Shown one piece after another: positions 1-64,000 of a stretch of DNA of 64,000 bases. The stretch's first letter is position 1. Each line of letters begins with the position of its first letter. The notes under the pieces are model-generated. The model worked only from the letters and a program-made list of their open reading frames with translations. It was not told the origin of the DNA and made no database searches. Source of the stretch: Sulfodiicoccus acidiphilus (GTDB lineage Archaea > Thermoproteota > Thermoprotei_A > Sulfolobales > Sulfolobaceae); the NCBI RefSeq assembly GCF_003967175.1, contig NZ_AP018553.1, forward strand, positions 1-64,000. The letters are read 5' to 3'. A program made the position numbers and the translations under genes.

Positions 1-438
1 AGCAACTTTTATTTAAACTTCAAAATATATAACTTATGCATTTTAAAACTTGAAAGCTTCGTCCCTTCGAGGGTAGGGAATGACAATTTAAATAGAAATT
101 AAAAAATTACCTACATGATATGAACGACGTGCCTCCATGGCTCGATTGAAGGAGGAGACTGAGAAGGCACCAATATGTCCGTTTCCCATCATCAAAGGGT
201 CCATCGGAATTCAATGGAGGATCCCTAATTTATATGGAGGTGGTTCTCTGAGCCACTCGGCTGTTCACCAAACGAGAGATGTAACCCCGAATCTACAGTC
301 AGAACGACGCCGGAGGAGGAACCCTGTATGACTGAAAAGAAGATAGTGAAATTGTTAATGACTGCTTTCTTCCTTGCTCATCTTCACTAATAGCTAATTG
401 GAAACAGTTTAAAATTGCGGTAAAAGAGTTATGATATC
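1..438. other. Gene-free AT-rich stretch with a transposon relic
   Basis: No intact gene is visible before the start codon at 439. The first 130 bases are very AT-rich with several TTTAAA-like tracts. From about 137 to 331 a plus-strand frame carries a decayed TnpB tail (listed separately). Bases 58-69 (TTCGTCCCTTCG) recur exactly at 1381-1392, just after the next gene, so a short direct repeat brackets that gene. I cannot show that the repeat has a function. Confidence 0.4.
137..331 (+). pseudogene. Decayed TnpB C-terminal tail (IS200/IS605-type relic)
   Basis: The frame ends in GGGSLSHSAVHQTRDVTPN plus a basic run. It matches, residue for residue in places, the relic tail on the other strand at 60954-61016 (LTPPTAHQMRDVIPNRR). 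From memory of the family, TnpB/OrfB proteins of Sulfolobales commonly end in a similar APQMRDVNPNR-like tail. The upstream TnpB catalytic core is absent and no right-end hairpin is seen downstream, so this is a fragment at best. A chance open frame cannot be excluded, but the shared tail on two strands makes a common origin more likely. Confidence 0.38.
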
Positions 439-1353
439 GTGCTAATCAAGGACACTTATTTGGACGAGGAGACTAGCCTGATCCTTTCCTCCTTGGATCA
501 GACCCTGAAGAAGTTCTGGTCCACCAAGGAGCTTCGAAAATACAGGACAGGCGACTTTTCCCAAGCCAGGGTCCTTGCAAATTCCTTGGCGGAGTTAGAG
601 ATGTTCAGGTACATGATCGAGGCTACCCCTCGGACAGCAGCAGAGATGCATATGTTGGTGGGAGCCAACTTATTGCCTGGAATATTGAGCTCTACTCTCT
701 TGGCACTGAGAGCCATAACAGACAACGTTGTCAGGGAGGAAATAGCCCTCAAGTCTCCACGAGCTGCAATATCCTCCTTCAATATAGTGCCCGCTGCAGA
801 TGAGGCTGATTACGTTATTGTCGGGGAGAGTTTGGCGAGAAGGGATGACGTACTTTTGAGCGTTATGGAGTCTCTAGATCCAACTATGAAGCTTTGTAAA
901 GTGACGTTTAAGAGGTCACAACTTTCCCCATGGAATAGAGACGAACTTGGTTTAGGAGTTGCCTCTCAATTAGTAGGTCACGCAGAAGAAGCTCTAAGAA
1001 TGACAATAGAGTACAGTAGAGTTAGAAAAGCCTTCGATCGTCCAATAGGTTCATTTCAGGCAATAAAACATAGGTTAGTTGATGACGCCATTTCGCTTGA
1101 ACTGGTCAAGTCGTTGGTCTTAAAGGCAACTGAGGATAAATCGATGACAGAAGCCGCTCTATTTTTGGCAATGAAAAAGGTTCCTAAAATCATTACAGAC
1201 TCGATCCAAACTTACGGGGGTATGGGGTTTACTGACGACGTGGACCTTCACCTTCACTTAAGAAGAGCGTTGACACTAACCAAAATAGCAGAACCAATGG
1301 TTGGAAAGATACTAGATAATTTCAGGATGCAACATAAATATGATATACATTAG
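439..1353 (+). CDS. Acyl-CoA dehydrogenase-like protein, short form
   Basis: 304 aa from a GTG start. The C-terminal half (about residues 170-300) is a recognisable acyl-CoA dehydrogenase helical domain, with the flavin-contact block SRVRKAFDRPIGSFQAIKH and the late block YGGMGFTDD. Acyl-CoA dehydrogenases are usually about 380 aa; here the middle beta domain between residues 110 and 165 looks shortened and the N-terminal domain is divergent. The family oxidises acyl-CoA to enoyl-CoA with FAD, but a protein with this much of the substrate/FAD barrel missing may have lost activity or act with a partner. It stands alone ahead of an MFS transporter, which may handle a related acid. Specific substrate unknown. 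Confidence 0.72.
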   Translation: MLIKDTYLDEETSLILSSLDQTLKKFWSTKELRKYRTGDFSQARVLANSLAELEMFRYMIEATPRTAAEMHMLVGANLLPGILSSTLLALRAITDNVVREEIALKSPRAAISSFNIVPAADEADYVIVGESLARRDDVLLSVMESLDPTMKLCKVTFKRSQLSPWNRDELGLGVASQLVGHAEEALRMTIEYSRVRKAFDRPIGSFQAIKHRLVDDAISLELVKSLVLKATEDKSMTEAALFLAMKKVPKIITDSIQTYGGMGFTDDVDLHLHLRRALTLTKIAEPMVGKILDNFRMQHKYDIH

Positions 1354-1449
1354 CAATTTTCGAGATTTTATGTCGATGGATTCGTCCCTTCGCTAAAGGT
1401 ACCTCGTCCAATTCACCGGATTTTTTAGGAAGCTGGCAGTGAACATACT

Positions 1450-2649
1450 ATGCCGTTTGAGAGATTCAATTTCGTCGGCGCTTACTTTTCGTGGTTAATG
1501 GATTCCTACGACCTTGGAGCGGTCGTAATAACTTCTGCCATATTGGGTAAACTGTTCTTCCCTAGTTTAGGCCTATTGGGAGCAGCTATCCCTATCGTAT
1601 TTACAGTGGTTTCAAGGCCCTTAGGCGGATTTCTGTTCGGTCTTCTAGCTGACAAGAGAGGAAGGCGTTACGCTCTCATCTTCACCGTCCTCGGCTATTC
1701 GGCGTCAATAGGTCTGACAGGTGTATTGCCTACATACGCTCAAATTGGAGTTGGAGCCGCGATCCTTTTGTCGGTTCTGAGACTTACCCAAGGACTGTTC
1801 ATAGGGGGAGACGTTTCGTCCAGTTTCACGTTGGCAATGGAGAGCGCAACTTCCCATAGGGGATTTTTCTCAGGCTTGATGCAATCTGGAACGCTAGCTG
1901 GGTTCGTCATAGCCGACACCCTCTTCACCGTTCTTTCTTCTCAGCCTTGGTTCCCATCCTTCGGATGGAGAGTGGTGTTCCTTGTGGGAGTAATTCCTGC
2001 AGCCCTAGCAATACTAATTAGAGCTAAAGCAGTTGAACCTAAAATATTTTTAGACAGAGAAAAGAAGTCGATCTACTCTGGTCTAAGGCCTCTTTTGCAG
2101 ACATTAATGGTAATGGTTGGTTTCTGGCTCATGATATATGCAGGGCCCCAATATCTCTCCATCTACTTCGGACACGTCCTTAGCTATAGACCACAAGTTT
2201 ATGGTACTCTGTTGATTTACATGAACCTCATTGGCATAGCTGCAATGCTGTTAGCTGGAGAATTGGCTGACCTAATGGGAAGGCGCTTAATAGCTATAAC
2301 TGGACTAGTTATAGCAGGAATAGTTGGAGCTATATTCTACCAAAGAGTCACGGACTCTCCCTTATTTTACACTCTAATGTTTGGTTTCGGAGTCAACATC
2401 CCTTCTGCTATATCCCCCGCATATTTAGCCGAGAGGTTCAAAACGTTCAGTAGGGCCACAGGTGTGGGTTCCGCATATAATGGCGCATTCGTCGTTTCAG
2501 GCTTCGCACCCATCATGATATCTGCTCTTTCGGGTCTACTTCCAGTTTCAGAGGCAGCTACCTCGGTCCTTCTGATCGGTGTAGCGATAGCAGTCGTAGG
2601 TCTAATAGCGGGTCCTGAAACGCTTAGAGTCAGCGAACTTAGAAATTGA
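1450..2649 (+). CDS. Major facilitator superfamily transporter
   Basis: 399 aa, almost entirely hydrophobic with about 12 membrane segments. The MFS loop motif follows helix 2 as GLLADKRGRR (about residues 63-72) and its half-repeat appears near residue 275 as GELADLMGRR. The pattern, including the RPLGG stretch before the loop, resembles the metabolite:H+ symporter branch that carries carboxylates or sugars, but the substrate cannot be read from sequence. It is encoded in the same direction as the acyl-CoA dehydrogenase-like gene 96 bases upstream, so uptake of an organic acid is a reasonable inference only. The convergent gap after it (2650-2786) is AT-rich. Confidence 0.85.
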   Translation: MPFERFNFVGAYFSWLMDSYDLGAVVITSAILGKLFFPSLGLLGAAIPIVFTVVSRPLGGFLFGLLADKRGRRYALIFTVLGYSASIGLTGVLPTYAQIGVGAAILLSVLRLTQGLFIGGDVSSSFTLAMESATSHRGFFSGLMQSGTLAGFVIADTLFTVLSSQPWFPSFGWRVVFLVGVIPAALAILIRAKAVEPKIFLDREKKSIYSGLRPLLQTLMVMVGFWLMIYAGPQYLSIYFGHVLSYRPQVYGTLLIYMNLIGIAAMLLAGELADLMGRRLIAITGLVIAGIVGAIFYQRVTDSPLFYTLMFGFGVNIPSAISPAYLAERFKTFSRATGVGSAYNGAFVVSGFAPIMISALSGLLPVSEAATSVLLIGVAIAVVGLIAGPETLRVSELRN

Positions 2650-2786
2650 GACCTTTACTACGCAAGCCCCCAAGTTCTAATAGGAAGGATTTCTACCATC
2701 CTTTTCCATATAATTTATATTTAAAGTAACTTTCCTTTGCAGATGCGCATGAGAACAGGAGAGCCTCAGCTCACATCTCCATGAAA

Positions 2787-3134
2787 TTAGAGTATGAAGA
2801 GAGCGTTTCTACTCAAAGCGATTCTCGTTACTCGATTCTCTATCTTGACTTCTCTCGAATACAACTCATCTTTGCAGCAAGTAACTAGATACCCTTCCTT
2901 CCTCACTCCCAACCTCTCTTTGGCTCTACGAATTTCCTTTTCACCACTCAGCAAGAGAAGGAACTCTAATTCCGGTCTCCTAAGCAAAGTAGTGCCCTGT
3001 TCTATTCTCTTGAAGAGCAAATAGCAGGCCTGTCTTAAGAGAACTTCCTCTGGTAGTTCACTTACAATCTGGGTTACACATTCACCGTCGAATCCAATCT
3101 TGGCAGAATCAAAAAAACTCTTCTCTATTAGCAT
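2787..3134 (-). CDS. Cgi121-like KEOPS subunit
   Basis: 115 aa from the ATG at 3134; a GGTGG ribosome site five bases upstream favours this over the in-frame GTG at 3143. The core ELEFLLLLSGEKEIRRAKE (residues about 56-74) fits the Cgi121 signature, in which a hydrophobic E-L-L-x-x-SG segment is followed by Q/E-I and an alternating A, then a Gly-containing strand. In archaea Cgi121 binds the tRNA CCA end and delivers tRNA to Kae1/Bud32 for t6A synthesis. It starts one base inside the end of the MoaD/Urm1-like gene, so the two are translationally linked, and S17e lies upstream in the same operon. The protein is shorter than the roughly 150 aa seen in euryarchaea. The assignment rests on motif pattern only. 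Confidence 0.62.
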   Translation of the reverse strand: MLIEKSFFDSAKIGFDGECVTQIVSELPEEVLLRQACYLLFKRIEQGTTLLRRPELEFLLLLSGEKEIRRAKERLGVRKEGYLVTCCKDELYSREVKIENRVTRIALSRNALFIL

Positions 3135-3135
3135 C

Positions 3136-3378
3136 TTAACCACCGTGATTGACTGGAATTACTTCGACGATATCCGTTAGGCCCACAGGACCTAAATGCA
3201 ACCTCCAGTCTTTACCATTAATCAAGACAAGCAATCCCGGCCTTATTTTCCCCTCCTTAGTAAGGGTTCCGCCTTTGTCAAGCTTGGCGAGCAGTTCAGA
3301 GACTTCTCCACAATCTTGGACGCTGACCGATGCACCAAAAAACTGACTTAAGGGTCCTTTAAACCGCACTTCTACCAT
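3136..3378 (-). CDS. Ubiquitin-like MoaD/ThiS/Urm1-family protein
   Basis: 80 aa. It has the beta-grasp pattern of small sulfur-carrier proteins: the strand LVLINGKDWR (residues about 50-59), then GLTDIVEVIPV and a terminal diglycine (NHGG). In this family the C-terminal GG is adenylated by an E1-like enzyme and becomes a thiocarboxylate for molybdopterin or tRNA thiolation, or is conjugated to lysines as a SAMP/Urm1-type modifier. A GAGGAG ribosome site precedes the ATG. It sits between S17e and a Cgi121-like gene rather than with molybdopterin genes, which leans towards a tRNA-thiolation or Urm1-like role; that is inference. Confidence 0.75.
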   Translation of the reverse strand: MVEVRFKGPLSQFFGASVSVQDCGEVSELLAKLDKGGTLTKEGKIRPGLLVLINGKDWRLHLGPVGLTDIVEVIPVNHGG

Positions 3379-3380
3379 TT

Positions 3381-3617
3381 CTACTCCTCGACTAGCTCCT
3401 GTTCCCTCTCCTGTCTCATCTTCTCAGCGTTCTCGACTGTCCTTACGTAACGAGTCAAATAGCCAGCTACTCTGTTTCTTACCTTTTTAGACTGGACGTC
3501 CAAGTATTTTTTAAGCAATTCCTTGTTCTGCCTGAAATCCTTAGTTACTTCACCCTTATGCTCCTCAAATATTTGCTGAGCCACCCGCTTTATATCGCGC
3601 GTGTATACGTTTCCCAT
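3381..3617 (-). CDS. rps17e: 30S ribosomal protein S17e
   Basis: 78 aa from the ATG at 3617, starting MGNVYTRDIKR, which is the usual beginning of crenarchaeal S17e; an in-frame GTG three codons earlier is the alternative. The core SKKVRNRVAGYLTRYV (about residues 45-60) is the family signature. S17e is an archaeal/eukaryotic small-subunit protein. It follows FBP aldolase/phosphatase by only a few bases, with a GGTG ribosome site spanning the junction, so the two are cotranscribed on the minus strand with the MoaD-like and Cgi121-like genes. The C-terminus is a charged helix. Confidence 0.93.
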   Translation of the reverse strand: MGNVYTRDIKRVAQQIFEEHKGEVTKDFRQNKELLKKYLDVQSKKVRNRVAGYLTRYVRTVENAEKMRQEREQELVEE

Positions 3618-3626
3618 CCGACCCAC

Positions 3627-4772
3627 CTATTCGGAGCTTTGCGCCGTATAGACGCTATGCTTAGCTTTGGTTAAGCCTTCCTCCTTCTTAAATCTGCCCT
3701 TCAATTTCTCAAGCACCAAACTTAAGGTGGTGTACTCCATTTCTGCTGGCTCCAGTCTATGAGGCATGAATGGGCCATGCCTCCTCATGTAATCTGTCAC
3801 GTCTGAGGCTAGTCTCCTCGCATTATCAAAGGCAGGATCGTCAAATAAGTCGCTTGGACCAACCAGCTTCCCGTTCTTGACATTAAATCCTAGGCCTATT
3901 AGCCTAGGCGGACCATCAAACCGGGTAGCTCTAGCGTCTCTTTGAGAGACGGGCATAAGGGGACCATAGTGACTTCCCCTCATCCATCCCGCCACTAGAT
4001 GCGGGAAGGAGAACGCCTCAAGTGCCTCTCCCAGTGCTGGCAGTCCATGCTGAAGACGTACCACCATAACTGGATCGTCTTTTCCTACATACTTCCCTGC
4101 CATGAGGTTTAGCCTTTCGATGGAAACCGTGGAAGCTAGTAGATCGTCCTGTTTTCTCCACACCCTTCTAACTACATATCTTCCCGTGGTCCCAATAAGT
4201 GCTAGAAGATCGTAGGACTCCTCCGGAGTGGTGAAAGTGACACTCTCACCTTCATAAACATCGAGCACATCGAACCTAAACCCGTTATGCAGGGCTGGGT
4301 CTATCACTAGGCCGGCTGTGTTAAACGGATCTGCAAACAACTTGTAGATTGGTAAATTGAAGGCTCCTGGTTCAGTCTTATCTGCCATAAATATCGCTAT
4401 CGGCTCTGACTGTCTCTCCTCGAACTCCATTTCCGCCACACCGGGACCTAGGCCCTTAACGTTCCCAGAGAAGGAATCTGAGAGTAGATCCTGCCCAGCC
4501 GCATAGAGACCTAAGTCTTTGGCTACTTTCGCCGCCTCTTTGAAGGCGTTCCACGCAGTCTCGTGAACCTTGGGGTCTAAGGTGCCGCGGGAGTGAGTCA
4601 TTATCAGTTCCAAATCATCGCCAACGTGAGTAATGTAATAGTCTGAGATCACGCCAGATCGCTTAGCCTCCGCCAAGACCCTGTTCGCCACGGCCATTGT
4701 ATCTGGATGCACCGTGTGGTGACCGGCCAAGCTCCCTATATCGGCCTTTATAACACTTAAAGTAGTTTTCAT
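3627..4772 (-). CDS. fbp: Fructose-1,6-bisphosphate aldolase/phosphatase
   Basis: 381 aa, the normal length for the bifunctional archaeal enzyme that condenses DHAP with glyceraldehyde-3-phosphate and then dephosphorylates the product to fructose-6-phosphate, making gluconeogenesis unidirectional. Metal ligands known for the family are in place: D11 and H18 in IKADIGSLAGH, D52/D53 in HVGDDLEL, D131-K132 in MADKTEPGAFN, and the mobile-loop Y228/K231/D232/D233 in KYVGKDDP, where the lysine forms the aldolase Schiff base. It is the first gene of the minus-strand operon with S17e, and is divergent from the HTH regulator at 4934, with 161 bases between them. Confidence 0.96.
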   Translation of the reverse strand: MKTTLSVIKADIGSLAGHHTVHPDTMAVANRVLAEAKRSGVISDYYITHVGDDLELIMTHSRGTLDPKVHETAWNAFKEAAKVAKDLGLYAAGQDLLSDSFSGNVKGLGPGVAEMEFEERQSEPIAIFMADKTEPGAFNLPIYKLFADPFNTAGLVIDPALHNGFRFDVLDVYEGESVTFTTPEESYDLLALIGTTGRYVVRRVWRKQDDLLASTVSIERLNLMAGKYVGKDDPVMVVRLQHGLPALGEALEAFSFPHLVAGWMRGSHYGPLMPVSQRDARATRFDGPPRLIGLGFNVKNGKLVGPSDLFDDPAFDNARRLASDVTDYMRRHGPFMPHRLEPAEMEYTTLSLVLEKLKGRFKKEEGLTKAKHSVYTAQSSE

Positions 4773-4933
4773 GAGTAACCAATTACTCCCTCGTACAACA
4801 CATATTAAAGTTTAGTCGGTAGGGAACCGAACACCAGTCTTAAGAAAAACATGATCAGAACTTCCATCTCCACTGACGTCTGGATCTATACACACAAGAA
4901 ACGTAATATGGTTTAATATACAAAAATTTATAT

Positions 4934-5335
4934 ATGCTATCAACTGGAGACTATCACGTGGGTCTTGAAGAACTTCAGAACGTTAGAGTGAGGTTGCCCT
5001 CAGGTAGGGAGGCCCGAGTGGCCGACGCGATAAGTTTTTGTTACGACCTATCAGACACCGACATATCTGTATTGAAGGAGCTACTGCAACAAGGGATCAA
5101 AAGTGAGGACGAATTGGCAGAGGCATTAAAATTGAGTAAGGCATCAATTAATAGATCTGTGAATAAGCTGACGTCGTTGGGGTTCGTAGAACGGGTCAAA
5201 GATCCTAACTCCAAGGGAGGGAGGCCGCGATATCTATATAAACCAATGCCCATGGAGCAGCTTCTCGAGAGAATGAGAAGAGATTTCAGCTATTGTGCGG
5301 AAATATTCAGTAAAGCTATAATAAGCCTCACTTAG
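4934..5335 (+). CDS. Winged-helix transcriptional regulator (Lrs14/TrmB-like)
   Basis: 133 aa. Residues about 40-100 form a winged helix: helices around DISVLKELL and DELAEALKL, the recognition helix [12 protein letters not shown], then the wing GRPRYLYK. Small dimeric proteins of this form (Lrs14/AbfR-like) are common in Sulfolobales and regulate biofilm, motility or stress genes, but I cannot assign a target. The C-terminal helix contains one Cys. The ATG lies in a run of AT-rich sequence with TATA-like elements at 4912-4920 and 4924-4932, so the transcript is probably leaderless. It is divergent from fbp. Confidence 0.78.
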
Positions 5336-5450
5336 TCATGTTTAGCTGTGAAACGAGAAGATTCTCTCGTAAAAGCTAAGGAGGCATGTTTCTATATTAA
5401 TGCAGTAGTAGATTATTTCAACTCTCTTCTCCCCACCGAGAATACTCCAT

Positions 5451-5460
5451 GCTTAAAAAC
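5451..5460 (+). promoter_or_regulatory. TATA box ahead of an RNA candidate
   Basis: GCTTAAAAAC is a good archaeal TATA element and lies about 26 bases before position 5481, with no protein start codon suitably placed downstream. The same GCTTAAAA sequence occurs at the correct distance before tRNA-Ala at 60617. Confidence 0.42.
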
Positions 5461-5480
5461 CCACTTACGCGAAATTCCTC

Positions 5481-5607
5481 ATAGAAATGGGTAATCTAAC
5501 CAACGGAAGGGGTGAAAGGGATCTGTGACTTTAGTGGCGGCCTAGGTTCGATTTCTTGAAAATGCCATGGAGCCTGGAACTCCTATTAGATAGGGGGATA
5601 TTACCAT
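5481..5607 (+). ncRNA. Candidate structured non-coding RNA
   Basis: A TATA box at 5451-5460 predicts a start near 5481. From there the terminal arms ATGGGTAAT (5487-5495) and ATTACCAT (5600-5607) are complementary except for one bulged base, closing a domain of about 121 nt. Inside, CCTAT/ATAGG (5582-5594) forms a tight hairpin with a three-base loop. No open frame of useful length is present. It does not carry the conserved blocks of RNase P RNA or 7S RNA, and I see no clean C/D-box layout. It could be an atypical guide RNA or a 3' regulatory element opposing S26e. Evidence is structural inference only. Confidence 0.33.
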
Positions 5608-5631
5608 TAAAGGAGAAACCTAGTCTCACTT

Positions 5632-5919
5632 CTATCTTAACCTGGTGTGAGATCTTCTCTCAGTCTCAGACCTGACCTTTATTATTCCAAAATGTACCGC
5701 ACAGTTAACACAGTAGCACCTTGTAACTGGATATCTAGTGATCATGGCACCTTTCTTTTCCAACTCTGCAGCGAGTCCAGAGTCGACTGGACTATACATT
5801 CTGGTTACACATACAGCCTTGTCTTCAGGTATCCTCGCACCACAGTTGTCGCAAGAGATATAGCCGACGTGCCCCTTATCTCCTTTTCGTCTCCCTCTAT
5901 TTTCCCTTTTCTTCGGCAA
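5632..5919 (-). CDS. rps26e: 30S ribosomal protein S26e
   Basis: 95 aa. A basic N-terminus (MPKKRENRGRRKGDKGHVG) leads into two Cys pairs, CDNC (residues about 24-27) and CYCVNC (about 68-73), which form the S26e zinc site, and a basic C-terminal tail. S26e lies at the mRNA exit channel of the small subunit near the 16S rRNA 3' end. It is 33 bases downstream of proS and on the same strand, so the two are probably cotranscribed. The length is typical of the archaeal form, which lacks the long eukaryotic tail. Confidence 0.93.
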   Translation of the reverse strand: MPKKRENRGRRKGDKGHVGYISCDNCGARIPEDKAVCVTRMYSPVDSGLAAELEKKGAMITRYPVTRCYCVNCAVHFGIIKVRSETERRSHTRLR

Positions 5920-5952
5920 GATTACACCTTCTGCCCTCTCTACAATAATGAT

Positions 5953-7392
5953 CTAATAAGTTTTTGCGATCCTGAGCACGGTCTCGGCAGGGCTTCCACA
6001 AACTACACATTTTCCTTGGATTTCTGCCCCTTCATAAGGTGAGCCCAATACCCTTCCTCCAGTTTGTTCTTCCATCTTCAATCCGCACTTGTTATTTCCA
6101 CACCAAGGGACTTCCACTATCCCAAGTTTCGATTCTAATCTACTCTTAGCTAAATTGAGGTCGTCAACTCTACTCACTAGATCCTTCATCCTCTTCCAAC
6201 TTGAGGTCCTCATATTGTCCTCTATTTGTTTAAGAATCTCTCTCACTGCGTCTATTAGATGGTTAAGTTCAACTTCTTTGGACTCTAGCGTGTCCCGCCT
6301 CTTTATAGACACAGTTTTTGAGGCCAACTCTCTGCGTCCCACTTCTACCCTAAGTGGTACGCCCCTAAGTTCCCAGTAGTAATATTTCTCGCCAGGCGTC
6401 GCTTTCTCATTATCATCAATCTTGGTTATTATGCCCGCCGAATTCAAACTATGAGCGATTTTTCTGGCATAATCCTTTACCTTCTCTCCCTCTTCCTTGG
6501 CAGGAATAGGTATTACCACCACTAAAATTGGAGCCACTAAAGGATGTAGAACAGCTCCGTGGTCATCACCGTGAATAGCTATGATGGCGGCGATAGCTCT
6601 ATCCGATATACCATAACTGGTTTGGTGAGGATAATCTAAAGAACCGTCGGCCCTCTGTATCTTCATGTCGAAGGCCTTAGTGAAGTTTTGTCCAAGGTGG
6701 TGAACCGTTCCTATTTGTACGACTCGGCCATCTGGAAATATAGTATCGAAGGCAACAGTGTAAAGGGCACCGGCGAACTTATCCCACTCTGGCCTGACCG
6801 AGATCACGTAAGGAATACCGAGAGAGTCGAAGAACTTCTTGTAAATGGAGATGGCCTCCCTCACTTGTCTCTCTGCATCTTCATAGCTCTCATGAATTGT
6901 GTGGGCTTCCTTAAAGGTTGTGATCTCCCTGACTCTAAGGAGAGGTCTAGTGGCCTTGGTCTCGTAACGGAATACGCTTACTATTTGATAGTACTTTTTA
7001 GGTAACTGGGTGTAGCCTTTTATCCATAGGTTCTCCATATAGGTGATGGAAACCTCACTGGTGGGTCTAAGTGCGAGTTTAACATCGAGCTCCTCGTTAC
7101 CACCCTTAGTTACCCAGAACACTTCGCCTTGAAATCCCTCTATGTGTTCTGCTTCTTTCGCCAACAAAGTCTCTGGAACAAGTAATGGAAACAACACCTC
7201 CTCATGCCCCGTCTCATTAAGGAGATTCCTTATATTCGCTAGAACTCTCTCACGGATCTTGAAACCATAAGGCATCCAAACTCCCATTCCTTTTACTGGG
7301 TATCGTCCATAATCCAGTATTTCCGCCTCAGACAAGACCCAATCATACCATTCGCTGAAGTTAGAGGAGACCTTGTCTCTTGTTAACTTCAC
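5953..7392 (-). CDS. proS: Prolyl-tRNA synthetase
   Basis: 479 aa from a GTG start, the archaeal/eukaryotic-type class II ProRS without the bacterial insertion editing domain. The N-terminal catalytic core contains motif 2 around [19 protein letters not shown] (about residues 142-160) and the class II ATP site; the anticodon-binding domain follows, and the C-terminus carries a four-Cys zinc knot (WCGNNKCG and KCVVCG). The enzyme charges tRNA-Pro; a tRNA-Pro(CGG) gene is at 50544. It lies between the ATP synthase proteolipid gene and S26e on the same strand. Confidence 0.96.
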
Positions 7393-7433
7393 GAGTTCCT
7401 GAAAAAGGTAAGGAGTTAAAAGCTTCTTCTGGC

Positions 7434-7748
7434 TTAGAACTTCGCGAACAACATAAGGACAGCGAACAATATGCCGTACACCGCTATTCCTTCACCTATT
7501 GCAACGAACAATAGCACGGTGCCGAACATATCTCTCCTCTCCGTGAGTACGCCTATTCCCGCTGCAGCTGCCATACCGACGGCTACTCCAGCCCCAATCG
7601 CCGCTAAACCTACAGCCAGTCCAGCTCCGATGTTCAGTCCTTCAAACCCAGCCGAAGTATCGGCGGCGGTTTGAGCCCCGACCATAACTGCACTTAATAG
7701 GGCCAGAAGGAAACTTCCTAGACCTAACAACCTATACTTCAGGCTCAT
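7434..7748 (-). CDS. atpK: A-type ATP synthase subunit K (proteolipid)
   Basis: 104 aa, very hydrophobic. An N-terminal membrane segment or signal peptide (about residues 5-25) precedes two Gly/Ala-rich helices (36-66 and 75-102) joined by the polar loop LTERRD. The second helix carries the ion-binding carboxylate E86 in [10 protein letters not shown]. This is the rotor ring subunit that carries protons through the membrane sector of the archaeal ATP synthase. The other ATP synthase genes are not in this window, so the proteolipid gene is separated from the main operon at least by the window limits. The next gene on the strand is proS. Confidence 0.92.
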
Positions 7749-7888
7749 TCAGTATCAAGCATACCCCCACTCACTTCTCCTTTAAAGCTTTCCCTAGCTT
7801 ACGAAAGTTGGCTTCATGGTCTTAATTGAGAGACATCAATTGAAGAGGCCGAATATCTAAACTACCGTTCCACTCTCCATAACTCTTT

Positions 7889-9514
7889 ATGAACTACCCT
7901 CTCATGAACGTCAATAGAGCTCTAGGGCCTGCTGTATTAGTTATCTTCGCTATTGCCCTACTCCTAAGCAGGGGTAGGTATTTAGATATATTTTTTACTT
8001 CACATACGATTTTATTAGTAATACCCAGTGGATTAGGATTAATCATATTTATATTAATAAAAAATAGAATTAAGAAGAAAATTGATCTCCTAAAAATACA
8101 GAACGATGTAGTGGTAATAAAAAACGGAGAGAAGTTGATTGCCTCCGTGCCGTATAAGCTTTCCATAAGGGAGAGGGGGTCACAATCGAGAATCGATTAC
8201 GCGAACGAGATAGAAGCACTAGGAAGGGTTCTAAGTAGGGCTTTCCCTGATCTGCTTTTAACGATCGTGACCCAGCTTGAAAACCGGCCAAATACTCTAT
8301 TAATAGCGAGCTGTGAGGGGAAATCAGAAGAACAATTAAGGAGGAGATTAAAGGAGTTCGGAGAGTTCCTGATTACAGTCAAAGACTCCATAGCCCCAGA
8401 TATAGAAATGAACTCGATGCGCAGTAGTAGAGCTCTCGTAGTTCCGTTGGGAGATGGAGGAGACGCGGTATTTCTAAAAGTGTACGGCTCTGTGCCGGCC
8501 TTGCCAAATTCTCGTGGGTACTCAATTGGCTTCGACATCGAGTTAGGTAAAGCCAACGACGGCTACGACACGCCAGTGGGATTGAGAAAAGAGGAGTTAC
8601 TCAGACATGTTGCGATATTTGGAACTACGGGTAGTGGGAAAACCAACACGGCGGGACTGATTGCAGCGGGCGCTGCTAAGCTCGGATTCAGGACTGTAAT
8701 AGTAGACTGGCACGGAGAATATTCCGCTTTGCTGAAAGATGCAGAAAAATGGGACGTTAAAAGGCCCCTCAAATTGAAGCTATTCCAAGAGGACGATGAT
8801 TTGGAAGAAGTAGTACAAGTACTAGGGGAGGCCTTAGACCTCACTGAGCCTCAGCGGTTTCTACTTCTCACAATTCTAAATTTGGTCCGCAAAAAAAGTA
8901 GGGAAAGGGTCTTTGACGCCGTTGTACGAGCAGAGGAGAACTCGTACTGGATAAGAGATGTAAAATATGCATTGGCTCGAAAACTTTACACTATTTCTAC
9001 CCCCAAGGCAGACATACTTTTCAGCGACGGCGAAGGTGTGGAGTGGAGGGATATATTGAAGTGTTTGAAAGGAATCAACGTAATAGACCTCTCTCTGGTC
9101 AACAACTTGATTCTAAGGAAGGTTTACGTTCTCTTCCTGCTAAGATTCTTGACCGAGGCTCACTTGAGAAATTGGGACGGTAAGACTACAATTGTAGTAC
9201 TCGAGGAAGCTCATAACTACCTCAAGGAAGACAACCCGTTTATAGAAAGGATGATGTCAGAAATGAGGAAGTTCAACTTAGGGATCTGTGTAGTCTCACA
9301 GTCGCCCTCCACTATAGCTCCTTGCGTAATTAAAAACACCAACACGAAACTTGTTCACGCCTTAAAATCAAACGTCGACAAGTCGGTAGTGAGGGATTCC
9401 ATGGCATTGGACGAAAAATTCACTTCCGCTTTAGATAAGCTCAGAGTGGGAGAGGCGTTGTTAAGTAGCCCCACCCTTCCATATCCTGTAAGTCTGAGAG
9501 TAAAAAAGGGTTAG
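7889..9514 (+). CDS. Membrane-anchored HerA-like (DUF87) ATPase
   Basis: 541 aa. Two N-terminal membrane helices (about residues 12-28 and 36-56) are followed by a soluble region, then a HerA/FtsK-class ATPase domain with Walker A GTTGSGKT (near residue 245), VIVDWHGEY just after it, Walker B VVLEEAHN (near residue 435), and the sensor stretch VVSQSPSTIAP. HerA-family hexamers translocate or process DNA; the standard archaeal HerA is soluble and works with NurA, Mre11 and Rad50, none of which is here. A membrane anchor suggests a role in DNA movement or segregation at the membrane, or a VirB4-like secretion ATPase. It overlaps the convergent thermosome gene by four bases. Confidence 0.78.
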   Translation: MNYPLMNVNRALGPAVLVIFAIALLLSRGRYLDIFFTSHTILLVIPSGLGLIIFILIKNRIKKKIDLLKIQNDVVVIKNGEKLIASVPYKLSIRERGSQSRIDYANEIEALGRVLSRAFPDLLLTIVTQLENRPNTLLIASCEGKSEEQLRRRLKEFGEFLITVKDSIAPDIEMNSMRSSRALVVPLGDGGDAVFLKVYGSVPALPNSRGYSIGFDIELGKANDGYDTPVGLRKEELLRHVAIFGTTGSGKTNTAGLIAAGAAKLGFRTVIVDWHGEYSALLKDAEKWDVKRPLKLKLFQEDDDLEEVVQVLGEALDLTEPQRFLLLTILNLVRKKSRERVFDAVVRAEENSYWIRDVKYALARKLYTISTPKADILFSDGEGVEWRDILKCLKGINVIDLSLVNNLILRKVYVLFLLRFLTEAHLRNWDGKTTIVVLEEAHNYLKEDNPFIERMMSEMRKFNLGICVVSQSPSTIAPCVIKNTNTKLVHALKSNVDKSVVRDSMALDEKFTSALDKLRVGEALLSSPTLPYPVSLRVKKG

Positions 9515-11175
9515 TCCTCGTCTTTCTTTTCCTCTCCAGACTTCTTGCTTTCTCCTCCCTTTGGTTCGCTCTTCTTCCCAGCTGCTATGAGATCGTCGAT
9601 TCTGAGTATTAGCGTGGCCGCTTCCGTAGCTGCCTTTATGGAATTGGCCTTCACTACCGTTGGTTCGATTACCCCTAACTTCCACATATCGTCGGGCTGC
9701 CCTGTAAAGACATTAACTCCATACCACTTGTTCCCCTCCGTCTCATGCAGACTCCTGAGCTTCATCAGGAAATCTATCGGGTCCAGTCCAGAGTTCTCCA
9801 TCAGTGTCACAGGGAGTCCCTCTATGGCATTAGCGTAGGCCTCGATTGCCAACTGCTCCTTCCCGCCAACTTGAGGTGCCATCTTCCTCAGTCTCTTGGC
9901 AACCTCAATTTCCACCGCACCTCCCCCAGCAACGACGCGTCCATCTCTTATAACGTCGGCAGTAGTTCCTAGAGCGTCCTTTATGGCTCTCTCTGTCTCG
10001 TCCACAACCCTCTCTAGACCTCCTCTTATCAATATACTCACGGCCTTCGGATTCTTAGCTTGCTCTACAAAGACCATCTTATCCTCTCCTACTTTCCTTT
10101 CCTCCACTAATTTCGCGTAACCCAGATCCTGGGCCGTCAGCTCGTCGATATTGGAAACAACCCTTCCTCCGGTCGCTCTGGACAACTTCTCTAGGTCGCT
10201 CTGCTTCGCTCTTCTCACAGCTAAGATTCCATGCTTAGCCAAGAAGTGTTGTGCAACGTCATCTATTCCCTTCTGGCAGATGACAACATTAGCCCCGCTT
10301 GCAACGATCTTTTCGACCTTCTCCTTGAGGATGGACTCGTCCTCTTCGAGGAACCTTTTCATCTGTGTGGGATCGTTTATCCTTATCTCAGCATCTATCT
10401 CTGGTTTCTCAACCTCTAGTGGGGCGTTGAGAAGAGCGATCTTAGCGTCCTCTACTCTCTTGGGCATTCCTGGGTGGACTACTTCCTTGTCTACAACTAT
10501 TCCATAAACTAACTGGGTATCTCTTATGCTTCCACCATGCTTCTTCACTAACTGAACGTTATCTAAGTCTACGTAGAGTCTGTCACCTCTCTTCTCAGTA
10601 ACCTGAGTGACTGCCTTAACCACTATGTCGGCGATGTAATCTCTGGCTCCAGCCACAGCCTTGCTATTAAGGGAGGTATGGGCCACCTTCTTCAGAGTCT
10701 CCAAGTCGTCTACAGTAACTTTGGCGCTCAATTCATTGATCGCCTTTATGGCCTCCTCCTCAGCCTTCTTATATCCGCTTACAATAACTGTCGGGTGAAT
10801 ATCCTTGTAGAGCAAGTCCTCTGCCTTCTTCACTAGGTCTCCAGCTAATATTACCGCTGTCTTAGTGCCATCTGCAGTCTCTTCGTCCTGCCCCTTGGCT
10901 ATCTGAACTAACAGCTTGGCCGCTGGGTGCTGTAAATCCATTTTGTCTAATATAGTAGCACCATCGTTGGTAATCGTTATATCTCCTAAGCTGTCAACGA
11001 GCATCTTGTCCATACCTCGAGGTCCGTAAGTGGTCTTTAACATCTCCTGCACAATCTTAACGGCGGAGATGTTGACTCTGAGGGCTTCTTTCCCGTAGCT
11101 CCTACTCGATCCTTCCTTGAGGATTATCACGGGGATTCCTTCTGGAGTTTGCGCAACTGTTGCAGTTGAGGACAT
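9511..11175 (-). CDS. thsB: Thermosome (group II chaperonin) subunit, TF55 beta-like
   Basis: 554 aa. The N-terminus [20 protein letters not shown] and the block [20 protein letters not shown] are those of the TF55/CCT family; the ATP motif is [10 protein letters not shown] (about residues 96-105), and the Gly-rich stretch [16 protein letters not shown] follows near residue 410. The C-terminus ends in a Lys/Glu-rich tail. It matches, as far as I can recall, the beta (TF55) type of Sulfolobus, which forms nine-fold rings with alpha and gamma subunits. A TATA box (TATAAAAG at 11214-11221, read on the minus strand) and a GGTGATAG ribosome site precede the ATG. The subunit letter is less certain than the family. 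Confidence 0.95.
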
Positions 11176-11211
11176 CTATCTATCACCTTTCACAGGCTCT
11201 TAACAAATGGT

Positions 11212-11221
11212 TCTATAAAAG
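11212..11221 (-). promoter_or_regulatory. TATA box of the thermosome gene
   Basis: On the minus strand CTTTTATAGA reads as a strong TATA box. It implies a leader of roughly 10-15 bases that contains the GGTGATAG ribosome site at 11180-11187 ahead of the ATG at 11175. Confidence 0.6.
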
Positions 11222-11313
11222 ATTTTCTGACATTGCGTAGCATGGGCCTAGCTCGGTTCCACACAACTCATAGCATTAGGAAATGCATGTCGGTTTAATC
11301 CAATCAGTAAAGG

Positions 11314-11399
11314 AGCCGCCGACGGGACTTGAACCCGCGACCACCGGCTTTCCAGCCAGAGGCTACGAGGCCGGCGCTCTACCGCTGAGCTACGGCGGC
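11314..11399 (-). tRNA. tRNA-Thr(CGU) with a 14-nt intron
   Basis: The acceptor stem GCCGCCG/CGGCGGC closes, the discriminator is U as in archaeal tRNA-Thr, and the anticodon stem CCGGC/GCCGG is split by a short intron at about 11350-11363, just 3' of position 37. The mature loop is CUCGUAA with anticodon CGU (11365-11367). A TATA element (TATAAA on the minus strand, 11428-11433) lies about 30 bases upstream, inside purB. The 5' 21 bases of the tRNA also encode the last six residues and stop codon of purB. CCA is not encoded. Confidence 0.93.
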
Positions 11400-12743
11400 A
11401 AACTCTTCCCTAATTCCCTTGAAGTAGTTTATAGCCCTTTCTATCATTTCTCTGTACTGGCCTAGGTAAACCGAGGGATCTAATACCTTGTGAAGTTCTT
11501 CGTTGTTGAGGAGTGACTTTACTGTCTGATCTTCAATCGCTACTGATATCAATGGAAGTCCGAGATTACTACTTTTTCTACTTAGTTCTGATACTATGCT
11601 GTGGGCGACATGTCGTGGAATTCCTTTCCTTGTAAGGCTTAGCATGAGGCTCTCCGCCATTATATTCCCTTTACTCAATTCTAGGTTTTCCATCATTTTC
11701 TCCTTATTTACCTTCAAGGAGCTTAAGAGTTGAATAAAACTGTCCAACATCTCATCGATTATAAGCAGTGAGTGGGATAGAAGTATGCGTTCTGACGAAC
11801 TATTCGTCAGATCTCTCTCATGCCAAGTTGGAATATTCTCAAGCGCGGGAACTACAAAGCCCCTAAGCACCTTAGCCAAGCCACAGATCTTCTCAGAAAG
11901 AACTGGATTCTCCTTCTGAGGCATAGTGCTACTCCCAACCCTAGAAGGGACGGACTCAGCTAGCTCAGCAATCTCTGGTCTCATAAGTTCCCTCACTTCT
12001 AGGGCGAAACGATCTAGCTGGCTACCCAATATGGCTAAATCAGATATGAGTTCGGCATGTCCGTCTCGAGGGGCTATCTGTGTAGTGATCTCGTGAGGAG
12101 ATAAGCCCAGTCTCTTCGAGACCTCCAATTGGATCATGCCACCTTTCTCCCCCCAACCGGCGGCCGTTCCGACTGCACCCGCCATCTTCACTTTTAGCAG
12201 CCTCGACTCCACCTCCTTCAGACGCTCTAGCGATCTCGTCAATTCGTAAACGTAGTTTGCAAGCTTAAAACCGAAGGTTATTGGAAGGGCGTGTTGTCCG
12301 TGAGTTCTCCCCACCATTAACGTATCTGCATGTTCGATAGCCAACGCGGATAGCAAGTCGAGACTCTTAACTAGCTTTCTCTTAAGAATATCCAAGGCGT
12401 CCCTAAAGATCAGAGCATATGCGGTGTCCACTATGTCGTAGCTAGTGGCGCCAAAGTGCACCATCTTCCCGGCGTCTCCCGCTTTCTTGGCCAAAACAAC
12501 TGCCATTGCCATTACGTCGTGGCCTATCCTTCTCTCTTCCTCCTCAATTTCGGATGGGGTAATGGTCGAGGCGACGTCAAGAACAACCTTAATGCTCTCT
12601 GGATTTTCGATCCCAACCTCCGCCAGAGCTTGGAGGAGGACCACCTCTACACGGATCATTCTCCTTATTATTTCCTCTCTGGAGAAGAGTAGTCTCATCT
12701 CTCTGCTTCCATACCTCCAATCAAGTGCACAGATTGAAGACAC
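11379..12743 (-). CDS. purB: Adenylosuccinate lyase
   Basis: 454 aa from a GTG start. The fumarase/aspartase-superfamily signature [10 protein letters not shown] lies near residue 270 and the substrate loops [14 protein letters not shown] and [12 protein letters not shown] are intact. PurB cleaves SAICAR and adenylosuccinate, releasing fumarate, at two steps of purine synthesis; purP and purA follow on the opposite strand. The reading frame runs into the tRNA-Thr gene: the final residues AAVAQR and the TAG stop are read from the first 21 bases of the tRNA. The promoter region of 42 bases is shared with the divergent purP gene; CCTTATACGT on the minus strand (12763-12772) is a suitable TATA box. 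Confidence 0.95.
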
Positions 12744-12785
12744 AACGAAGATATGCTTTTGAACGTATAAGGTTTCCTCGAGACT

Positions 12786-13781
12786 GTGAGAGTAGCCACA
12801 CTAGGTAGTCATTCCTCTCTCCAAATCCTACATGGGGTCAAAGCTGAAGGTTTGGAGCCTATGCTGGTCGTTGAGAAGAAGAGACGGGACTTTTACTCTC
12901 GCTTCGACTTCATAGACTCCATCCTTACCTACGAGGATTTAGACAGCGCAGTGACACTACTTAACTCCTCCGACGTTATTGTTCCTCACGGGAGTTTAAT
13001 CGAGTACCTAGGAATTGAGAGGGCGTCTAAGTTAAAAAGTAAGAGCATCTTCGGAACTAGGAATCTTTTCAGTTGGGAGTCAGACCAAAAGAAGAAAATG
13101 AGTCTGTTAAAGATGGCAGGAGTGAAAATCCCAGAACAGTTCGAGGATCCAGAGGACGTGGACAGACGAGTAATTGTTAAACTTCCTGGAGCGAAGGGAG
13201 GCAAGGGCTACTTCGTAGCAGAAAGTAAGGGCAAGGTGAAAGAAGGGCTGGCAGAAGTAATGCGAAAAGGCCTGATAAAGGATCCTTCAGAGGCGTTAAT
13301 TCAAGAGTACGTGATAGGAGTTCCCATGTACTTCCAGTTTTTCAGAAGTGTAGTTAAAGACAGAATTGAAATAACTGGCATAGACGTGAGATACGAGACT
13401 AACGTCGACAGCCTCAGGAGGCTGGTAGACCCTAAAGGAGTGGAACCTTCGTTCGTGGTTGTGGGTAACATACCGCTTGTGGCTAGAGAAAGTCTGCTTC
13501 CCAACGCCTTCGCATACGCGGAGTCCTTCGTTAGGGTAGTAGACGACTTGGTGCGACCCAAGATGATTGGGCCTTTCTGTCTAGAAACCGTGGTAACCGA
13601 TGAGTTAGACATTGTAACGTTTGAGTTTTCGGGGAGAATAGTAGCTGGGACTAACCTATACATTGATGGAAGCCCATATAGTTGGCTATACTGGAGGGAG
13701 CCAATGAGTGTGGGTAGAAGAATTGCGAGGGAATTAAGAGAGGCGAAAGAAAAAGGGAAATTGGAGGAAGTTCTCACATGA
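12786..13781 (+). CDS. purP: PurP, FAICAR synthetase (first copy)
   Basis: 331 aa from a GTG start. Archaeal PurP is an ATP-grasp ligase that formylates AICAR with formate and ATP, in place of the folate-dependent PurH step. The N-terminus [19 protein letters not shown], the ATP-grasp strand [18 protein letters not shown] (near residue 130) and the C-terminal metal-site block [24 protein letters not shown] are family features. The next gene is a second PurP whose ATG overlaps the end of this one by four bases (ATGA). The last part of both genes is identical over 72 bases. It is divergent from purB. Confidence 0.92.
13685..13756 (+). repeat. 72-bp block identical in both purP genes, copy 1
   Basis: Starting at GCTATACTGGAGGGAGCCAA, 72 bases near the 3' end of the first purP are identical to 14728-14799 in the second, although the rest of the two proteins has diverged strongly. 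Confidence 0.95.
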
Positions 13782-14824
13782 GGGTAGCCGCCTTCGCCAG
13801 CCATTCCGCCTTAGATGTCTTCGATGGCGCAAAGGACGAAGGATTTGAGAGCGTGGGACTCTGCAAGAAAGGTAGAGAGAGGCCTTATCTAGAGTTCAAG
13901 GAAGTAGTGGATTACTGCATAATGGTTGAGGAATTTAAGGAAATTGCTTCCGTTAAGATAGTTAACGAATTGCGCCGGTTGGAAGCTGTCCTGGTCCCGA
14001 ACAGGAGTCTAGCGGTCTATGTCGGATATGACAGCTTAGAAAAGATGGAGATTCCATTCTTTGGTAACAAATTCATGTTGAGATGGGAAGAAAGAACTGG
14101 AGAGAAAAACTACTATCGATTGTTAGATGTAGCGAAGATCAAGAGACCAAGGACTTACAAGTGGGAAGATAAAATAGAAGGACCCGTTCTAGTCAAGATA
14201 CCTGAGGCTAAGAGGAAAGTAGAGAGAGGGTTCTTCTTCGCTGTAAACGATGAAGACATGAGAAGTAGACTGGAGCACCTAGTCAGCGTGGGTATGGTAG
14301 ATAAGGAGGATGTTAGGAATACCGTCATAGAAGAACTGATTCTAGGAGCCCATTTCAACGTGAACTTCTTCTACAGTCCTTTAAGAGAGAGAGTAGAACT
14401 TCATAGCATCGACAGGCGAATTCAAAGTGATTGGGATGGCTTCTATAGACTTCCTGCCGATATTCAACTTAGATTGAATTCGCAGCCCCGCCTCATTGAG
14501 GTGGGCCATGAGCCAGCAACGTTAAGGGAGAGTTTACTAGAGAAGATTTTCGAAATTGGGTACTCATTCGTTAAGGCAACTAAAGAACTGGAGTCACCTG
14601 GGATAATAGGACCCTTCACACTTCAGTTAATGGTGACCCCTGAGTTAGAGCTGGTGGTTTACGACGTCGCTCCAAGGATAGGCGGTGGAACAAATGCCCA
14701 TATGGGAATAGGGAGCCAATACTCTAAGCTATACTGGAGGGAGCCAATGAGTGTGGGTAGAAGAATTGCGAGGGAATTAAGAGAGGCGAAAGAAAAAGGT
14801 CAGTTAAAGGAGGTCACCTCTTGA
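13778..14824 (+). CDS. purP: PurP paralogue (second copy)
   Basis: 348 aa, translationally coupled to the first purP. It has the same architecture (N-terminal [22 protein letters not shown]-grasp strand [21 protein letters not shown]-terminal [29 protein letters not shown]), but the Gly-rich KGGKGY loop of copy 1 is replaced by KRKVERGF, a change in the region that covers ATP. The overall identity looks low outside the identical C-terminal block. Tandem PurP-like paralogues occur in several archaea, and the second is not always shown to have the same activity. It may form a hetero-oligomer with copy 1 or act on another step. Confidence 0.85.
14728..14799 (+). repeat. 72-bp block identical in both purP genes, copy 2
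   Basis: Exact partner of 13685-13756, in the same reading frame in both genes and covering the C-terminal helix that begins [20 protein letters not shown]. Confidence 0.95.
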
Positions 14825-14986
14825 TATATTTTTCATTTTGATCGCTTAAGTCGCATAGCAACAAACATGTTCAAACAGCGTCTCCTAGGTCTGTTGTAGT
14901 CAAGGGGTTTGATAGTAATCGATGTGAACATCCAGATATAGCAACTATTTTATACAAGGGATCGAGAGTAGGCAAAACGGTTTCAC

Positions 14987-16003
14987 ATGCTGCAGATAGT
15001 TGTGGGAGGTTTCTTTGGAGATGAGGGAAAAGGGAAGGTCGCGTCGTATCTAGCCCTTAAGGACTCGCCCGCGGCCTCCGTAAGGACTGGCTCCATAAAT
15101 GCGGGACACACTGTAACTCACAACGGACAGTCGTGGAAGGTTAGAATTATCCCTTCCGCTTTCGCCAATAAGAAGGTTAGATTACTCCTGGGACCTGGCG
15201 CCCTCACCTCGCTGAACCTCCTTGTAACCGAAATGGAAAATACAGGGACAAGAGGAAGAGTAGGGATCGATCCGCATGTTGGAATAATAACAGAGGAGGA
15301 AATTGAACAGGAGAGGAACGACGAATACCTTGTGAAGAGAATAGGTAGTACGGCTCAAGGCGTAGGATACGCTGAAGCTAAGCGTGTACTGAGAAAGTTA
15401 AGACTGGCAGGAGAGTACAGCGAGGTGAAAGACCTAATCATAGACGTACCTTCTACTGTGGTAGACTACGTAGAACGAGGCTCAAAGGTGCTTATAGAGG
15501 GTACCCAGGGCCACTATCTAAGCCTATACCACGGAGATTACCCGTATGTGACTAGTAGGAACGTCACCGCCTCAGGGATATTAAGTGAGGTTGGCGTGGG
15601 GCCGAAATACGTTAAGGATGTTATAATCGTTTTCAAGTCTTTTGTTACTAGAGTAGGACAGGGTGAACTTCCAGGAGAGATCGAGGAGGAGAAAGCAAAG
15701 GAACTAGGTCTGATAGAGGTGGGGACTGTAACTGGAAGGAGGAGAAGAGTTTCACCATTTAACGTGGAAATGGCAAAGAGGGCCATAAGGATTAATGGAG
15801 CCACACAAGTCTGCATAACGAAGCTCGACTGGCTGTTCAAGGAGGCACACAACGTTGTAGAAGAAACTAAACTATCCAAGGAAGCTAAGCTCTGGATAGA
15901 TGACATCGAATCGCAACTAGGAGTCCCAATAACTCTTATTGGAACAGGGGAAGAGAGCCTCAGCATGATCGATATGAGGAGGGAGAAAGGATTTGAAATA
16001 TGA
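14987..16003 (+). CDS. purA: Adenylosuccinate synthetase
   Basis: 338 aa, the short archaeal form (bacterial enzymes are about 430 aa). The N-terminal GTP loop [11 protein letters not shown] (residues about 7-17) holds the catalytic Asp, and NAGHT (residues about 39-43), GTQG and [13 protein letters not shown] follow; the base-recognition loop TKLDW is at about residue 280. PurA joins aspartate and IMP with GTP, the step before PurB. A TATA box TTTTATAC (about 14949-14956) gives a near-leaderless start. The next gene overlaps its last 11 bases. Confidence 0.95.
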
Positions 16004-17387
16004 TATTGCGATAATAGGAGGAGGGCCGGCAGGACTCTTCGCCGCGTACGAAATTTCAACTAGAATGAGAGAAGGAACGCAAGTAATTCTTATAGATAAA
16101 GGAGCACGGGCCAGTGTCAGGAATTGTCCTTTGCTCTCTCCAAAGGAAAAGTGCACGTTCTGTACCCCATGCCACATCACGTATGGGATAGGAGGGGCTG
16201 GCACCTATAGTAGTGGCATAATTAATTTGAGGCCTGATATAGGAGGGGAGCTCCATGAGCTTTTGAAGAGCTGGAGCGAGGCCCAATCCTTGATAGACTA
16301 CGTGGACGAGGTTCTGCTTTCATTTGGAGCGCCTCACGATAGGCTATTCGTTCCCAACGAAGAGAAAGTCAGGGAAGTCCAGAAGAGGGCCGCGAAGGCG
16401 GGAGCGGAGTTCGTACCTATAAAACAGCGACATATGGGCACAGACAAGACTCCACAAGTTATAGAGAATATGACTAGATACGTAGAATCCAGAGGAGTCA
16501 AGATTAGTGACCTAACTACGGTCTTCGAAATCCAGAAGAAAGACGGCATATTTTCCATGAAGACGTCGAGGGGAGAAGTAGAGGCTGGTATAGTACTCGC
16601 AGCTCCAGGGAGAGCGGGAGCCCAGTGGTTTTACTCGGAGGCCAAGAAGCTAGGAGTGGACATGACCCCAGCCCCCTTAGACATAGGTGTTAGAGTCGAG
16701 GTAGAGGCATTGGTATTCGAGGAGGTTACCAATGCTACATGGGATCCTAAACTCATTCTCTATACGAGAAAATACGATGACAAGGTGAGGACCTTCTGCG
16801 TCAATCCAAGGGGATATATAATGAAGGAAGTCTATTCTGACGGAACAATAGGAGTAAATGGAGAAACGTATGTAGATAAGAAAAGTGATAACACCAACTT
16901 CGCCTTCCTAACCACCGTCAAACTTTCAGATCCGTTGGAGGACACAATAGAATATGGGAAAAGCATAGCCAAACTCATGACCAGACTTGGGGGTGAGAAG
17001 CCCATAATTCAAAGGCTAATAGACTTAGAGAAAGGCAGGAGGAGTACGTGGGATAGAATATCAAAGTCTACAGTCAAACCCACCTTGAGGGATGTGACTC
17101 CAGGAGACATAAGTATGGGACTTCCGTTCAGAGTTGTGGAAGACCTAATAGAGGGACTGCAGAGGTTAGACAATGTGGCGCCCGGGGTTTACTCGTCAAA
17201 TACCCTCCTTTATGCGCCGGAAATTAAGTACTACAGCATGAAGGCCGTGGTAGATAGAAACATGGAAACTGTAGTGGACAACCTGTTCGTGGCCGGAGAC
17301 GGTGTGGGACTATCTAGGGGAATAAACGTAGCGGCGGCCACAGGTATCCTAGCGGCTCGAGGAATAACCCTAAAGTTAGGGCTCTAA
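15993..17387 (+). CDS. FAD-dependent dehydrogenase-like flavoprotein (COG2509 type)
   Basis: 464 aa from a TTG start that lies inside the end of purA, with a GGGAG ribosome site eight bases upstream. The N-terminus [19 protein letters not shown] is an FAD-binding Rossmann fold; the Cys-rich block [19 protein letters not shown] followed by GIGGAGTYS is typical of the COG2509 FAD-dependent proteins, and a second FAD contact [21 protein letters not shown] lies at the C-terminus. The reaction is not established for this group. The Cys set could hold an iron-sulfur cluster or be redox active. Cotranscription with purA is clear from the overlap. Confidence 0.82.
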
Positions 17388-17416
17388 AAATTAAACAACG
17401 CCGTCAGTGCAACCTA

Positions 17417-18355
17417 ATGAAGCTGTCTGAACTTGGAGAGAGGAAATTCCTTACTACGGTTGTAAGGAAATTGTTAGAACATTCGGAGCTCGACGATGTG
17501 TACCACAAAGACGGTATTGTGTACAAAATGGATGGATTTCCTCTCTCATTCGGATTCACCTTCTCAGACCCTTATGACATAGGATGGAAGTCAATTACAG
17601 CTGCAGTGAGTGATGTAGTAGCAAAGGGTAGCTTACCAAACGAGGTGATGATTTCGATAGGCCTAGACCCTGACTTGGAGGTAAGCGATGCCTCGGCCTT
17701 GATGGAAGGGATAATCGATTCCACTAATTACTACGGGGGAAAGGTAGTGGGAGGAGATACCAATGGAAGTAAAAAGGGAGAAGGTTGGATAGACGTAGCG
17801 ATAATAGGAAAAGCGCTCTGCTACAAGCCGCTCTCGAACGCGAAAGAAGGCGACACAATTGTTCTGACTAATAAAATTGGGATGACCACCGTGGCTTTCA
17901 TAAGTTTCCTAAAGGGTATTGAGGTACCTCATCACTTCCTCACAAGCTTAAGGCATCCTGTTGCTAACCGTTATCTTCCATTGGTCATGCATAATAACTG
18001 TGAGCACATATCCACTTCAACCGATATAAGCGACGGTCTCCTCATCTCTCTATCTAAAGTGGCGGAAGCATCGGGGAAGGGAGTAAACCTAACTACGATT
18101 CCTTATAGGGAAGACGTCCTAGACCAACTCAACAGACTCTCCATGGATCCTTTTTCTTCTCTGAAATATGGAGGTGAGGAGTATGAGGCGTTATTAGTAG
18201 TGACGGGGCGAGAAGTGGAGCACATTATGGAGGAAATGTCGAATTGGGGAATGAGACCGTTAATTGTCGGAAAGGTGATAGAAAGAGAAGGACTCTACTT
18301 CATGGGTAAAAAGATGGAGCCTTCTGGATGGGACAACTTCAGAGGATGGGATTAA
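17417..18355 (+). CDS. thiL: Thiamine-monophosphate kinase
   Basis: 312 aa. ThiL belongs to the AIR-synthase fold and phosphorylates thiamine phosphate to the diphosphate. Visible features are N-terminal LSELGERKFL, the metal and ATP-site blocks DIGWKSITAAVSDVVAKG (near residue 55) and GGDTNGSKKGEGW (near residue 115), and STDISDGLLISLSKVAEASG (near residue 205), which are in the family order. It follows the flavoprotein by 29 bases and may share its transcript. ThiL-like proteins have been confused with selenophosphate synthase and HypE, but length and motifs suit ThiL. Confidence 0.8.
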   Translation: MKLSELGERKFLTTVVRKLLEHSELDDVYHKDGIVYKMDGFPLSFGFTFSDPYDIGWKSITAAVSDVVAKGSLPNEVMISIGLDPDLEVSDASALMEGIIDSTNYYGGKVVGGDTNGSKKGEGWIDVAIIGKALCYKPLSNAKEGDTIVLTNKIGMTTVAFISFLKGIEVPHHFLTSLRHPVANRYLPLVMHNNCEHISTSTDISDGLLISLSKVAEASGKGVNLTTIPYREDVLDQLNRLSMDPFSSLKYGGEEYEALLVVTGREVEHIMEEMSNWGMRPLIVGKVIEREGLYFMGKKMEPSGWDNFRGWD

Positions 18356-18415
18356 CCAAATAAACGGGTTGGAAGGAGAAATGTCTTATATACTAGTTGA
18401 AGAGATTTCTGAGTC

Positions 18416-20161
18416 ATGGCGCAAACAGCGCAGGAACAGAGATTCACCCTGCTACCTGCGCCTTCAAAATTCGATGAAGGAGTTGTCAAATTCGGCGACA
18501 GAGACATCAAAATAGGAGGGCCCCTTCCTAAACTGGCGGAGAACGAGAAACTCATAAGGGTTACTCACTCTCTTTGCCCAGCTTGTTACAGGCTACTTCC
18601 CGCCGCGATTTTTGAGAAGGAGAGTAAACTCTTCATAAGGAAAGTATGCCCAGATCACGGTGAGTTCGAGGACCTATACTACGGAGACGTAGGAATGTAC
18701 TACAAGTTCGACTACTGGGAATACGAGGGGAAGGGACCTAAGGTACCGTACGTTGACCTGAAGTCTCCATGTCCGTACAACTGCGGACTCTGTCCTATGC
18801 ACCACCAGCACTCGGCCTTAGTTAACCTAGTGATAACCAACAGATGTGATCAGTCTTGCTGGTACTGCTTCTTCTACGCTGAGAAGGCTGGATACGTGTT
18901 TGAACCCTCCCAAGAACAGATAAGATTCATGGTGGAGCAGCTCAAGCGGCAGGGAGCAACAATGGTAGTACAGATAACTGGAGGTGAACCTACACTCAGG
19001 GAGGACCTTGTTGAAGTAGTGAAGATCGTCAAAGATGCTGGGGTTAAGCATATCCAGCTAAACACGTGGGGAGGTACCTTCGCTAAGATGTACATGGAGG
19101 ATCCAGAGAGGGCTGTACGTTTCGCTAGAGCAGTGAGAGAAGCGGGCGTGAATACCATATATATGAGCTTCGACGGGACCACCAGGAAGACTAATCCAAA
19201 GAACCATTGGGAGATCCCCTACACGTTAGACGTATTCAGAAAGGCAGGAATGACAAGCGTAGTTTTAGTACCGACCGTAATCAAAACAGTTAACGACCAC
19301 GACCTAGGCAATATAATTAAGTTCGCCGCTAGGAACATGGACGTTGTTAGAGCAATAAACTTCCAACCAGTGAGCCTAACGGGGATGATGAAGAGAAATA
19401 TGAGGGCTAAGTTTAGGATCACTATTCCAGAGATACTAAAGAATATAGAGGAACAGACTAACGGAGAAATTACTAGGGACAGTTGGTATCCTATAGGCAC
19501 ATCCGTTGTGTTTTCGAAGCTTGTGGAGGCGCTCACTGGTAAGGAGCAGTTCGAGATGGCCAATCATCCGTCCTGCGGAGCTGGAAGCTACATCTATGTG
19601 GAGTGGAAAGGTGGAGAGCCACACTTCATCCCCATCTCGAAGTTCATAGATCTGGAGGGAATTCTGGAATACCTCAAAGAGAAGACGGAAGAAATTAGGG
19701 AAGGAGCCAACAAATACGTCACCGCGGTAAAACTAGTCTACAACTTAAGGAAGTTCATAGATAAAAAATATGGTCCTAAGGACTTCGATGTGTGGAAGAT
19801 GCTCTATAACATAATAGTGAATCACAATTACGATGCGCTGGGAGAGTGGCACTACAGGACTCTATTCCTAGGTAACATGCATTTCATGGATCTTTACAAC
19901 TACGACGTCCAGAGGGTAATGAGATGCGATATTCACTACGTCACGCCCGATGGAAGGGTGATACCCTTCTGTACATATAACGTACTCAACGATCTTTACA
20001 GGGACAAGATCTTGAAGGAGTATCAAGTTTCCCTAGACGATTGGATTAAGAAGTTCGGCGAGAACAGCATAGGAGATTCAGTCAAATACAAGAGGGCAGT
20101 AGGATTACTAGAGAAGGGAGAGACCTACAAGGAGACCTACAAGGGATTCCAGATATTATAA
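18416..20161 (+). CDS. Radical SAM protein, tetraether lipid synthase-like (Tes)
   Basis: 581 aa. A radical SAM triad CDQSCWYC sits at about residues 144-151, followed by the Gly-rich SAM strand [12 protein letters not shown]. The N-terminal region carries further Cys sets ([28 protein letters not shown]) and the C-terminus has more (CDIHY, FCTYN), enough for additional clusters. This arrangement fits the MJ0619-like family that includes tetraether synthase, which couples two archaeol lipids into the membrane-spanning GDGT. Thermoacidophiles rely on such lipids, and mevalonate kinase, pmk and mvaD are in the same window. Other lipid-modifying radical SAM enzymes (calditol or ring formation) are alternatives; the exact activity is inference. 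Confidence 0.72.
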
Positions 20162-20194
20162 TCACCTTTAGCCTCCGTAAAGAGTAGGAATTTT

Positions 20195-20227
20195 ATCTAT
20201 CCTTAAGGACAGACCTTAAGGATAGAT
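20195..20227. terminator. 14-bp perfect inverted repeat between convergent genes
   Basis: ATCTATCCTTAAGG (20195-20208) and CCTTAAGGATAGAT (20214-20227) are exact reverse complements around a five-base loop ACAGA. It lies 33 bases after the Tes-like gene and just before the end of the convergent arfC gene, the position of a bidirectional terminator. Archaeal termination usually relies on U-rich tracts rather than stems, so a protein-binding or mRNA-stability role is also possible. Confidence 0.5.
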
Positions 20228-20234
20228 TAGGAAG

Positions 20235-20872
20235 TCAGAGGATTGGGTTTTTGTTCTGATATTTTAACAACACTTCTGTTCTACACTCGCAAAGCCTAGC
20301 GTCCATTAACTCCAGGACTGGAGCTTCAGGTCCGAGAAAACCCTCACCTTGGACTAGAGACGTCCCCGAGCCGAAGATCTTCGGGCCACTGTGAGCCTCA
20401 GTTCGTCGAAACAACTTTCTTTCACTAAACTCCATATTATTCCTCCTCCTCCCTCCACCATTACCTTCTCCACGCTAAATGACTCATAAAGATCTCTCAT
20501 GACCTCGCACAGCTTTCCTCCAAACTTCCTAACCTGCACACCAAGCTGTAGTAGTTTATTCTTTATTTCTTCGTTGGGAGATATAGCGTAAGCGACGGTT
20601 CTTCCACCAATAAATATCTTACTCTCTGAGTTAAGTTGCAATTTAGTGGAAACTACTACCCTGAGAGGGGGTCTACCTCTCGCGTACTTCAAGCTTAGAG
20701 ATGGATTGTCAATTCTAACCGTATTAGCACCCACTAGGACTGCATCCACCTCCGACCTAAGGATGTGTTGCCTTGTTTTATCGTAGGGACAGCTTAGCTC
20801 ACTGAATCCGTTTTTTGCCGCTAACCTTCCATCAATTGAGATGGTACTGAAAATAATTACGAATGGCCTCAA
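20235..20872 (-). CDS. Archaeal riboflavin reductase ArfC/RibD-type, frameshifted
   Basis: Reads as two overlapping frames: 20354-20872 (172 aa, N-terminal MRPFVIIFSTISIDGRLAAK to FDELRLTVA) and 20235-20435, which continues with PKIFGSGTSLVQGEGF to the end. One C is missing in the sense-strand run GGCCCG (20383-20385 on the plus strand); with it restored the product would be about 212 aa, reading DELRLTVAPKIFGSG as expected for the 2,5-diamino-6-ribosylaminopyrimidinone reductase of riboflavin synthesis. The NADPH site GGGGIIWSLV is intact. Riboflavin synthesis is needed for the flavoproteins here, so a sequence error is likely, but a real mutation is possible. It overlaps the upstream 70-aa gene by four bases. 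Confidence 0.8.
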
Positions 20873-21081
20873 GACAGGAAATCATCTAGCTTGGGTTCCC
20901 TCTTAATTTTTCTGCGGACTGAAGTCCTTACCGTTAGGTGCCTAAACCACACCCTAGACTCACACTTGTTTCTAAACGCACAAGTTAGACAACAATAAGG
21001 ACAAACTGGAATTCCCTTAACGGGACAATCTATTGTCAAAGATTCGCGGCCGCAAGAGCCACAGCGTTCTCCGTAGAGCAA
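20869..21081 (-). CDS. Small Cys-rich probable zinc-binding protein
   Basis: 70 aa, not recognised as a named family. It has nine Cys: CGSC near the N-terminus, one in TIDCPVKG, then CPYCCLTCAFRNKC, followed by a basic C-terminal half. This could hold two zinc sites and bind nucleic acid. Its last codons overlap the start of the riboflavin reductase gene (ATGA) and it begins two bases after the metallo-beta-lactamase-like gene ends, so it is an integral operon member. Function unknown. Confidence 0.6.
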   Translation of the reverse strand: MLYGERCGSCGRESLTIDCPVKGIPVCPYCCLTCAFRNKCESRVWFRHLTVRTSVRRKIKREPKLDDFLS

Positions 21082-21082
21082 C

Positions 21083-21598
21083 TTAGGACACTTTGCTGCA
21101 GTCGCTGACGCTACATAAATAACTTACAGTTTTTAAAGGAGAAACGAGCGTGCTACCAGCGAAGATCACTCCATTATAGTTGGCGATAATCGAACCTAAA
21201 GTTGGAGTCCTAGTCAACTTAATCCTTATTCCCTCAACTACCTCTTCATCGCTTCTCAACTCGACGCTGACTCTCGCGGGTTCGTAGAAGGAGCCTTCAC
21301 ACTCTCCCCTTCTTAGAGCTACAGAATCTGGATAGTGTGAAACCACTAATGACTCTACGAAGAACTTGGAGAGTGCACCTATAGCAGAGGCCGCAGCGGG
21401 ATGACAGCTCGTGACTAGAATATATTTAGGAGTAACTCCCCTAGTCACCTCCAAAATATCGCTCACTATTATATTCAGCGAAACCGGATCTCCTCCATCT
21501 ATAATGACCCAACCTCTATCTCCCTTCACTAAGTAGCTTCTCATTCCTCTGGGTGTCACTAGAACGTAAACATCCCTAGTCAACCGATAAAAACTCAT
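21083..21598 (-). CDS. Degenerate metallo-beta-lactamase-fold protein
   Basis: 171 aa. The N-terminal layout VYVLVTPRGMRSYLVKGDRGWVIIDGGDP is that of metallo-beta-lactamase-fold hydrolases (strand, strand, IIDGG), and the second half has the matching strands ending GVIFAGSTLV. However, the metal motif HxHxDH is replaced by SCHPAAAS in ILVTSCHPAAAS, so most metal ligands are gone. The protein is also shorter than the usual 200-270 aa. It is probably a non-catalytic relative kept for binding or structure. It overlaps the upstream regulator gene by four bases and lies ahead of the small Cys-rich gene. Confidence 0.6.
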   Translation of the reverse strand: MSFYRLTRDVYVLVTPRGMRSYLVKGDRGWVIIDGGDPVSLNIIVSDILEVTRGVTPKYILVTSCHPAAASAIGALSKFFVESLVVSHYPDSVALRRGECEGSFYEPARVSVELRSDEEVVEGIRIKLTRTPTLGSIIANYNGVIFAGSTLVSPLKTVSYLCSVSDCSKVS

Positions 21599-22281
21599 AA
21601 CCTCAGAATTACCTTGACGTTCTTAACGTCTCTTAGCCCGTCCTGCCAACCCCTCCCTACACCTATTAGGGCTAATACTCCTACAACGGAGGCTCCTGAC
21701 CTATTAACTAGACTTACTAAGGCTCTTACGGTCTTCCCAGATCTCACTACATCGTCTACTACTAATACTCTATCTCCCTTCTCGATTAAGTCTTTCCGAA
21801 GATAGAAGGTCGATACCATGCTGTTGACTTCCCTCACGGACTCTTCGTAGTAGTCCACATATGTGGACTCCTTGTACTTCTTAACTACTATTAAGGGGCG
21901 ACGAAGTATGTAAGCAGCCATAGCACCGAGGGCAATACCGTTAACGGCTGGAGTTATAACCTTATCTACTTCGTCTATGGCAGATGCCTTCTCCAACGTG
22001 CTAAGTACAACAATGGTAAGGAGGTTTGGATAGAAGAGAATCTTGCTAGTGTCTACAAAATTATCATCATAAATTGATATTTTATCTTTAAAGAATTTAA
22101 AAATAAAATCATCGGTTTTGACCTTTCCCAATATCTCCCTTGCTTGGAGTTCGCTGGGAATAGTGGCTCCATTCGTGTATCTGCAAAGGAGACTCTCTTG
22201 AATATCCAGCATCGAAGATAATTCCTTGTAAGTGAACGTTTTCTTAAGCTCCTTAAGGGTCTCCACTGCCATGATACGCAT
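21595..22281 (-). CDS. HTH-phosphoribosyltransferase regulator (GfcR/PyrE-like)
   Basis: 228 aa from the ATG at 22281; an ATG at 22272 and a longer frame to 22380 are alternatives. The N-terminal 50 residues (TLKELKKTFTYKELSSML and ESLLCRYTNG) form a helix-turn-helix, and residues about 85-228 form a type I phosphoribosyltransferase with the PRPP loop VLVVDDVVRSGKT. Archaeal proteins with this fusion (COG0856) act as regulators that sense a phosphorylated metabolite through the PRTase domain; haloarchaeal GfcR is the studied case. It heads the minus-strand operon with the MBL-like, Cys-rich and riboflavin reductase genes, and may control it or sugar/nucleotide genes. Confidence 0.75.
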   Translation of the reverse strand: MRIMAVETLKELKKTFTYKELSSMLDIQESLLCRYTNGATIPSELQAREILGKVKTDDFIFKFFKDKISIYDDNFVDTSKILFYPNLLTIVVLSTLEKASAIDEVDKVITPAVNGIALGAMAAYILRRPLIVVKKYKESTYVDYYEESVREVNSMVSTFYLRKDLIEKGDRVLVVDDVVRSGKTVRALVSLVNRSGASVVGVLALIGVGRGWQDGLRDVKNVKVILRL

Positions 22282-22483
22282 TCGCAATTCCTTTTCTTTA
22301 TGTTCCTTCCCTGTTAACAATTTAATACACGCCCCTCGTATACATAAATAGAGGGATGAGCGGGGTATTAAGTTCTGCAACTATGATGAGAAACCCACGC
22401 TGCGACCAAGTATGGGAGTGAACTACATGACCTAGGCGGAGTCCTAGGCCCTAAATGGGTAGTCAGTTTAATTTAGTTGGGAG

Positions 22484-24304
22484 TTGCACGTGAATCGGTT
22501 GAGCGCAGTGAGCTCGAGCGACATCAAGAAGTTGAGGCAACCCATAGTTACAGTGTTAGGACACGTGGACCATGGCAAAACCAGCCTTCTGGACAAAATA
22601 AGAGGAACTGCTGTTGTGAGGAAGGAAGCGGGGGAGATGACGCAGGAGGTGGGAGCCAGTGTGGTTCCTAGGTCAGTCATACAAAAAGTAGCTGAGCCAC
22701 TTAAAAACATAATACCATTGAAACTAGAGATCCCAGGGTTATTATTCATAGACACTCCTGGGCACGAGCTTTTCTCTAATCTAAGGAAAAGAGGAGGGAG
22801 TGTTGCCGATATATCTGTAGTAGTTGTAGATGTTACAGAGGGATTTCAAAAACAAACGTTCGAGTCCATACAGATTCTACGAGATAGGAGAGTTCCATTC
22901 CTAATGGCTGCCAATAAGATTGATAGAGTGCCTGGTTGGCAACCTAACCCCAACCAACCGTTCACAGTGTCTATATCAAGACAGAGCAAAGAAGTTCAGA
23001 GTAGGCTTGACACGTTGATCTACAAGCTGGTCATGGACCTAGCCCAATTGGGCTTCAATGCGGAAAGATTTGATAGAGTGAGGGATTTCACAAGAAACGT
23101 TGCAATAGTCCCGGTATCGGCCAAGACCGGGGAAGGAATTCCAGAGTTGTTAGCGTTGCTAGCTGGACTGTCGCAGAGATACATGGAGAACAGGCTAAAG
23201 GTGGTGGAAGGGCCGGCTAAGGGAGTGGTAATGGAGGTCAAGGAAGAAATAGGACTAGGACATACAATCGATGTTATAGTCTACGACGGGATTCTGAAGA
23301 AGAACGATATCTTAGTGTTGGCGGGCCTAAACGGCCCTATTGTAACTAGGGTTAGGGGAATTCTGGTTCCTAAACCACTTCAAGACATAAGGATAGTAAA
23401 GACAGACTTCGTAAGCCTAGATGAAGTAGTTGCTGCTGCAGGTGTTAAAATCTCAGCACCAGGACTCGAAGAAGCTATAGCTGGCTCGCCGCTCTACGTC
23501 GCCGAAGACGAAAGTAGAATTGAACAATTGAAGAAGGTTGTGGAGGAGGAGGTCTCAACTATAAAAATCTATAATAAGGATGTTTCTGGGGTTATAATCA
23601 AGTCGGACAGTCTTGGAACGTTAGAAGCGATAGTTTCGGCTGTAAGTGGGGAAAAAATTCCGATCAGGCTAGCTGACGTAGGTCCCATATCCAAGAGGGA
23701 CGTATTGGAAGCCAAATTGTCAGAGGATGAGGCCTACAGGGTTATACTGGCCTTTAGAGTCAGACCGCTCACTGGAGTAGATGTGAGCGGTGTTAAACTA
23801 ATAAGTAACGAGATAATATATCAATTAATAGACGAATTAGAGAGATATATACAGGAAGTACGGGATAGGGAGAGAAGGAGGACGCTAGAGAGCATGAGCC
23901 TGCCCTGCAAAGTAAAGATACTACCAGGATTCGTATTTAGGAGGAGCGATCCCATAATAGTAGGGGTGGAGGTGATAGGAGGGGTCCTCAAGCCTGGCAC
24001 AACCTTAATCGATAAAGAGGGAAGACAGATAGGACAAGTCCTTCAAATTCAAGATAAGAAGAAGAGTTTAGAACGAGCGACCAAGGGGATGGAGGTGGCC
24101 GTTTCCATAAAGAGTAATTTGATGGTAGGTAGACACGTTAACGAGGGAGACTTCCTATACAGTGATTTCACCAACGATGAGCTTGGCCTACTTCTTAAGA
24201 AGTTCAAGGATGTAGTGACAAACGATATGATGGAAGTCATAGAAGAGACGGTTAAAATAAAGAGAAAGGAAGACCCCCTCTTTGCCCTTTCAGTGCTGAA
24301 CTGA
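22484..24304 (+). CDS. infB: Translation initiation factor aIF5B
   Basis: 606 aa from TTG (an in-frame GTG two codons later is possible), with GGGAG just upstream. The GTPase motifs are all present: GHVDHGKT (near residue 25), the switch II DTPGHE, and NKID. Domains II-IV of the archaeal/eukaryotic IF2 follow, including RRSDPIIVGVEVIGG. aIF5B promotes subunit joining after aIF2 delivers the initiator tRNA. It is convergent with ndk, whose stop codon is 12 bases away. Confidence 0.96.
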   Translation: MHVNRLSAVSSSDIKKLRQPIVTVLGHVDHGKTSLLDKIRGTAVVRKEAGEMTQEVGASVVPRSVIQKVAEPLKNIIPLKLEIPGLLFIDTPGHELFSNLRKRGGSVADISVVVVDVTEGFQKQTFESIQILRDRRVPFLMAANKIDRVPGWQPNPNQPFTVSISRQSKEVQSRLDTLIYKLVMDLAQLGFNAERFDRVRDFTRNVAIVPVSAKTGEGIPELLALLAGLSQRYMENRLKVVEGPAKGVVMEVKEEIGLGHTIDVIVYDGILKKNDILVLAGLNGPIVTRVRGILVPKPLQDIRIVKTDFVSLDEVVAAAGVKISAPGLEEAIAGSPLYVAEDESRIEQLKKVVEEEVSTIKIYNKDVSGVIIKSDSLGTLEAIVSAVSGEKIPIRLADVGPISKRDVLEAKLSEDEAYRVILAFRVRPLTGVDVSGVKLISNEIIYQLIDELERYIQEVRDRERRRTLESMSLPCKVKILPGFVFRRSDPIIVGVEVIGGVLKPGTTLIDKEGRQIGQVLQIQDKKKSLERATKGMEVAVSIKSNLMVGRHVNEGDFLYSDFTNDELGLLLKKFKDVVTNDMMEVIEETVKIKRKEDPLFALSVLN

Positions 24305-24316
24305 AAGGTATCGTCG

Positions 24317-24727
24317 TCAAGGGAAGAAGACCGAACTTTCGTACGCCACCTTCTCAGGCGAATCGGACGCATGTATCACGTTCTCACTCTTGGAGAGGGC
24401 CAAATCACCTCTTATTGTTCCAGGTGAAGCTTCCTTTGGATCCGTCGCACCTATCATTCTTCTGACTACGCTGACCACATCATCCCCCTCCACCAACATT
24501 GCCACCACAGGACCTGATGTTACGTATGACACTAGTTCTTCGAAGAACGGTTTTCCCTTGTGTTCTGCGTAAAGCCTCTCCGCGCGGTTTCTATCCAGTT
24601 TATCCATCTTCAACTGAACAATATTGAGGCCTCTCTTCTCAAACCGACTTATTATCTCACCGATTAATCCTCTCCTAACACCGTCAGGTTTTATCATAAC
24701 GAAGGTTCTTTGAGGCACTAATCTCAC
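24317..24727 (-). CDS. ndk: Nucleoside diphosphate kinase
   Basis: 136 aa. It starts [20 protein letters not shown], has the ATP/Mg site RxxxG in GTIRGDL, and the active-site His lies in NVIHASDS. It transfers the gamma phosphate between nucleoside triphosphates and works downstream of the uridylate kinase at 40601. The ATG overlaps the L24e stop codon by four bases (ATGA), the L24e-NDK order known from many archaea. Confidence 0.95.
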
Positions 24728-24909
24728 CTTACCTTAGTGTAGAACTTTGTCCATTTGAGTTTCTTTGGGTCCTTCCCGTATTCTAACATGTATTTTCTAC
24801 ATCTACTCGAACAAAACCAGAGTATAGTGCCATCGTTCTTTATGTGCATTAGCCCAGTTCCTGGCGCTATCTGATGCCCGCAGAAACTGCAGTTTCTAAT
24901 TGCTACCAT
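24724..24909 (-). CDS. rpl24e: 50S ribosomal protein L24e
   Basis: 61 aa. Four Cys in CSFC and FCSSRCRK form the zinc site, with the intervening [16 protein letters not shown] typical of L24e. A GGTGATGG ribosome site lies a few bases before the ATG. It is divergent from S28e across 72 bases, with a symmetric TATA element between them, and cotranscribed with ndk. Confidence 0.94.
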
Positions 24910-24940
24910 AGACCATCACCCATAGAGGCAAGGCGCGAAG

Positions 24941-24949
24941 TATTTAAAT
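24941..24949. promoter_or_regulatory. Symmetric TATA element between L24e and S28e
   Basis: TATTTAAAT is nearly palindromic. Its centre is 37 bases from the S28e ATG and 36 bases from the L24e ATG, so transcription about 26 bases away in either direction would give leaders of roughly 10 bases, both holding ribosome sites. One element may serve both genes. Confidence 0.45.
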
Positions 24950-24981
24950 TGAACTGTGTCAGTTAGGTTAGACCGGTCAAG

Positions 24982-25230
24982 ATGAGTGAGAGGTCCAAAG
25001 TACAGTCCTCACCAATAATAGAGGAGTTCGGTTTCCCCGCTGAAGTGATAAACATAATAGATAGAACAGGCGTAACTGGGGAAATAACCCAAGTCATGGT
25101 TAGAGTTCTGGAGGGGAGAGATAAGGGAAGGATCCTGACTAGGAACGTTAAGGGATCTGTCAGAAAAGGAGATATATTGATGCTCAGGGAGACGGAGAGG
25201 GAGGCTAGGAAGCTCACGACCAAGAGTTAA
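24982..25230 (+). CDS. rps28e: 30S ribosomal protein S28e
   Basis: 82 aa, an OB-fold small-subunit protein of archaea and eukaryotes. The stretch [20 protein letters not shown] (about residues 32-51) and the end [14 protein letters not shown] are diagnostic. In many archaea S28e is grouped with L24e and ndk in one direction; here it is on the opposite strand from them. The uracil phosphoribosyltransferase gene follows by 12 bases and is probably cotranscribed. Confidence 0.95.
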
Positions 25231-25242
25231 AGGTTCTAAGAC

Positions 25243-25890
25243 ATGCCACTATTCAAAGTTGACACGCCACTGGCGAGACACATACTTACTCAACTTCGAG
25301 ATAGAAACACAAACCAAGTCCTCTTTAGGAAGAACCTAGTTCGTCTGGGCCGTCTCATTGGATATGAGATAGCAAACACCATGGAAGTAGAGGAAGTGAC
25401 TGTAGAGACCCCTCTTTCAACATTAGCAAGAGGAGTGAGAATTGTAGGCCTTGAGAGAGTGGTGATAGTTAATGTAATGAGAGCTGCCACCCCTCTTGTT
25501 GAGGGACTATTGAAGGCATTTCCTTCGGCTAGGCAGGGAGTCGTGGTAGCGAAACGAAAGGAAGGCGAATTCGATTCGCCTCCAAAGGAAATGGAGGTTG
25601 ATATACATTACTATAAATTCCCAGATGTTAAAGAGGAGGACAACGTGATTATCGCGGATCCTATGGTAGCTACGGGCAGCACAATCCTCAAAGTTCTAGA
25701 GCTAATGAGAACAAGTAAGGCTAAGAAGTACTACGTGGCGTCTGTACTCTCTTCACGGTACGGTGTTGACCGTATCACTAAGCAGTACCCTTACGTCAAT
25801 ATCTTCACTGTGGAGGTGGATCCTGAAATCAATTCCATGGGGTACATAGTTCCAGGTCTGGGGGACGCAGGTGACAGAGCCTTCGGATGA
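25243..25890 (+). CDS. upp: Uracil phosphoribosyltransferase
   Basis: 215 aa. The PRPP-binding loop is DPMVATGSTILKVLEL (about residues 139-154), and the uracil-binding C-terminal segment ends in GLGDAGDRAFG, where the GDAGDR element contacts the base. The enzyme salvages uracil to UMP. In Sulfolobus the enzyme is known to be GTP-activated and CTP-inhibited. The cytidine deaminase gene starts within its last 20 bases, an overlap that fits a pyrimidine salvage operon. Confidence 0.96.
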   Translation: MPLFKVDTPLARHILTQLRDRNTNQVLFRKNLVRLGRLIGYEIANTMEVEEVTVETPLSTLARGVRIVGLERVVIVNVMRAATPLVEGLLKAFPSARQGVVVAKRKEGEFDSPPKEMEVDIHYYKFPDVKEEDNVIIADPMVATGSTILKVLELMRTSKAKKYYVASVLSSRYGVDRITKQYPYVNIFTVEVDPEINSMGYIVPGLGDAGDRAFG

Positions 25891-26260
25891 GGAACTAATC
25901 AGATTGGCAGAAAACGCCGCTTCGAAGGCGTATGCCCCTTACTCTAACTACAGAGTCGGTTCTGCAGTAGTAGGGAGAAGTGGAAGAGTTTATTTCGGGG
26001 CTAACGTCGAGAATGCTTCCTACGGACTCTCCATTTGCGCCGAAAGAGTGGCAATCTTCAACGCGGTCTCCTCTGGGGAGAACGAAATAGTTAAGATCGC
26101 GGTGGCAAGGGCTGACGGCGGTGAAATCGTACCGTGTGGAGCCTGCAGGCAAGTTATAGCCGAGTTTGGAGAAAAGGCCGTTGTGATCGTGAAGAGCGAA
26201 GGAAAAGCTAAGAGGTTCCAGCTGAGGGAATTGCTACCTGACATCTTTAGGCTGAGGTGA
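25871..26260 (+). CDS. cdd: Cytidine deaminase
   Basis: 129 aa from a GTG start. The zinc site is intact: CAERVAIFNA (Cys with catalytic Glu) and PCGACRQVIAEF (two Cys), together with the substrate-binding NVENASYGLSICAE. The enzyme converts cytidine or deoxycytidine to uridine. It overlaps upp by 20 bases and lies seven bases ahead of gatB, so all three are likely on one transcript. Confidence 0.95.
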   Translation: MTEPSDEELIRLAENAASKAYAPYSNYRVGSAVVGRSGRVYFGANVENASYGLSICAERVAIFNAVSSGENEIVKIAVARADGGEIVPCGACRQVIAEFGEKAVVIVKSEGKAKRFQLRELLPDIFRLR

Positions 26261-26266
26261 TACGAA

Positions 26267-27691
26267 ATGGTCCTAGTAGGGTTAGAAGTTCACGCGCATC
26301 TAACGGCCCTCAGAACCAAGCTTTTCTGTCCATGCCCTTCAGACTACGTGGGAAAACAGCCCAACTCCAACGTGTGCCCAATATGTCTAGGGCTGCCAGG
26401 GGCTATACCAGTATTCAACGAGAGGGCGTTGAGATTAGCTATAATGGTCGGAATAGCTCTTGGGTCTAGGATATCTAACAAAGTAACCTTTGTGAGGAAG
26501 CATTATTTCTATCCCGACATGAGTAAGAACTATCAGATATCTCAATACGATGGTCCTGGAACAGAGGCCATAGCGATGGGAGGGCAGCTTAGAATCAGAA
26601 ATAAGAACGTAAGGATACGGAGAATAAATATAGAGGAGGATCCAGCCAAGAGTGTTTATCCCACTGGTTCGATGCTTACGAGTCAGTACACCCTTCTAGA
26701 CTACAATAGGTCGGGGATGGGAATGTTAGAAATAGTTACAGAACCAGATATGAGTGAACCACGCGAGACTAGGGAATTCTTAGAGAAACTTAGGTCGGTG
26801 TTAGAACATCTGGGGGTATGTGACGGTTCAATAGAGGGGGCCATAAGGGCCGATGCCAACGTCTCAGTTGAAGGAGGTGAGAGGGTAGAGGTGAAGAATA
26901 TAGGCTCAGCAAAGGATGTTGAGCTGGCCGTGGCCTATGAGATATCAAGGCAGCGCGCAGCAGTGTCCCAAGGAATTCCAGTAAAGAGGGAAACTAGGCA
27001 TTGGGATGCAGAGAGGAGAGTTACTGTCCCATTAAGGTCCAAGGAGACAGAGGAAGATTACAGATACTTCCCAGATCCAGACCTCCCTCCCATCTCAGTT
27101 AACCCCACACTAATCGAGGAGATAAGGAAGTCTATGCCAGAATTACCAGATCAAAGAATAGAGCGGTTCATCAAACAGTATGGGATAAGCAGCTATAACG
27201 CCAACGTCTTAGTAATGAATAAACAATTGGCCGATTTCTTCGAGAAGGTCGCCGAGCAGTACCACGACTACACCAAGGCTTCGAGTTTGATAATCAACGA
27301 CTACCTGAGGTGGCTAAATGAGAGGGATCTCTCGATTGCGCAGGCCAAGGCTGGACCAAGAGAGCTCGCTGAGCTGTTGAAGATGTTAGATGAGGGGATA
27401 ATAACAATAAAGATCGCGAAGGAGTTCCTTCCAAGAATGATATACGAAGGAAAGGCCCCAAAGGAGTTAGTGGAGGCTACAAGTATGACCGCGTTGAGAG
27501 ATAGGGAAACTCTGGAGGCCGTTGTCGACTCTGTGATAAAGGAGAATCCGAAGGCGGTGAAGGAAGCCAAGAGAGAACCCAAAGCGATTCACTACCTAGT
27601 TGGACAGGTAATGAAGAAGACAAGTAAGAGAGCGGAGCCTGAGACAGTGTATAAGTTACTAGAGAAAAGAATAAAAGAAACAAGCATGTAA
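26267..27691 (+). CDS. gatB: Asp/Glu-tRNA amidotransferase subunit B
   Basis: 474 aa. GatB binds the misacylated tRNA and activates the Glu or Asp side chain for transamidation. The N-terminus VGLEVHAHLTALRTKLFCPC, the Cys set CPCP/CPICLGLPG (zinc site), and EEDYRYFPDPDLPPI are family markers; the C-terminal YqeY-like helical tail is present (about residues 330-474). Its partners GatA and GatC are not in this window. An ATG seven bases after cdd, with GGTGAT upstream, is the start. Confidence 0.95.
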   Translation: MVLVGLEVHAHLTALRTKLFCPCPSDYVGKQPNSNVCPICLGLPGAIPVFNERALRLAIMVGIALGSRISNKVTFVRKHYFYPDMSKNYQISQYDGPGTEAIAMGGQLRIRNKNVRIRRINIEEDPAKSVYPTGSMLTSQYTLLDYNRSGMGMLEIVTEPDMSEPRETREFLEKLRSVLEHLGVCDGSIEGAIRADANVSVEGGERVEVKNIGSAKDVELAVAYEISRQRAAVSQGIPVKRETRHWDAERRVTVPLRSKETEEDYRYFPDPDLPPISVNPTLIEEIRKSMPELPDQRIERFIKQYGISSYNANVLVMNKQLADFFEKVAEQYHDYTKASSLIINDYLRWLNERDLSIAQAKAGPRELAELLKMLDEGIITIKIAKEFLPRMIYEGKAPKELVEATSMTALRDRETLEAVVDSVIKENPKAVKEAKREPKAIHYLVGQVMKKTSKRAEPETVYKLLEKRIKETSM

Positions 27692-27770
27692 CTTTAAATT
27701 GCAAGCGGATCTAAATTGCAAAGAAAGCCCAAGATTTAGATTAGCCTTGCCTCCCCTTTATGAATCAATG

Positions 27771-27780
27771 TTTTTATACT
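27771..27780 (+). promoter_or_regulatory. TATA box of the RNA polymerase operon
   Basis: TTTTTATACT predicts transcription from about 27802, giving a short leader with a GGTG ribosome site at about 27811 ahead of the rpoH ATG. Upstream, TAAATTGCAA occurs twice (27694-27703 and 27711-27720), a possible regulator site. Confidence 0.5.
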
Positions 27781-27822
27781 CTATGCTTTAGGAAGTTGTT
27801 TTAGCTCATAGGTGTTATCTGG

Positions 27823-28077
27823 ATGCGTTCTAGCACGAAAAAGAAGGTTGATCCCCTATCTTATCATCTCACACCTAAACATGAGTTATTGTCTCCAGAG
27901 GAAGCACTGACGGTATTGAAATCGTTAGGTGTCACACCAGATCAGCTTCCTTGGATGAGGTCCACAGATCCGGTGGCTAAGGCAATAGGTGCGAGGCCAG
28001 GCGACCTAGTGAAAGTTACTAGAAAGAATCCTTTAGGGGGCGAGGTAGTAATTTATAGATATGTGATAAGTGGTTAG
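27823..28077 (+). CDS. rpoH: RNA polymerase subunit H (Rpo5)
   Basis: 84 aa, matching the C-terminal domain of eukaryotic Rpb5. The block HELLSPEEALTVLKSLGVTPDQLP followed by DPVAKAIGARPGDLVKVTR is diagnostic. It is the first gene of the rpoH-rpoB-rpoA1-rpoA2 cluster, and the rpoB start codon follows its stop immediately. Confidence 0.95.
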   Translation: MRSSTKKKVDPLSYHLTPKHELLSPEEALTVLKSLGVTPDQLPWMRSTDPVAKAIGARPGDLVKVTRKNPLGGEVVIYRYVISG

Positions 28078-30555
28078 GTGAACGTGTTGATCAGTTTAGA
28101 GAATCGTTGGACCCTTATGCAATCATACTTCAAATCTAAGGGCTTAGCGAGACAGCACTTAGACTCTTTCAACGACTTCATCGAGGAAAGGCTACAGGAA
28201 ATAATCGATGAGCAGGGTGAGATAACTACTGAGATTCAAGGTCTTAAAATCAAACTCGGGAAGATAAGAATAGGGAAGCCAAGGGTTAGGGAATACGACC
28301 GCGGAGAACATGAGATAACTCCGATGGAGGCTAGACTTAGGAACCTCACCTACGCTGCGCCTCTCTTCCTAACCATGACGCCAGTAGAGAACAACATCGA
28401 AGGAGAACCTACAGAGGTCTACATTGGAGACCTACCAATAATGATAAAGTCTTCTATAGACCCGACTTCGCAGCTTTCTCCAGAGGAGCTTATAACAATA
28501 GGAGAGGATCCAAAGGACCCAGGAGGATACTTTATAATTAACGGCACTGAGAAGGTCATTGTAATTCAGGAGGATCTTGCTACCAACAGAGTGCTTGTAG
28601 ACTACGGAAAGCCAGGAAGTAACATCACTCACACTGCAAAAGTCATATCTAGTGCGGCGGGGTACCGACTCCCAATCACAGTAGAAAGGGTAAAAGACGG
28701 ATCCATCCAAGTTTCTTTCTCTGCTCTCCCTGGGAAGGTTCCCTTTGGTATATTTATGAGGGCACTAGGAGTTACCACGGATAAGGACATAGTTTACATG
28801 GTCTCTCTAGATCCTGAGGTTCAAAACGAACTACTTCCCTCACTGGAACAGGCGAGCTCGATAACTACCGTTGAGGACGCGTTAGATTTCATAGGAAACA
28901 GGATAGCAATAGGTCAAAAAAGGGAAAACAGGATTCAGAAGGCAGAGCAAGTCATTGACAAATACTTCTTACCTCACGTGGGAACAACGCCCACTGACAG
29001 GAGGAAGAAAGCCTTCTATCTCGCTTACGTGGTGAACCGAGTAATCGAGTTGAGTCTCGGAAGGATTGAGCCCGACGATAAGGACCACTATGCAAATAAG
29101 AGATTGAAATTAGCGGGAGACCTTTTCTCGAGCTTATTCAGAGTAGCGTTCAGGGCATTCATAAAGGATCTACAGTATCAGCTGGAGAAGTCTAGACTAC
29201 GTGCTAGAAGACTAGTATTAGGCTCCCTAGTCAGGGCCGACATTGTAACAGAGAGAATAAGACATGCGCTGGCTACGGGTAACTGGGTGGGAGGAAGAAC
29301 TGGTGTAAGCCAATTACTAGATAGAACGAACTGGATCTCCACTCTGAGTCACCTTAGGAGGGTCATATCGTCCTTAGCGCGCGGGCAGCCTCATTTTGAG
29401 GCTAGGGATCTCCACGGAACACAGTGGGGAAGGATGTGTCCATTCGAAACGCCTGAAGGACCCAACAGCGGACTAGTGAAGAACCTCGCTTTAATGGCAC
29501 AAATCTCGGTCGGTATCAGTGAGAAGACGATTGAAAGAATGTTGAAAGAGATGGGAGTAGTGGACATTGAGGAAATAGTGAGGAAGGTCTCCGAGGAGGA
29601 GGTTAGCCAAGATCAGTATAGCGGATGGAGTAGGGTAATACTCAACGGCCGTTTAATAGGGTACTACGAGGAAGGTAAAGTCCTCGCCTCTGAGATCAGG
29701 AAAAGGAGGAGAAGGGGGGAGATAAATAACGAGGTCAACGTTAGTTACGTCTCTACGGAATATGGGGATGAAGTGAGGATTAACTGTGATTCGGGCAGAG
29801 TAAGGAGACCTCTGTTGGTGTTAGAGGACGGTGAGCCCCTTGTCACTGAGAGAGACATAGAGAGATTGAGAAGGGGGGAGATCGAGTTTGACGACTTGGT
29901 TAAGGAGGGGAAGATCGAATACGTCGATCCTGAGGAAGAGGAAAACCTATACATAGCTATAAATGCTGAGGACGTGACACCAGAACACACGCACCTAGAA
30001 ATATGGCCACCCACCCTGCTAGGTATAACGGCCTCCATGATCCCGTACCCGGAACATAACCAGTCTCCGAGGAACACTTACCAGTCGGCTATGGCAAAAC
30101 AAGCTCTCGGACTCTATGCGGCCAATTACCAATTGAGGACAGATACCAGGGCTCACTTACTACACTATCCACAGAAACCGTTGGTCAAGACTAGGGTCTT
30201 AGACGAGATAGGCTACAACTATAGACCCGCTGGAAATAACGCGATATTCGCAATTATGTCGTTTTCTGGGTACAACATGGAGGACGCTATTCTTCTGAAC
30301 AGGTCCTCGGTAGAAAGGGGAATGTATAGATCGACGTTCTTTAGACTTTATGCCACTGAGGAAGTTAAGTACCCAGGAGGACAAGAGGACAAGGTTGTCG
30401 TACCCGAGCCTGGAGTCAGGGGATTCAAAGGAAAGGAGTACTACAGACTACTGGAGGATAATGGTATAGTTTCTCCAGAGATGGAAATAAAGGGAGGTGA
30501 CGTCCTGATCGGGAAGGTAAGCCCCCAAGATTCCTTCAGGAATTCAAAGAATTGA
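28078..30555 (+). CDS. rpoB: RNA polymerase subunit B, N-terminal part (frameshifted)
   Basis: 825 aa to a premature stop. It covers the protrusion, lobe, fork and most of the hybrid-binding region (ATHxxx-like blocks SQLLDRTNW, RMCPFETPEGPNSGLVKN and NMEDAILLNRSS). The frame is lost at the C run 30522-30526: one more C restores [15 protein letters not shown] and continuity with the frame at 30552. Crenarchaeal RpoB is a single protein of about 1120-1130 aa; methanogens and haloarchaea do split it, but at a different place (near residue 500). The whole gene would span 28078-31439. A sequence error is most likely. Confidence 0.92.
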   Translation: MNVLISLENRWTLMQSYFKSKGLARQHLDSFNDFIEERLQEIIDEQGEITTEIQGLKIKLGKIRIGKPRVREYDRGEHEITPMEARLRNLTYAAPLFLTMTPVENNIEGEPTEVYIGDLPIMIKSSIDPTSQLSPEELITIGEDPKDPGGYFIINGTEKVIVIQEDLATNRVLVDYGKPGSNITHTAKVISSAAGYRLPITVERVKDGSIQVSFSALPGKVPFGIFMRALGVTTDKDIVYMVSLDPEVQNELLPSLEQASSITTVEDALDFIGNRIAIGQKRENRIQKAEQVIDKYFLPHVGTTPTDRRKKAFYLAYVVNRVIELSLGRIEPDDKDHYANKRLKLAGDLFSSLFRVAFRAFIKDLQYQLEKSRLRARRLVLGSLVRADIVTERIRHALATGNWVGGRTGVSQLLDRTNWISTLSHLRRVISSLARGQPHFEARDLHGTQWGRMCPFETPEGPNSGLVKNLALMAQISVGISEKTIERMLKEMGVVDIEEIVRKVSEEEVSQDQYSGWSRVILNGRLIGYYEEGKVLASEIRKRRRRGEINNEVNVSYVSTEYGDEVRINCDSGRVRRPLLVLEDGEPLVTERDIERLRRGEIEFDDLVKEGKIEYVDPEEEENLYIAINAEDVTPEHTHLEIWPPTLLGITASMIPYPEHNQSPRNTYQSAMAKQALGLYAANYQLRTDTRAHLLHYPQKPLVKTRVLDEIGYNYRPAGNNAIFAIMSFSGYNMEDAILLNRSSVERGMYRSTFFRLYATEEVKYPGGQEDKVVVPEPGVRGFKGKEYYRLLEDNGIVSPEMEIKGGDVLIGKVSPQDSFRNSKN

Positions 30556-31439
30556 GTGCTGAACAGGCTAAGAGGGATACCTCTGTCATAACTAGACATG
30601 GCGAGGTCGGCATAGTTGACCTCGTGATGGTCAGCGACACGTCAGAAGGAAATAAACTAGTGAAAGTCAGAGTGAGAGACTTGAGGATACCCGAGTTGGG
30701 GGACAAGTTTGCTTCCAGGCATGGGCAAAAGGGTGTGGTAGGTCTACTTATACCACAGGTAGATATGCCCTTCACCACCGAAGGGATCGTTCCAGATATA
30801 ATCCTCAACCCTCATGCATTCCCATCAAGAATGACCCTAGGACAACTCATGGAGGCTATAGCTGGTAAGTATGCGGCGCTCTCTGGCGAGTTGATGGATG
30901 CTTCACCCTTCTACAAGATACCGATGGACGAAATTCAAGCCAAACTGATGGATTTCGGCCACCTCCCAGACTCAACCGAGGTCGTCTACGATGGTAGAAC
31001 TGGAGAGAAGGTTAGGAACCGGATATTCTTTGGTGTAGTCTATTATCAGAAACTCCATCACATGGTAGCTGACAAGATCCACGCTAGAGCTCGTGGCCCA
31101 GTGCAAATACTTACGAGACAGCCAACCGAAGGAAGAGCGAGGGAAGGAGGACTGAGGTTTGGGGAGATGGAGAGAGATTGTCTAATAGGGTACGGTGCTG
31201 CAATGTTGATTAAGGATCGATTGCTAGACAATGCGGATAAGGCAGTCATCTACATCTGCGAACAATGTGGTTATGTGGGGTGGTTCGACAGGAACAAGGG
31301 CAGATACGTCTGCCCTCTACATGGGGATAAGAGCACATTATATCCGGTCACAATATCCTACGCCTTCAAACTGCTGGTTCAAGAGCTCCTCAGTATGGCA
31401 ATATCTCCAAGACTGATCCTTGGTGAGAAGGTGAGCTAA
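30552..31439 (+). CDS. rpoB: RNA polymerase subunit B, C-terminal part (frameshifted)
   Basis: 295 aa continuing rpoB. It holds the switch and clamp-anchor blocks ([37 protein letters not shown]) and the C-terminal zinc finger [10 protein letters not shown] plus YVCPLH. The apparent start TTG at 30552 lies within a sequence that should be the interior of RpoB, so this is not a genuine separate gene. It overlaps the preceding fragment by four bases and ends two bases before rpoA1. Confidence 0.92.
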
Positions 31440-31441
31440 AT

Positions 31442-32326
31442 ATGGAGGATAAAGTAATAAAGGGAGTAAACTTTGGAATTCTATCTCCAGACGAGATAAG
31501 GAAGATATCAGTAACAGCAATAATAACGTCGGAGGTCTATGACGAGGACGGTACCCCTATAGAAGGGGGAGTTATGGACCCGCGGCTTGGAGTAATTGAA
31601 CCTGGGCAAAAATGCCCCACGTGTGGAAACCAGCTAGGCCAGTGCCCAGGTCACTTCGGCCATATAGAACTGGTGAGGCCTGTAGTGCACATTGGGTTCG
31701 TTAAACACATCAATGAGCTTCTCTCAGCCACATGCAGAAAATGCGGCAGACTCAAACTCCCCGAGGAGGAGATAGACAGATATCTTAGGATATACAGAGC
31801 AATACAGTCGAGATGGCCATCGGCTGCGAAGAGACTTGTTGACTACGTCAAGAAGACTGCGGGGAAGAACACGACATGTCCTCACTGCGGAACTGAACAG
31901 TTGAAGATCAAGCTAGAGAAGCCGCTCACCTTTTACGAAGAGGGTAAGGAGGGAATAACAAAGCTCACTCCATCTGACATAAGGGAGCGCTTAGAGAGGA
32001 TACCCGATAAAGACGTAGAGGCCATGGGGCTAAACCCGAAGACTAGTAGACCAGAGCTAATGGTGCTAACCGTTCTCCCAGTTCCGCCAGTAACCATGCG
32101 CCCCTCAATAATGATCGAAAGTGGAATCAGGGCCGAGGACGACCTTACCCACAAACTGGTCGACATAATCAGAATAAATGAGAGATTGAAGGAGAGCCTA
32201 GACGCAGGAGCCCCTCAACTCATAATTGAGGATCTATGGGACCTTCTGCAGTACCACATCTCAACATACTTTGACAACGAAATTCCAGGATTACCCCCGC
32301 TAAACATAGATCAGGAAGGCCTTTGA
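31442..32326 (+). CDS. rpoA1: RNA polymerase subunit A', N-terminal part (frameshifted)
   Basis: 294 aa to a premature stop. It carries the two clamp zinc sites, [17 protein letters not shown] (about residues 58-74) and CRKCG with CPHCG, and the start of the clamp core. The frame breaks at the C run 32294-32298: one more C gives [19 protein letters not shown], joining the frame at 32323. The whole A' subunit would span 31442-34083, about 880 aa, which is normal for Sulfolobales. Confidence 0.92.
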
Positions 32327-34083
32327 GGACGTTGGCCCAGAGGTTGAAAGGGAAGGAAGGAAGATTCAGAGGGAACCTCTCTGGAAAGAGAGTAGACTTT
32401 TCGGCTAGAACTGTGATATCGCCGGACCCCAGCATAAGTATAGACGAAGTTGGTGTACCAATAGACATAGCAAAGATATTAACAATACCCGAGAAGGTCA
32501 CAAGTTGGAACATAGAAGAGATGAGACAATTGGTGATAAATGGCCCAGAGAAGTGGCCAGGGGCCAACTACATAATTCGACCTGATGGTAAGAGAGTAGA
32601 TCTAAGGTACGTGAAGGATAGGAAAGCCCTAGCCGAGGGGTTAACACAGAATTACATTGTGGAGAGGCACCTCATGGATAAGGATGTGGTCCTATTCAAT
32701 AGGCAGCCCTCCCTTCACAGGATATCAATAATGGCTCACAGAGCTAGAATCCTTCCTGGAAGAACTTTCAGACTTAATCTCCTCGTCTGTCCTCCATACA
32801 ACGCCGACTTCGACGGAGACGAGATGAACCTTCACGCACCACAGGCTGAGGAGGCGGTGGCTGAAGCCAAGGAACTAATGACTGTGCACAAGAATATTCT
32901 CACTCCAAGGTACGGCGGGCCGATAATGGGAGGAACTCAAGACTACATAAGTGGAGCTTACCTAATGACAGTGAAAACTACACTCATCAATAGGGAGGAG
33001 TTAGCAAAGCTACTCGGACCTGTAAACTACACGGGCGACGTTCCAGAGCCAGCTATCTTGTCACCTAAGGAATACTGGACTGGGAAACAAGTAGTTAGCA
33101 TGTTCCTACCAAATAACTTCAACTTCCGCGGACCTGCTAACGTGTCGAGTGGTACTAGAATTTGCAGGGACGAAGACTGTCCACATGACTCATACATAGT
33201 AGTTAAGCGGGGAGTATTGGTAACAGGTGTTTTCGACAAGAAGGCGTTGGGAAATCAGCAGCCTGAGAGCGTGCTTCACTGGCTGATCAAGGAGTATCCA
33301 GAGGATTATGGATTATGGATTATGGATAACCTCTTCAGGCTCTTCATCAGATTCATAGAGATACGGGGGCTCACAATGACCTTCAACGACGTTAAAATAC
33401 CGGCAGAAGCGGTTTCTAAGATAGCGGAGCAGTCGAGGGAAACAAGAAAAGAGGTGGAGGAACTAATAAATAAGTTCAATAAAGGTGAATTAGAGCCAAT
33501 ACCTGGCAGGACGCTAGAGGAGAGTCTAGAGAACTACATTTTGGATGCTTTAGATAAGTTAAGAAATAGCGCGGGAGAGACTGGATCCAGTTACCTCGAC
33601 CCCTTCAACAATGCCTACATAATGGCTAGAACAGGCGCCAGGGGAAGCCTCCTCAATCTCACCCAGATGAGCGCTATGTTAGGGCAGCAGTCAATAAGGG
33701 GTGAGAGAATAAAGCGAGGCTATAAGGACAGAGTTATACCGCACTTCAAGAAAGGGGACATATCACCTGAGGCGAGGGGATTCATATATTCCAGCTTCAG
33801 TAGAGGGTTAACTCCAGTAGAAATGTTCTTCCACGCCGCGGCCGGAAGGGAGGGACTAGTGGATACCGCCGTGAGAACTTCCCAGAGCGGATATATGCAG
33901 AGAAGATTGATAAATGCGCTCTCTGACGTGAGGTTAGAGTACGATGGAACCGTGAGAAACATAGGTGGGGACCTAATTCAAACATTTTATGGATACGACG
34001 GTGTGCACCCAATGAAGAGTGTACACGGTAAGGCCATAGACATAAATAGGGCTATAGAAAGGGTTGTGGGCTGGAAAAGGTGA
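32323..34083 (+). CDS. rpoA1: RNA polymerase subunit A', C-terminal part (frameshifted)
   Basis: 586 aa continuing A'. It contains the rudder and dock region ([17 protein letters not shown]), the catalytic Mg-binding loop [12 protein letters not shown], and the bridge helix ([20 protein letters not shown]). The apparent TTG start falls inside the conserved [20 protein letters not shown] region, so it is not a real start. A 7-base tandem repeat GGATTAT lies at 33303-33327. Confidence 0.92.
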
Positions 34084-34088
34084 GGTAG

Positions 34089-35261
<1,173 letters not shown>

Positions 35262-35265
35262 GAGG

Positions 35266-35577
35266 ATGTCACAGTCAGTTTCCTTTGAGTCAGAACTGAA
35301 GAGGCTTCTGAAAACTGGGAAGGTGGTGATCGGAACTAAAGAATCTCTAAATGTAGTTGCGGGGGGGAAAGCGAAAATGCTAATCATTTCCTCCTACTTA
35401 AAGGAGGAGTTAAGGGAGGAGTTGAAGAGACATGCCGAGCTCTCCAACGTACCTATTTACGAGTATGCTGGATCAGGCTGGGAGCTCGGGACGCTCTGTG
35501 GTAAGCCCTACATGATATCTACAATGGCAATCACTGATTTCGGAGACTCTAGAATGGAACAGTTGGCGAAGAGGTGA
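35266..35577 (+). CDS. rpl30e: 50S ribosomal protein L30e
   Basis: 103 aa of the L7Ae/L30e/S12e fold. The start [29 protein letters not shown]-like stretch is typical and the end [17 protein letters not shown] is conserved. It lies in the usual archaeal place between rpoA2 and nusA. It contains an intact run of seven G (35361-35367), relevant when judging the C-run frameshifts upstream. Confidence 0.94.
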
Positions 35578-35581
35578 AATT

Positions 35582-36013
35582 TTGCCCGAAATAAAACTGA
35601 CACCTGAGGGTATGCGATTTCTTTCTCTATTTCAGGATTTTACCAAAGTCACGGCCAGGGACTGCATCATAGATGAAGAGGGAAATAGAATTGTATTTCT
35701 CGTGGATCCGAGTGATATGGGCTTGGCAATAGGCAAGAACGGAGCCAATGTGAAGAGGTTAAGGAAAGTTCTAAACAGAGAGGTTGAGGTGGTAGCTTAC
35801 AGTAACAGCTTAGAGGATATGGTTAAAAATCTCATGATGCCAGCACGAGTCAGAAGCATAAGGTTGGTTCAGACAGATTCCAAGAAAACGCTCTACATTA
35901 CGGTGGCAGGAGAAGATAAGGGTCTCGCAATCGGAAAGAACGGGAAGAACGTAAGTAGGGCAAAACTTATATTGAAAAGGTACATGGACGTAGACAGCGT
36001 AGTAATAGTGTAG
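35582..36013 (+). CDS. nusA: NusA-like KH-domain transcription factor
   Basis: 143 aa from TTG. It has two KH domains, each with the RNA-binding loop [15 protein letters not shown] (about residues 48-62) and [15 protein letters not shown] (about 116-130). Archaeal NusA consists only of this KH pair and lacks the bacterial S1 and polymerase-binding domains. Its place between L30e and S12 is conserved in archaea. It probably binds nascent RNA during elongation or antitermination. Confidence 0.94.
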
Positions 36014-36021
36014 GTGGTAAA

Positions 36022-36465
36022 ATGACCGGTAGTAAATCTCCGAAGGGCCTTTTTGCCGCTAGAAAATTAAAGGTAAAGAGGTTGAGGTTCAGGTGGAGTC
36101 AAAGGAAGTTCAAGAACAGAATGTTGAAGTTAAAGGAGAAGTACGACCCGCTCGGAAACACACCGATGGCTAGAGGTGTGGTCTTGGAGAAGGTTGGAGT
36201 TGAGTCAAGGCAACCTAATTCGGCCGTCAGAAAGTGTGTCAGGGTACAACTGGTGCGAAACAGTAGGGTGGTAACAGCGTTCGTTCCAGGTGACGGTGGG
36301 GTAAACTTCATCGATGAGCACGATGAGGTTATAATAGCAGGTATAGGTGGAACGTTAGGTAAATCGATGGGAGACCTGCCTGGAGTTAGATATAAAGTTA
36401 TAATGGTAAATGGGGTGTCGCTGGATTCCCTATATAGGGGCAAGAAACAGAAACCGGTGAGATAG
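36022..36465 (+). CDS. rps12: 30S ribosomal protein S12 (uS12)
   Basis: 147 aa. Diagnostic [16 protein letters not shown] and [17 protein letters not shown] sequences include the decoding-centre loops. It starts with a GGTGG ribosome site eight bases ahead of ATG. It ends the plus-strand RNA polymerase run before the DUF151 gene on the opposite strand. Confidence 0.96.
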
Positions 36466-36495
36466 GTTATTCCAGAACGAAAGCCCGTAAGTGAG

Positions 36496-36948
36496 TTAGC
36501 CGTTGCTCATTTCTTTCTCCTGGTCGTCGACTAGTTCCTTCTTCACATATATATCCGTTTTTGAAAGGAGAGCCAAGTATATCGCATGACTGGGAATCAT
36601 GTTCTTCTGTATCAGCACACCGTCGAACTTTATGCTAACTGTGGCACTATATACTCCTAATTCCCTATTAAGGTTATCAATAACCACACTGTCTATTCTT
36701 TTCTCCAACTCGTCTATCACCTCACTGAGCATCAAAAGAACCTCATAAATGGTTTCTCTATCATTGTAAGTAGTGAGTCCCTTGAACTTGTTAATTGCCA
36801 TCACAATCTCAACTGGAACGTTAAGAAGGTTGAACTGCCTACCATCCTCTAGGTAACAAACAATCACCGGGACTGAGGGAGATACTGGGAGGAAGAAAGC
36901 CTCCACGCGATCAACCTTGATCGTGTCCCGGCTCGTCTCAGGATCCAT
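36496..36948 (-). CDS. DUF151 (bifunctional nuclease fold) protein
   Basis: 150 aa from ATG at 36948 (a TTG three codons earlier is possible). The pattern [28 protein letters not shown] followed by a helix, a beta pair VVIDNL/ATVSIKF, and the end [21 protein letters not shown] fits the bifunctional nuclease (BFN, DUF151) fold, where the SDAIALAL-like helix is most conserved. Plant and bacterial relatives have been reported to cleave DNA and RNA. It lies antisense between S12 and S7. The assignment is by fold pattern only. Confidence 0.62.
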
Positions 36949-37013
36949 TAATAACAATTGCAGACCTCCCCTATTTACACTTAATGAAGTGGTCGTGAGT
37001 CAGACAAGAAGGG

Positions 37014-37023
37014 TAAATATTTA
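37014..37023 (+). promoter_or_regulatory. TATA box of the S7 gene
   Basis: TAAATATTTA is about 29-38 bases before the TTG at 37052, predicting a leader of about seven bases. This argues for the 37052 start rather than the longer upstream frame, which would begin antisense to the DUF151 gene. Confidence 0.55.
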
Positions 37024-37051
37024 TTCCGTAAAGCCGTCATGCAAGCTTGAA

Positions 37052-37624
37052 TTGGAGTCGCAGCTAGATGTGAAGATCTTCGGAGCTTGGGACACCGAAG
37101 TGCAGATCAGAGACCCAAGCCTAAAGAAGTACATCTCTCTGAGCCCAGTCTACTTACCACATAGTGGAGGAAGACATGAACACAGAAGGTTCGGCAAATC
37201 CAGAATCTCGATAGTAGAGAGACTGATAAACAACGTGATGCGGCCAGGAAAAAACAAGGGAAAGAAAATATTAGCGTATAACATAGTGAAGATGGCATTC
37301 CAAATCATTTCAGCTAAAACAGGAGAGAACCCGATTCAAGTGTTGGTAAGAGCGATAGAGAACGGCGCACCAAGGGAGGAAACGACAAGGATAATGTACG
37401 GAGGAATAGTGTACTATGTGGCAGTTGACATCTCCCCCCAGAGAAGAGTTGACTTGGCTTTGAGACACATAATTGAAGGGGCTAGGGCTGCGGCCTTTAA
37501 CAACCCAAAACCAATAGAGGAAGCACTTGCGGAGGAAATAATGGCCGCGGCATCCGCCGACCCCAAGAGCTTTGCAGTGAAGAGGAAGGAAGAAATAGAG
37601 AGAATAGCTCTGAGCTCGAGGTAG
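37052..37624 (+). CDS. rps7: 30S ribosomal protein S7 (uS7)
   Basis: 190 aa from TTG at 37052; the open frame continues upstream to 36917, but the TATA box at 37014-37023 and the normal archaeal S7 length support the shorter form. The core [28 protein letters not shown]-like stretch and the end [16 protein letters not shown] are conserved. S7 binds the 3' major domain of 16S rRNA. It is followed by EF-1alpha and S10, the archaeal str-like order. Confidence 0.94.
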
Positions 37625-37689
37625 AGTCCTAGGAATGAACTAAAAACTTTTAACTACATCTCCTTATGCTTTCGCCAAGAGGTGTTTCA

Positions 37690-38994
37690 ATGTCTCAGAA
37701 GCCCCACGTTAATATCATAGTAATAGGGCACGTAGACCACGGTAAGAGTACCCTCATAGGCAGGCTTTTGCTCGAGAGGGGATTCATAGATGAGAAGACA
37801 CTGAAGGAGGCAGAGGAAGCTGCAAAGAAGTTAGGAAAGGAGACAGAGAAGTACGCTTTCCTTCTGGACAAATTAAAAGAGGAGAGAGAAAGAGGTGTCA
37901 CCATATCTCTGAGCTTCATGAAGTTCGAGACGCAGAAATACTTTTTCACTGTAATAGACGCCCCAGGCCATAGGGACTTCGTTAAGAACATGATAACAGG
38001 TGCGAGCCAAGCTGATGCCGCCATACTTGCAGTCTCAGCTAAGAAGGGAGAGTTCGAGGCGGGAATGAGCTTAGAGGGACAGACTAGGGAACACGTAATA
38101 TTAGCCAAGACTATGGGCATAAATCAACTCATGGTAGCCATAACTAAGATGGATCTAACTGAACCACCTTACGATGAGAAACGGTACAAGGAGGTGGTTG
38201 ATACGATGACGAAGTTCATGTCTAGGTGGTACGATATGAACAAGGTGAAGTTTGTGCCGGTGGTGTCGACGACTGGAGAGAACATAATTAAGAGGTCAGA
38301 GAACATGAAGTGGTACAACGGCCCCACATTAGAGCAACTTCTTGATGCGATAGAGATACCTCCGAAACCAATTGACAAACCACTGAGATTGCCGGTGCAG
38401 GATGTTTATTCGATCTCTGGAGTTGGAACGGTGCCCGTTGGAAGAGTAGAGACAGGAGTGATAAAGGTAGGAGACAAGGTAGTCTTTATGCCTGCTGGTA
38501 AGGTAGGAGAAGTGAGGTCGCTGGAAACTCATCATACCAAACTAGAGAAGGCTGAGCCAGGCGATAACATAGGCTTCAACGTTAGAGGTGTAGATAAGAA
38601 GGACATAAAGAGGGGAGACGTCGTTGGCCACCCGACTAATCCACCTACTGTAGCCGACGAGTTCGAAGCTAGAATAATAGTCCTCTGGCATCCGACAGCA
38701 ATAACCGAAGGATACACCCCAGTCCTCCACCTACATACGGCCAGCATTGCATGCATGATCAACCAGATCACGTCCAAACTAGACCCTAAAACAGGTAAGG
38801 AGATGGAGAAGAATCCGCAATTCATAAAGCAAGGAGATACAGCAATAGTGAAGTTCAAACCAATTAGACCCCTCTGCGTCGAGAAATTTAGTGACTTTCC
38901 TGCATTAGGTAGGTTTGCAATGAGAGACATGGGGAAGACGGTGGGAGTGGGTATAGTAACTGACGTGAAGGCCACCAAAGTCGAAATAAAGTAA
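37690..38994 (+). CDS. tuf: Elongation factor 1-alpha
   Basis: 434 aa from the ATG at 37690 with GAGGTG seven bases upstream; an in-frame TTG at 37666 is less likely. The GTPase motifs are GHVDHGKST (residues about 13-21), DAPGHRDFVKNM and TKMD. Domains II and III follow. EF-1alpha delivers aminoacyl-tRNA to the ribosome, and in archaea the same protein can also serve aRF1 and aPelota. The length equals that of other Sulfolobales. Confidence 0.97.
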   Translation: MSQKPHVNIIVIGHVDHGKSTLIGRLLLERGFIDEKTLKEAEEAAKKLGKETEKYAFLLDKLKEERERGVTISLSFMKFETQKYFFTVIDAPGHRDFVKNMITGASQADAAILAVSAKKGEFEAGMSLEGQTREHVILAKTMGINQLMVAITKMDLTEPPYDEKRYKEVVDTMTKFMSRWYDMNKVKFVPVVSTTGENIIKRSENMKWYNGPTLEQLLDAIEIPPKPIDKPLRLPVQDVYSISGVGTVPVGRVETGVIKVGDKVVFMPAGKVGEVRSLETHHTKLEKAEPGDNIGFNVRGVDKKDIKRGDVVGHPTNPPTVADEFEARIIVLWHPTAITEGYTPVLHLHTASIACMINQITSKLDPKTGKEMEKNPQFIKQGDTAIVKFKPIRPLCVEKFSDFPALGRFAMRDMGKTVGVGIVTDVKATKVEIK

Positions 38995-39012
38995 ACTTTT
39001 TAGGTGCGTTTC

Positions 39013-39321
39013 ATGCCAAGTAAGGCTAGGATAAGGCTCTGGAGTACGAATGTAGACAATCTAAACTACGTAGTTGGACAGATCAGGAACATCGCAGAGA
39101 AAACTGGAGTCAATATAAGGGGTCCTATCCCTCTGCCCAAGGGGACGATGACAGTGCCTGTGATGAGGTTGCCTCACGGTGAAGGGAGGAAAAAGTGGGA
39201 GAAATGGGAGATGAGGTTGCACAAGAGGATTATAGACCTTTCTGCAGACGAGAGGGCCATGAGGCAGTTAATGCGGGTCAAGGTACCAGAGGACGTATAT
39301 ATTGAAATAGAACTGATCTGA
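39013..39321 (+). CDS. rps10: 30S ribosomal protein S10 (uS10)
   Basis: 102 aa from the ATG at 39013 ([13 protein letters not shown]), with GGTG eight bases upstream; a GTG three codons earlier is the alternative. The block [23 protein letters not shown] is diagnostic. It is 18 bases downstream of EF-1alpha. A TATA element for tRNA-Ser is embedded in its last codons (39297-39303). Confidence 0.95.
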
Positions 39322-39330
39322 GCGACGGTT

Positions 39331-39413
39331 GCCGGGGTGCCCGAGCGGTCAAGGGGCTGGCCTGGAGAGCCAGTAGGCGCAAGCCTTCGCGGGTTCGAAT
39401 CCCGCCCCCGGCG
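39331..39413 (+). tRNA. tRNA-Ser(GGA)
   Basis: Acceptor stem GCCGGGG/CCCCGGC, discriminator G as usual for Ser, D-arm CCC/GGG, anticodon stem CUGGC/GCCAG with loop CUGGAGA giving GGA, a long variable arm (AGGC..GCCU) and a T-arm GCGGG TTCGAAT CCCGC. No intron. TATATAT at 39297-39303 is about 30 bases upstream, so it can be transcribed separately from S10. Confidence 0.96.
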
Positions 39414-39469
39414 TTCTCTCTCTTGCTCGAGTTAATGTTATGTTTCCACAAGGATACTAGATAGTTTAA

Positions 39470-40264
39470 ATGAGGAGAGCTTTGGGGAAGAGGGTAGTTG
39501 TAACCTCCTCAACAAGAGGAATAGGAAGGGGAGTGGCAGAAACTTTCCTCCGTGCTGGCGCTAAGGTATTCATAGGTTCTAGAAATCCAGAAGCTGTACG
39601 TGAGACACTAGAATCTCTTAGAAAAATCAGCCCGGCCGTGTGGGGAATAACAGTTGACATGACGTCACTGGAATCCGTCGGTAGGTTCTCTAGAGAAGCC
39701 AGAGAAACCTTAGGGGGAATTGACGTCCTGATCATCAATTCTGGAAATCCTTCAAACGAACCCGCTACGTTCTTCGAAACCACGATGGAGGACTGGATTC
39801 AATCGGTCAATCTCTTTCTCCTCAGTCCAATTAAGTTGATTCGAGAGATGGCGGAGGACATGATGAAGGGAAAGTGGGGAAGGATATTCTTTCTCTCCTC
39901 CTACACCGTGAAGGAGCCAAAGGACTTCTTCTCTCTAGCTGATGTGTCCAGGTCTCCCCTAATTCAACTTACGAAGATACTTGGTAGAGAACTAGGTCCT
40001 TTCAACATAACAGTCAACACGATACTCATGGGCACATTCGATAGCGAAGGTGCTAGGGACTCTATAAGTAAGTTGGCCAAGAGAAGAGGACAACCCTTCG
40101 AAAAGATATGGTTGGAAGAAGTTGTGGGACCCGTTCCGGTTGGAAGAATAGGAGACTCTATAAAAGATCTGGGCGCCTTGCTCCTTTTCCTCACAAGCGA
40201 GGAGGGCAGTTACATAACAGGGAGCTACATAGTAGCTGACGGGGGAATAACCCAAGCGGTCTAG
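39470..40264 (+). CDS. Short-chain dehydrogenase-like protein without catalytic Tyr
   Basis: 264 aa. The NAD(P) fold is clear: VVVTSSTRGIGRGVAETFLRAGAKVFIGSR at the N-terminus, VLIINSGN for NNAG, and the end GSYITGSYIVADGGITQAV. The catalytic YxxxK is not: in the aligned stretch KDFFSLADVSRSPLIQLTK the Tyr position is Ala and the Lys position Arg, although the Ser (FFLSS) remains. The FabI-type spacing also fails because a Phe is there. It may use another mechanism or bind cofactor without reduction. No neighbouring gene shows its role; it lies between tRNA-Ser and cren7. Confidence 0.8.
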   Translation: MRRALGKRVVVTSSTRGIGRGVAETFLRAGAKVFIGSRNPEAVRETLESLRKISPAVWGITVDMTSLESVGRFSREARETLGGIDVLIINSGNPSNEPATFFETTMEDWIQSVNLFLLSPIKLIREMAEDMMKGKWGRIFFLSSYTVKEPKDFFSLADVSRSPLIQLTKILGRELGPFNITVNTILMGTFDSEGARDSISKLAKRRGQPFEKIWLEEVVGPVPVGRIGDSIKDLGALLLFLTSEEGSYITGSYIVADGGITQAV

Positions 40265-40345
40265 TCACGAATTGAACTAAAAGTTTCCTTTAGCATTACC
40301 ATTAAAGGACTAACGGTATTACTAATTAAATGAGTCATGGAAAGG

Positions 40346-40355
40346 TTTATTAAAT
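40346..40355 (+). promoter_or_regulatory. TATA box of cren7
   Basis: TTTATTAAAT, preceded by the purine-rich GGAAAGG as a possible BRE, predicts a start about eight bases before the cren7 ATG. Just upstream (about 40290-40310) CCTTTA/TAAAGG could form the terminator of the SDR gene. Confidence 0.5.
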
Positions 40356-40383
40356 GGTTCATGTAGGTTCTACTGATCAATAG

Positions 40384-41281
<898 letters not shown>

Positions 41282-41296
41282 TCTAGGTTGTCTGTG

Positions 41297-41563
41297 ATGG
41301 AAGACCCAGACTTTAAGGAGCTAAGAAAATTTAAAGGAAAAGTTGATGTGAAGGGGGTGGAGTCGATTCTACAGGAGGTAGTGTCAGAGATAGAGATGGG
41401 GAGCTCAGTCACCAACGCCCTTATATACGTATACTCCCTTCATTATTCCGAGGTCAGAAGCTACAGGGAACTTTTCAACGTCATCACTAAGCTCATGGAG
41501 AAGTTCGCTGGAAAGCTAGGTGCGGATAACGTAGCTAACCTGATTAGGGATTCATTAAAATAG
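41297..41563 (+). CDS. Small protein of unknown function
   Basis: 88 aa from ATG at 41297 (TTG at 41288 and GTG at 41294 are alternatives). I do not recognise a family. It is predicted to be mostly helical, with an acidic N-terminal half and a C-terminal helix rich in Lys and Ala. It follows pyrH by 15 bases in the same direction and so may be cotranscribed. No Cys, membrane or obvious DNA-binding motif. Confidence 0.55.
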   Translation: MEDPDFKELRKFKGKVDVKGVESILQEVVSEIEMGSSVTNALIYVYSLHYSEVRSYRELFNVITKLMEKFAGKLGADNVANLIRDSLK

Positions 41564-41657
41564 TAACGGCTTCGCTGGTATTAGTTCGAAGTTATACCCA
41601 TTAATATGAACAATGTTTAATACTATGTACCCTGTATAGCACCTTCCAGGTGCGACT

Positions 41658-43037
41658 TTGGTAGGAATACTGGACTCTACTCTTAGGGAAGGTGAACAGA
41701 CGCCAGGAGTTGCTTTCACAGTACAACAAAGAATAGAGATAGCGAAAGCCCTCTCAGATGCAGGAGTGGCCATGATAGAGGCCGGCCACCCCACTGTCTC
41801 CCCAGATATAAGGGAGGGGATTAAGGGGATCGTCAAGTTGAAGAGAGAGGGAGTCATAGAGTCAGAAATAATAGGCCACAGTAGAGCGGTAGAGAAAGAC
41901 ATCGAGGAAGCGGCTAGCTTAGAAGTAGATCGGGTCGCAATATTTTACGGGATTAGCGATATCCACTTAAAGAGTAAGCACAAGACGGACAGAGATAGTG
42001 CTCTCCAACTGATCGAACACGCAGTCAGGTTCGCTAGATCTCACGGAGTAAAGGTTAGGTTCACGGCGGAGGACGCTAGCAGGGCAGATCCAGGGTACCT
42101 CATAAGGGTGGTCAAGACAGCGAGAAATGCGGGGGCGGACAGGGTGAGTATAGCTGACACCGTAGGTGTGTTGAAACCGACAACTACTAGGGACTTCTTC
42201 TCGTGGATAAGGAGGGAGGTACCAGACGTTGAACTCGATATTCACGCTCATAACGATATGGGAAATGCGGTGGCGAACTCGCTCGCTGCAGTGGAGGGAG
42301 GAGCCACGATCGTGCACGCTACAGTTAACGGCCTCGGGGAGAGAGTAGGTATAACTCCGTTGCAAGTAATTGGAGTGGCTCTTAAATACCATTTAGGTGT
42401 GGATGTTGTAAAGTTGGAAAAGCTCACCCAACTCTCCTCGCTTGTAGAGAAATACAGTGGGATCCCTCTACCACCAAATTACCCAATAACAGGAGACTAC
42501 GCCTTCGTTCATAAGGCCGGAGTTCATGTAGCGGGCATATTAAGTGACCCTAAAACGTATGAATTCATTCCTCCAGAAGTTCTAGGACGGAGTAGAGATT
42601 ATACAATCGACAAATACTCTGGAAGGAACGGTATACGCAGAAAATTAGAAAGGATGGGTGTAACCCTCAGTGACGACGTGCTAGATAAGGTCCTCAGCAA
42701 GATCAAGGAGAAAGAGGATGCGAAATTCTACAGGGATGAGGATCTTTTAGAGTTAGTGGAGGAAGTAACTGGCTCGAAGCTTAGACCCAGGCCTCCCGAG
42801 GAGATCGAAGCTGTTATTTCCGTTAAGTGCGAACCCAACGTTTATACCACTTCCGTGACTAGGAGACTTCACTTAGTGGATGGAGTTAAGGAGGTCATGG
42901 AAGTCAGCGGTGAATACGACATCATAGTAAAGATCACAGCTAAGGACACGACAAGTCTGAATCAGATAATAGAACAGGTTAGAGGAGTAAAGGGTATAAA
43001 GAACACGACCACGGCCCTTGTCTTAAAGAAGATGTGA
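41658..43037 (+). CDS. Homocitrate/isopropylmalate synthase family with RAM domain
   Basis: 459 aa from TTG, with a GGTG site upstream and a TATA element GTTTAATACT at about 41614. The N-terminal TIM barrel has LDSTLREGEQTPGVAF, the metal site DIHAHNDMGNAVANSLAA and the GLGER element. The C-terminal part (about 380-459, starting EAVISVKCEPNV) is a RAM domain as in Lrp-type regulators, which is known for the homocitrate synthase of Sulfolobus, first enzyme of the alpha-aminoadipate route to lysine and its feedback sensor. The alternatives are 2-isopropylmalate or citramalate synthase; the RAM domain favours homocitrate. Confidence 0.83.
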   Translation: MVGILDSTLREGEQTPGVAFTVQQRIEIAKALSDAGVAMIEAGHPTVSPDIREGIKGIVKLKREGVIESEIIGHSRAVEKDIEEAASLEVDRVAIFYGISDIHLKSKHKTDRDSALQLIEHAVRFARSHGVKVRFTAEDASRADPGYLIRVVKTARNAGADRVSIADTVGVLKPTTTRDFFSWIRREVPDVELDIHAHNDMGNAVANSLAAVEGGATIVHATVNGLGERVGITPLQVIGVALKYHLGVDVVKLEKLTQLSSLVEKYSGIPLPPNYPITGDYAFVHKAGVHVAGILSDPKTYEFIPPEVLGRSRDYTIDKYSGRNGIRRKLERMGVTLSDDVLDKVLSKIKEKEDAKFYRDEDLLELVEEVTGSKLRPRPPEEIEAVISVKCEPNVYTTSVTRRLHLVDGVKEVMEVSGEYDIIVKITAKDTTSLNQIIEQVRGVKGIKNTTTALVLKKM

Positions 43038-43040
43038 ATG

Positions 43041-43134
43041 TGCGGGGGCGGGGATTCGAACCCCGGATGGCCTACGCCAGCGGATCTCCCACGAGGTCTT
43101 GAGTCCGCCCCCTTGACCGCTCGGGCACCCCCGC
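43041..43134 (-). tRNA. tRNA-Leu(CAA) with a 12-nt intron
   Basis: Acceptor GCGGGGG/CCCCCGC, discriminator A, D-arm CCC/GGG, anticodon stem GCGGA/UCCGC with a 12-nt intron (43086-43097) after position 37. The mature loop CUCAAGA gives CAA (43099-43101). The long variable arm (UGGCGUAGGCCA) and T-arm CGGGG TTCGAAT CCCCG are complete. TTTAAA at 43160-43165 is 29 bases upstream. The gene lies three bases from the end of the convergent homocitrate synthase gene. Confidence 0.96.
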
Positions 43135-43200
43135 TCAACAAATTTCTGCCGTTCTGCCCTTTAAAGCTCTTCTCAACTCTCTGTTACGCTATTTGAGTTT

Positions 43201-44274
43201 TCATTCCCTGTAACCGGGTTCCAAGACCTTACCGTGAGGAACTTGTCTACTCGGCGAAATTAGACACCCTAACTTCTCCACTTTACTGCGGGTAACTTCA
43301 GCTGGATAGCTAGAGGCAACGACTCCTGCTCCAATCTTGGAGGAACTTCCTATGATGGAGAATGATAGATAGGCCTTCGAACCAACGTCTGCCCTAGGTT
43401 GAACTAGAGCGTGGGCTAGCTCAGCATATGCTCCAACCCTAGAATCTTCCTCAAGTGACGTGAAGTCTCGAATCAGGGAGAAGTTTCCCACATATACGTT
43501 TCTGCCAATATAGGCTGGACCCTTGATCACAGCATACTCATCCACATACGCGTTTTCCTCTACGATCACTCCGCGTCCAATTACTGCCGTCCTTGAGATG
43601 TAGGCTTTCTCTGAGATCTCGGTTGCCCTGTTAGATAATATCGATTCTACGGCCCTGATCAGATCTTCTGGGTACCCCACATCGACCCAGCTACCGCTCC
43701 ACACGAAGTAGTTAGAACCCCTCTGGATAAGATGGTTGAAGTAATCTAGGAGATTATCGAAATTACCTTTGGGTATTACATAGGCTCCGGCCAAAGCCAA
43801 GGTAGATCCGGTGTTAGTAATGGCCTTTAACTTGCCTTCCTGTATAACGGCTAATCCGTATGTGGAAAGTCCCTCACTTACAGGTACTAGGGAGAAGACC
43901 GCATCTTTCCCTCCCTCCAAATAGGCGTTCATTAAACTCCTGTAAAACCTCGGTGGGGCTACTATATCCCCATAGGCAAGGGTAAACACTTCATCATCTA
44001 CTTCACTCATTCCATCAAGAACAGCTCCTTCAATACCCTTACGTTTCTGCCTCACGAACGTTAACGGAATGGAAACTCCTGAAAGGGCCTCCTTTACCTG
44101 CTCCTCCTTGTCTCCAACTACAACGACGAATTTGTCAATCCCCGCATCAACTAGTCCATCAACGACATATCTTATTACTGGCTTACCCACGACAGAAATT
44201 GTCTCCTTCTGTACGAAAGTTGTGTACGGCTCTAATCCTCTCCCAGACCCAGCGGCTAGCACTAAAGCTATCAT
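43201..44274 (-). CDS. GlmU-like sugar-1-phosphate nucleotidyltransferase/acyltransferase
   Basis: 357 aa. The N-terminal half is a nucleotidyltransferase fold (MIALVLAAGSGRGLEPYT, then VGKPVIRYVVDGL); the signature loop is slightly altered, with GRGL for the usual GTRL. The C-terminal half (about residues 225-340) has left-handed beta-helix hexapeptides such as YISRTAVIGRGVIVEENAYV. This combination matches archaeal UTP/acetyl transferases that make UDP-GlcNAc. Its ATG overlaps the glmS stop by four bases, which strongly supports amino-sugar activation. Confidence 0.83.
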   Translation of the reverse strand: MIALVLAAGSGRGLEPYTTFVQKETISVVGKPVIRYVVDGLVDAGIDKFVVVVGDKEEQVKEALSGVSIPLTFVRQKRKGIEGAVLDGMSEVDDEVFTLAYGDIVAPPRFYRSLMNAYLEGGKDAVFSLVPVSEGLSTYGLAVIQEGKLKAITNTGSTLALAGAYVIPKGNFDNLLDYFNHLIQRGSNYFVWSGSWVDVGYPEDLIRAVESILSNRATEISEKAYISRTAVIGRGVIVEENAYVDEYAVIKGPAYIGRNVYVGNFSLIRDFTSLEEDSRVGAYAELAHALVQPRADVGSKAYLSFSIIGSSSKIGAGVVASSYPAEVTRSKVEKLGCLISPSRQVPHGKVLEPGYRE

Positions 44275-46031
44275 TCCACAGTCACCGTTTTAGCCAAGTT
44301 TCTGGGCCTGTCTGGGTTAGCTCCCTTACACACCGCCGCAAAGTATGCCACCATCTGCAGAAAAGGAGAGATGTAGAATGGGGCAAGCGACGAATCTCCT
44401 TCAAAGTAGATCTCCTCATCGGCACCGATCCTAGAGTTTACCGAGACTGAGTAAGTCTTAGCCCGTCTAGCCTTCATTTCTTTAAGGTTATTAATTAATA
44501 GAGCCGTACGTTCACCGTCATTTACAAAGAACACAGGGAATCCATCGCTTATCAAGGCAATAGGTCCATGCTTACTCTCCCCCGCTGGATAGGCCTCTGC
44601 ATGAATATAGGCTACTTCTTTTATCTTCAGTGCACCTTCCATGGCTAATGGGACTCCCATTCCTCGGCCTAAGTAGAACATGTCCGATTTCTTACACAGC
44701 TCCTCTCCAATCGCCTTAGCGTAACCCTGCTGAGATAGGGAGTTAGAGACTGCCGCGGGAGCACCTTCAAGGTAGTCGGTTGGCTCCCCCACGATGAGTG
44801 ACTTAAGGTAGAGTAGAGCTGCGAGCTGGGAGGTGAAGGTCTTAGTGGCTGCAACTCCAACCTCCGGACCGGCCCTAGTGTGGAGCCTTATGTCGCTGAC
44901 AAAGTTAAGTGCACTTTCTATCCTGTTAGTCAATGAAATCGACTTAATGTTATACTTCTTGAAGTGATTCTTAACCGCATTAAGGACATCGAGAGTCTCC
45001 CCACTTTGAGATATCGATATGAGAACGTCACCTTCTCGAGGTCTCAAGGTTGTAGCCTCTGATGCTATTAAAGTCCTCACGTCGTAACCTTCCTTCTCCA
45101 GGAGATGACCGAAAAGAAGTCCGGCGTGATAGCTTGTACCAGAACCAACTACAAGGACCCTCTCGGAGTTGCGAATTAAAGATGCGGCTTCGCTAACCTG
45201 GTCAAACCTTATGCCAGCCAACGTGTCCCTGACTGCACGAGGAGACTCTTGAATTTCCTTAAGCATGTAATGTTCGTATCCAATGATTCCGCTCTCCTCT
45301 GGACTCCAACCGATTTCCATTACTCTTTCGCCGACAGCTATCTCCTTCCCTGTGAAGTCAAAGATGCGCACCTCATCGGCTTCTATGTAGCCTAGCTCAC
45401 CATCCATCAATCTAACGACCCTTCTTGTGAATCTCACGAAGGCTTCAGCGTCGCTGGCAATGTAGTTAGAGCCCTTTCCTAGTCCAATAGTAAGCGGGTT
45501 GTCCTTCCTAGCAAAGTAAATTCTCCTCTCTCCAGACACCACTGCTAATATAGCGTAACTACCATTTAGGGCTTGAACTGTCCTCTTGAACGCCTCCCAG
45601 CTCGTCAGACCCTTCTTTATCCACTCCTCCATCATATGGGGAATGACCTCGGTGTCAGTTTCACTCTTAAAACGATGACCCAGTGAAGTTAATTCCTCTT
45701 TAAGGACATCGAAGTTAGTTATAGTTCCATTATGAACGACAGCGATCTTAGAACTACAGTCTGTATGTGGATGAGCGTTACTGAAAGTGGGCATGCCGTG
45801 AGTAGCCCACCTAGTATGCCCCACAAGTACAGAACTGGAAATGGAGTCTACGTCAACCTGCTTGAGGAGATCTTCTACTCCACCCACGGTCTTCATAACC
45901 TCCACTTTTCCTACATCTAGCGCAGCTATGCCAACACTATCATAGCCTCTATATTCGAGCAGCCTGAGGCAAGAGGCTACTATTGACGCTCGTTGCTCCT
46001 TATGGGATACAATACCGATTATTCCACACAC
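44271..46031 (-). CDS. glmS: Glutamine:fructose-6-phosphate aminotransferase
   Basis: 586 aa. The start is set at the GTG at 46031 so that Cys2 (CGIIGIV) becomes the N-terminal nucleophile after Met removal; a TTG three codons upstream would block it. The glutaminase domain has RWATHG; two SIS domains follow (VLVVGSGTSYHAG and ISQSGETLDVL), and the end PRNLAKTVTVE is the standard C-terminus. It makes glucosamine-6-phosphate for UDP-GlcNAc. It precedes the GlmU-like gene and follows mevalonate kinase by 22 bases. Confidence 0.96.
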   Translation of the reverse strand: MCGIIGIVSHKEQRASIVASCLRLLEYRGYDSVGIAALDVGKVEVMKTVGGVEDLLKQVDVDSISSSVLVGHTRWATHGMPTFSNAHPHTDCSSKIAVVHNGTITNFDVLKEELTSLGHRFKSETDTEVIPHMMEEWIKKGLTSWEAFKRTVQALNGSYAILAVVSGERRIYFARKDNPLTIGLGKGSNYIASDAEAFVRFTRRVVRLMDGELGYIEADEVRIFDFTGKEIAVGERVMEIGWSPEESGIIGYEHYMLKEIQESPRAVRDTLAGIRFDQVSEAASLIRNSERVLVVGSGTSYHAGLLFGHLLEKEGYDVRTLIASEATTLRPREGDVLISISQSGETLDVLNAVKNHFKKYNIKSISLTNRIESALNFVSDIRLHTRAGPEVGVAATKTFTSQLAALLYLKSLIVGEPTDYLEGAPAAVSNSLSQQGYAKAIGEELCKKSDMFYLGRGMGVPLAMEGALKIKEVAYIHAEAYPAGESKHGPIALISDGFPVFFVNDGERTALLINNLKEMKARRAKTYSVSVNSRIGADEEIYFEGDSSLAPFYISPFLQMVAYFAAVCKGANPDRPRNLAKTVTVE

Positions 46032-46053
46032 ATTTAACAAATGGGTTTCGAAC

Positions 46054-47013
46054 TCAAATAAAACTTGTATATACTCCTGTGAACGTGGGATTAGAGTCTA
46101 CTATTTTGGCTCCGAAGGACAAGAGGAGTGACTTGGCTTGTAGAGACGAGTATGGGTCTTTTGTGACACAAAGCAAGGAACCCCCAGCGCCACCGCCACT
46201 CACTTTACATCCAACTCCCAGCTCCTTGGCCCTTGAGACAAATTCGTCTATTGAAGAATTAGTCACTCCAAGTGCACTCAATAACCCGTGAGAGAACGGT
46301 GCCAGCAACGAAAGATTCTCGTAGTCTTCTTTCACTATCAAATCCTTGGCTCGTTCGGTAACGTTTCCCATAAGCTCCATCAAATCGTTAAACAGCTTGG
46401 GCTCCCTCTCCATAAGGGACTTGACCTTGTGAAGAAGCTGCTTGGTTGTGGTGGTCCTTGGCATATAGCCGGCGACAATAGGGATCTTCCTCTCAGGGAG
46501 GACTTCATACGTCCCGTCTCTGCGAAAGTAGATTATCCCACCTATGGTCTCAGTGAAGGTGTCCATTTTACTTCCTAACCCCTGAACTTCAAGTTCAATC
46601 TCGTAGGAAGTTCTCGCTATCTCGTCTTTGGAGAAGTTAAAGCCCAGATAATGTGATAGAGCTGCTACCATACCAACTACTACAGCGGCGCTTGTACCCA
46701 TGCCAACAGAAGGTTCAACCGTGGACTGGATCTCCACCTCTAACGGTCTTTTGACGTGAAAATGCTTTAAGGTGGCCACAACATATTCTACCAGTCGTCC
46801 CGCCTCTGGGCTCTCTAAAGTGAGGGAGTCTAGATCCACTGAAGCCCCAGTAAACCTGAGTGAATCAGATTTTAGGAGGAACTTGGATGACTCCTTAACT
46901 TTCACGGTCAGACTCTCGGACGTAGTGAAGGCCAGTGCTGGTCTCTTGTAAACTACCGCATGCTCGCCGAAAAGTGTAAGCTTCAATGGAACCTTTGCTA
47001 CTACAGAGTTCAA
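46054..47013 (-). CDS. mvk: Mevalonate kinase
   Basis: 319 aa GHMP kinase. N-terminal KLTLFGEHAVVY, ATP loop PSVGMGTSAAVVVG (near residue 103) and the C-terminal KVSGGGAGGSLLC are all intact; the catalytic Asp is in KMDTFTET. It phosphorylates mevalonate, the first of the three kinase or decarboxylase steps that the window encodes (pmk at 54782, mvaD at 55717). The ATG overlaps the end of the ThrRS editing gene by four bases. Confidence 0.94.
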   Translation of the reverse strand: MNSVVAKVPLKLTLFGEHAVVYKRPALAFTTSESLTVKVKESSKFLLKSDSLRFTGASVDLDSLTLESPEAGRLVEYVVATLKHFHVKRPLEVEIQSTVEPSVGMGTSAAVVVGMVAALSHYLGFNFSKDEIARTSYEIELEVQGLGSKMDTFTETIGGIIYFRRDGTYEVLPERKIPIVAGYMPRTTTTKQLLHKVKSLMEREPKLFNDLMELMGNVTERAKDLIVKEDYENLSLLAPFSHGLLSALGVTNSSIDEFVSRAKELGVGCKVSGGGAGGSLLCVTKDPYSSLQAKSLLLSFGAKIVDSNPTFTGVYTSFI

Positions 47014-48146
47014 CTCCTTTCACTGACAAGGAATGGGAAAGGTTGTCTTAGGGCTAACGGATCTTTCACCTTGGCTTTGAGCTCCTCTGGCGTGAGAGTG
47101 AGTTGTTCCCCTGACTCTCTTATCCTCACAGTTAGGGTCCCAGTCAAGGCCTCTCTCTCCCCAATCACGGCGACGAAGGGAATCCATTCTCCTCCAGCCC
47201 GACGTATTTTACTCCCAAGCCTCTCCTCGGTATCATCTACATCTACCCTAAATGGAGATAGTGATTTTCCCATCTCAATTGCCTGGTCTAGGAACTTACT
47301 AGATATTGGTAACAGTCTAATTTGTATGGGAGCCATCCATAGAGGTAGCATGGGAGCCAATCCCTTCTCCTGCCTCTTCACCGCCTCTATAAGCAGATAG
47401 TAGATATACCTGTTCACGTCTACTAAAACTCCGTTAGCGTCTTTCCTTTTTAAGACGTATCTATTGGCATCATCCTCAAAGTTCTCAGGCAGTGGTACGT
47501 CCTTAAGCACCTTCACGAAGACGCCTATCCTTTCGTTTACACATGGAAGTAATTTTCCAGAGTTGGGCCGCATTACTACACCGGCTTGAGAATCACTTGC
47601 AGGTTCTCCGTCCGTCACAGTCCTAGCTCCTGCCAATTGGCTTATGTAGTGAACCACTGCATCCCTGAAGAATCTCATGGAAACCCCATCGAATTTAGTG
47701 CAAATCTCCAAGGATTTGGAGATCCTTAGCTCCTCAACATTACTTACAGTCCTAGACAATTCGCTCAGAGGATGCCCTAAGCAATGAATGTAGAACTCTT
47801 TATACCAACCGAAGGGTGCCCTTTCAGCTTCCTCACCAAGCTCCCTGACGAAACTATGCAACGAAGACAGGAGTGCAATGGCGTTTGAGGGAGAAGCTAA
47901 GTTAGAAGATAGATGTGCGTAAGGGTAAATCACAATAGAGGATGCACCCACCCTTTTTTTGACCTCAGTGAGATCGTTAGCGGCTTTCTTGGCTGTCTCT
48001 ACATCGTCGCCCTCCTCAACTGAGACGAATGCGACTAGAACGTTTCTCTTTGAAAACTCCTCCATAGCTTCTTCCTCGGCCTCCCTTAGAGCTCGTTCCT
48101 TGACCTTGAACCAGAAGTTGTCTGCGTGGATGAGTAGGAGTCTCAT
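47010..48146 (-). CDS. ThrRS trans-editing protein (no catalytic core)
   Basis: 378 aa. The N-terminal domain (residues about 1-140, MRLLLIHADNFWFKVKERAL, then PFGWYKEFYIHCLGHPLSE) is the archaeal ThrRS editing domain related to D-aminoacyl-tRNA deacylases. A reduced class II-like middle follows, and the C-terminus (PLWMAPIQIRLLPIS to the end) is the ThrRS anticodon-binding domain. The catalytic motifs are absent. In crenarchaea this protein removes serine from tRNA-Thr in trans, while a second protein aminoacylates; that partner is at 57694. It is in an operon with aCPSF2 upstream and mvk downstream. Confidence 0.85.
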   Translation of the reverse strand: MRLLLIHADNFWFKVKERALREAEEEAMEEFSKRNVLVAFVSVEEGDDVETAKKAANDLTEVKKRVGASSIVIYPYAHLSSNLASPSNAIALLSSLHSFVRELGEEAERAPFGWYKEFYIHCLGHPLSELSRTVSNVEELRISKSLEICTKFDGVSMRFFRDAVVHYISQLAGARTVTDGEPASDSQAGVVMRPNSGKLLPCVNERIGVFVKVLKDVPLPENFEDDANRYVLKRKDANGVLVDVNRYIYYLLIEAVKRQEKGLAPMLPLWMAPIQIRLLPISSKFLDQAIEMGKSLSPFRVDVDDTEERLGSKIRRAGGEWIPFVAVIGEREALTGTLTVRIRESGEQLTLTPEELKAKVKDPLALRQPFPFLVSERS

Positions 48147-49415
48147 TTAAGACCACAGCGGGATGTCTTGGCCGTTCTCGGGACCTACTACTTCTACTCC
48201 CAATTGTTCCTTAGCTAGTTGCCCGAAGCCCTGCACGCTCTGCTCGGAGCCGTGGACTAACACAACCTTCTGAAGGTTTGGCACAGCTCGAAGGATCTCT
48301 AGTAACTGATCCTTACCAGCATGACTAGAGAAGTCAAACATCTGCAGTCTTGCCTTAAGTAACTTAGACTGCTCGTCAAACTTTCCCATTTCCAATAACC
48401 TCCTGCCTGGAGTTCTTTCTCCCTGATAGCTGACGAGGAATATTGCGTTTCTTGGATTATCTTCTATTCTCTTGAAGTAATAAACTGATGGGCCCCCCTT
48501 CAACATTCCCGCGCTTGCTACTATGACTCCCCTCTCCCTCCACACCTTATGCCTATCCTCCCAACCTCTCACTGGCTGGAAAGTTTCAAAAGCCTTACTC
48601 AGAACGTCATATCTGTTCACGAATTGTCTATTCTCTAGCATCATTCTAGTTAACTCCCTTATCATCCCGTCGAAGTAAACTGGATATGGAAAGTTCTTTT
48701 CCGCCAATACAGCCATGACCTCTTGGCTTCTAGACAGGCTAAAGGCTGGGACTAAAACCGTCCCTCCACCCTCTACAACCTCTTTAACTGCGTTCACGAA
48801 CTCATCTTCAACCTTGGGCCTCTCGAGGTGTCTGAAGGTACCATACGTCGTTTCCATTACTACAACGCTAGTGTCTTTAAGTTTCTCTATTTCGGCCCTT
48901 TTACTTAATTTAGTCTCTGTCAGATTTATGTCGCCCGTGTAGGTCACGACCCCCTTGTCGGTTCCAACTGTAATCATCGCACTGCCAGGAATGTGACCGG
49001 CGTCGTCTAATCTCACCTTGAAGGGGCCTATCTCGAATTCCTGACCATACTCTACAGCGGTAAAGCTTTCCATGGTCTTCTTGACTTCAACCCACTCATA
49101 TGGTATGTGAGCTGCAGATAGCTTAAGAAAATCCTTAAGCATTACCTCAGTTATCACCTTAGTCATTAACGTCCCGAACACTGGCTTAGAGCCAGATATC
49201 TGGTATATGGGAAGTGCCCCCGTGTGATCTAAGTGTGCGTGAGATACGACGAAACCAGTTAAAGCCCTCGGTGAGGTCTGGAGAGGGAAGTTGGGCTTAT
49301 CGTTCTGATCAAAGTTCACACCATAGTCCATAACTACGCTATGAACCCCGTCCGTTACTTCAACGCCAGCCCTACCTACCTCTCGACCGCCACCTAAAAT
49401 CTTCAGCGTGTACAT
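48147..49415 (-). CDS. aCPSF2-type beta-CASP metallo-beta-lactamase nuclease
   Basis: 422 aa. The metal motif [14 protein letters not shown] (near residue 60), GHIPGSAMI (near residue 138) and TGDIN are in place; the beta-CASP insertion and the late motifs [21 protein letters not shown] and the final VLVHGSEQS follow. N-terminal KH domains are absent, which distinguishes aCPSF2 from aCPSF1. The crenarchaeal members are RNases with 5' to 3' exonuclease and endonuclease activity in RNA decay. First gene of the operon to ThrRS editing, mvk, glmS and glmU; divergent from NAC across 72 bases. Confidence 0.87.
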
Positions 49416-49487
49416 TTCGCATCATTCTTCGTTTTTCTTTACGGTGCGACCGCAAAGTATTAAGCTTTGTCCAAGACGCCTTCATAC

Positions 49488-49823
49488 ATGGTTAGTTCCA
49501 AGGATGTTAAGAAGCTCAAGAAGATGGGGATTGAAACTGATCAGATAAACGCTATTAGAGTTATTATAGAAACTCCTGATACCATCATTACGATAGATGA
49601 GCCTACTGTGATCCAAGCCAAGGTGGGGGGACAGAGCGCGATAACTGTAATGGGGGGCAAGAAGTCTGAGACTGTGAAGTCTAGCAGAGTCGAGGTAAGC
49701 CAAGAAGACGTAAACTTCGTTATAGCACAAACTGGAAAGAGCGAGAAGGAAGCTAGGGAGGCACTGGAGAGGGCTAATGGTGACATAGCTAAAGCTATAT
49801 CGATCTTGAGTGGAGGCTCCTGA
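49488..49823 (+). CDS. nac: Nascent polypeptide-associated complex protein
   Basis: 111 aa from ATG at 49488; the longer TTG start at 49467 is unlikely because the TATA element TATTAAGC (49459-49466) is about 26 bases before the ATG. The NAC beta-barrel spans about residues 1-60 and the UBA helix bundle the C-terminus (NFVIAQTGKSEKEAREALERANG). It binds nascent chains at the ribosome exit as a homodimer. Its last 29 bases overlap the convergent regulator gene. Confidence 0.93.
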   Translation: MVSSKDVKKLKKMGIETDQINAIRVIIETPDTIITIDEPTVIQAKVGGQSAITVMGGKKSETVKSSRVEVSQEDVNFVIAQTGKSEKEAREALERANGDIAKAISILSGGS

Positions 49824-50508
49824 GGTTCTTCACCAGTTCCTCCTCCGATTTAAGTGTTGATAGTATGACGGGAATTCCGTCTGAGTCGGCTAGAACCATC
49901 GCTAACGGGTCGAACTTTATGGGTCTATGAAGGATTACAACGTTAGGTTTTATGGGTGCTATCCGTAATGCTATCATGGGAGACCTACCACTTCTGACTT
50001 TAGTAAATATTAGGGCCCTGTTTATACTGAGCCCTAGAAGTTGATAGAACTCGTTACCTCGATGCATAGAAATCGATCTTATACTATCTGTGACTAGATA
50101 GCCGTAGACTTGAACCTCTGGATAGAAACTGTTAATAAGAATACCATCAGTCAGTTTCAGTAACCTATCAAACGAGACTGGCTCATAGAAATCACCAGCG
50201 TCTATGACGTAGTCAGGATTTACGCTAATTCCCTTAGCGAGTTCCTTGATAAGAGGCAATCCTCTCTCCTTATCGATATCTATTAAAGACTGCACGAATT
50301 TCTTGATGAACCTAGTGCCTGGTATTCTCCTCCCTTTCTCGTAATCTCCAATTACTGACGTTGATACGTTAAGCATCCTCGCTACATCAGATTGAGAGGC
50401 ATTGAATGCAACCCTCCACTTTCTCATTGCTAGACCTGGATTCTCGTTCCACACTACATCTCCTGCTATACGCTTCGCGATGGTCTCTATAACGTTCTCT
50501 AGGCTCAT
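49795..50508 (-). CDS. XRE-type HTH transcriptional regulator (archaeal)
   Basis: 237 aa from ATG at 50508. The open frame extends to 50604, but that would put the start inside the tRNA-Pro gene and after the TATA box. The HTH is ALRKW-like followed by FNASQSDVARMLNVSTSVIGDYEKGRRIPG (residues about 30-62); the rest is an archaeal conserved domain of unknown ligand. TTTTAA (minus strand, 50531-50538) is about 26 bases upstream, so a leaderless mRNA is likely. The 3' end overlaps NAC. Confidence 0.82.
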   Translation of the reverse strand: MSLENVIETIAKRIAGDVVWNENPGLAMRKWRVAFNASQSDVARMLNVSTSVIGDYEKGRRIPGTRFIKKFVQSLIDIDKERGLPLIKELAKGISVNPDYVIDAGDFYEPVSFDRLLKLTDGILINSFYPEVQVYGYLVTDSIRSISMHRGNEFYQLLGLSINRALIFTKVRSGRSPMIALRIAPIKPNVVILHRPIKFDPLAMVLADSDGIPVILSTLKSEEELVKNLRSLHSRSI

Positions 50509-50511
50509 CAA

Positions 50512-50519
50512 GTTTAAAT
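50512..50519 (+). promoter_or_regulatory. TATA box of tRNA-Pro
   Basis: GTTTAAAT lies about 28 bases before the first base of tRNA-Pro. It is only a few bases outside the start codon of the divergent HTH gene at 50508. Confidence 0.5.
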
Positions 50520-50530
50520 CCGAGGCCACA

Positions 50531-50538
50531 TTAAAAGC
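50531..50538 (-). promoter_or_regulatory. TATA box of the XRE-type regulator
   Basis: On the minus strand GCTTTTAA is about 26 bases before the ATG at 50508. It lies between the tRNA-Pro TATA box and the tRNA itself, so the two promoters are interlocked. Confidence 0.5.
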
Positions 50539-50543
50539 ATCGG

Positions 50544-50619
50544 GGGCCCGTGGTCTAGCCTGGACTAGGATGCGAGGTTCGGGTCCTCGTGGTCGGGGGT
50601 TCAAATCCCCCCGGGCCCA
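50544..50619 (+). tRNA. tRNA-Pro(CGG)
   Basis: Acceptor GGGCCCG/CGGGCCC, discriminator A, anticodon stem CGAGG/CCUCG with loop UUCGGGU giving CGG, T-arm GGGGG TTCAAAT CCCCC. 76 nt, no intron. ProRS is at 5953. The promoter is listed separately. Confidence 0.95.
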
Positions 50620-50664
50620 CTCCTAACTATTAGGGCTGATTTAATCCCATTTTATAAGGAATCT

Positions 50665-51888
50665 ATGGATATACGTCAGGTGTTTTGTGCGTTTCTATTC
50701 AGGAGGGATCTGAGACTTCAGGACAACACGGGACTTAACCTAGCGTTGGAAAGCTGTCAAGCGGTAGTACCATTGCTCGTCTTAGATCCAAGACAGCTTC
50801 TCCACAACGAATATAAATCAGACTTCGCAATAGCGTTCTTCATTAACTCCATAGTGGAGCTAAACGAGGAGCTGAAAACGTTAGGCGGGGAGCTGAACTT
50901 GATTGAAGGAATAGCGGAGGACGTGATACCTTCACTTCCGGTCAATGCGATATTCTTTAACCAAGATTATACGCCATTCGCTAAAATAAGGGACGAAAAG
51001 CTAATGGAAAGGTGCAAAAGTAGGGGAATTCAGGTTAATGTAACTGAAGACTATACACTGATGCCGAAGGAGTTTTTCCTGAGAAAAGGAAGGCCATATC
51101 ACACGTTCTCTAGATTCTACGCCGAAGCGATGGGAATCTCGATAAGAAAGCCCGTCGGAACGAAGGGTGGAAAATTCTCTAAATCGAAACTGGGAACTAG
51201 TACACGAATTCTCAGTAAGTACGTTGTCGGGGAAAAACCGATAGTAAGAGGGGGTAGGAGAGAGGCAATGGGATTACTAGAGAGAGCTAGAACTCTAAAT
51301 GTCGACAAACGGGAGTTCCCCGCTGAGGAGGCCACCACCATGCTTTCAGCTCACATAAAGTTCGGAACCGTGTCCATAAGAGAGGCCTACTACAACGTGC
51401 CTGAGCCAATTAGAAGACAACTGTTCTGGAGAGACTTCTTCACTCTAATAGCGTACTACAATCCCCGCGTATTCGGAGAAGCTTTCAAACAAGAATATAA
51501 CTGTATAAAATGGGAAAACGATTGGAAAAAATTCAAGGCGTGGACAGAGGGTCGTACCGGGTTCCCGTTGGTAGACGCTGGAATGAGGCAGTTAAATGCA
51601 GTCGGCTACATGCACAACAGAGTGCGAATGGTGGCCGCTTCGGTCCTAGTGAAACTTCTTCACATAGATTGGAGGATAGGTGAAAAGTACTTTGCGACTA
51701 AGTTGGTGGACTACGATCCTGCGGTTAACAACGGAAACTGGCAGTGGGTGGCTTCCACTGGAACGGATTACATGTTCAGACTTTACAACCCATGGCTACA
51801 ACAAAGAAAATTCGACCCGGACGCTGAGTATATCAAGAAATGGGTTACTGAACTAAGGGAGTTAGCAAAGAGAAAATTCTTGACTTAG
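50665..51888 (+). CDS. phr: Deoxyribodipyrimidine photolyase
   Basis: 407 aa of the class I cryptochrome/photolyase family. N-terminal LFRRDLRLQDNTGLNLAL starts the antenna-binding domain; the FAD domain has GRTGFPLVDAGMRQLNAVGYMHNR (about residues 292-315) and YDPAVNNGNWQWVASTGTD (about 352-370), including the CPD-contacting residues. It splits UV-induced cyclobutane dimers using blue light. Upstream, GATTTAAT and TTTTATAAGG are alternative TATA boxes. Downstream begins a long gene-free region. Confidence 0.95.
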   Translation: MDIRQVFCAFLFRRDLRLQDNTGLNLALESCQAVVPLLVLDPRQLLHNEYKSDFAIAFFINSIVELNEELKTLGGELNLIEGIAEDVIPSLPVNAIFFNQDYTPFAKIRDEKLMERCKSRGIQVNVTEDYTLMPKEFFLRKGRPYHTFSRFYAEAMGISIRKPVGTKGGKFSKSKLGTSTRILSKYVVGEKPIVRGGRREAMGLLERARTLNVDKREFPAEEATTMLSAHIKFGTVSIREAYYNVPEPIRRQLFWRDFFTLIAYYNPRVFGEAFKQEYNCIKWENDWKKFKAWTEGRTGFPLVDAGMRQLNAVGYMHNRVRMVAASVLVKLLHIDWRIGEKYFATKLVDYDPAVNNGNWQWVASTGTDYMFRLYNPWLQQRKFDPDAEYIKKWVTELRELAKRKFLT

Positions 51889-52493
51889 AGCGAAAGGAAG
51901 TTAATGGATATAGGAGGCCCATCGTGGAGTATAGGGGAGCCGCAGAGGAGGCTAGACGCATGTATTTCAGGTCGTTAACGGATTGTGGCGGAAACTCCAA
52001 ATCGGTGAGTTAGCAAGCCGAACTTTCTCCCAGCAATGAGGAGAAGATTGATCGTTCTTCCACAGGGCATCTTAAACGAGTCTCTGGCACGAGACTTAGA
52101 CAAATGGGATGCCCTTCTGGTTTAATGACGTCTTGCCTACAACTAAATCATATGGTACCCCCTGAGGGGTGAACTATCCCTTACGGACTGGACTTCCTAC
52201 TTCATAACCTTACCTTGCCCAACGGGCAGAGGGCTCCACAGGTGGTTGAGTGTAGTCCCAGCCTCGACCTAGATCGGTCGGTGCAAACGAAGTGTGATTG
52301 GTTGGGGGCGGAGACGTTACCTCACGAACCCTCCCTTTGACGGAAGCTTCTCGGCAAGGCTTACGTCATCGACGACTTTTATCAGTAAATTTCTTGAGAA
52401 TTGATATTTAAATGGGCCATCCCTCTCACATCGTTACTGATGAGGTCTCTCCGCAACCCTGAGAGATAAAGAGGAGAAGAAGTTAGATAGTGT
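51889..52493. other. Gene-free stretch with a transposon right-end relic
   Basis: 605 bases with no credible protein gene. On the minus strand it holds a right-end-like hairpin series of an IS200/IS605-type element (52169-52237). GCCCCCAACC-like sequence just upstream of it resembles the TnpB tail coding region at 60954-61016, but the frame is broken. Near the end TATTTAAATGG (about 52406-52416) is a TATA candidate for the HTH gene at 52494 or for a short RNA. Confidence 0.4.
52169..52237 (-). mobile_element. IS200/IS605-like right-end relic, copy 1
   Basis: Read on the minus strand: a small stem CTGCCCGTTGGGCAAGG, then GGAAGTCCAGTCCGTAAGG and the terminal GGGATAGTTCAC. The final GGG-AGTTCAC is shared with the relics at 61357 and 63171, and the last of these directly follows a TnpB coding tail. 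No transposase frame survives next to this copy. Confidence 0.45.
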
Positions 52494-53072
52494 GTGGAAT
52501 TCCTTTCCGCGAAAACTAGGAAATGTTTGACCATGATCTCTCGGACTGGCCCAAATGGAATAACGGTAGATAAATTAATTGAACTAATGATACCGTTAGA
52601 GACTAGGGAAAGCGTCCTCAAGTCCTTAGAGGAACTAGTGTTCGGAGGCTATGTGGACGTTCTTGGAGAGTCCGGCTCCGTCAGAGTGGTGGCTTCAAAA
52701 AGTGTGAGGACCTCTATGGTAGCGCTAGAGTTGCACAAACTGATCATCGTGAAGAAGCTTCAATCTTTAAGGAGTTCGGTTGAATCGAAACAAGAGAACG
52801 AGGCCAAGAAGTGTATCAAGGAATTATCGGAGGCGTTAGGAAACGCATTTCTCTCCCTCTCTGGTGAAACGCCTGAGCTAACTATTCCAGAGTTGCTGGA
52901 GTTAATTAGGCCAATTAGGGACAGATTGGGAAGTGTAATGGGATCAGAACAAACTCTCCCGCTTGATTTACTTAAGGAGTTAATTGGGCTAGTCTCGAAA
53001 TATAAAGGAGACACAGAGGCCAAGATCTTAGAGAACATCCTTCAGAAAGAACAACATGTCAGGGATGCTTAA
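52494..53072 (+). CDS. HTH-containing protein of unknown function
   Basis: 192 aa from GTG. Residues about 1-70 look like a winged helix (RKCLTMISRTGPNGITVDKLIELMI, then VLKSLEELVFGGYVDVLG), and the remainder is predicted to be helical, with Lys/Glu-rich stretches. I do not recognise the family. Its end overlaps by 14 bases the convergent membrane protein gene, which itself is linked to an Sso10a-like DNA-binding protein. A leader of about 60 bases from the TATA at 52406 is possible. Confidence 0.6.
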   Translation: MEFLSAKTRKCLTMISRTGPNGITVDKLIELMIPLETRESVLKSLEELVFGGYVDVLGESGSVRVVASKSVRTSMVALELHKLIIVKKLQSLRSSVESKQENEAKKCIKELSEALGNAFLSLSGETPELTIPELLELIRPIRDRLGSVMGSEQTLPLDLLKELIGLVSKYKGDTEAKILENILQKEQHVRDA

Positions 53073-53607
53073 ATAAGTGTGCCTTTCTTTTCATGTTTTT
53101 TATAACCTCCAGCAGTCTAAAGGATAAAACGATGAAGTAACTCATGTAGATGAGAGTTGCAAGCTCTAGACCTACAAAAAGGGTGCTACCAGTGGTAACG
53201 TACCCTAAGGAGAGTCCTAAAGTGAGAAAACCCAATAACATGGAGTTCCTTAAGTAATCTGAGAACTTAGCGTCCAACGACGTCAGCTCCTCTAGATCCT
53301 TGACCAACCACGATATTCCCTCTAGCTCCTTCTTTATAAAGGGAATCTTTCCGTTTACAAATTCAATCACTGTGCCTATCTCTCCTTGAATATCGACGCT
53401 TAATAGACTCTGAGTGAGAACTTCTGATACAGAACCCTCCGAAAAGGAAGTTATCATCCGTTCGAGAAGCTCCAACGTCTTCAAAGCCTTCAGCTTCTCG
53501 AGGTCCCTCCTTACAACTTCAGTTCTCTTACGCAAGTAGAAATTAAGGAGGGACAGTTCTACAAAAGTTAACGATAATGTTAGTATAGCTACATCTATGA
53601 TTTCCAC
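53059..53607 (-). CDS. Membrane protein with coiled-coil region, unknown
   Basis: 182 aa from GTG. An N-terminal membrane helix (about residues 4-26) is followed by a charged, probably coiled-coil segment (28-120) and two further membrane helices (about 121-141 and 143-165), ending in a basic tail. No enzymatic motif is seen. The start overlaps the stop of the Sso10a-like gene by one base, so the two are made together. A membrane-tethered partner of a chromatin-type protein is an inference. Confidence 0.6.
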   Translation of the reverse strand: MEIIDVAILTLSLTFVELSLLNFYLRKRTEVVRRDLEKLKALKTLELLERMITSFSEGSVSEVLTQSLLSVDIQGEIGTVIEFVNGKIPFIKKELEGISWLVKDLEELTSLDAKFSDYLRNSMLLGFLTLGLSLGYVTTGSTLFVGLELATLIYMSYFIVLSFRLLEVIKNMKRKAHLFKHP

Positions 53608-53894
53608 TAATAAAGTTCTTCTCTTATTTGGTTAATAAGTTCACTAGCTTTTGCCTGCAGTTCCCTCAGCGAATCGAGCCTATTGAGAAGTTCTACTCCC
53701 TTCTCGGTGAGCTTGAACATCCCACCTTCCTCAATTAACAAACCCTTCTCTCTGAGATAAGCCAAGTACTTCTCCATTACCTCGTAACTCAGATTGGCAT
53801 CTCTCATTATTGCTGACTTCCGTCCCCTGCCTTCAGCTACAACTCTTAAGATATCGCCAACAAGTTCCACACTGGTCCTTTTAGTTCTGGTCAT
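53607..53894 (-). CDS. Sso10a-like winged-helix DNA-binding protein
   Basis: 95 aa. The order is a basic N-terminus (MTRTKRTSVELVGDILRVV), helix GRKSAIMRDANLSYEVMEKYLAYL, wing GMFKLTEKGVELLNRL and a C-terminal heptad-like helix ELQAKASELINQIREEL that would form the antiparallel dimer coil known in Sso10a. Sso10a proteins are nucleoid-associated or regulatory in Sulfolobales. It is translationally linked to a membrane protein. Confidence 0.7.
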   Translation of the reverse strand: MTRTKRTSVELVGDILRVVAEGRGRKSAIMRDANLSYEVMEKYLAYLREKGLLIEEGGMFKLTEKGVELLNRLDSLRELQAKASELINQIREELY

Positions 53895-53953
53895 AGACGG
53901 ATCGAATTTCTACTCACTAGGAACGGCCTAAAAACTCTTATCCATATTATCTC

Positions 53954-54748
53954 CTAAACCGACTTCAAGTATAGATAGTCATCCTCGCTGAGATTCCAGC
54001 CTAACGCCCCAACAATATCATCGACGTGCTCTCTAGATGACGCCTTAGGAATAGGAATAGACCTCCTCATCACATACTTCAGAGCTACCTGCACAGGGGT
54101 TCTGCCATACCTCTCTGCAACTTTCCTAACCTTAGGATCTACTGACACTCGCCCTCTTGCCAAGGGCGTGTATGCAATCACTGTTACGCCACTCTTTTCA
54201 CAGAAGGGAATTAGTCCCTCCTCTGGGTCCTTTCTAAACACGTTGTACTCTATCTCATTAGCAACGATCTCGTACTTCGACGTGGATTCCATGGCGTTCC
54301 TAAGTTCCTCCTCATTGAAGTTACTCACTCCTATGAACCTCGTGGTTCCCTCCTCTACTAGTCTCTCCATGGCCCTGACTGTTTCCCCTATGGGCACAGA
54401 GGAGTTTGGCCAATGAATGAGTAATAGATCTACATACTTCAGGCCTAACCTCCTCAAGCTCAACCTTCCATACTTGATAACGTCATCATACCTAAGGTGA
54501 TTACTCCACAGCTTAGTCACTACAAAGAAGGAGTCTCGCTCGATACCAGACACCGCTTTACCCACTAGCTCTTCTGCGTGTCCACCTCCATACATCTCTG
54601 CCGTGTCGACGAGTGTAAGACCCTTCTCTAGCGCGTATCTTATGACCTCGATCCACTGAGCATCCCTCGACGTATCGGCCTCCCAATAGCCGCCTCCCAT
54701 TCTCCACGTTCCTATGCCTATTGAGACCTCGAAGTCTCCTACCCTCAT
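53954..54748 (-). CDS. Aldo/keto reductase
   Basis: 264 aa. The AKR barrel signatures are clear: catalytic Asp-Tyr in DTAEMYGGGHAEELVG (about residues 48-63), Lys in FVVTKLWSNH, and LLIHWPNSS; the NADP-binding end is IPKASSREHV. It reduces carbonyls with NADPH; the substrate cannot be read. It is divergent from pmk with only 33 bases between start codons, whose promoters interlock. Confidence 0.9.
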   Translation of the reverse strand: MRVGDFEVSIGIGTWRMGGGYWEADTSRDAQWIEVIRYALEKGLTLVDTAEMYGGGHAEELVGKAVSGIERDSFFVVTKLWSNHLRYDDVIKYGRLSLRRLGLKYVDLLLIHWPNSSVPIGETVRAMERLVEEGTTRFIGVSNFNEEELRNAMESTSKYEIVANEIEYNVFRKDPEEGLIPFCEKSGVTVIAYTPLARGRVSVDPKVRKVAERYGRTPVQVALKYVMRRSIPIPKASSREHVDDIVGALGWNLSEDDYLYLKSV

Positions 54749-54751
54749 ACC

Positions 54752-54757
54752 TTTAAG
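54752..54757 (+). promoter_or_regulatory. TATA box of pmk
   Basis: TTTAAG lies about 26 bases before the pmk ATG at 54782, and only four bases before the start codon of the divergent aldo/keto reductase. Confidence 0.45.
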
Positions 54758-54770
54758 GTAGATAGCGTGG

Positions 54771-54779
54771 GCTTATAAC
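54771..54779 (-). promoter_or_regulatory. TATA box of the aldo/keto reductase
   Basis: On the minus strand GTTATAAGC lies about 26 bases before the ATG at 54748, and just three bases outside the pmk ATG. Confidence 0.45.
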
Positions 54780-54781
54780 TA

Positions 54782-55720
54782 ATGATTTCGGCGCCAGGAA
54801 AGGTCCTATGGATAGGCAGTTATACTGTGGTGTTCGGAGGGCTCGCCCACGTTATAGCTATAGACAAGAGAGTAAGATGTGAGGTCTGTGAGTCTCAGAG
54901 ACCAATTTACGAGACTAACTTCGGTGTTTTTGAAGGAAAGGGGAACGAACTCATTCAATCTGTCCTAGAGGAGTTCGAGAGAGAGGAGGGGAAGGTTCCT
55001 CCACTACGGGTTAAGCTTATGAACGATAGAGAGTTCATCAGGAACGGAAGAAAGACAGGTTTAGGAAGCTCCTCCGCTGCTACAGTAGCACTCACGGCCT
55101 GCATATACAAATACCTCCATGGGAGACTCGACTTAGGCGAGATTTATGTTAAGGCCCAAAGGGCCAACTGGAGGAGGCAGGGAGGGATAGGAAGTGGGTT
55201 TGATGTAGCAGCTGCTGTCTTCGGCAGCGTTGTTTACAGGACTTTCACTGATCCTATCAAGGTGGACTCCTATCATGAACCATTAAAGCTAGGAGATAAG
55301 GTGTCTATGATCGTTGGGCTAAGTGGAAGACCTTCCTCTACAGTAGAATTGGTGAAACGGTTCATTGAGGGGAGATCCAAAATAGAACCGCTAATGAAGT
55401 TGATCGACGAGGAGAATCAAAACGCTATCAATCTGTTGAAAAGAGGAAAGATTGATGCTGCTGCTCTACATACCAGACTGGCTAGGAACATTCTGGCACA
55501 GGCCGCCAAGACTGTAGGTGTCAACCTTAACGGTGAGATGGGGAAAGTAATAGATGAAGCTGAGGAGAATGGAGCATATGTCTCTCTCTCACCAGGAGCG
55601 GGAGGAGGAGAGCTATACTTCGCCCTAGGAGATGATTTAGCGAGTGTGGAGGCCAAGTGGCGGAAGAGAGGGCTAACAGTGTTCTACGTTAAGGAAGATA
55701 TGGGGGTGAGAGAAGAGTGA
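54782..55720 (+). CDS. Phosphomevalonate kinase (GHMP type)
   Basis: 312 aa GHMP kinase. N-terminal MISAPGKVLWIGSYTVVFGG, ATP loop KTGLGSSSAATVALTA (near residue 97), GGIGSGFDVAAAVFG and the late SPGAGGGELYFA. The Sulfolobales, unlike most archaea, are known to use the classical route through diphosphomevalonate, with a kinase of this kind. The directly linked mvaD (start overlaps by four bases) makes the identification firm by context. Confidence 0.87.
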   Translation: MISAPGKVLWIGSYTVVFGGLAHVIAIDKRVRCEVCESQRPIYETNFGVFEGKGNELIQSVLEEFEREEGKVPPLRVKLMNDREFIRNGRKTGLGSSSAATVALTACIYKYLHGRLDLGEIYVKAQRANWRRQGGIGSGFDVAAAVFGSVVYRTFTDPIKVDSYHEPLKLGDKVSMIVGLSGRPSSTVELVKRFIEGRSKIEPLMKLIDEENQNAINLLKRGKIDAAALHTRLARNILAQAAKTVGVNLNGEMGKVIDEAEENGAYVSLSPGAGGGELYFALGDDLASVEAKWRKRGLTVFYVKEDMGVREE

Positions 55721-56688
55721 AGAGAGCCGTAGTTGAAGCACCTGCAAACATAGCGCTGGTGAAATATTGGGGGAAAAGGAACGAGGAGCTTAACTTGCCT
55801 TTGAACGACAGCTTATCCATGACCCTAGACCTAACCGTTAAGACTGAGGTGACTTTATCCAGGGAGTTCGATAGAGACGAGGTCTACGTTAACCAAAGGA
55901 GATTAAGTGACGAAGAGGTGAAGGAGTATGCAGGTAGAGTAATGAGATCTATTAGGAAGGTGGCTGGGGACCAAGGACTTCGAGCGGTGGTGCGGTCTGT
56001 CTCTACGTTTCCAGAGTCGGCAGGTCTGGCATCCTCAGCGGCCGGAATGGCCGCACTCGTGTGGGCATGCAACGAGGCGTTAGGGTTAGGGTTAGACAGA
56101 AAGGAAATCTCGAAGTTAGCTCGAGAGGGTTCCGGCAGCGCCTGCAGGAGTATCTTCGGTGGATTTGTATTGTGGAAGAAGGGGACGAGGAACGACGGCA
56201 GTGACTCTTACTGTGAAGAATTGTTCCCCCCTTCCCACTGGGACCTAGTTGATGTGATAGGACTCGTCTCAGATTCAAAAAAGAAGATTTCATCTAGAGA
56301 AGGGATGAAGAGAGTAAGGACTGCCCCCACGTTAGATAGCAGGTTGGAGTTCGTGAACAGGACCCTACCTAAAATGATAGAGAGTATAGCTAACAGAGAC
56401 GAGAGTTCCTTCTATGAATTGGTGATGAGGCATAGCAACAGTATGCACTCAGTAATCATGGACTCTTGGCCGCCAACTTGGTATCTTAACGATATATCTA
56501 TAAAAGTGATGGAAATAATTTACGCCTATGGTAAGGCTGCCTATACCTTCGACGCCGGTCCTAATCCACACGTAATAACTTCCAGCTCTAGAGCAGATGA
56601 GATCGAGAATTTGCTAAGGGACGCCGGGGCGAGAAGGGTGATAGTGTCCAAGATAAGCCAAGGACCTAGGACACTTGAGGTCGGATGA
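55717..56688 (+). CDS. mvaD: Diphosphomevalonate decarboxylase
   Basis: 323 aa. It begins VEAPANIALVKYWGKRNEELNLPLNDSLS-like, the signature of the enzyme, with SAGLASSAAGMAALVWA as the ATP loop and GSGSACRSIFGGFVLW; DAGPNP near residue 285 is the catalytic-site strand. It makes isopentenyl diphosphate. The GTG start overlaps the end of pmk. The pmk-mvaD pair and mvk cover mevalonate to IPP. Confidence 0.95.
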   Translation: MKRAVVEAPANIALVKYWGKRNEELNLPLNDSLSMTLDLTVKTEVTLSREFDRDEVYVNQRRLSDEEVKEYAGRVMRSIRKVAGDQGLRAVVRSVSTFPESAGLASSAAGMAALVWACNEALGLGLDRKEISKLAREGSGSACRSIFGGFVLWKKGTRNDGSDSYCEELFPPSHWDLVDVIGLVSDSKKKISSREGMKRVRTAPTLDSRLEFVNRTLPKMIESIANRDESSFYELVMRHSNSMHSVIMDSWPPTWYLNDISIKVMEIIYAYGKAAYTFDAGPNPHVITSSSRADEIENLLRDAGARRVIVSKISQGPRTLEVG

Positions 56689-56701
56689 CAACAATAAACC
56701 T

Positions 56702-57655
56702 CTAACCTGAGCCGAGTCTTCTCTTTAGAACGTAGTTAACCAACTTAATCGTCCCAGGCTCAATTGGCTTGGGTTCCTTGACGGAAGCCAGAGCGGTGTT
56801 AAGTTCATCACCTTTCCACTTTGACGGGTCCTCTAGGAAATATGCCCCAAGTAACTCAGCGTAGATCTTGGTGTCCTCTCTAGATGCTGCCCTTGTCCAG
56901 TCCGAGTTGTAGACAACTACGGTAGGCTTCCTATACATTACCACGGCCTCCATCGCGGTCTTCCCTTGATGGGTTACGACTATTGAGGCGTGTGCTATCC
57001 ATCTCTCTAGATCTATGTCGTAGTCGAAGAAATTCCAATCCGGCCTTTGGCTTCTATAAAGGTCGGGCGAGAGCCTACCCGTCTGAACAACTCCCTTAAC
57101 CTGCAGGGCCAAGGCCTTCTTAAAGAGTCGGTGAAATCCCATACTTCCAGCAGTGAAAAGGACGTAGCCTTCGTCCCTGGCATCATACTTAGGTTTTTCA
57201 ACTATGGGGCCCGTCACCACTCCGTTTTTATACAGAGGAAGCTGCTCCTTCCAGTGGAGGAAGACCGCCCTAGAGAATCTAGAGATTAAGTGAATTGCCT
57301 TTCCCCGAGTAACTATCCTGTCCTGGCTCTCTATCGCATAAATCGAGGAACCTTTGACCCTCTCAATTAATGATGGAACGACAGAATGGTTAGAACCCGT
57401 TGCCACGGTCGCATCATACTTCGGTAGCTGAAAACTCTGAGTTAGCGCCCTTAACACGCCTAAGAGAAGCGACCCCCCAGATGGCTCCCTTCCCTTAGCT
57501 ACCTCAAAGATCTTCCTAGCATAGGGCTCGAGTAGCTTTCTGGATAGCAAGTCGCCCTCGGGAACCACGAAGTCTACTTTTTCCTCTAAGTATTGGGCTA
57601 TCGCTCTAGCGTAACCTGTATGTCCGCCCCCACTGGCAATTATGAGTACATCCAA
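56702..57655 (-). CDS. MurG/Alg13-14-like glycosyltransferase (Agl24-like)
   Basis: 317 aa from TTG. The N-terminus MDVLIIASGGGHTGYARAIAQ carries the GGGH motif of the Alg14/MurG fold, and the C-terminal half has the UDP-sugar site VVTHQGKTAMEAVVMYRKPTVVV. A single protein combining both halves matches the Agl24 type, which in Sulfolobales adds the second GlcNAc of the chitobiose core of lipid-linked N-glycans. glmS and a GlmU-like gene in this window could supply UDP-GlcNAc. No acceptor-binding membrane helix is obvious, so membrane association would be peripheral. Confidence 0.68.
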   Translation of the reverse strand: MDVLIIASGGGHTGYARAIAQYLEEKVDFVVPEGDLLSRKLLEPYARKIFEVAKGREPSGGSLLLGVLRALTQSFQLPKYDATVATGSNHSVVPSLIERVKGSSIYAIESQDRIVTRGKAIHLISRFSRAVFLHWKEQLPLYKNGVVTGPIVEKPKYDARDEGYVLFTAGSMGFHRLFKKALALQVKGVVQTGRLSPDLYRSQRPDWNFFDYDIDLERWIAHASIVVTHQGKTAMEAVVMYRKPTVVVYNSDWTRAASREDTKIYAELLGAYFLEDPSKWKGDELNTALASVKEPKPIEPGTIKLVNYVLKRRLGSG

Positions 57656-57664
57656 CGATAATCT

Positions 57665-57670
57665 AATTTA
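57665..57670 (+). promoter_or_regulatory. TATA box of thrS
   Basis: AATTTA is about 26 bases before the thrS GTG at 57694. It lies within the 38-base spacer shared with the divergent glycosyltransferase. Confidence 0.38.
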
Positions 57671-57679
57671 CTCAGCACT

Positions 57680-57688
57680 CATAAAAGC
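57680..57688 (-). promoter_or_regulatory. TATA box of the Agl24-like gene
   Basis: On the minus strand GCTTTTATG lies about 26-30 bases before the TTG at 57655, so its mRNA would be leaderless. Confidence 0.42.
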
Positions 57689-57693
57689 GCACT

Positions 57694-59316
57694 GTGCAGG
57701 ATTACACCTCCACGTGGATCAAGGGTGCCGTTATACTTGCGGCAAACATGGCAAGAGCAGGGTACAGGCCAGTTGCAGTGGGAGTAGGAGAGAGGGAGTT
57801 CTACGTAGATGTAGAGTCAGACAAATCGATAGAACTAGAAGAAGCTACGAAGTTCGCTCAATATACCGACATCCAGCTGAAGGTGTCGGATGGAGAGATT
57901 GAAGTTAACGGATTGCGATTGAAGTCCTCACATATCCCGTCTGACAATAAGCCAAGGTACTTCCAGATACTAAATATTTCCACCCACCACCCTTCTCCTG
58001 ACAGACAGTACGTGAGAGTGCATGGAGTCGCTTTCGAAACTGAGGAGGAACTAAATCGATATATGGAATGGCTCAGAAGGGCCGCGGAGAGAGACCACAG
58101 ATTAATAGGGGAATCTATGGACCTCTTCAGTTTTCACGAGGAGGTAGGTCAAGGACTGGCCCTGTTCCATCCAAAGGGTCAATTAATAAGGAGGGAATTA
58201 ATGAGGTACATGCAAGAGATAAACGAGTCCATGAACTACCAAGAGGTCTTCACCAGTCACGTGTACAGGAGCATACTTTGGAAGATCAGTGGTCACTACG
58301 ACATGTATAGGGATAAGATGCTCATCTTTACTCATGAGGATGAGGAGCTCGGCGTCAAACCCATGAACTGTCCTGGACACATAATGATATATAAATCGAG
58401 GCAGAGAAGCTACAAGGACCTCCCCATCAGGTTCTCTGAATTTGGAACCATCTATAGATGGGAGAAAAAGGGAGAGTTGTATGGACTCCTTAGAGTAAGG
58501 GAAATAACGCAGGACGACGGTCACGTCTTTCTAAGGGAGGATCAGATACAAGAGGAGGTCACTCTTCTGATAAGGAAAACGCTAGAAGTACTAGAGAAGT
58601 TAGGGTTCAAGGGAGAGGACGTCAGAGTGAACCTCAGCACTAGACCGGACGAGAGCATAGGAACCGATGAGCAATGGGAGAAGGCAACCAACAGCTTAGT
58701 GAATGCGATGAGGAGTATGGGAGTCGAGTTTAGAGTAAAGGAGAAGGAGGGAGCATTCTACGGCCCAAAGATAGACTTCGAGATAAAGGATAGTTTGGAG
58801 AGATGGTGGCAACTCTCTACCATACAGGTCGACTTTAACTTACCTGACAGATTTAAACTCGACTACGTTGAGAGGGACGGCTCCAAGAAGAGGCCAGTTA
58901 TGGTTCACAGGGCGATCTTCGGATCTATAGACAGGTTCATGGCAATACTCCTAGAACACTTTTCAGGTAAGTTGCCTACTTGGCTCAGCCCAGTACAGGT
59001 GAGAGTGATACCAATATCTGACGCAGTGAGCTACTACGCGAATTCCATCGCCGAGAAACTAAAGAAACGTAAAGTTAGAACAGAAGTGGACGGTACCGAT
59101 GAAACCCTATCAAGAAGAATAAAGAGGGCTTACGATGAGGGCGTCCCCTACATCGTAGTAGTGGGAAGAAGAGAAGCAGAGGAAGTCACGGTTACTGTGA
59201 GAGGGAGAGGTAACGTAGAAGTTAGGGGGGTTTCATTAGATAAGTTCCTTGCCGCGATAGAGGAGGAGGTGTCAAACAGAGAGTTGAATCCCACCACTTT
59301 GGAGAGGATCCGATGA
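57694..59316 (+). CDS. thrS: Threonyl-tRNA synthetase, catalytic form
   Basis: 540 aa from GTG. It lacks the archaeal editing domain; the N-terminal 120 residues are a small domain, then comes the class II core with [11 protein letters not shown] (about residues 228-238), motif 2 [24 protein letters not shown]-like, the zinc ligands Cys/His/His, and motif 3 [19 protein letters not shown]. The C-terminus is the anticodon-binding domain. The editing activity is supplied by the protein at 47010. Its end overlaps ogt by four bases. Confidence 0.94.
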
Positions 59317-59768
59317 TAAAGTACGGTCTATACGAGAGCCCCCTTGGAGTGATAACAGTAGCGGCCACGGAGAAGGGCCTTAGGATGCTGGACTTTTGTC
59401 GGTGTGCAGAAAAAGGACTTATAGACCAAGACTACTTCTCTGCTCTTTTCAGACGATTAGACCTTTACTTCTCTGGTAAAAAAGTGAGCTTTGACTTTCA
59501 ATTGGACTTAGATTATAACCCTTTCAGAGTACGGGTGTTTAAGGAGGTGACCAAAATAGTTTGGGGGACTACGTCTACGTACAAAGAAGTGGCAGCGAAA
59601 GTTGGAACTTCCCCCAGGGCAGTTGGTGTAGCGCTCTCAAAAAATCCCTTACTTCTTGTCATACCCTGTCATAGAGTAGTGGCAGAAAACGGGTTAGGAG
59701 GCTACTCCAGAGGTGTGGAACTGAAAAGGAAGCTCCTTGAGCTAGAGGGTGTGAACCCTCGGAGGTGA
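59313..59768 (+). CDS. ogt: Methylated-DNA-protein cysteine methyltransferase
   Basis: 151 aa. The active-site [19 protein letters not shown] holds the acceptor Cys in PCHR, and the helix-turn-helix around [14 protein letters not shown] inserts into DNA. It removes O6-alkyl groups from guanine in a suicide reaction. The ATG overlaps the thrS stop codon, and the next gene begins six bases downstream. Confidence 0.95.
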
Positions 59769-59773
59769 TAGCC

Positions 59774-60571
59774 TTGAAACTGACAAGAGACGTAGAGGTC
59801 GTTCCAGGAAGTCCAAACACCCTCATATATCAAGGGAGGATCGTAGTGGACCTAGGGGGGAGAAACGCTGAGCTGAATCTGAGCGCCGAGTGGTACCTCT
59901 GCACCCATGGACATGCCGATCACATAGCGGGGCTGAAGAGAAATGGACTTAAGTATCTCCCTTCAAAGGACATGTGGGCTTTATCGAAGGCAGGAAGGAG
60001 GTCCATGGTTTATGGCTTCTCGTCCAAGGATAGCCAGCTGTTCTCTTACGATCTACCTCATGGAGACATAGAAGCACAAATAACGGACGTAGAGGTGGAG
60101 AAGGTGCCTCTACCTGGACACACTCCAGGACATACGGCCTACGTGCTGGGTAGTGTAGCCTACTTAGGCGATTCAGTTTTCGGCCAGAGAGTTCTTGAAT
60201 CTTTCGTTTTCCCTTTCCACGGCGACTTCTGGCAGGCTCTCGAATCGCTTAACTTAGCGGAGGAGCTAGTCAGAGGAACAGAAGGAGCAGTAATAGCTCA
60301 CGGTCCCCTACAAACTGCACCAACCAAAGTCCTCGACCTAATAAGAGTGAATAGGGAGTACATGAACAAGTTAGTCCTGAAAGTGAAGGACCTAATTGCA
60401 TCCAAGCCTCAGACAGCCGAAGAGTTGGTGGTGAAAGTGATGAAGGAAAGCGAAAGAGAACCGAGCCCCACGGCCGTTCTTCTCAACTCAGTTACCGCAA
60501 AGTCAATATTGGTGGGGCTAGGCGCAGAGCCAAAGGTTACTGAGAGGGGCATAGAGTGGGCTCTGAAATAG
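59774..60571 (+). CDS. MBL-fold metallohydrolase
   Basis: 265 aa from TTG at 59774. A GGAGGTGA ribosome site at 59761-59768 lies five bases before it; an in-frame GTG at 59765 would lie inside that site. The metal motif is LCTHGHADHIAGL (near residue 45) with PLPGHTPGHTAYVLG (near residue 115), VAYLGDSVFG and IAHGP. The last 60 residues look like a helical winged-helix-like tail (SKPQTAEELVVKVMKE), seen in some MBL RNA/thioester hydrolases. Substrate unknown. Last gene of the thrS-ogt operon. Confidence 0.85.
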   Translation: MKLTRDVEVVPGSPNTLIYQGRIVVDLGGRNAELNLSAEWYLCTHGHADHIAGLKRNGLKYLPSKDMWALSKAGRRSMVYGFSSKDSQLFSYDLPHGDIEAQITDVEVEKVPLPGHTPGHTAYVLGSVAYLGDSVFGQRVLESFVFPFHGDFWQALESLNLAEELVRGTEGAVIAHGPLQTAPTKVLDLIRVNREYMNKLVLKVKDLIASKPQTAEELVVKVMKESEREPSPTAVLLNSVTAKSILVGLGAEPKVTERGIEWALK

Positions 60572-60616
60572 AAACACGAAATGCTTAAAACCAATTGAAG
60601 CGAGGGAAGATTCCGA

Positions 60617-60692
<76 letters not shown>

Positions 60693-60785
60693 GCGCTAGT
60701 GGGCCCGTGATATTCTTACCAACCTAACAGCTCGTCTAAGAGGTAGCTAAAGGTAAAACCTCTCTTACTTATCCCTTGTTTCATT

Positions 60786-60811
60786 CTCCATTATAAGGCT
60801 CCATTATAAGG
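60786..60811. repeat. 13-bp tandem duplication
   Basis: CTCCATTATAAGG occurs twice without a gap (60786-60798 and 60799-60811). It lies in relic DNA. A similar 13-base tandem duplication occurs at 62870-62895. Confidence 0.9.
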
Positions 60812-60953
60812 ACGTAAGACTCTCCCATCTCCGATTGTATAATATATCTCCTTTAGAGAAAGGACTTCACTGTCTTCAGCGACACACTGGTCCCAATCTG
60901 GCTTCCTTTCCGCCCTGTAAGGGCGAGAGTTCCATTCTATGAGTTCGTCCTTC

Positions 60954-61016
60954 TCACCGTCGGTTCGGGATTACATCTCTCATTTGGTGGGCAGTTGGGG
61001 GCGTCAGACCGACCCT
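60954..61016 (-). pseudogene. TnpB C-terminal tail fragment
   Basis: On the minus strand 20 residues ending in a stop read RVGLTPPTAHQMRDVIPNRR, resembling the C-terminus of Sulfolobales TnpB/OrfB proteins. The sequence upstream cannot be followed in frame. The same tail is seen on the plus strand at about 265-320. Confidence 0.5.
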
Positions 61017-61356
61017 CACGAAAGGAGAGTCCCCATCGAACACCTCTGGATCCTTCGAAAGTAAAGAATGCTATCGATGCCCCCTAATTACGACGGAGAA
61101 CTACAGCCTCTTCGGTTAAGGGTCAGACTGCGCCGAGGTCAGGGAGAGGGATTCTTTGCCTGAAGGACGGAGGGCTTAAGCTTCATGAAGATAGTTGTTG
61201 AGTAGTATACGAGGTATAGCTTCGCGAACCATGGTTTCAACTGAGGTGTCCTCCGTGGTACTCACACCACGGGTGACTGTAATGGGCACAGCCCACGACA
61301 AGGGGGGACACTTGCTTTCCGGAGGAGAGACATTCACGGGAGGATATTTCTAAGCA

Positions 61357-61410
61357 GTGAACTACCCCTCCCTCACGAAGCGTCCTCTCCACGAGTCCCG
61401 CTTCTCGGAG
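61357..61410 (-). mobile_element. IS200/IS605-like right-end relic, copy 2
   Basis: On the minus strand CGCTTCGTGAGGGAGGGG leads to TAGTTCACTG, the same ending as the copies at 52169 and 63171. Upstream on that strand (towards 61598) no TnpB frame is left. Confidence 0.45.
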
Positions 61411-61598
61411 TGACCTCAATCTCCGTTGGTAGGAGAGGTTCCAATGTAACCGTTTTGTGAGCTGTATGGAAGGGAGATCACAGAGGGTCGCTTTTACAGG
61501 CGCGAGTTCCCCCAGCGCCTAGGATACGACCCAGCTCCTATGGCCTAGGTCTAGATCAGTGCTTCGTAATTGCTGAGTCTCAAGGCCTCCTGACTCCA

Positions 61599-62501
61599 TC
61601 ATTCCACAATGGGATGTTTCTCTCTTACGAAAGTACCTCTCCTAAGGTCGGCCAAGGCCTCAACTATCTGTTCTTCGGTATTCATTACAATGGGACCATA
61701 CCAATATACGGGCTCATTTAGAGGCCTCCCAGAGAGTAGGATAAAATGAACGCCCTTCTCCGTACTCACACGCACTTCGTCACCATCTTCATAGATGACT
61801 AGATATCCATCGGGTATAGAGGTCTTCGAAGAAGGATCGAACTTCCCCTTTCCTTCAACTATATATACTAAAACCGTATATCCACGCTTCACTTTGAATG
61901 AAGCTTCTGACTCAGGCCTCAATTTCACTTCCAAGTACGTGGGATCTACTGCGACCCCAGCTTTAACTGGCCCCTCTACACCCATGGCCTCCCCTGCCAC
62001 TACAGTGACCTCACCTCCATCAAACTCTACCTTAGGAGCATGATTTCTTCTAACGTCTCTATACACTGGGGTAGTCATTTTCTTAGTTGCTGGAAGATTT
62101 ATCCACAACTGTAATCCTTTAACTGTTGTATTCATAACTGAGGTCTGCAGTAAACCCCTATCGCCCTCAGAGATGGGTTTAGGCATCTCCTGATGAAATA
62201 TTCCGCTTCCTGCCGTCATCCACTGAAGGTCTCCTGGGTATAGGACACCCTTGTTCCCTTCACTATCCTCATGTTCGACTTTACCCTCCATCAGATAAGT
62301 CACAGTCTCTATTCCCCTGTGAGGGTGCCATGGAAATCCGGCCTCATATTCCCTAGGATCATTTGAACCGAAGAAATCGAGTAAGAGAAAAGGATCAGTA
62401 AGACTGACAGTGTCCATCCCGCCAAAGACCCTGTACAGTTTGACACCGGCACCATCCATAGTGTGTCGACCTTGAATCGCTCCAGATATTCTTCTAATCA
62501 A
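61599..62501 (-). CDS. Pirin-family cupin protein
   Basis: 300 aa from TTG. The N-terminal cupin has DPFLLLDFFGSNDPREYEAGFPWHPHRGIETVTYLMEG-like sequence with the metal-binding His pair (WHPHRG) and later GSGIFHQEMP; the C-terminal cupin is less conserved. Pirins bind a metal ion; bacterial members oxidise quercetin or modulate enzymes, and the archaeal role is unknown. A palindrome at 62523-62535 overlaps its promoter. Confidence 0.9.
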   Translation of the reverse strand: MIRRISGAIQGRHTMDGAGVKLYRVFGGMDTVSLTDPFLLLDFFGSNDPREYEAGFPWHPHRGIETVTYLMEGKVEHEDSEGNKGVLYPGDLQWMTAGSGIFHQEMPKPISEGDRGLLQTSVMNTTVKGLQLWINLPATKKMTTPVYRDVRRNHAPKVEFDGGEVTVVAGEAMGVEGPVKAGVAVDPTYLEVKLRPESEASFKVKRGYTVLVYIVEGKGKFDPSSKTSIPDGYLVIYEDGDEVRVSTEKGVHFILLSGRPLNEPVYWYGPIVMNTEEQIVEALADLRRGTFVREKHPIVE

Positions 62502-62522
62502 GCTCGGATCACAGAAATGTCA

Positions 62523-62535
62523 TTGACTTGGTCAA
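62523..62535. promoter_or_regulatory. Palindrome at the pirin promoter
   Basis: TTGAC-TTG-GTCAA is an inverted repeat of five bases with a three-base spacer. It borders the TATA element TTTTTATT (minus strand, about 62535-62543), so a bound regulator would block or assist polymerase at pirin. A half site CTTGGTC recurs at about 62553. Confidence 0.35.
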
Positions 62536-62869
62536 ATAAAAAGATTCACGTACTTGGTCGTTTTAATGTTATGTCTAAATTCCGTTACTCTTAGCCCATA
62601 AATAGGATCAGACAAGGAAAATCAGCGTAAGCACCTCAATGGTTTTCCTGAGGACTTCTAGTGGAATCCTCCATTTACATATAGAGAATCCCTCTACCCA
62701 CTTCTAAGGTCTTCAACACGTGAAGTAGTCTCAGCTTGTTCGCCAGCCTCTTCAAGATCCTGTGCTTCTGTTCGCCGTTCAGCCTCTCTACATCGATTAA
62801 GTGTAGTCACCTGTCACACCTATTAGAATGCGATGCTGTTCAAAAATAAGGACTGTTATTACATTTACG

Positions 62870-62895
62870 CCTTTACATGGAACCTTTACATGGAA
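62870..62895. repeat. 13-bp tandem duplication
   Basis: CCTTTACATGGAA occurs twice without a gap (62870-62882 and 62883-62895), about 30 bases from the 3' end of tRNA-Gly. Confidence 0.9.
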
Positions 62896-62926
62896 AAGGT
62901 ATCTCTTTCAATTTGCTAAGAAATAG

Positions 62927-63001
62927 TGCGACCGCCGGGATTCGAACCCGGGACCTCTGGCTTGGGAGGCCAGCGTCCTAACCAGGCTAGACGACGGCCG
63001 C
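62927..63001 (-). tRNA. tRNA-Gly(CCC)
   Basis: Acceptor GCGGCCG/CGGUCGC, discriminator A, anticodon stem CUGGC/GCCAG with loop CUCCCAA giving CCC, T-arm CCGGG TTCGAAT CCCGG. No intron. A TATA element (minus strand GTTAAAGC and GTTAAAG, 63025-63036) is about 27 bases upstream. Confidence 0.96.
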
Positions 63002-63170
63002 ATCACCTTTCTCTAAAATTGAGGCTTTAACTTTAACGCCTATCCATACTCCAGGGTAGAGGTCTTCCACCTTTGAAGCCTAAATTTAAGATAATCGTGG
63101 GTGAAGTTGCCCTTCCTCGATTGGATGCGACGAGAATTCTCTTAACATCCCGTTTGTGGTATAGTCGTGA

Positions 63171-63248
63171 GTGAACTAACCCCACCCTCATGGACGGGAC
63201 ATCCCCACCTCGCAATAGAGATTTCCTGTTTCTTACAGGAAACTTGCT
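63171..63248 (-). mobile_element. IS200/IS605-like right end, copy 3
   Basis: It directly follows the TnpB stop codon. On the minus strand a stem TTTCCTGT/ACAGGAAA (63219-63240) is followed by CCCGTCCATGAGGGTGGGG and TAGTTCAC. In intact elements this region encodes the 3' part of the omega (guide) RNA and the transposon right end. This is the best preserved of the three copies. Confidence 0.6.
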
Positions 63249-63350
63249 TTACACTCCCTCGGAAAAGGGAATGTGCAGCAGAGGTTCCCTGTCCGCAGGC
63301 TCTAAGGGTAGTCCAGACCCAGCACAGACGTTCAGAGAAGCGTTATAATC
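63249..63350 (-). pseudogene. TnpB C-terminal fragment with RuvC-III motif
   Basis: Thirty-three residues in frame to a TAA stop begin DYNASLNVCAGSGLPLEP, which is the RuvC-III motif (catalytic Asp in D-Y-N-A-S-L-N) and tail of TnpB/OrfB, ending HIPFSEGV. The upstream part (above 63350) is out of frame and much degraded, so only the 3' end of the gene and its right end remain. Confidence 0.8.
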
Positions 63351-63535
63351 CATAGATCTATAGTCCAACCTCATTTAGGACAGGTGAAGATCCGCCAGCT
63401 AAAGTCGACTCCTCTTTTGTACATAAATTTAGCACAAGGTCTCTCTAGGAGGACGATTTAGACTCAAACGTTCATGAAGCGATTATTTCACCCTGAGAAC
63501 CGTCACCTCTCGATATCTATAAGGGGTCGAGATGA

Positions 63536-63593
63536 ATAACCGTTCTTAGTTAAGGGAAGGTTACCGACCTCCTCTAACCTTAAGGACGGTTAT
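63536..63593. other. Imperfect 13-bp stem upstream of the decarboxylase gene
   Basis: ATAACCGTTCTTA (63536-63548) pairs with TAAGGACGGTTAT (63581-63593) with one G-U, and an inner AGGTTA/TAACCT (63558-63563 with 63575-63580) extends it. It lies before the predicted TATA box of the next gene, so it is unlikely to be in that mRNA. It may be an operator, a terminator of antisense transcription, or part of an independent RNA. Confidence 0.4.
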
Positions 63594-63639
63594 CAGGTTT
63601 GATCGAAGCATTAAAACTGGCAATCTAAATAGTTACGTT

Positions 63640-64000
63640 ATGCCAGTGTTGGAGAAGTCGGATGTAGATCTGTTGATGGAGCTCCAGTACCACTTTCCAC
63701 TTTCGGAGACTCCGTTCGCCGAAGTGGCCCATCGACTTGGCATCAAGGAAGAAGACGTGCTGAACAGAGCAAGGATTCTAGTGGGACGAAACGTCTTGAA
63801 GAGAATTGGTATGTATGTCAGCTTCAGGGCGAAGGGAATGGAGGGAGCGTTGGTAGGAGCGTCTATCCCTCCACACAATGTGGAGTCCTTCAGAAGGACG
63901 GCCCTTGGCGTGAGAGAGATCACCCACAACTTCGTCAGAACTCACCCGCAGTTCAATATATGGTTTGTAATAAAGGAACCTACTAGGAGGGAATTGGAGG
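63640..64000 (+). CDS. Siroheme decarboxylase-like (AhbA/AhbB, Lrp-type) protein, 3' partial
   Basis: Starts at ATG 63640 and is open to the end of the window (120 codons seen). It begins MPVLEKSDVDLLMELQYHFP, then PFAEVAHRLGIKEEDVLNRA, a winged-helix of the Lrp/AsnC type, followed by VREITHNFVRTHPQFNIWFV, which is typical of AhbA/AhbB and NirD/L/G/H proteins that decarboxylate siroheme to didecarboxysiroheme in the alternative archaeal heme route. A plain Lrp-type regulator is the alternative. A TATA box at 63608-63616 suits a leaderless start. Confidence 0.72.
   Translation, partial: MPVLEKSDVDLLMELQYHFPLSETPFAEVAHRLGIKEEDVLNRARILVGRNVLKRIGMYVSFRAKGMEGALVGASIPPHNVESFRRTALGVREITHNFVRTHPQFNIWFVIKEPTRRELE

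Follow-up and report, generated by a model that had tools for sequence, protein, structure and literature searches.

The 3' end of purB in Sulfodiicoccus acidiphilus overlaps the gene of tRNA-Thr(CGU) on the same strand by 21 nt, and the purB stop codon is taken from the tRNA. This overlap is confirmed as real in the window, i.e., the whole 64,000-nt stretch that was analysed. It is uncommon but mostly ordinary, and seems to be an accident, tolerated by the cell, of a gap that has shrunk, not a regulatory device. Loss of the spacer, a tRNA promoter inside purB, a harmless protein tail, and a tolerated competition between translation and RNase P together form an account that we regard as probable. 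The junction is most simply explained by a loss of spacer that the cell tolerates, the tRNA being transcribed from a promoter of its own. The features involved are as follows.

11379–12743, minus strand: purB, adenylosuccinate lyase, 454 aa, GTG start and TAG stop, from TIGR00928, Pfam Lyase_1 and ADSL_C, and the translation.
11314–11399, minus strand: tRNA-Thr(CGU) gene with an intron, from Rfam RF00005 (63 bits), ARAGORN, and the fold.
11379–11399, minus strand: the 21-nt overlap, in which the six final PurB codons (AAVAQR) and TAG coincide with the acceptor 5' strand, the D-stem 5' strand, and the D-loop of the tRNA.
11379–11381, minus strand: the purB stop TAG, which is bases 19–21 of the tRNA, from the sequence and the D-loop comparison.

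The minus strand from 11399 to 11379 reads GCC GCC GTA GCT CAG CGG TAG, corresponding to A-A-V-A-Q-R-stop. This TAG corresponds to U20-A21-G22 in the standard tRNA numbering. The 5' end of the tRNA was placed at 11399 by both Rfam (63 bits, 11399–11314) and ARAGORN (11399–11312). The first-pass annotation had claimed that the last six PurB residues and the stop lie inside the first 21 bases of the tRNA, and this is borne out by the translation, Rfam, and ARAGORN. The RF00005 score of 63 bits compares with a gathering score of 29, and the computed fold has the expected 7-bp acceptor stem and a T stem. PurB scores 425.7 bits against TIGR00928 (cut-off 326.2), which identifies it as an adenylosuccinate lyase at the equivalog level. 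Since this match runs in frame up to residue 436 of 454, purB is read into the tRNA in its correct frame.

PurB is present in all 31 genomes of the Sulfolobaceae sampled; loci were obtained for 30, and that of G004 was fetched separately. In 29 of the 31, a tRNA-Thr gene lies downstream of purB on the same strand. No tRNA-Thr was seen nearby after purB in G005 (L068) and G004 (L193). In 27 of the 29 linked genomes, the purB stop precedes the tRNA by 6–340 nt: the distance is 6 nt in two, 22–33 nt in 16, and 44–340 nt in nine. The remaining two, both in group g1, are at -21 nt. The overlap is thus found in the two g1 genomes only, 21 nt in each, and is known from two species, one of which is represented by an 87%-complete draft. 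In other words, comparison of the junction in related genomes, as proposed by the first-pass annotation, gave the same 21-nt overlap in the second g1 species and none in the 27 other linked genomes. The linked tRNA has the anticodon CGU in nearly all cases, ARAGORN giving TGT for G001. A few were misnamed Ser or left undecided by ARAGORN, which we think is due to the intron; the undecided isotype in S. acidiphilus is likewise explained by the intron.

To judge from the sequences compared, the adjacency of purB and tRNA-Thr is old within the family. It is not an order-wide trait: a tRNA-Thr within 1.2 kb of purB occurred in none of the 39 out-of-family genomes fetched from 54 with strong PurB matches. 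Other tRNAs (Ala, Leu) are near purB in two of these 39. The distant-relative loci L015–L048 were left out of the tRNA scan.

The distance from a conserved R-A-I motif of PurB to the tRNA is 39–42 nt in g1, as against 72–79 nt in g3 and in G011 of g6. By this comparison, the overlap is a derived state common to both g1 species, with about 30–40 nt of tail and spacer missing. The ancestor would have carried the Sulfolobaceae tandem of purB and tRNA-Thr(CGU), from which the genus Sulfodiicoccus would have shed about 30–40 nt at the junction. Loss of the old purB stop and the spacer would have led the frame into the tRNA in phase 1, to end at the D-loop TAG. The frame does enter the g1 tRNA in phase 1, and this phase is the same in both species despite a length difference of 3 nt. 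The g1 D-loop, AGCGGTA, has 7 nt in these two of the 29 linked tRNAs, whereas the other 27 have 8–10 nt. TAG therefore falls in frame at tRNA bases 19–21. With D-loops of 8–10 nt, a phase-1 frame would meet its stop at 22 in five genomes; in the others, the stop would lie at 37 or further on, or be missing from the first 108 nt. The 7-nt D-loop is also present in the g1 tRNA-Thr(UGU); the other tRNA-Thr genes examined, including UGU genes of other genera, have at least 8 nt.

The AAVAQR tail lies outside the Pfam ADSL_C domain (359–437). The C-terminus is FAAVAQR in both g1 genomes, whose PurB proteins are 69% identical. PurB tails vary both in length and in sequence across all the species compared, so AAVAQR stands in for an apparently unconstrained tail, and these six residues past the conserved domain are probably a harmless gain.

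The genes on both sides of the junction were also compared.

12786–13781, plus strand: divergent neighbour of purB with DUF1246 and DUF1297, adjacent to it at 29 of the 30 family loci.
9511–11175, minus strand: thermosome subunit (Cpn60_TCP1), downstream, so placed only in the two g1 loci among 30.

The former is of the PurP type; it is absent from beside purB in G005. Because the thermosome gene has this position only in g1, the g1 junction has a changed downstream neighbour. This suggests that the region around the tRNA was rearranged in Sulfodiicoccus.

The tRNA seems to be provided with a promoter inside the coding region.

11428–11433, minus strand: TATAAA, predicted TATA box of the tRNA in purB codons A-I-N; best motif window 11438–11429, AGGGCTATAA, held-out score 4.2.

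A TATA box had been proposed at this site within purB, and TATAAA is indeed there, at -34 to -29 from the tRNA. The motif was trained on 42 other tRNA upstream regions of S. acidiphilus, with the target held out; L101 (following another tRNA) and L123 (a 30-bit match) were dropped. Its consensus is AAAATTTTAA, starting mostly at -39 to -32. The purB-internal box scores 4.2 at -39, and 37 of the 42 other tRNAs score at least 4.2 (five are lower). This score is reached at 2.1% of 6672 coding positions and at 3.0% of 574 positions near ORF ends. The box is TATA/BRE-like, with a score at the low end and a position at the edge of the tRNA range. In the second g1 species, the predicted box scores only 2.3. 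At the 29 linked loci, the top-scoring box is within purB codons 11 times, across the stop nine times, and in the spacer nine times; several are weak (2.1–3.5). Since 20 of the 29 touch purB codons or the stop, an internal promoter is normal here and independent transcription of the tRNA is suggested; as far as motif predictions tell, the family as a rule seems to carry a promoter at the 3' end of purB. The tRNA-Thr(CGU) gene probably has its own promoter inside purB, and the earlier claim to this effect is supported, as a prediction, by the score of 4.2 against its frequency of 2.1% in coding positions. Transcription from the last purB codons would leave a short 5' leader for RNase P.

A transcript that contains the purB stop necessarily carries the 5' half of the tRNA. 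T-runs are favoured in archaeal termination. T-runs do not exceed 2 nt within the tRNA, or 4 nt within the 161 nt examined beyond it; the first 4-nt run is located 91 nt past the 88-nt tRNA stretch. This means that purB transcripts holding the stop probably hold the whole tRNA and would be substrates of RNase P. Genes for the archaeal RNase P RNA and for Pelota are present in the genome. The prediction that an RNase P cut would strip the purB stop is conditionally supported for any joint transcript, and the non-stop message, structurally sound as an idea, is a possible outcome. A ribosome at base 21 would unfold the acceptor and D arms, so that translation and RNase P cutting should exclude each other on each molecule. 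The overlap leaves a single RNA unable to act fully as message and tRNA together. Translation and RNase P would compete for the joint molecule, and the cell would tolerate this. When the purB end and the tRNA were folded together, an alternative pairing appeared (z -0.96), little above that of shuffled sequences.

It might instead be supposed that the overlap arose by pure chance and is without consequence, the purB mRNA being translated before processing and the tRNA being made from its own promoter, with no competition. We consider this rather unlikely. It draws on the stop-rich nature of tRNA sequences, by which many read-ins end fast: frames were closed within 30 nt of entering the tRNA in 61 of 132 tRNA-phase cases, compared with 20% after shuffling. 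Convergent genes likewise end within tRNAs, at 2 of 45 places in S. acidiphilus, 0 of 32 in G021, 0 of 34 in G009, 1 of 36 in G012, and 1 of 33 in G024. However, a joint transcript would still be a physical substrate of RNase P, and no terminator-like T-run separates the stop from the tRNA.

Same-strand ORFs of at least 100 aa entering a tRNA from its 5' side are found at 1 of 45 tRNA places in S. acidiphilus. The corresponding counts are 1 of 32 in G021 (the orthologue), 0 of 34 in G009, 0 of 36 in G012, and 0 of 33 in G024, where the scans took 30 loci each of 44–46 tRNA matches (30 of 39 in G021). Thus, the earlier remark that such an overlap is unusual holds for the genomes sampled. As the single case in S. 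acidiphilus, and one that recurs in the second g1 species, the overlap goes beyond chance. One further same-strand ORF, running into a "tRNA-Lys" in G024 (L308, G024:C1:2138206-2138757), was rejected: Rfam has no tRNA there, and the ARAGORN call was taken as false. The convergent genes (L115 and L093 here, L276 in G012, L289 in G024) stop in the antisense 3' part of the tRNA. They include an ABC permease and a DUF131 protein, and three of the four end in GGI or AGI.

A second alternative is a processing switch, in which the two genes are mostly co-transcribed, RNase P destroys the purB stop, and tRNA maturation limits PurB through a non-stop message rescued by Pelota/ABCE1. Only in g1 does the RNase P site precede the purB stop, T-runs within the tRNA do not exceed 2 nt, and the Pelota and RNase P RNA genes are at hand, all of which would suit such a switch. 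Nevertheless, it is improbable: the tRNA has a predicted promoter of its own, spacer loss already explains the arrangement, no sign of regulation was seen, and a second, near-identical tRNA-Thr(UGU) gene exists elsewhere. Quite improbable, too, is the elaborated form, in which each read-through transcript makes a one-way choice between being translated and being cut, the cut yielding tRNA-Thr plus a non-stop purB mRNA that Pelota clears, so that tRNA processing tunes the purine enzyme and the short D-loop is kept as a source of the stop. The first-pass annotation had held that purine synthesis is coupled to a tRNA. This was not upheld, the pair being adjacent without overlap in 27 genomes and 20 of the 29 boxes lying at the purB end or stop; nothing here supports control of purine synthesis by the tRNA.

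Alternatively, the junction tRNA might be dispensable, with its twin taking over. The tRNA-Thr(UGU) gene, at G000:C1:1069482-1069569 (L002), differs from the CGU gene at one of 88 bases, intron included, namely the first anticodon base. Dispensability is nonetheless very improbable, because the acceptor and T stems, anticodon, and intron of the CGU gene are intact in both species. An artefact of annotation or sequencing (a missed stop or a frameshift) is rejected as having next to no likelihood: nothing was found in its favour, the second species, with a PurB 69% identical, has the same overlap, frame, and tail, the PurB profile is complete in frame, and the genome is described as complete, from PacBio reads, in the available part of its report (PMC6647314).

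The intron of the junction tRNA was placed as follows.

11350–11363, minus strand: tRNA intron, 14 nt, after anticodon-loop position 37, by analogy with the ARAGORN model of the orthologue.

The anticodon CGT was read from the sequence, and ARAGORN gives the g1 orthologue as Thr(CGT) with a 13-nt intron. The tRNA-Thr introns differ between the two g1 species, yet the CGU and UGU genes of S. acidiphilus differ by one base, so gene conversion or a recent duplication likely made the latter two near-identical.

In vertebrate mitochondria, tRNA processing sets mRNA 3' ends, and incomplete stops are completed by poly(A), according to the part of PMC5015259 that was available. The present junction resembles this tRNA punctuation, as known here from sequence, in that a protein gene runs directly into a same-strand tRNA, with a 21-nt overlap. 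It differs in that its stop, a full TAG within the tRNA, needs no completion by poly(A) and would be removed by cleavage, and in that the tRNA likely has its own promoter. Short same-strand overlaps are ordinary in compact prokaryote genomes, where loss of a spacer allows a frame to continue into its neighbour until it meets the next stop that happens to occur there. The purB frame seems to have been extended in the same manner through spacer loss, but here the neighbour is a structured RNA, a tRNA whose maturation is at odds with the frame that enters it. The tandem in other Sulfolobaceae has an identical gene order and often a predicted tRNA box at the purB end, whereas its stop is 6–340 nt upstream of the tRNA and its D-loop has 8–10 nt. 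In the convergent genes ending in the tRNA T-arm (L093, L115, L276), the tRNA sequence likewise supplies the stop codon; unlike purB, they are antisense to the tRNA, and RNase P cleavage of the tRNA precursor spares their message.

The junction shows cleanly, in a natural setting, how codons and a structural RNA can occupy the same bases of one strand, and sister genera still display the non-overlapping ancestral arrangement. It would permit a direct test of competition between RNase P and the ribosome on one archaeal RNA. For annotation, caution is needed, as pipelines that trim genes at tRNA borders would delete the true purB stop. A literature search for archaeal same-strand overlaps of coding sequences and tRNAs, or for purB–tRNA linkage, did not find this case in the portions of the sources it covered.

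The S. acidiphilus genome has 2,353,189 bases, and 45 tRNAs are given for strain HS-1 in the available part of the genome report (PMC6647314). A CopG-like (RHH_1) frame at L008:3226-3582 crosses the whole tRNA-Thr(UGU) gene in antisense, which adds about 30 residues of tRNA-antisense peptide. A probably spurious plus-strand ORF of 60 aa at 11283–11465 of the window is likewise a translation of the tRNA in antisense (PPTGLEPATTGFPARG...).
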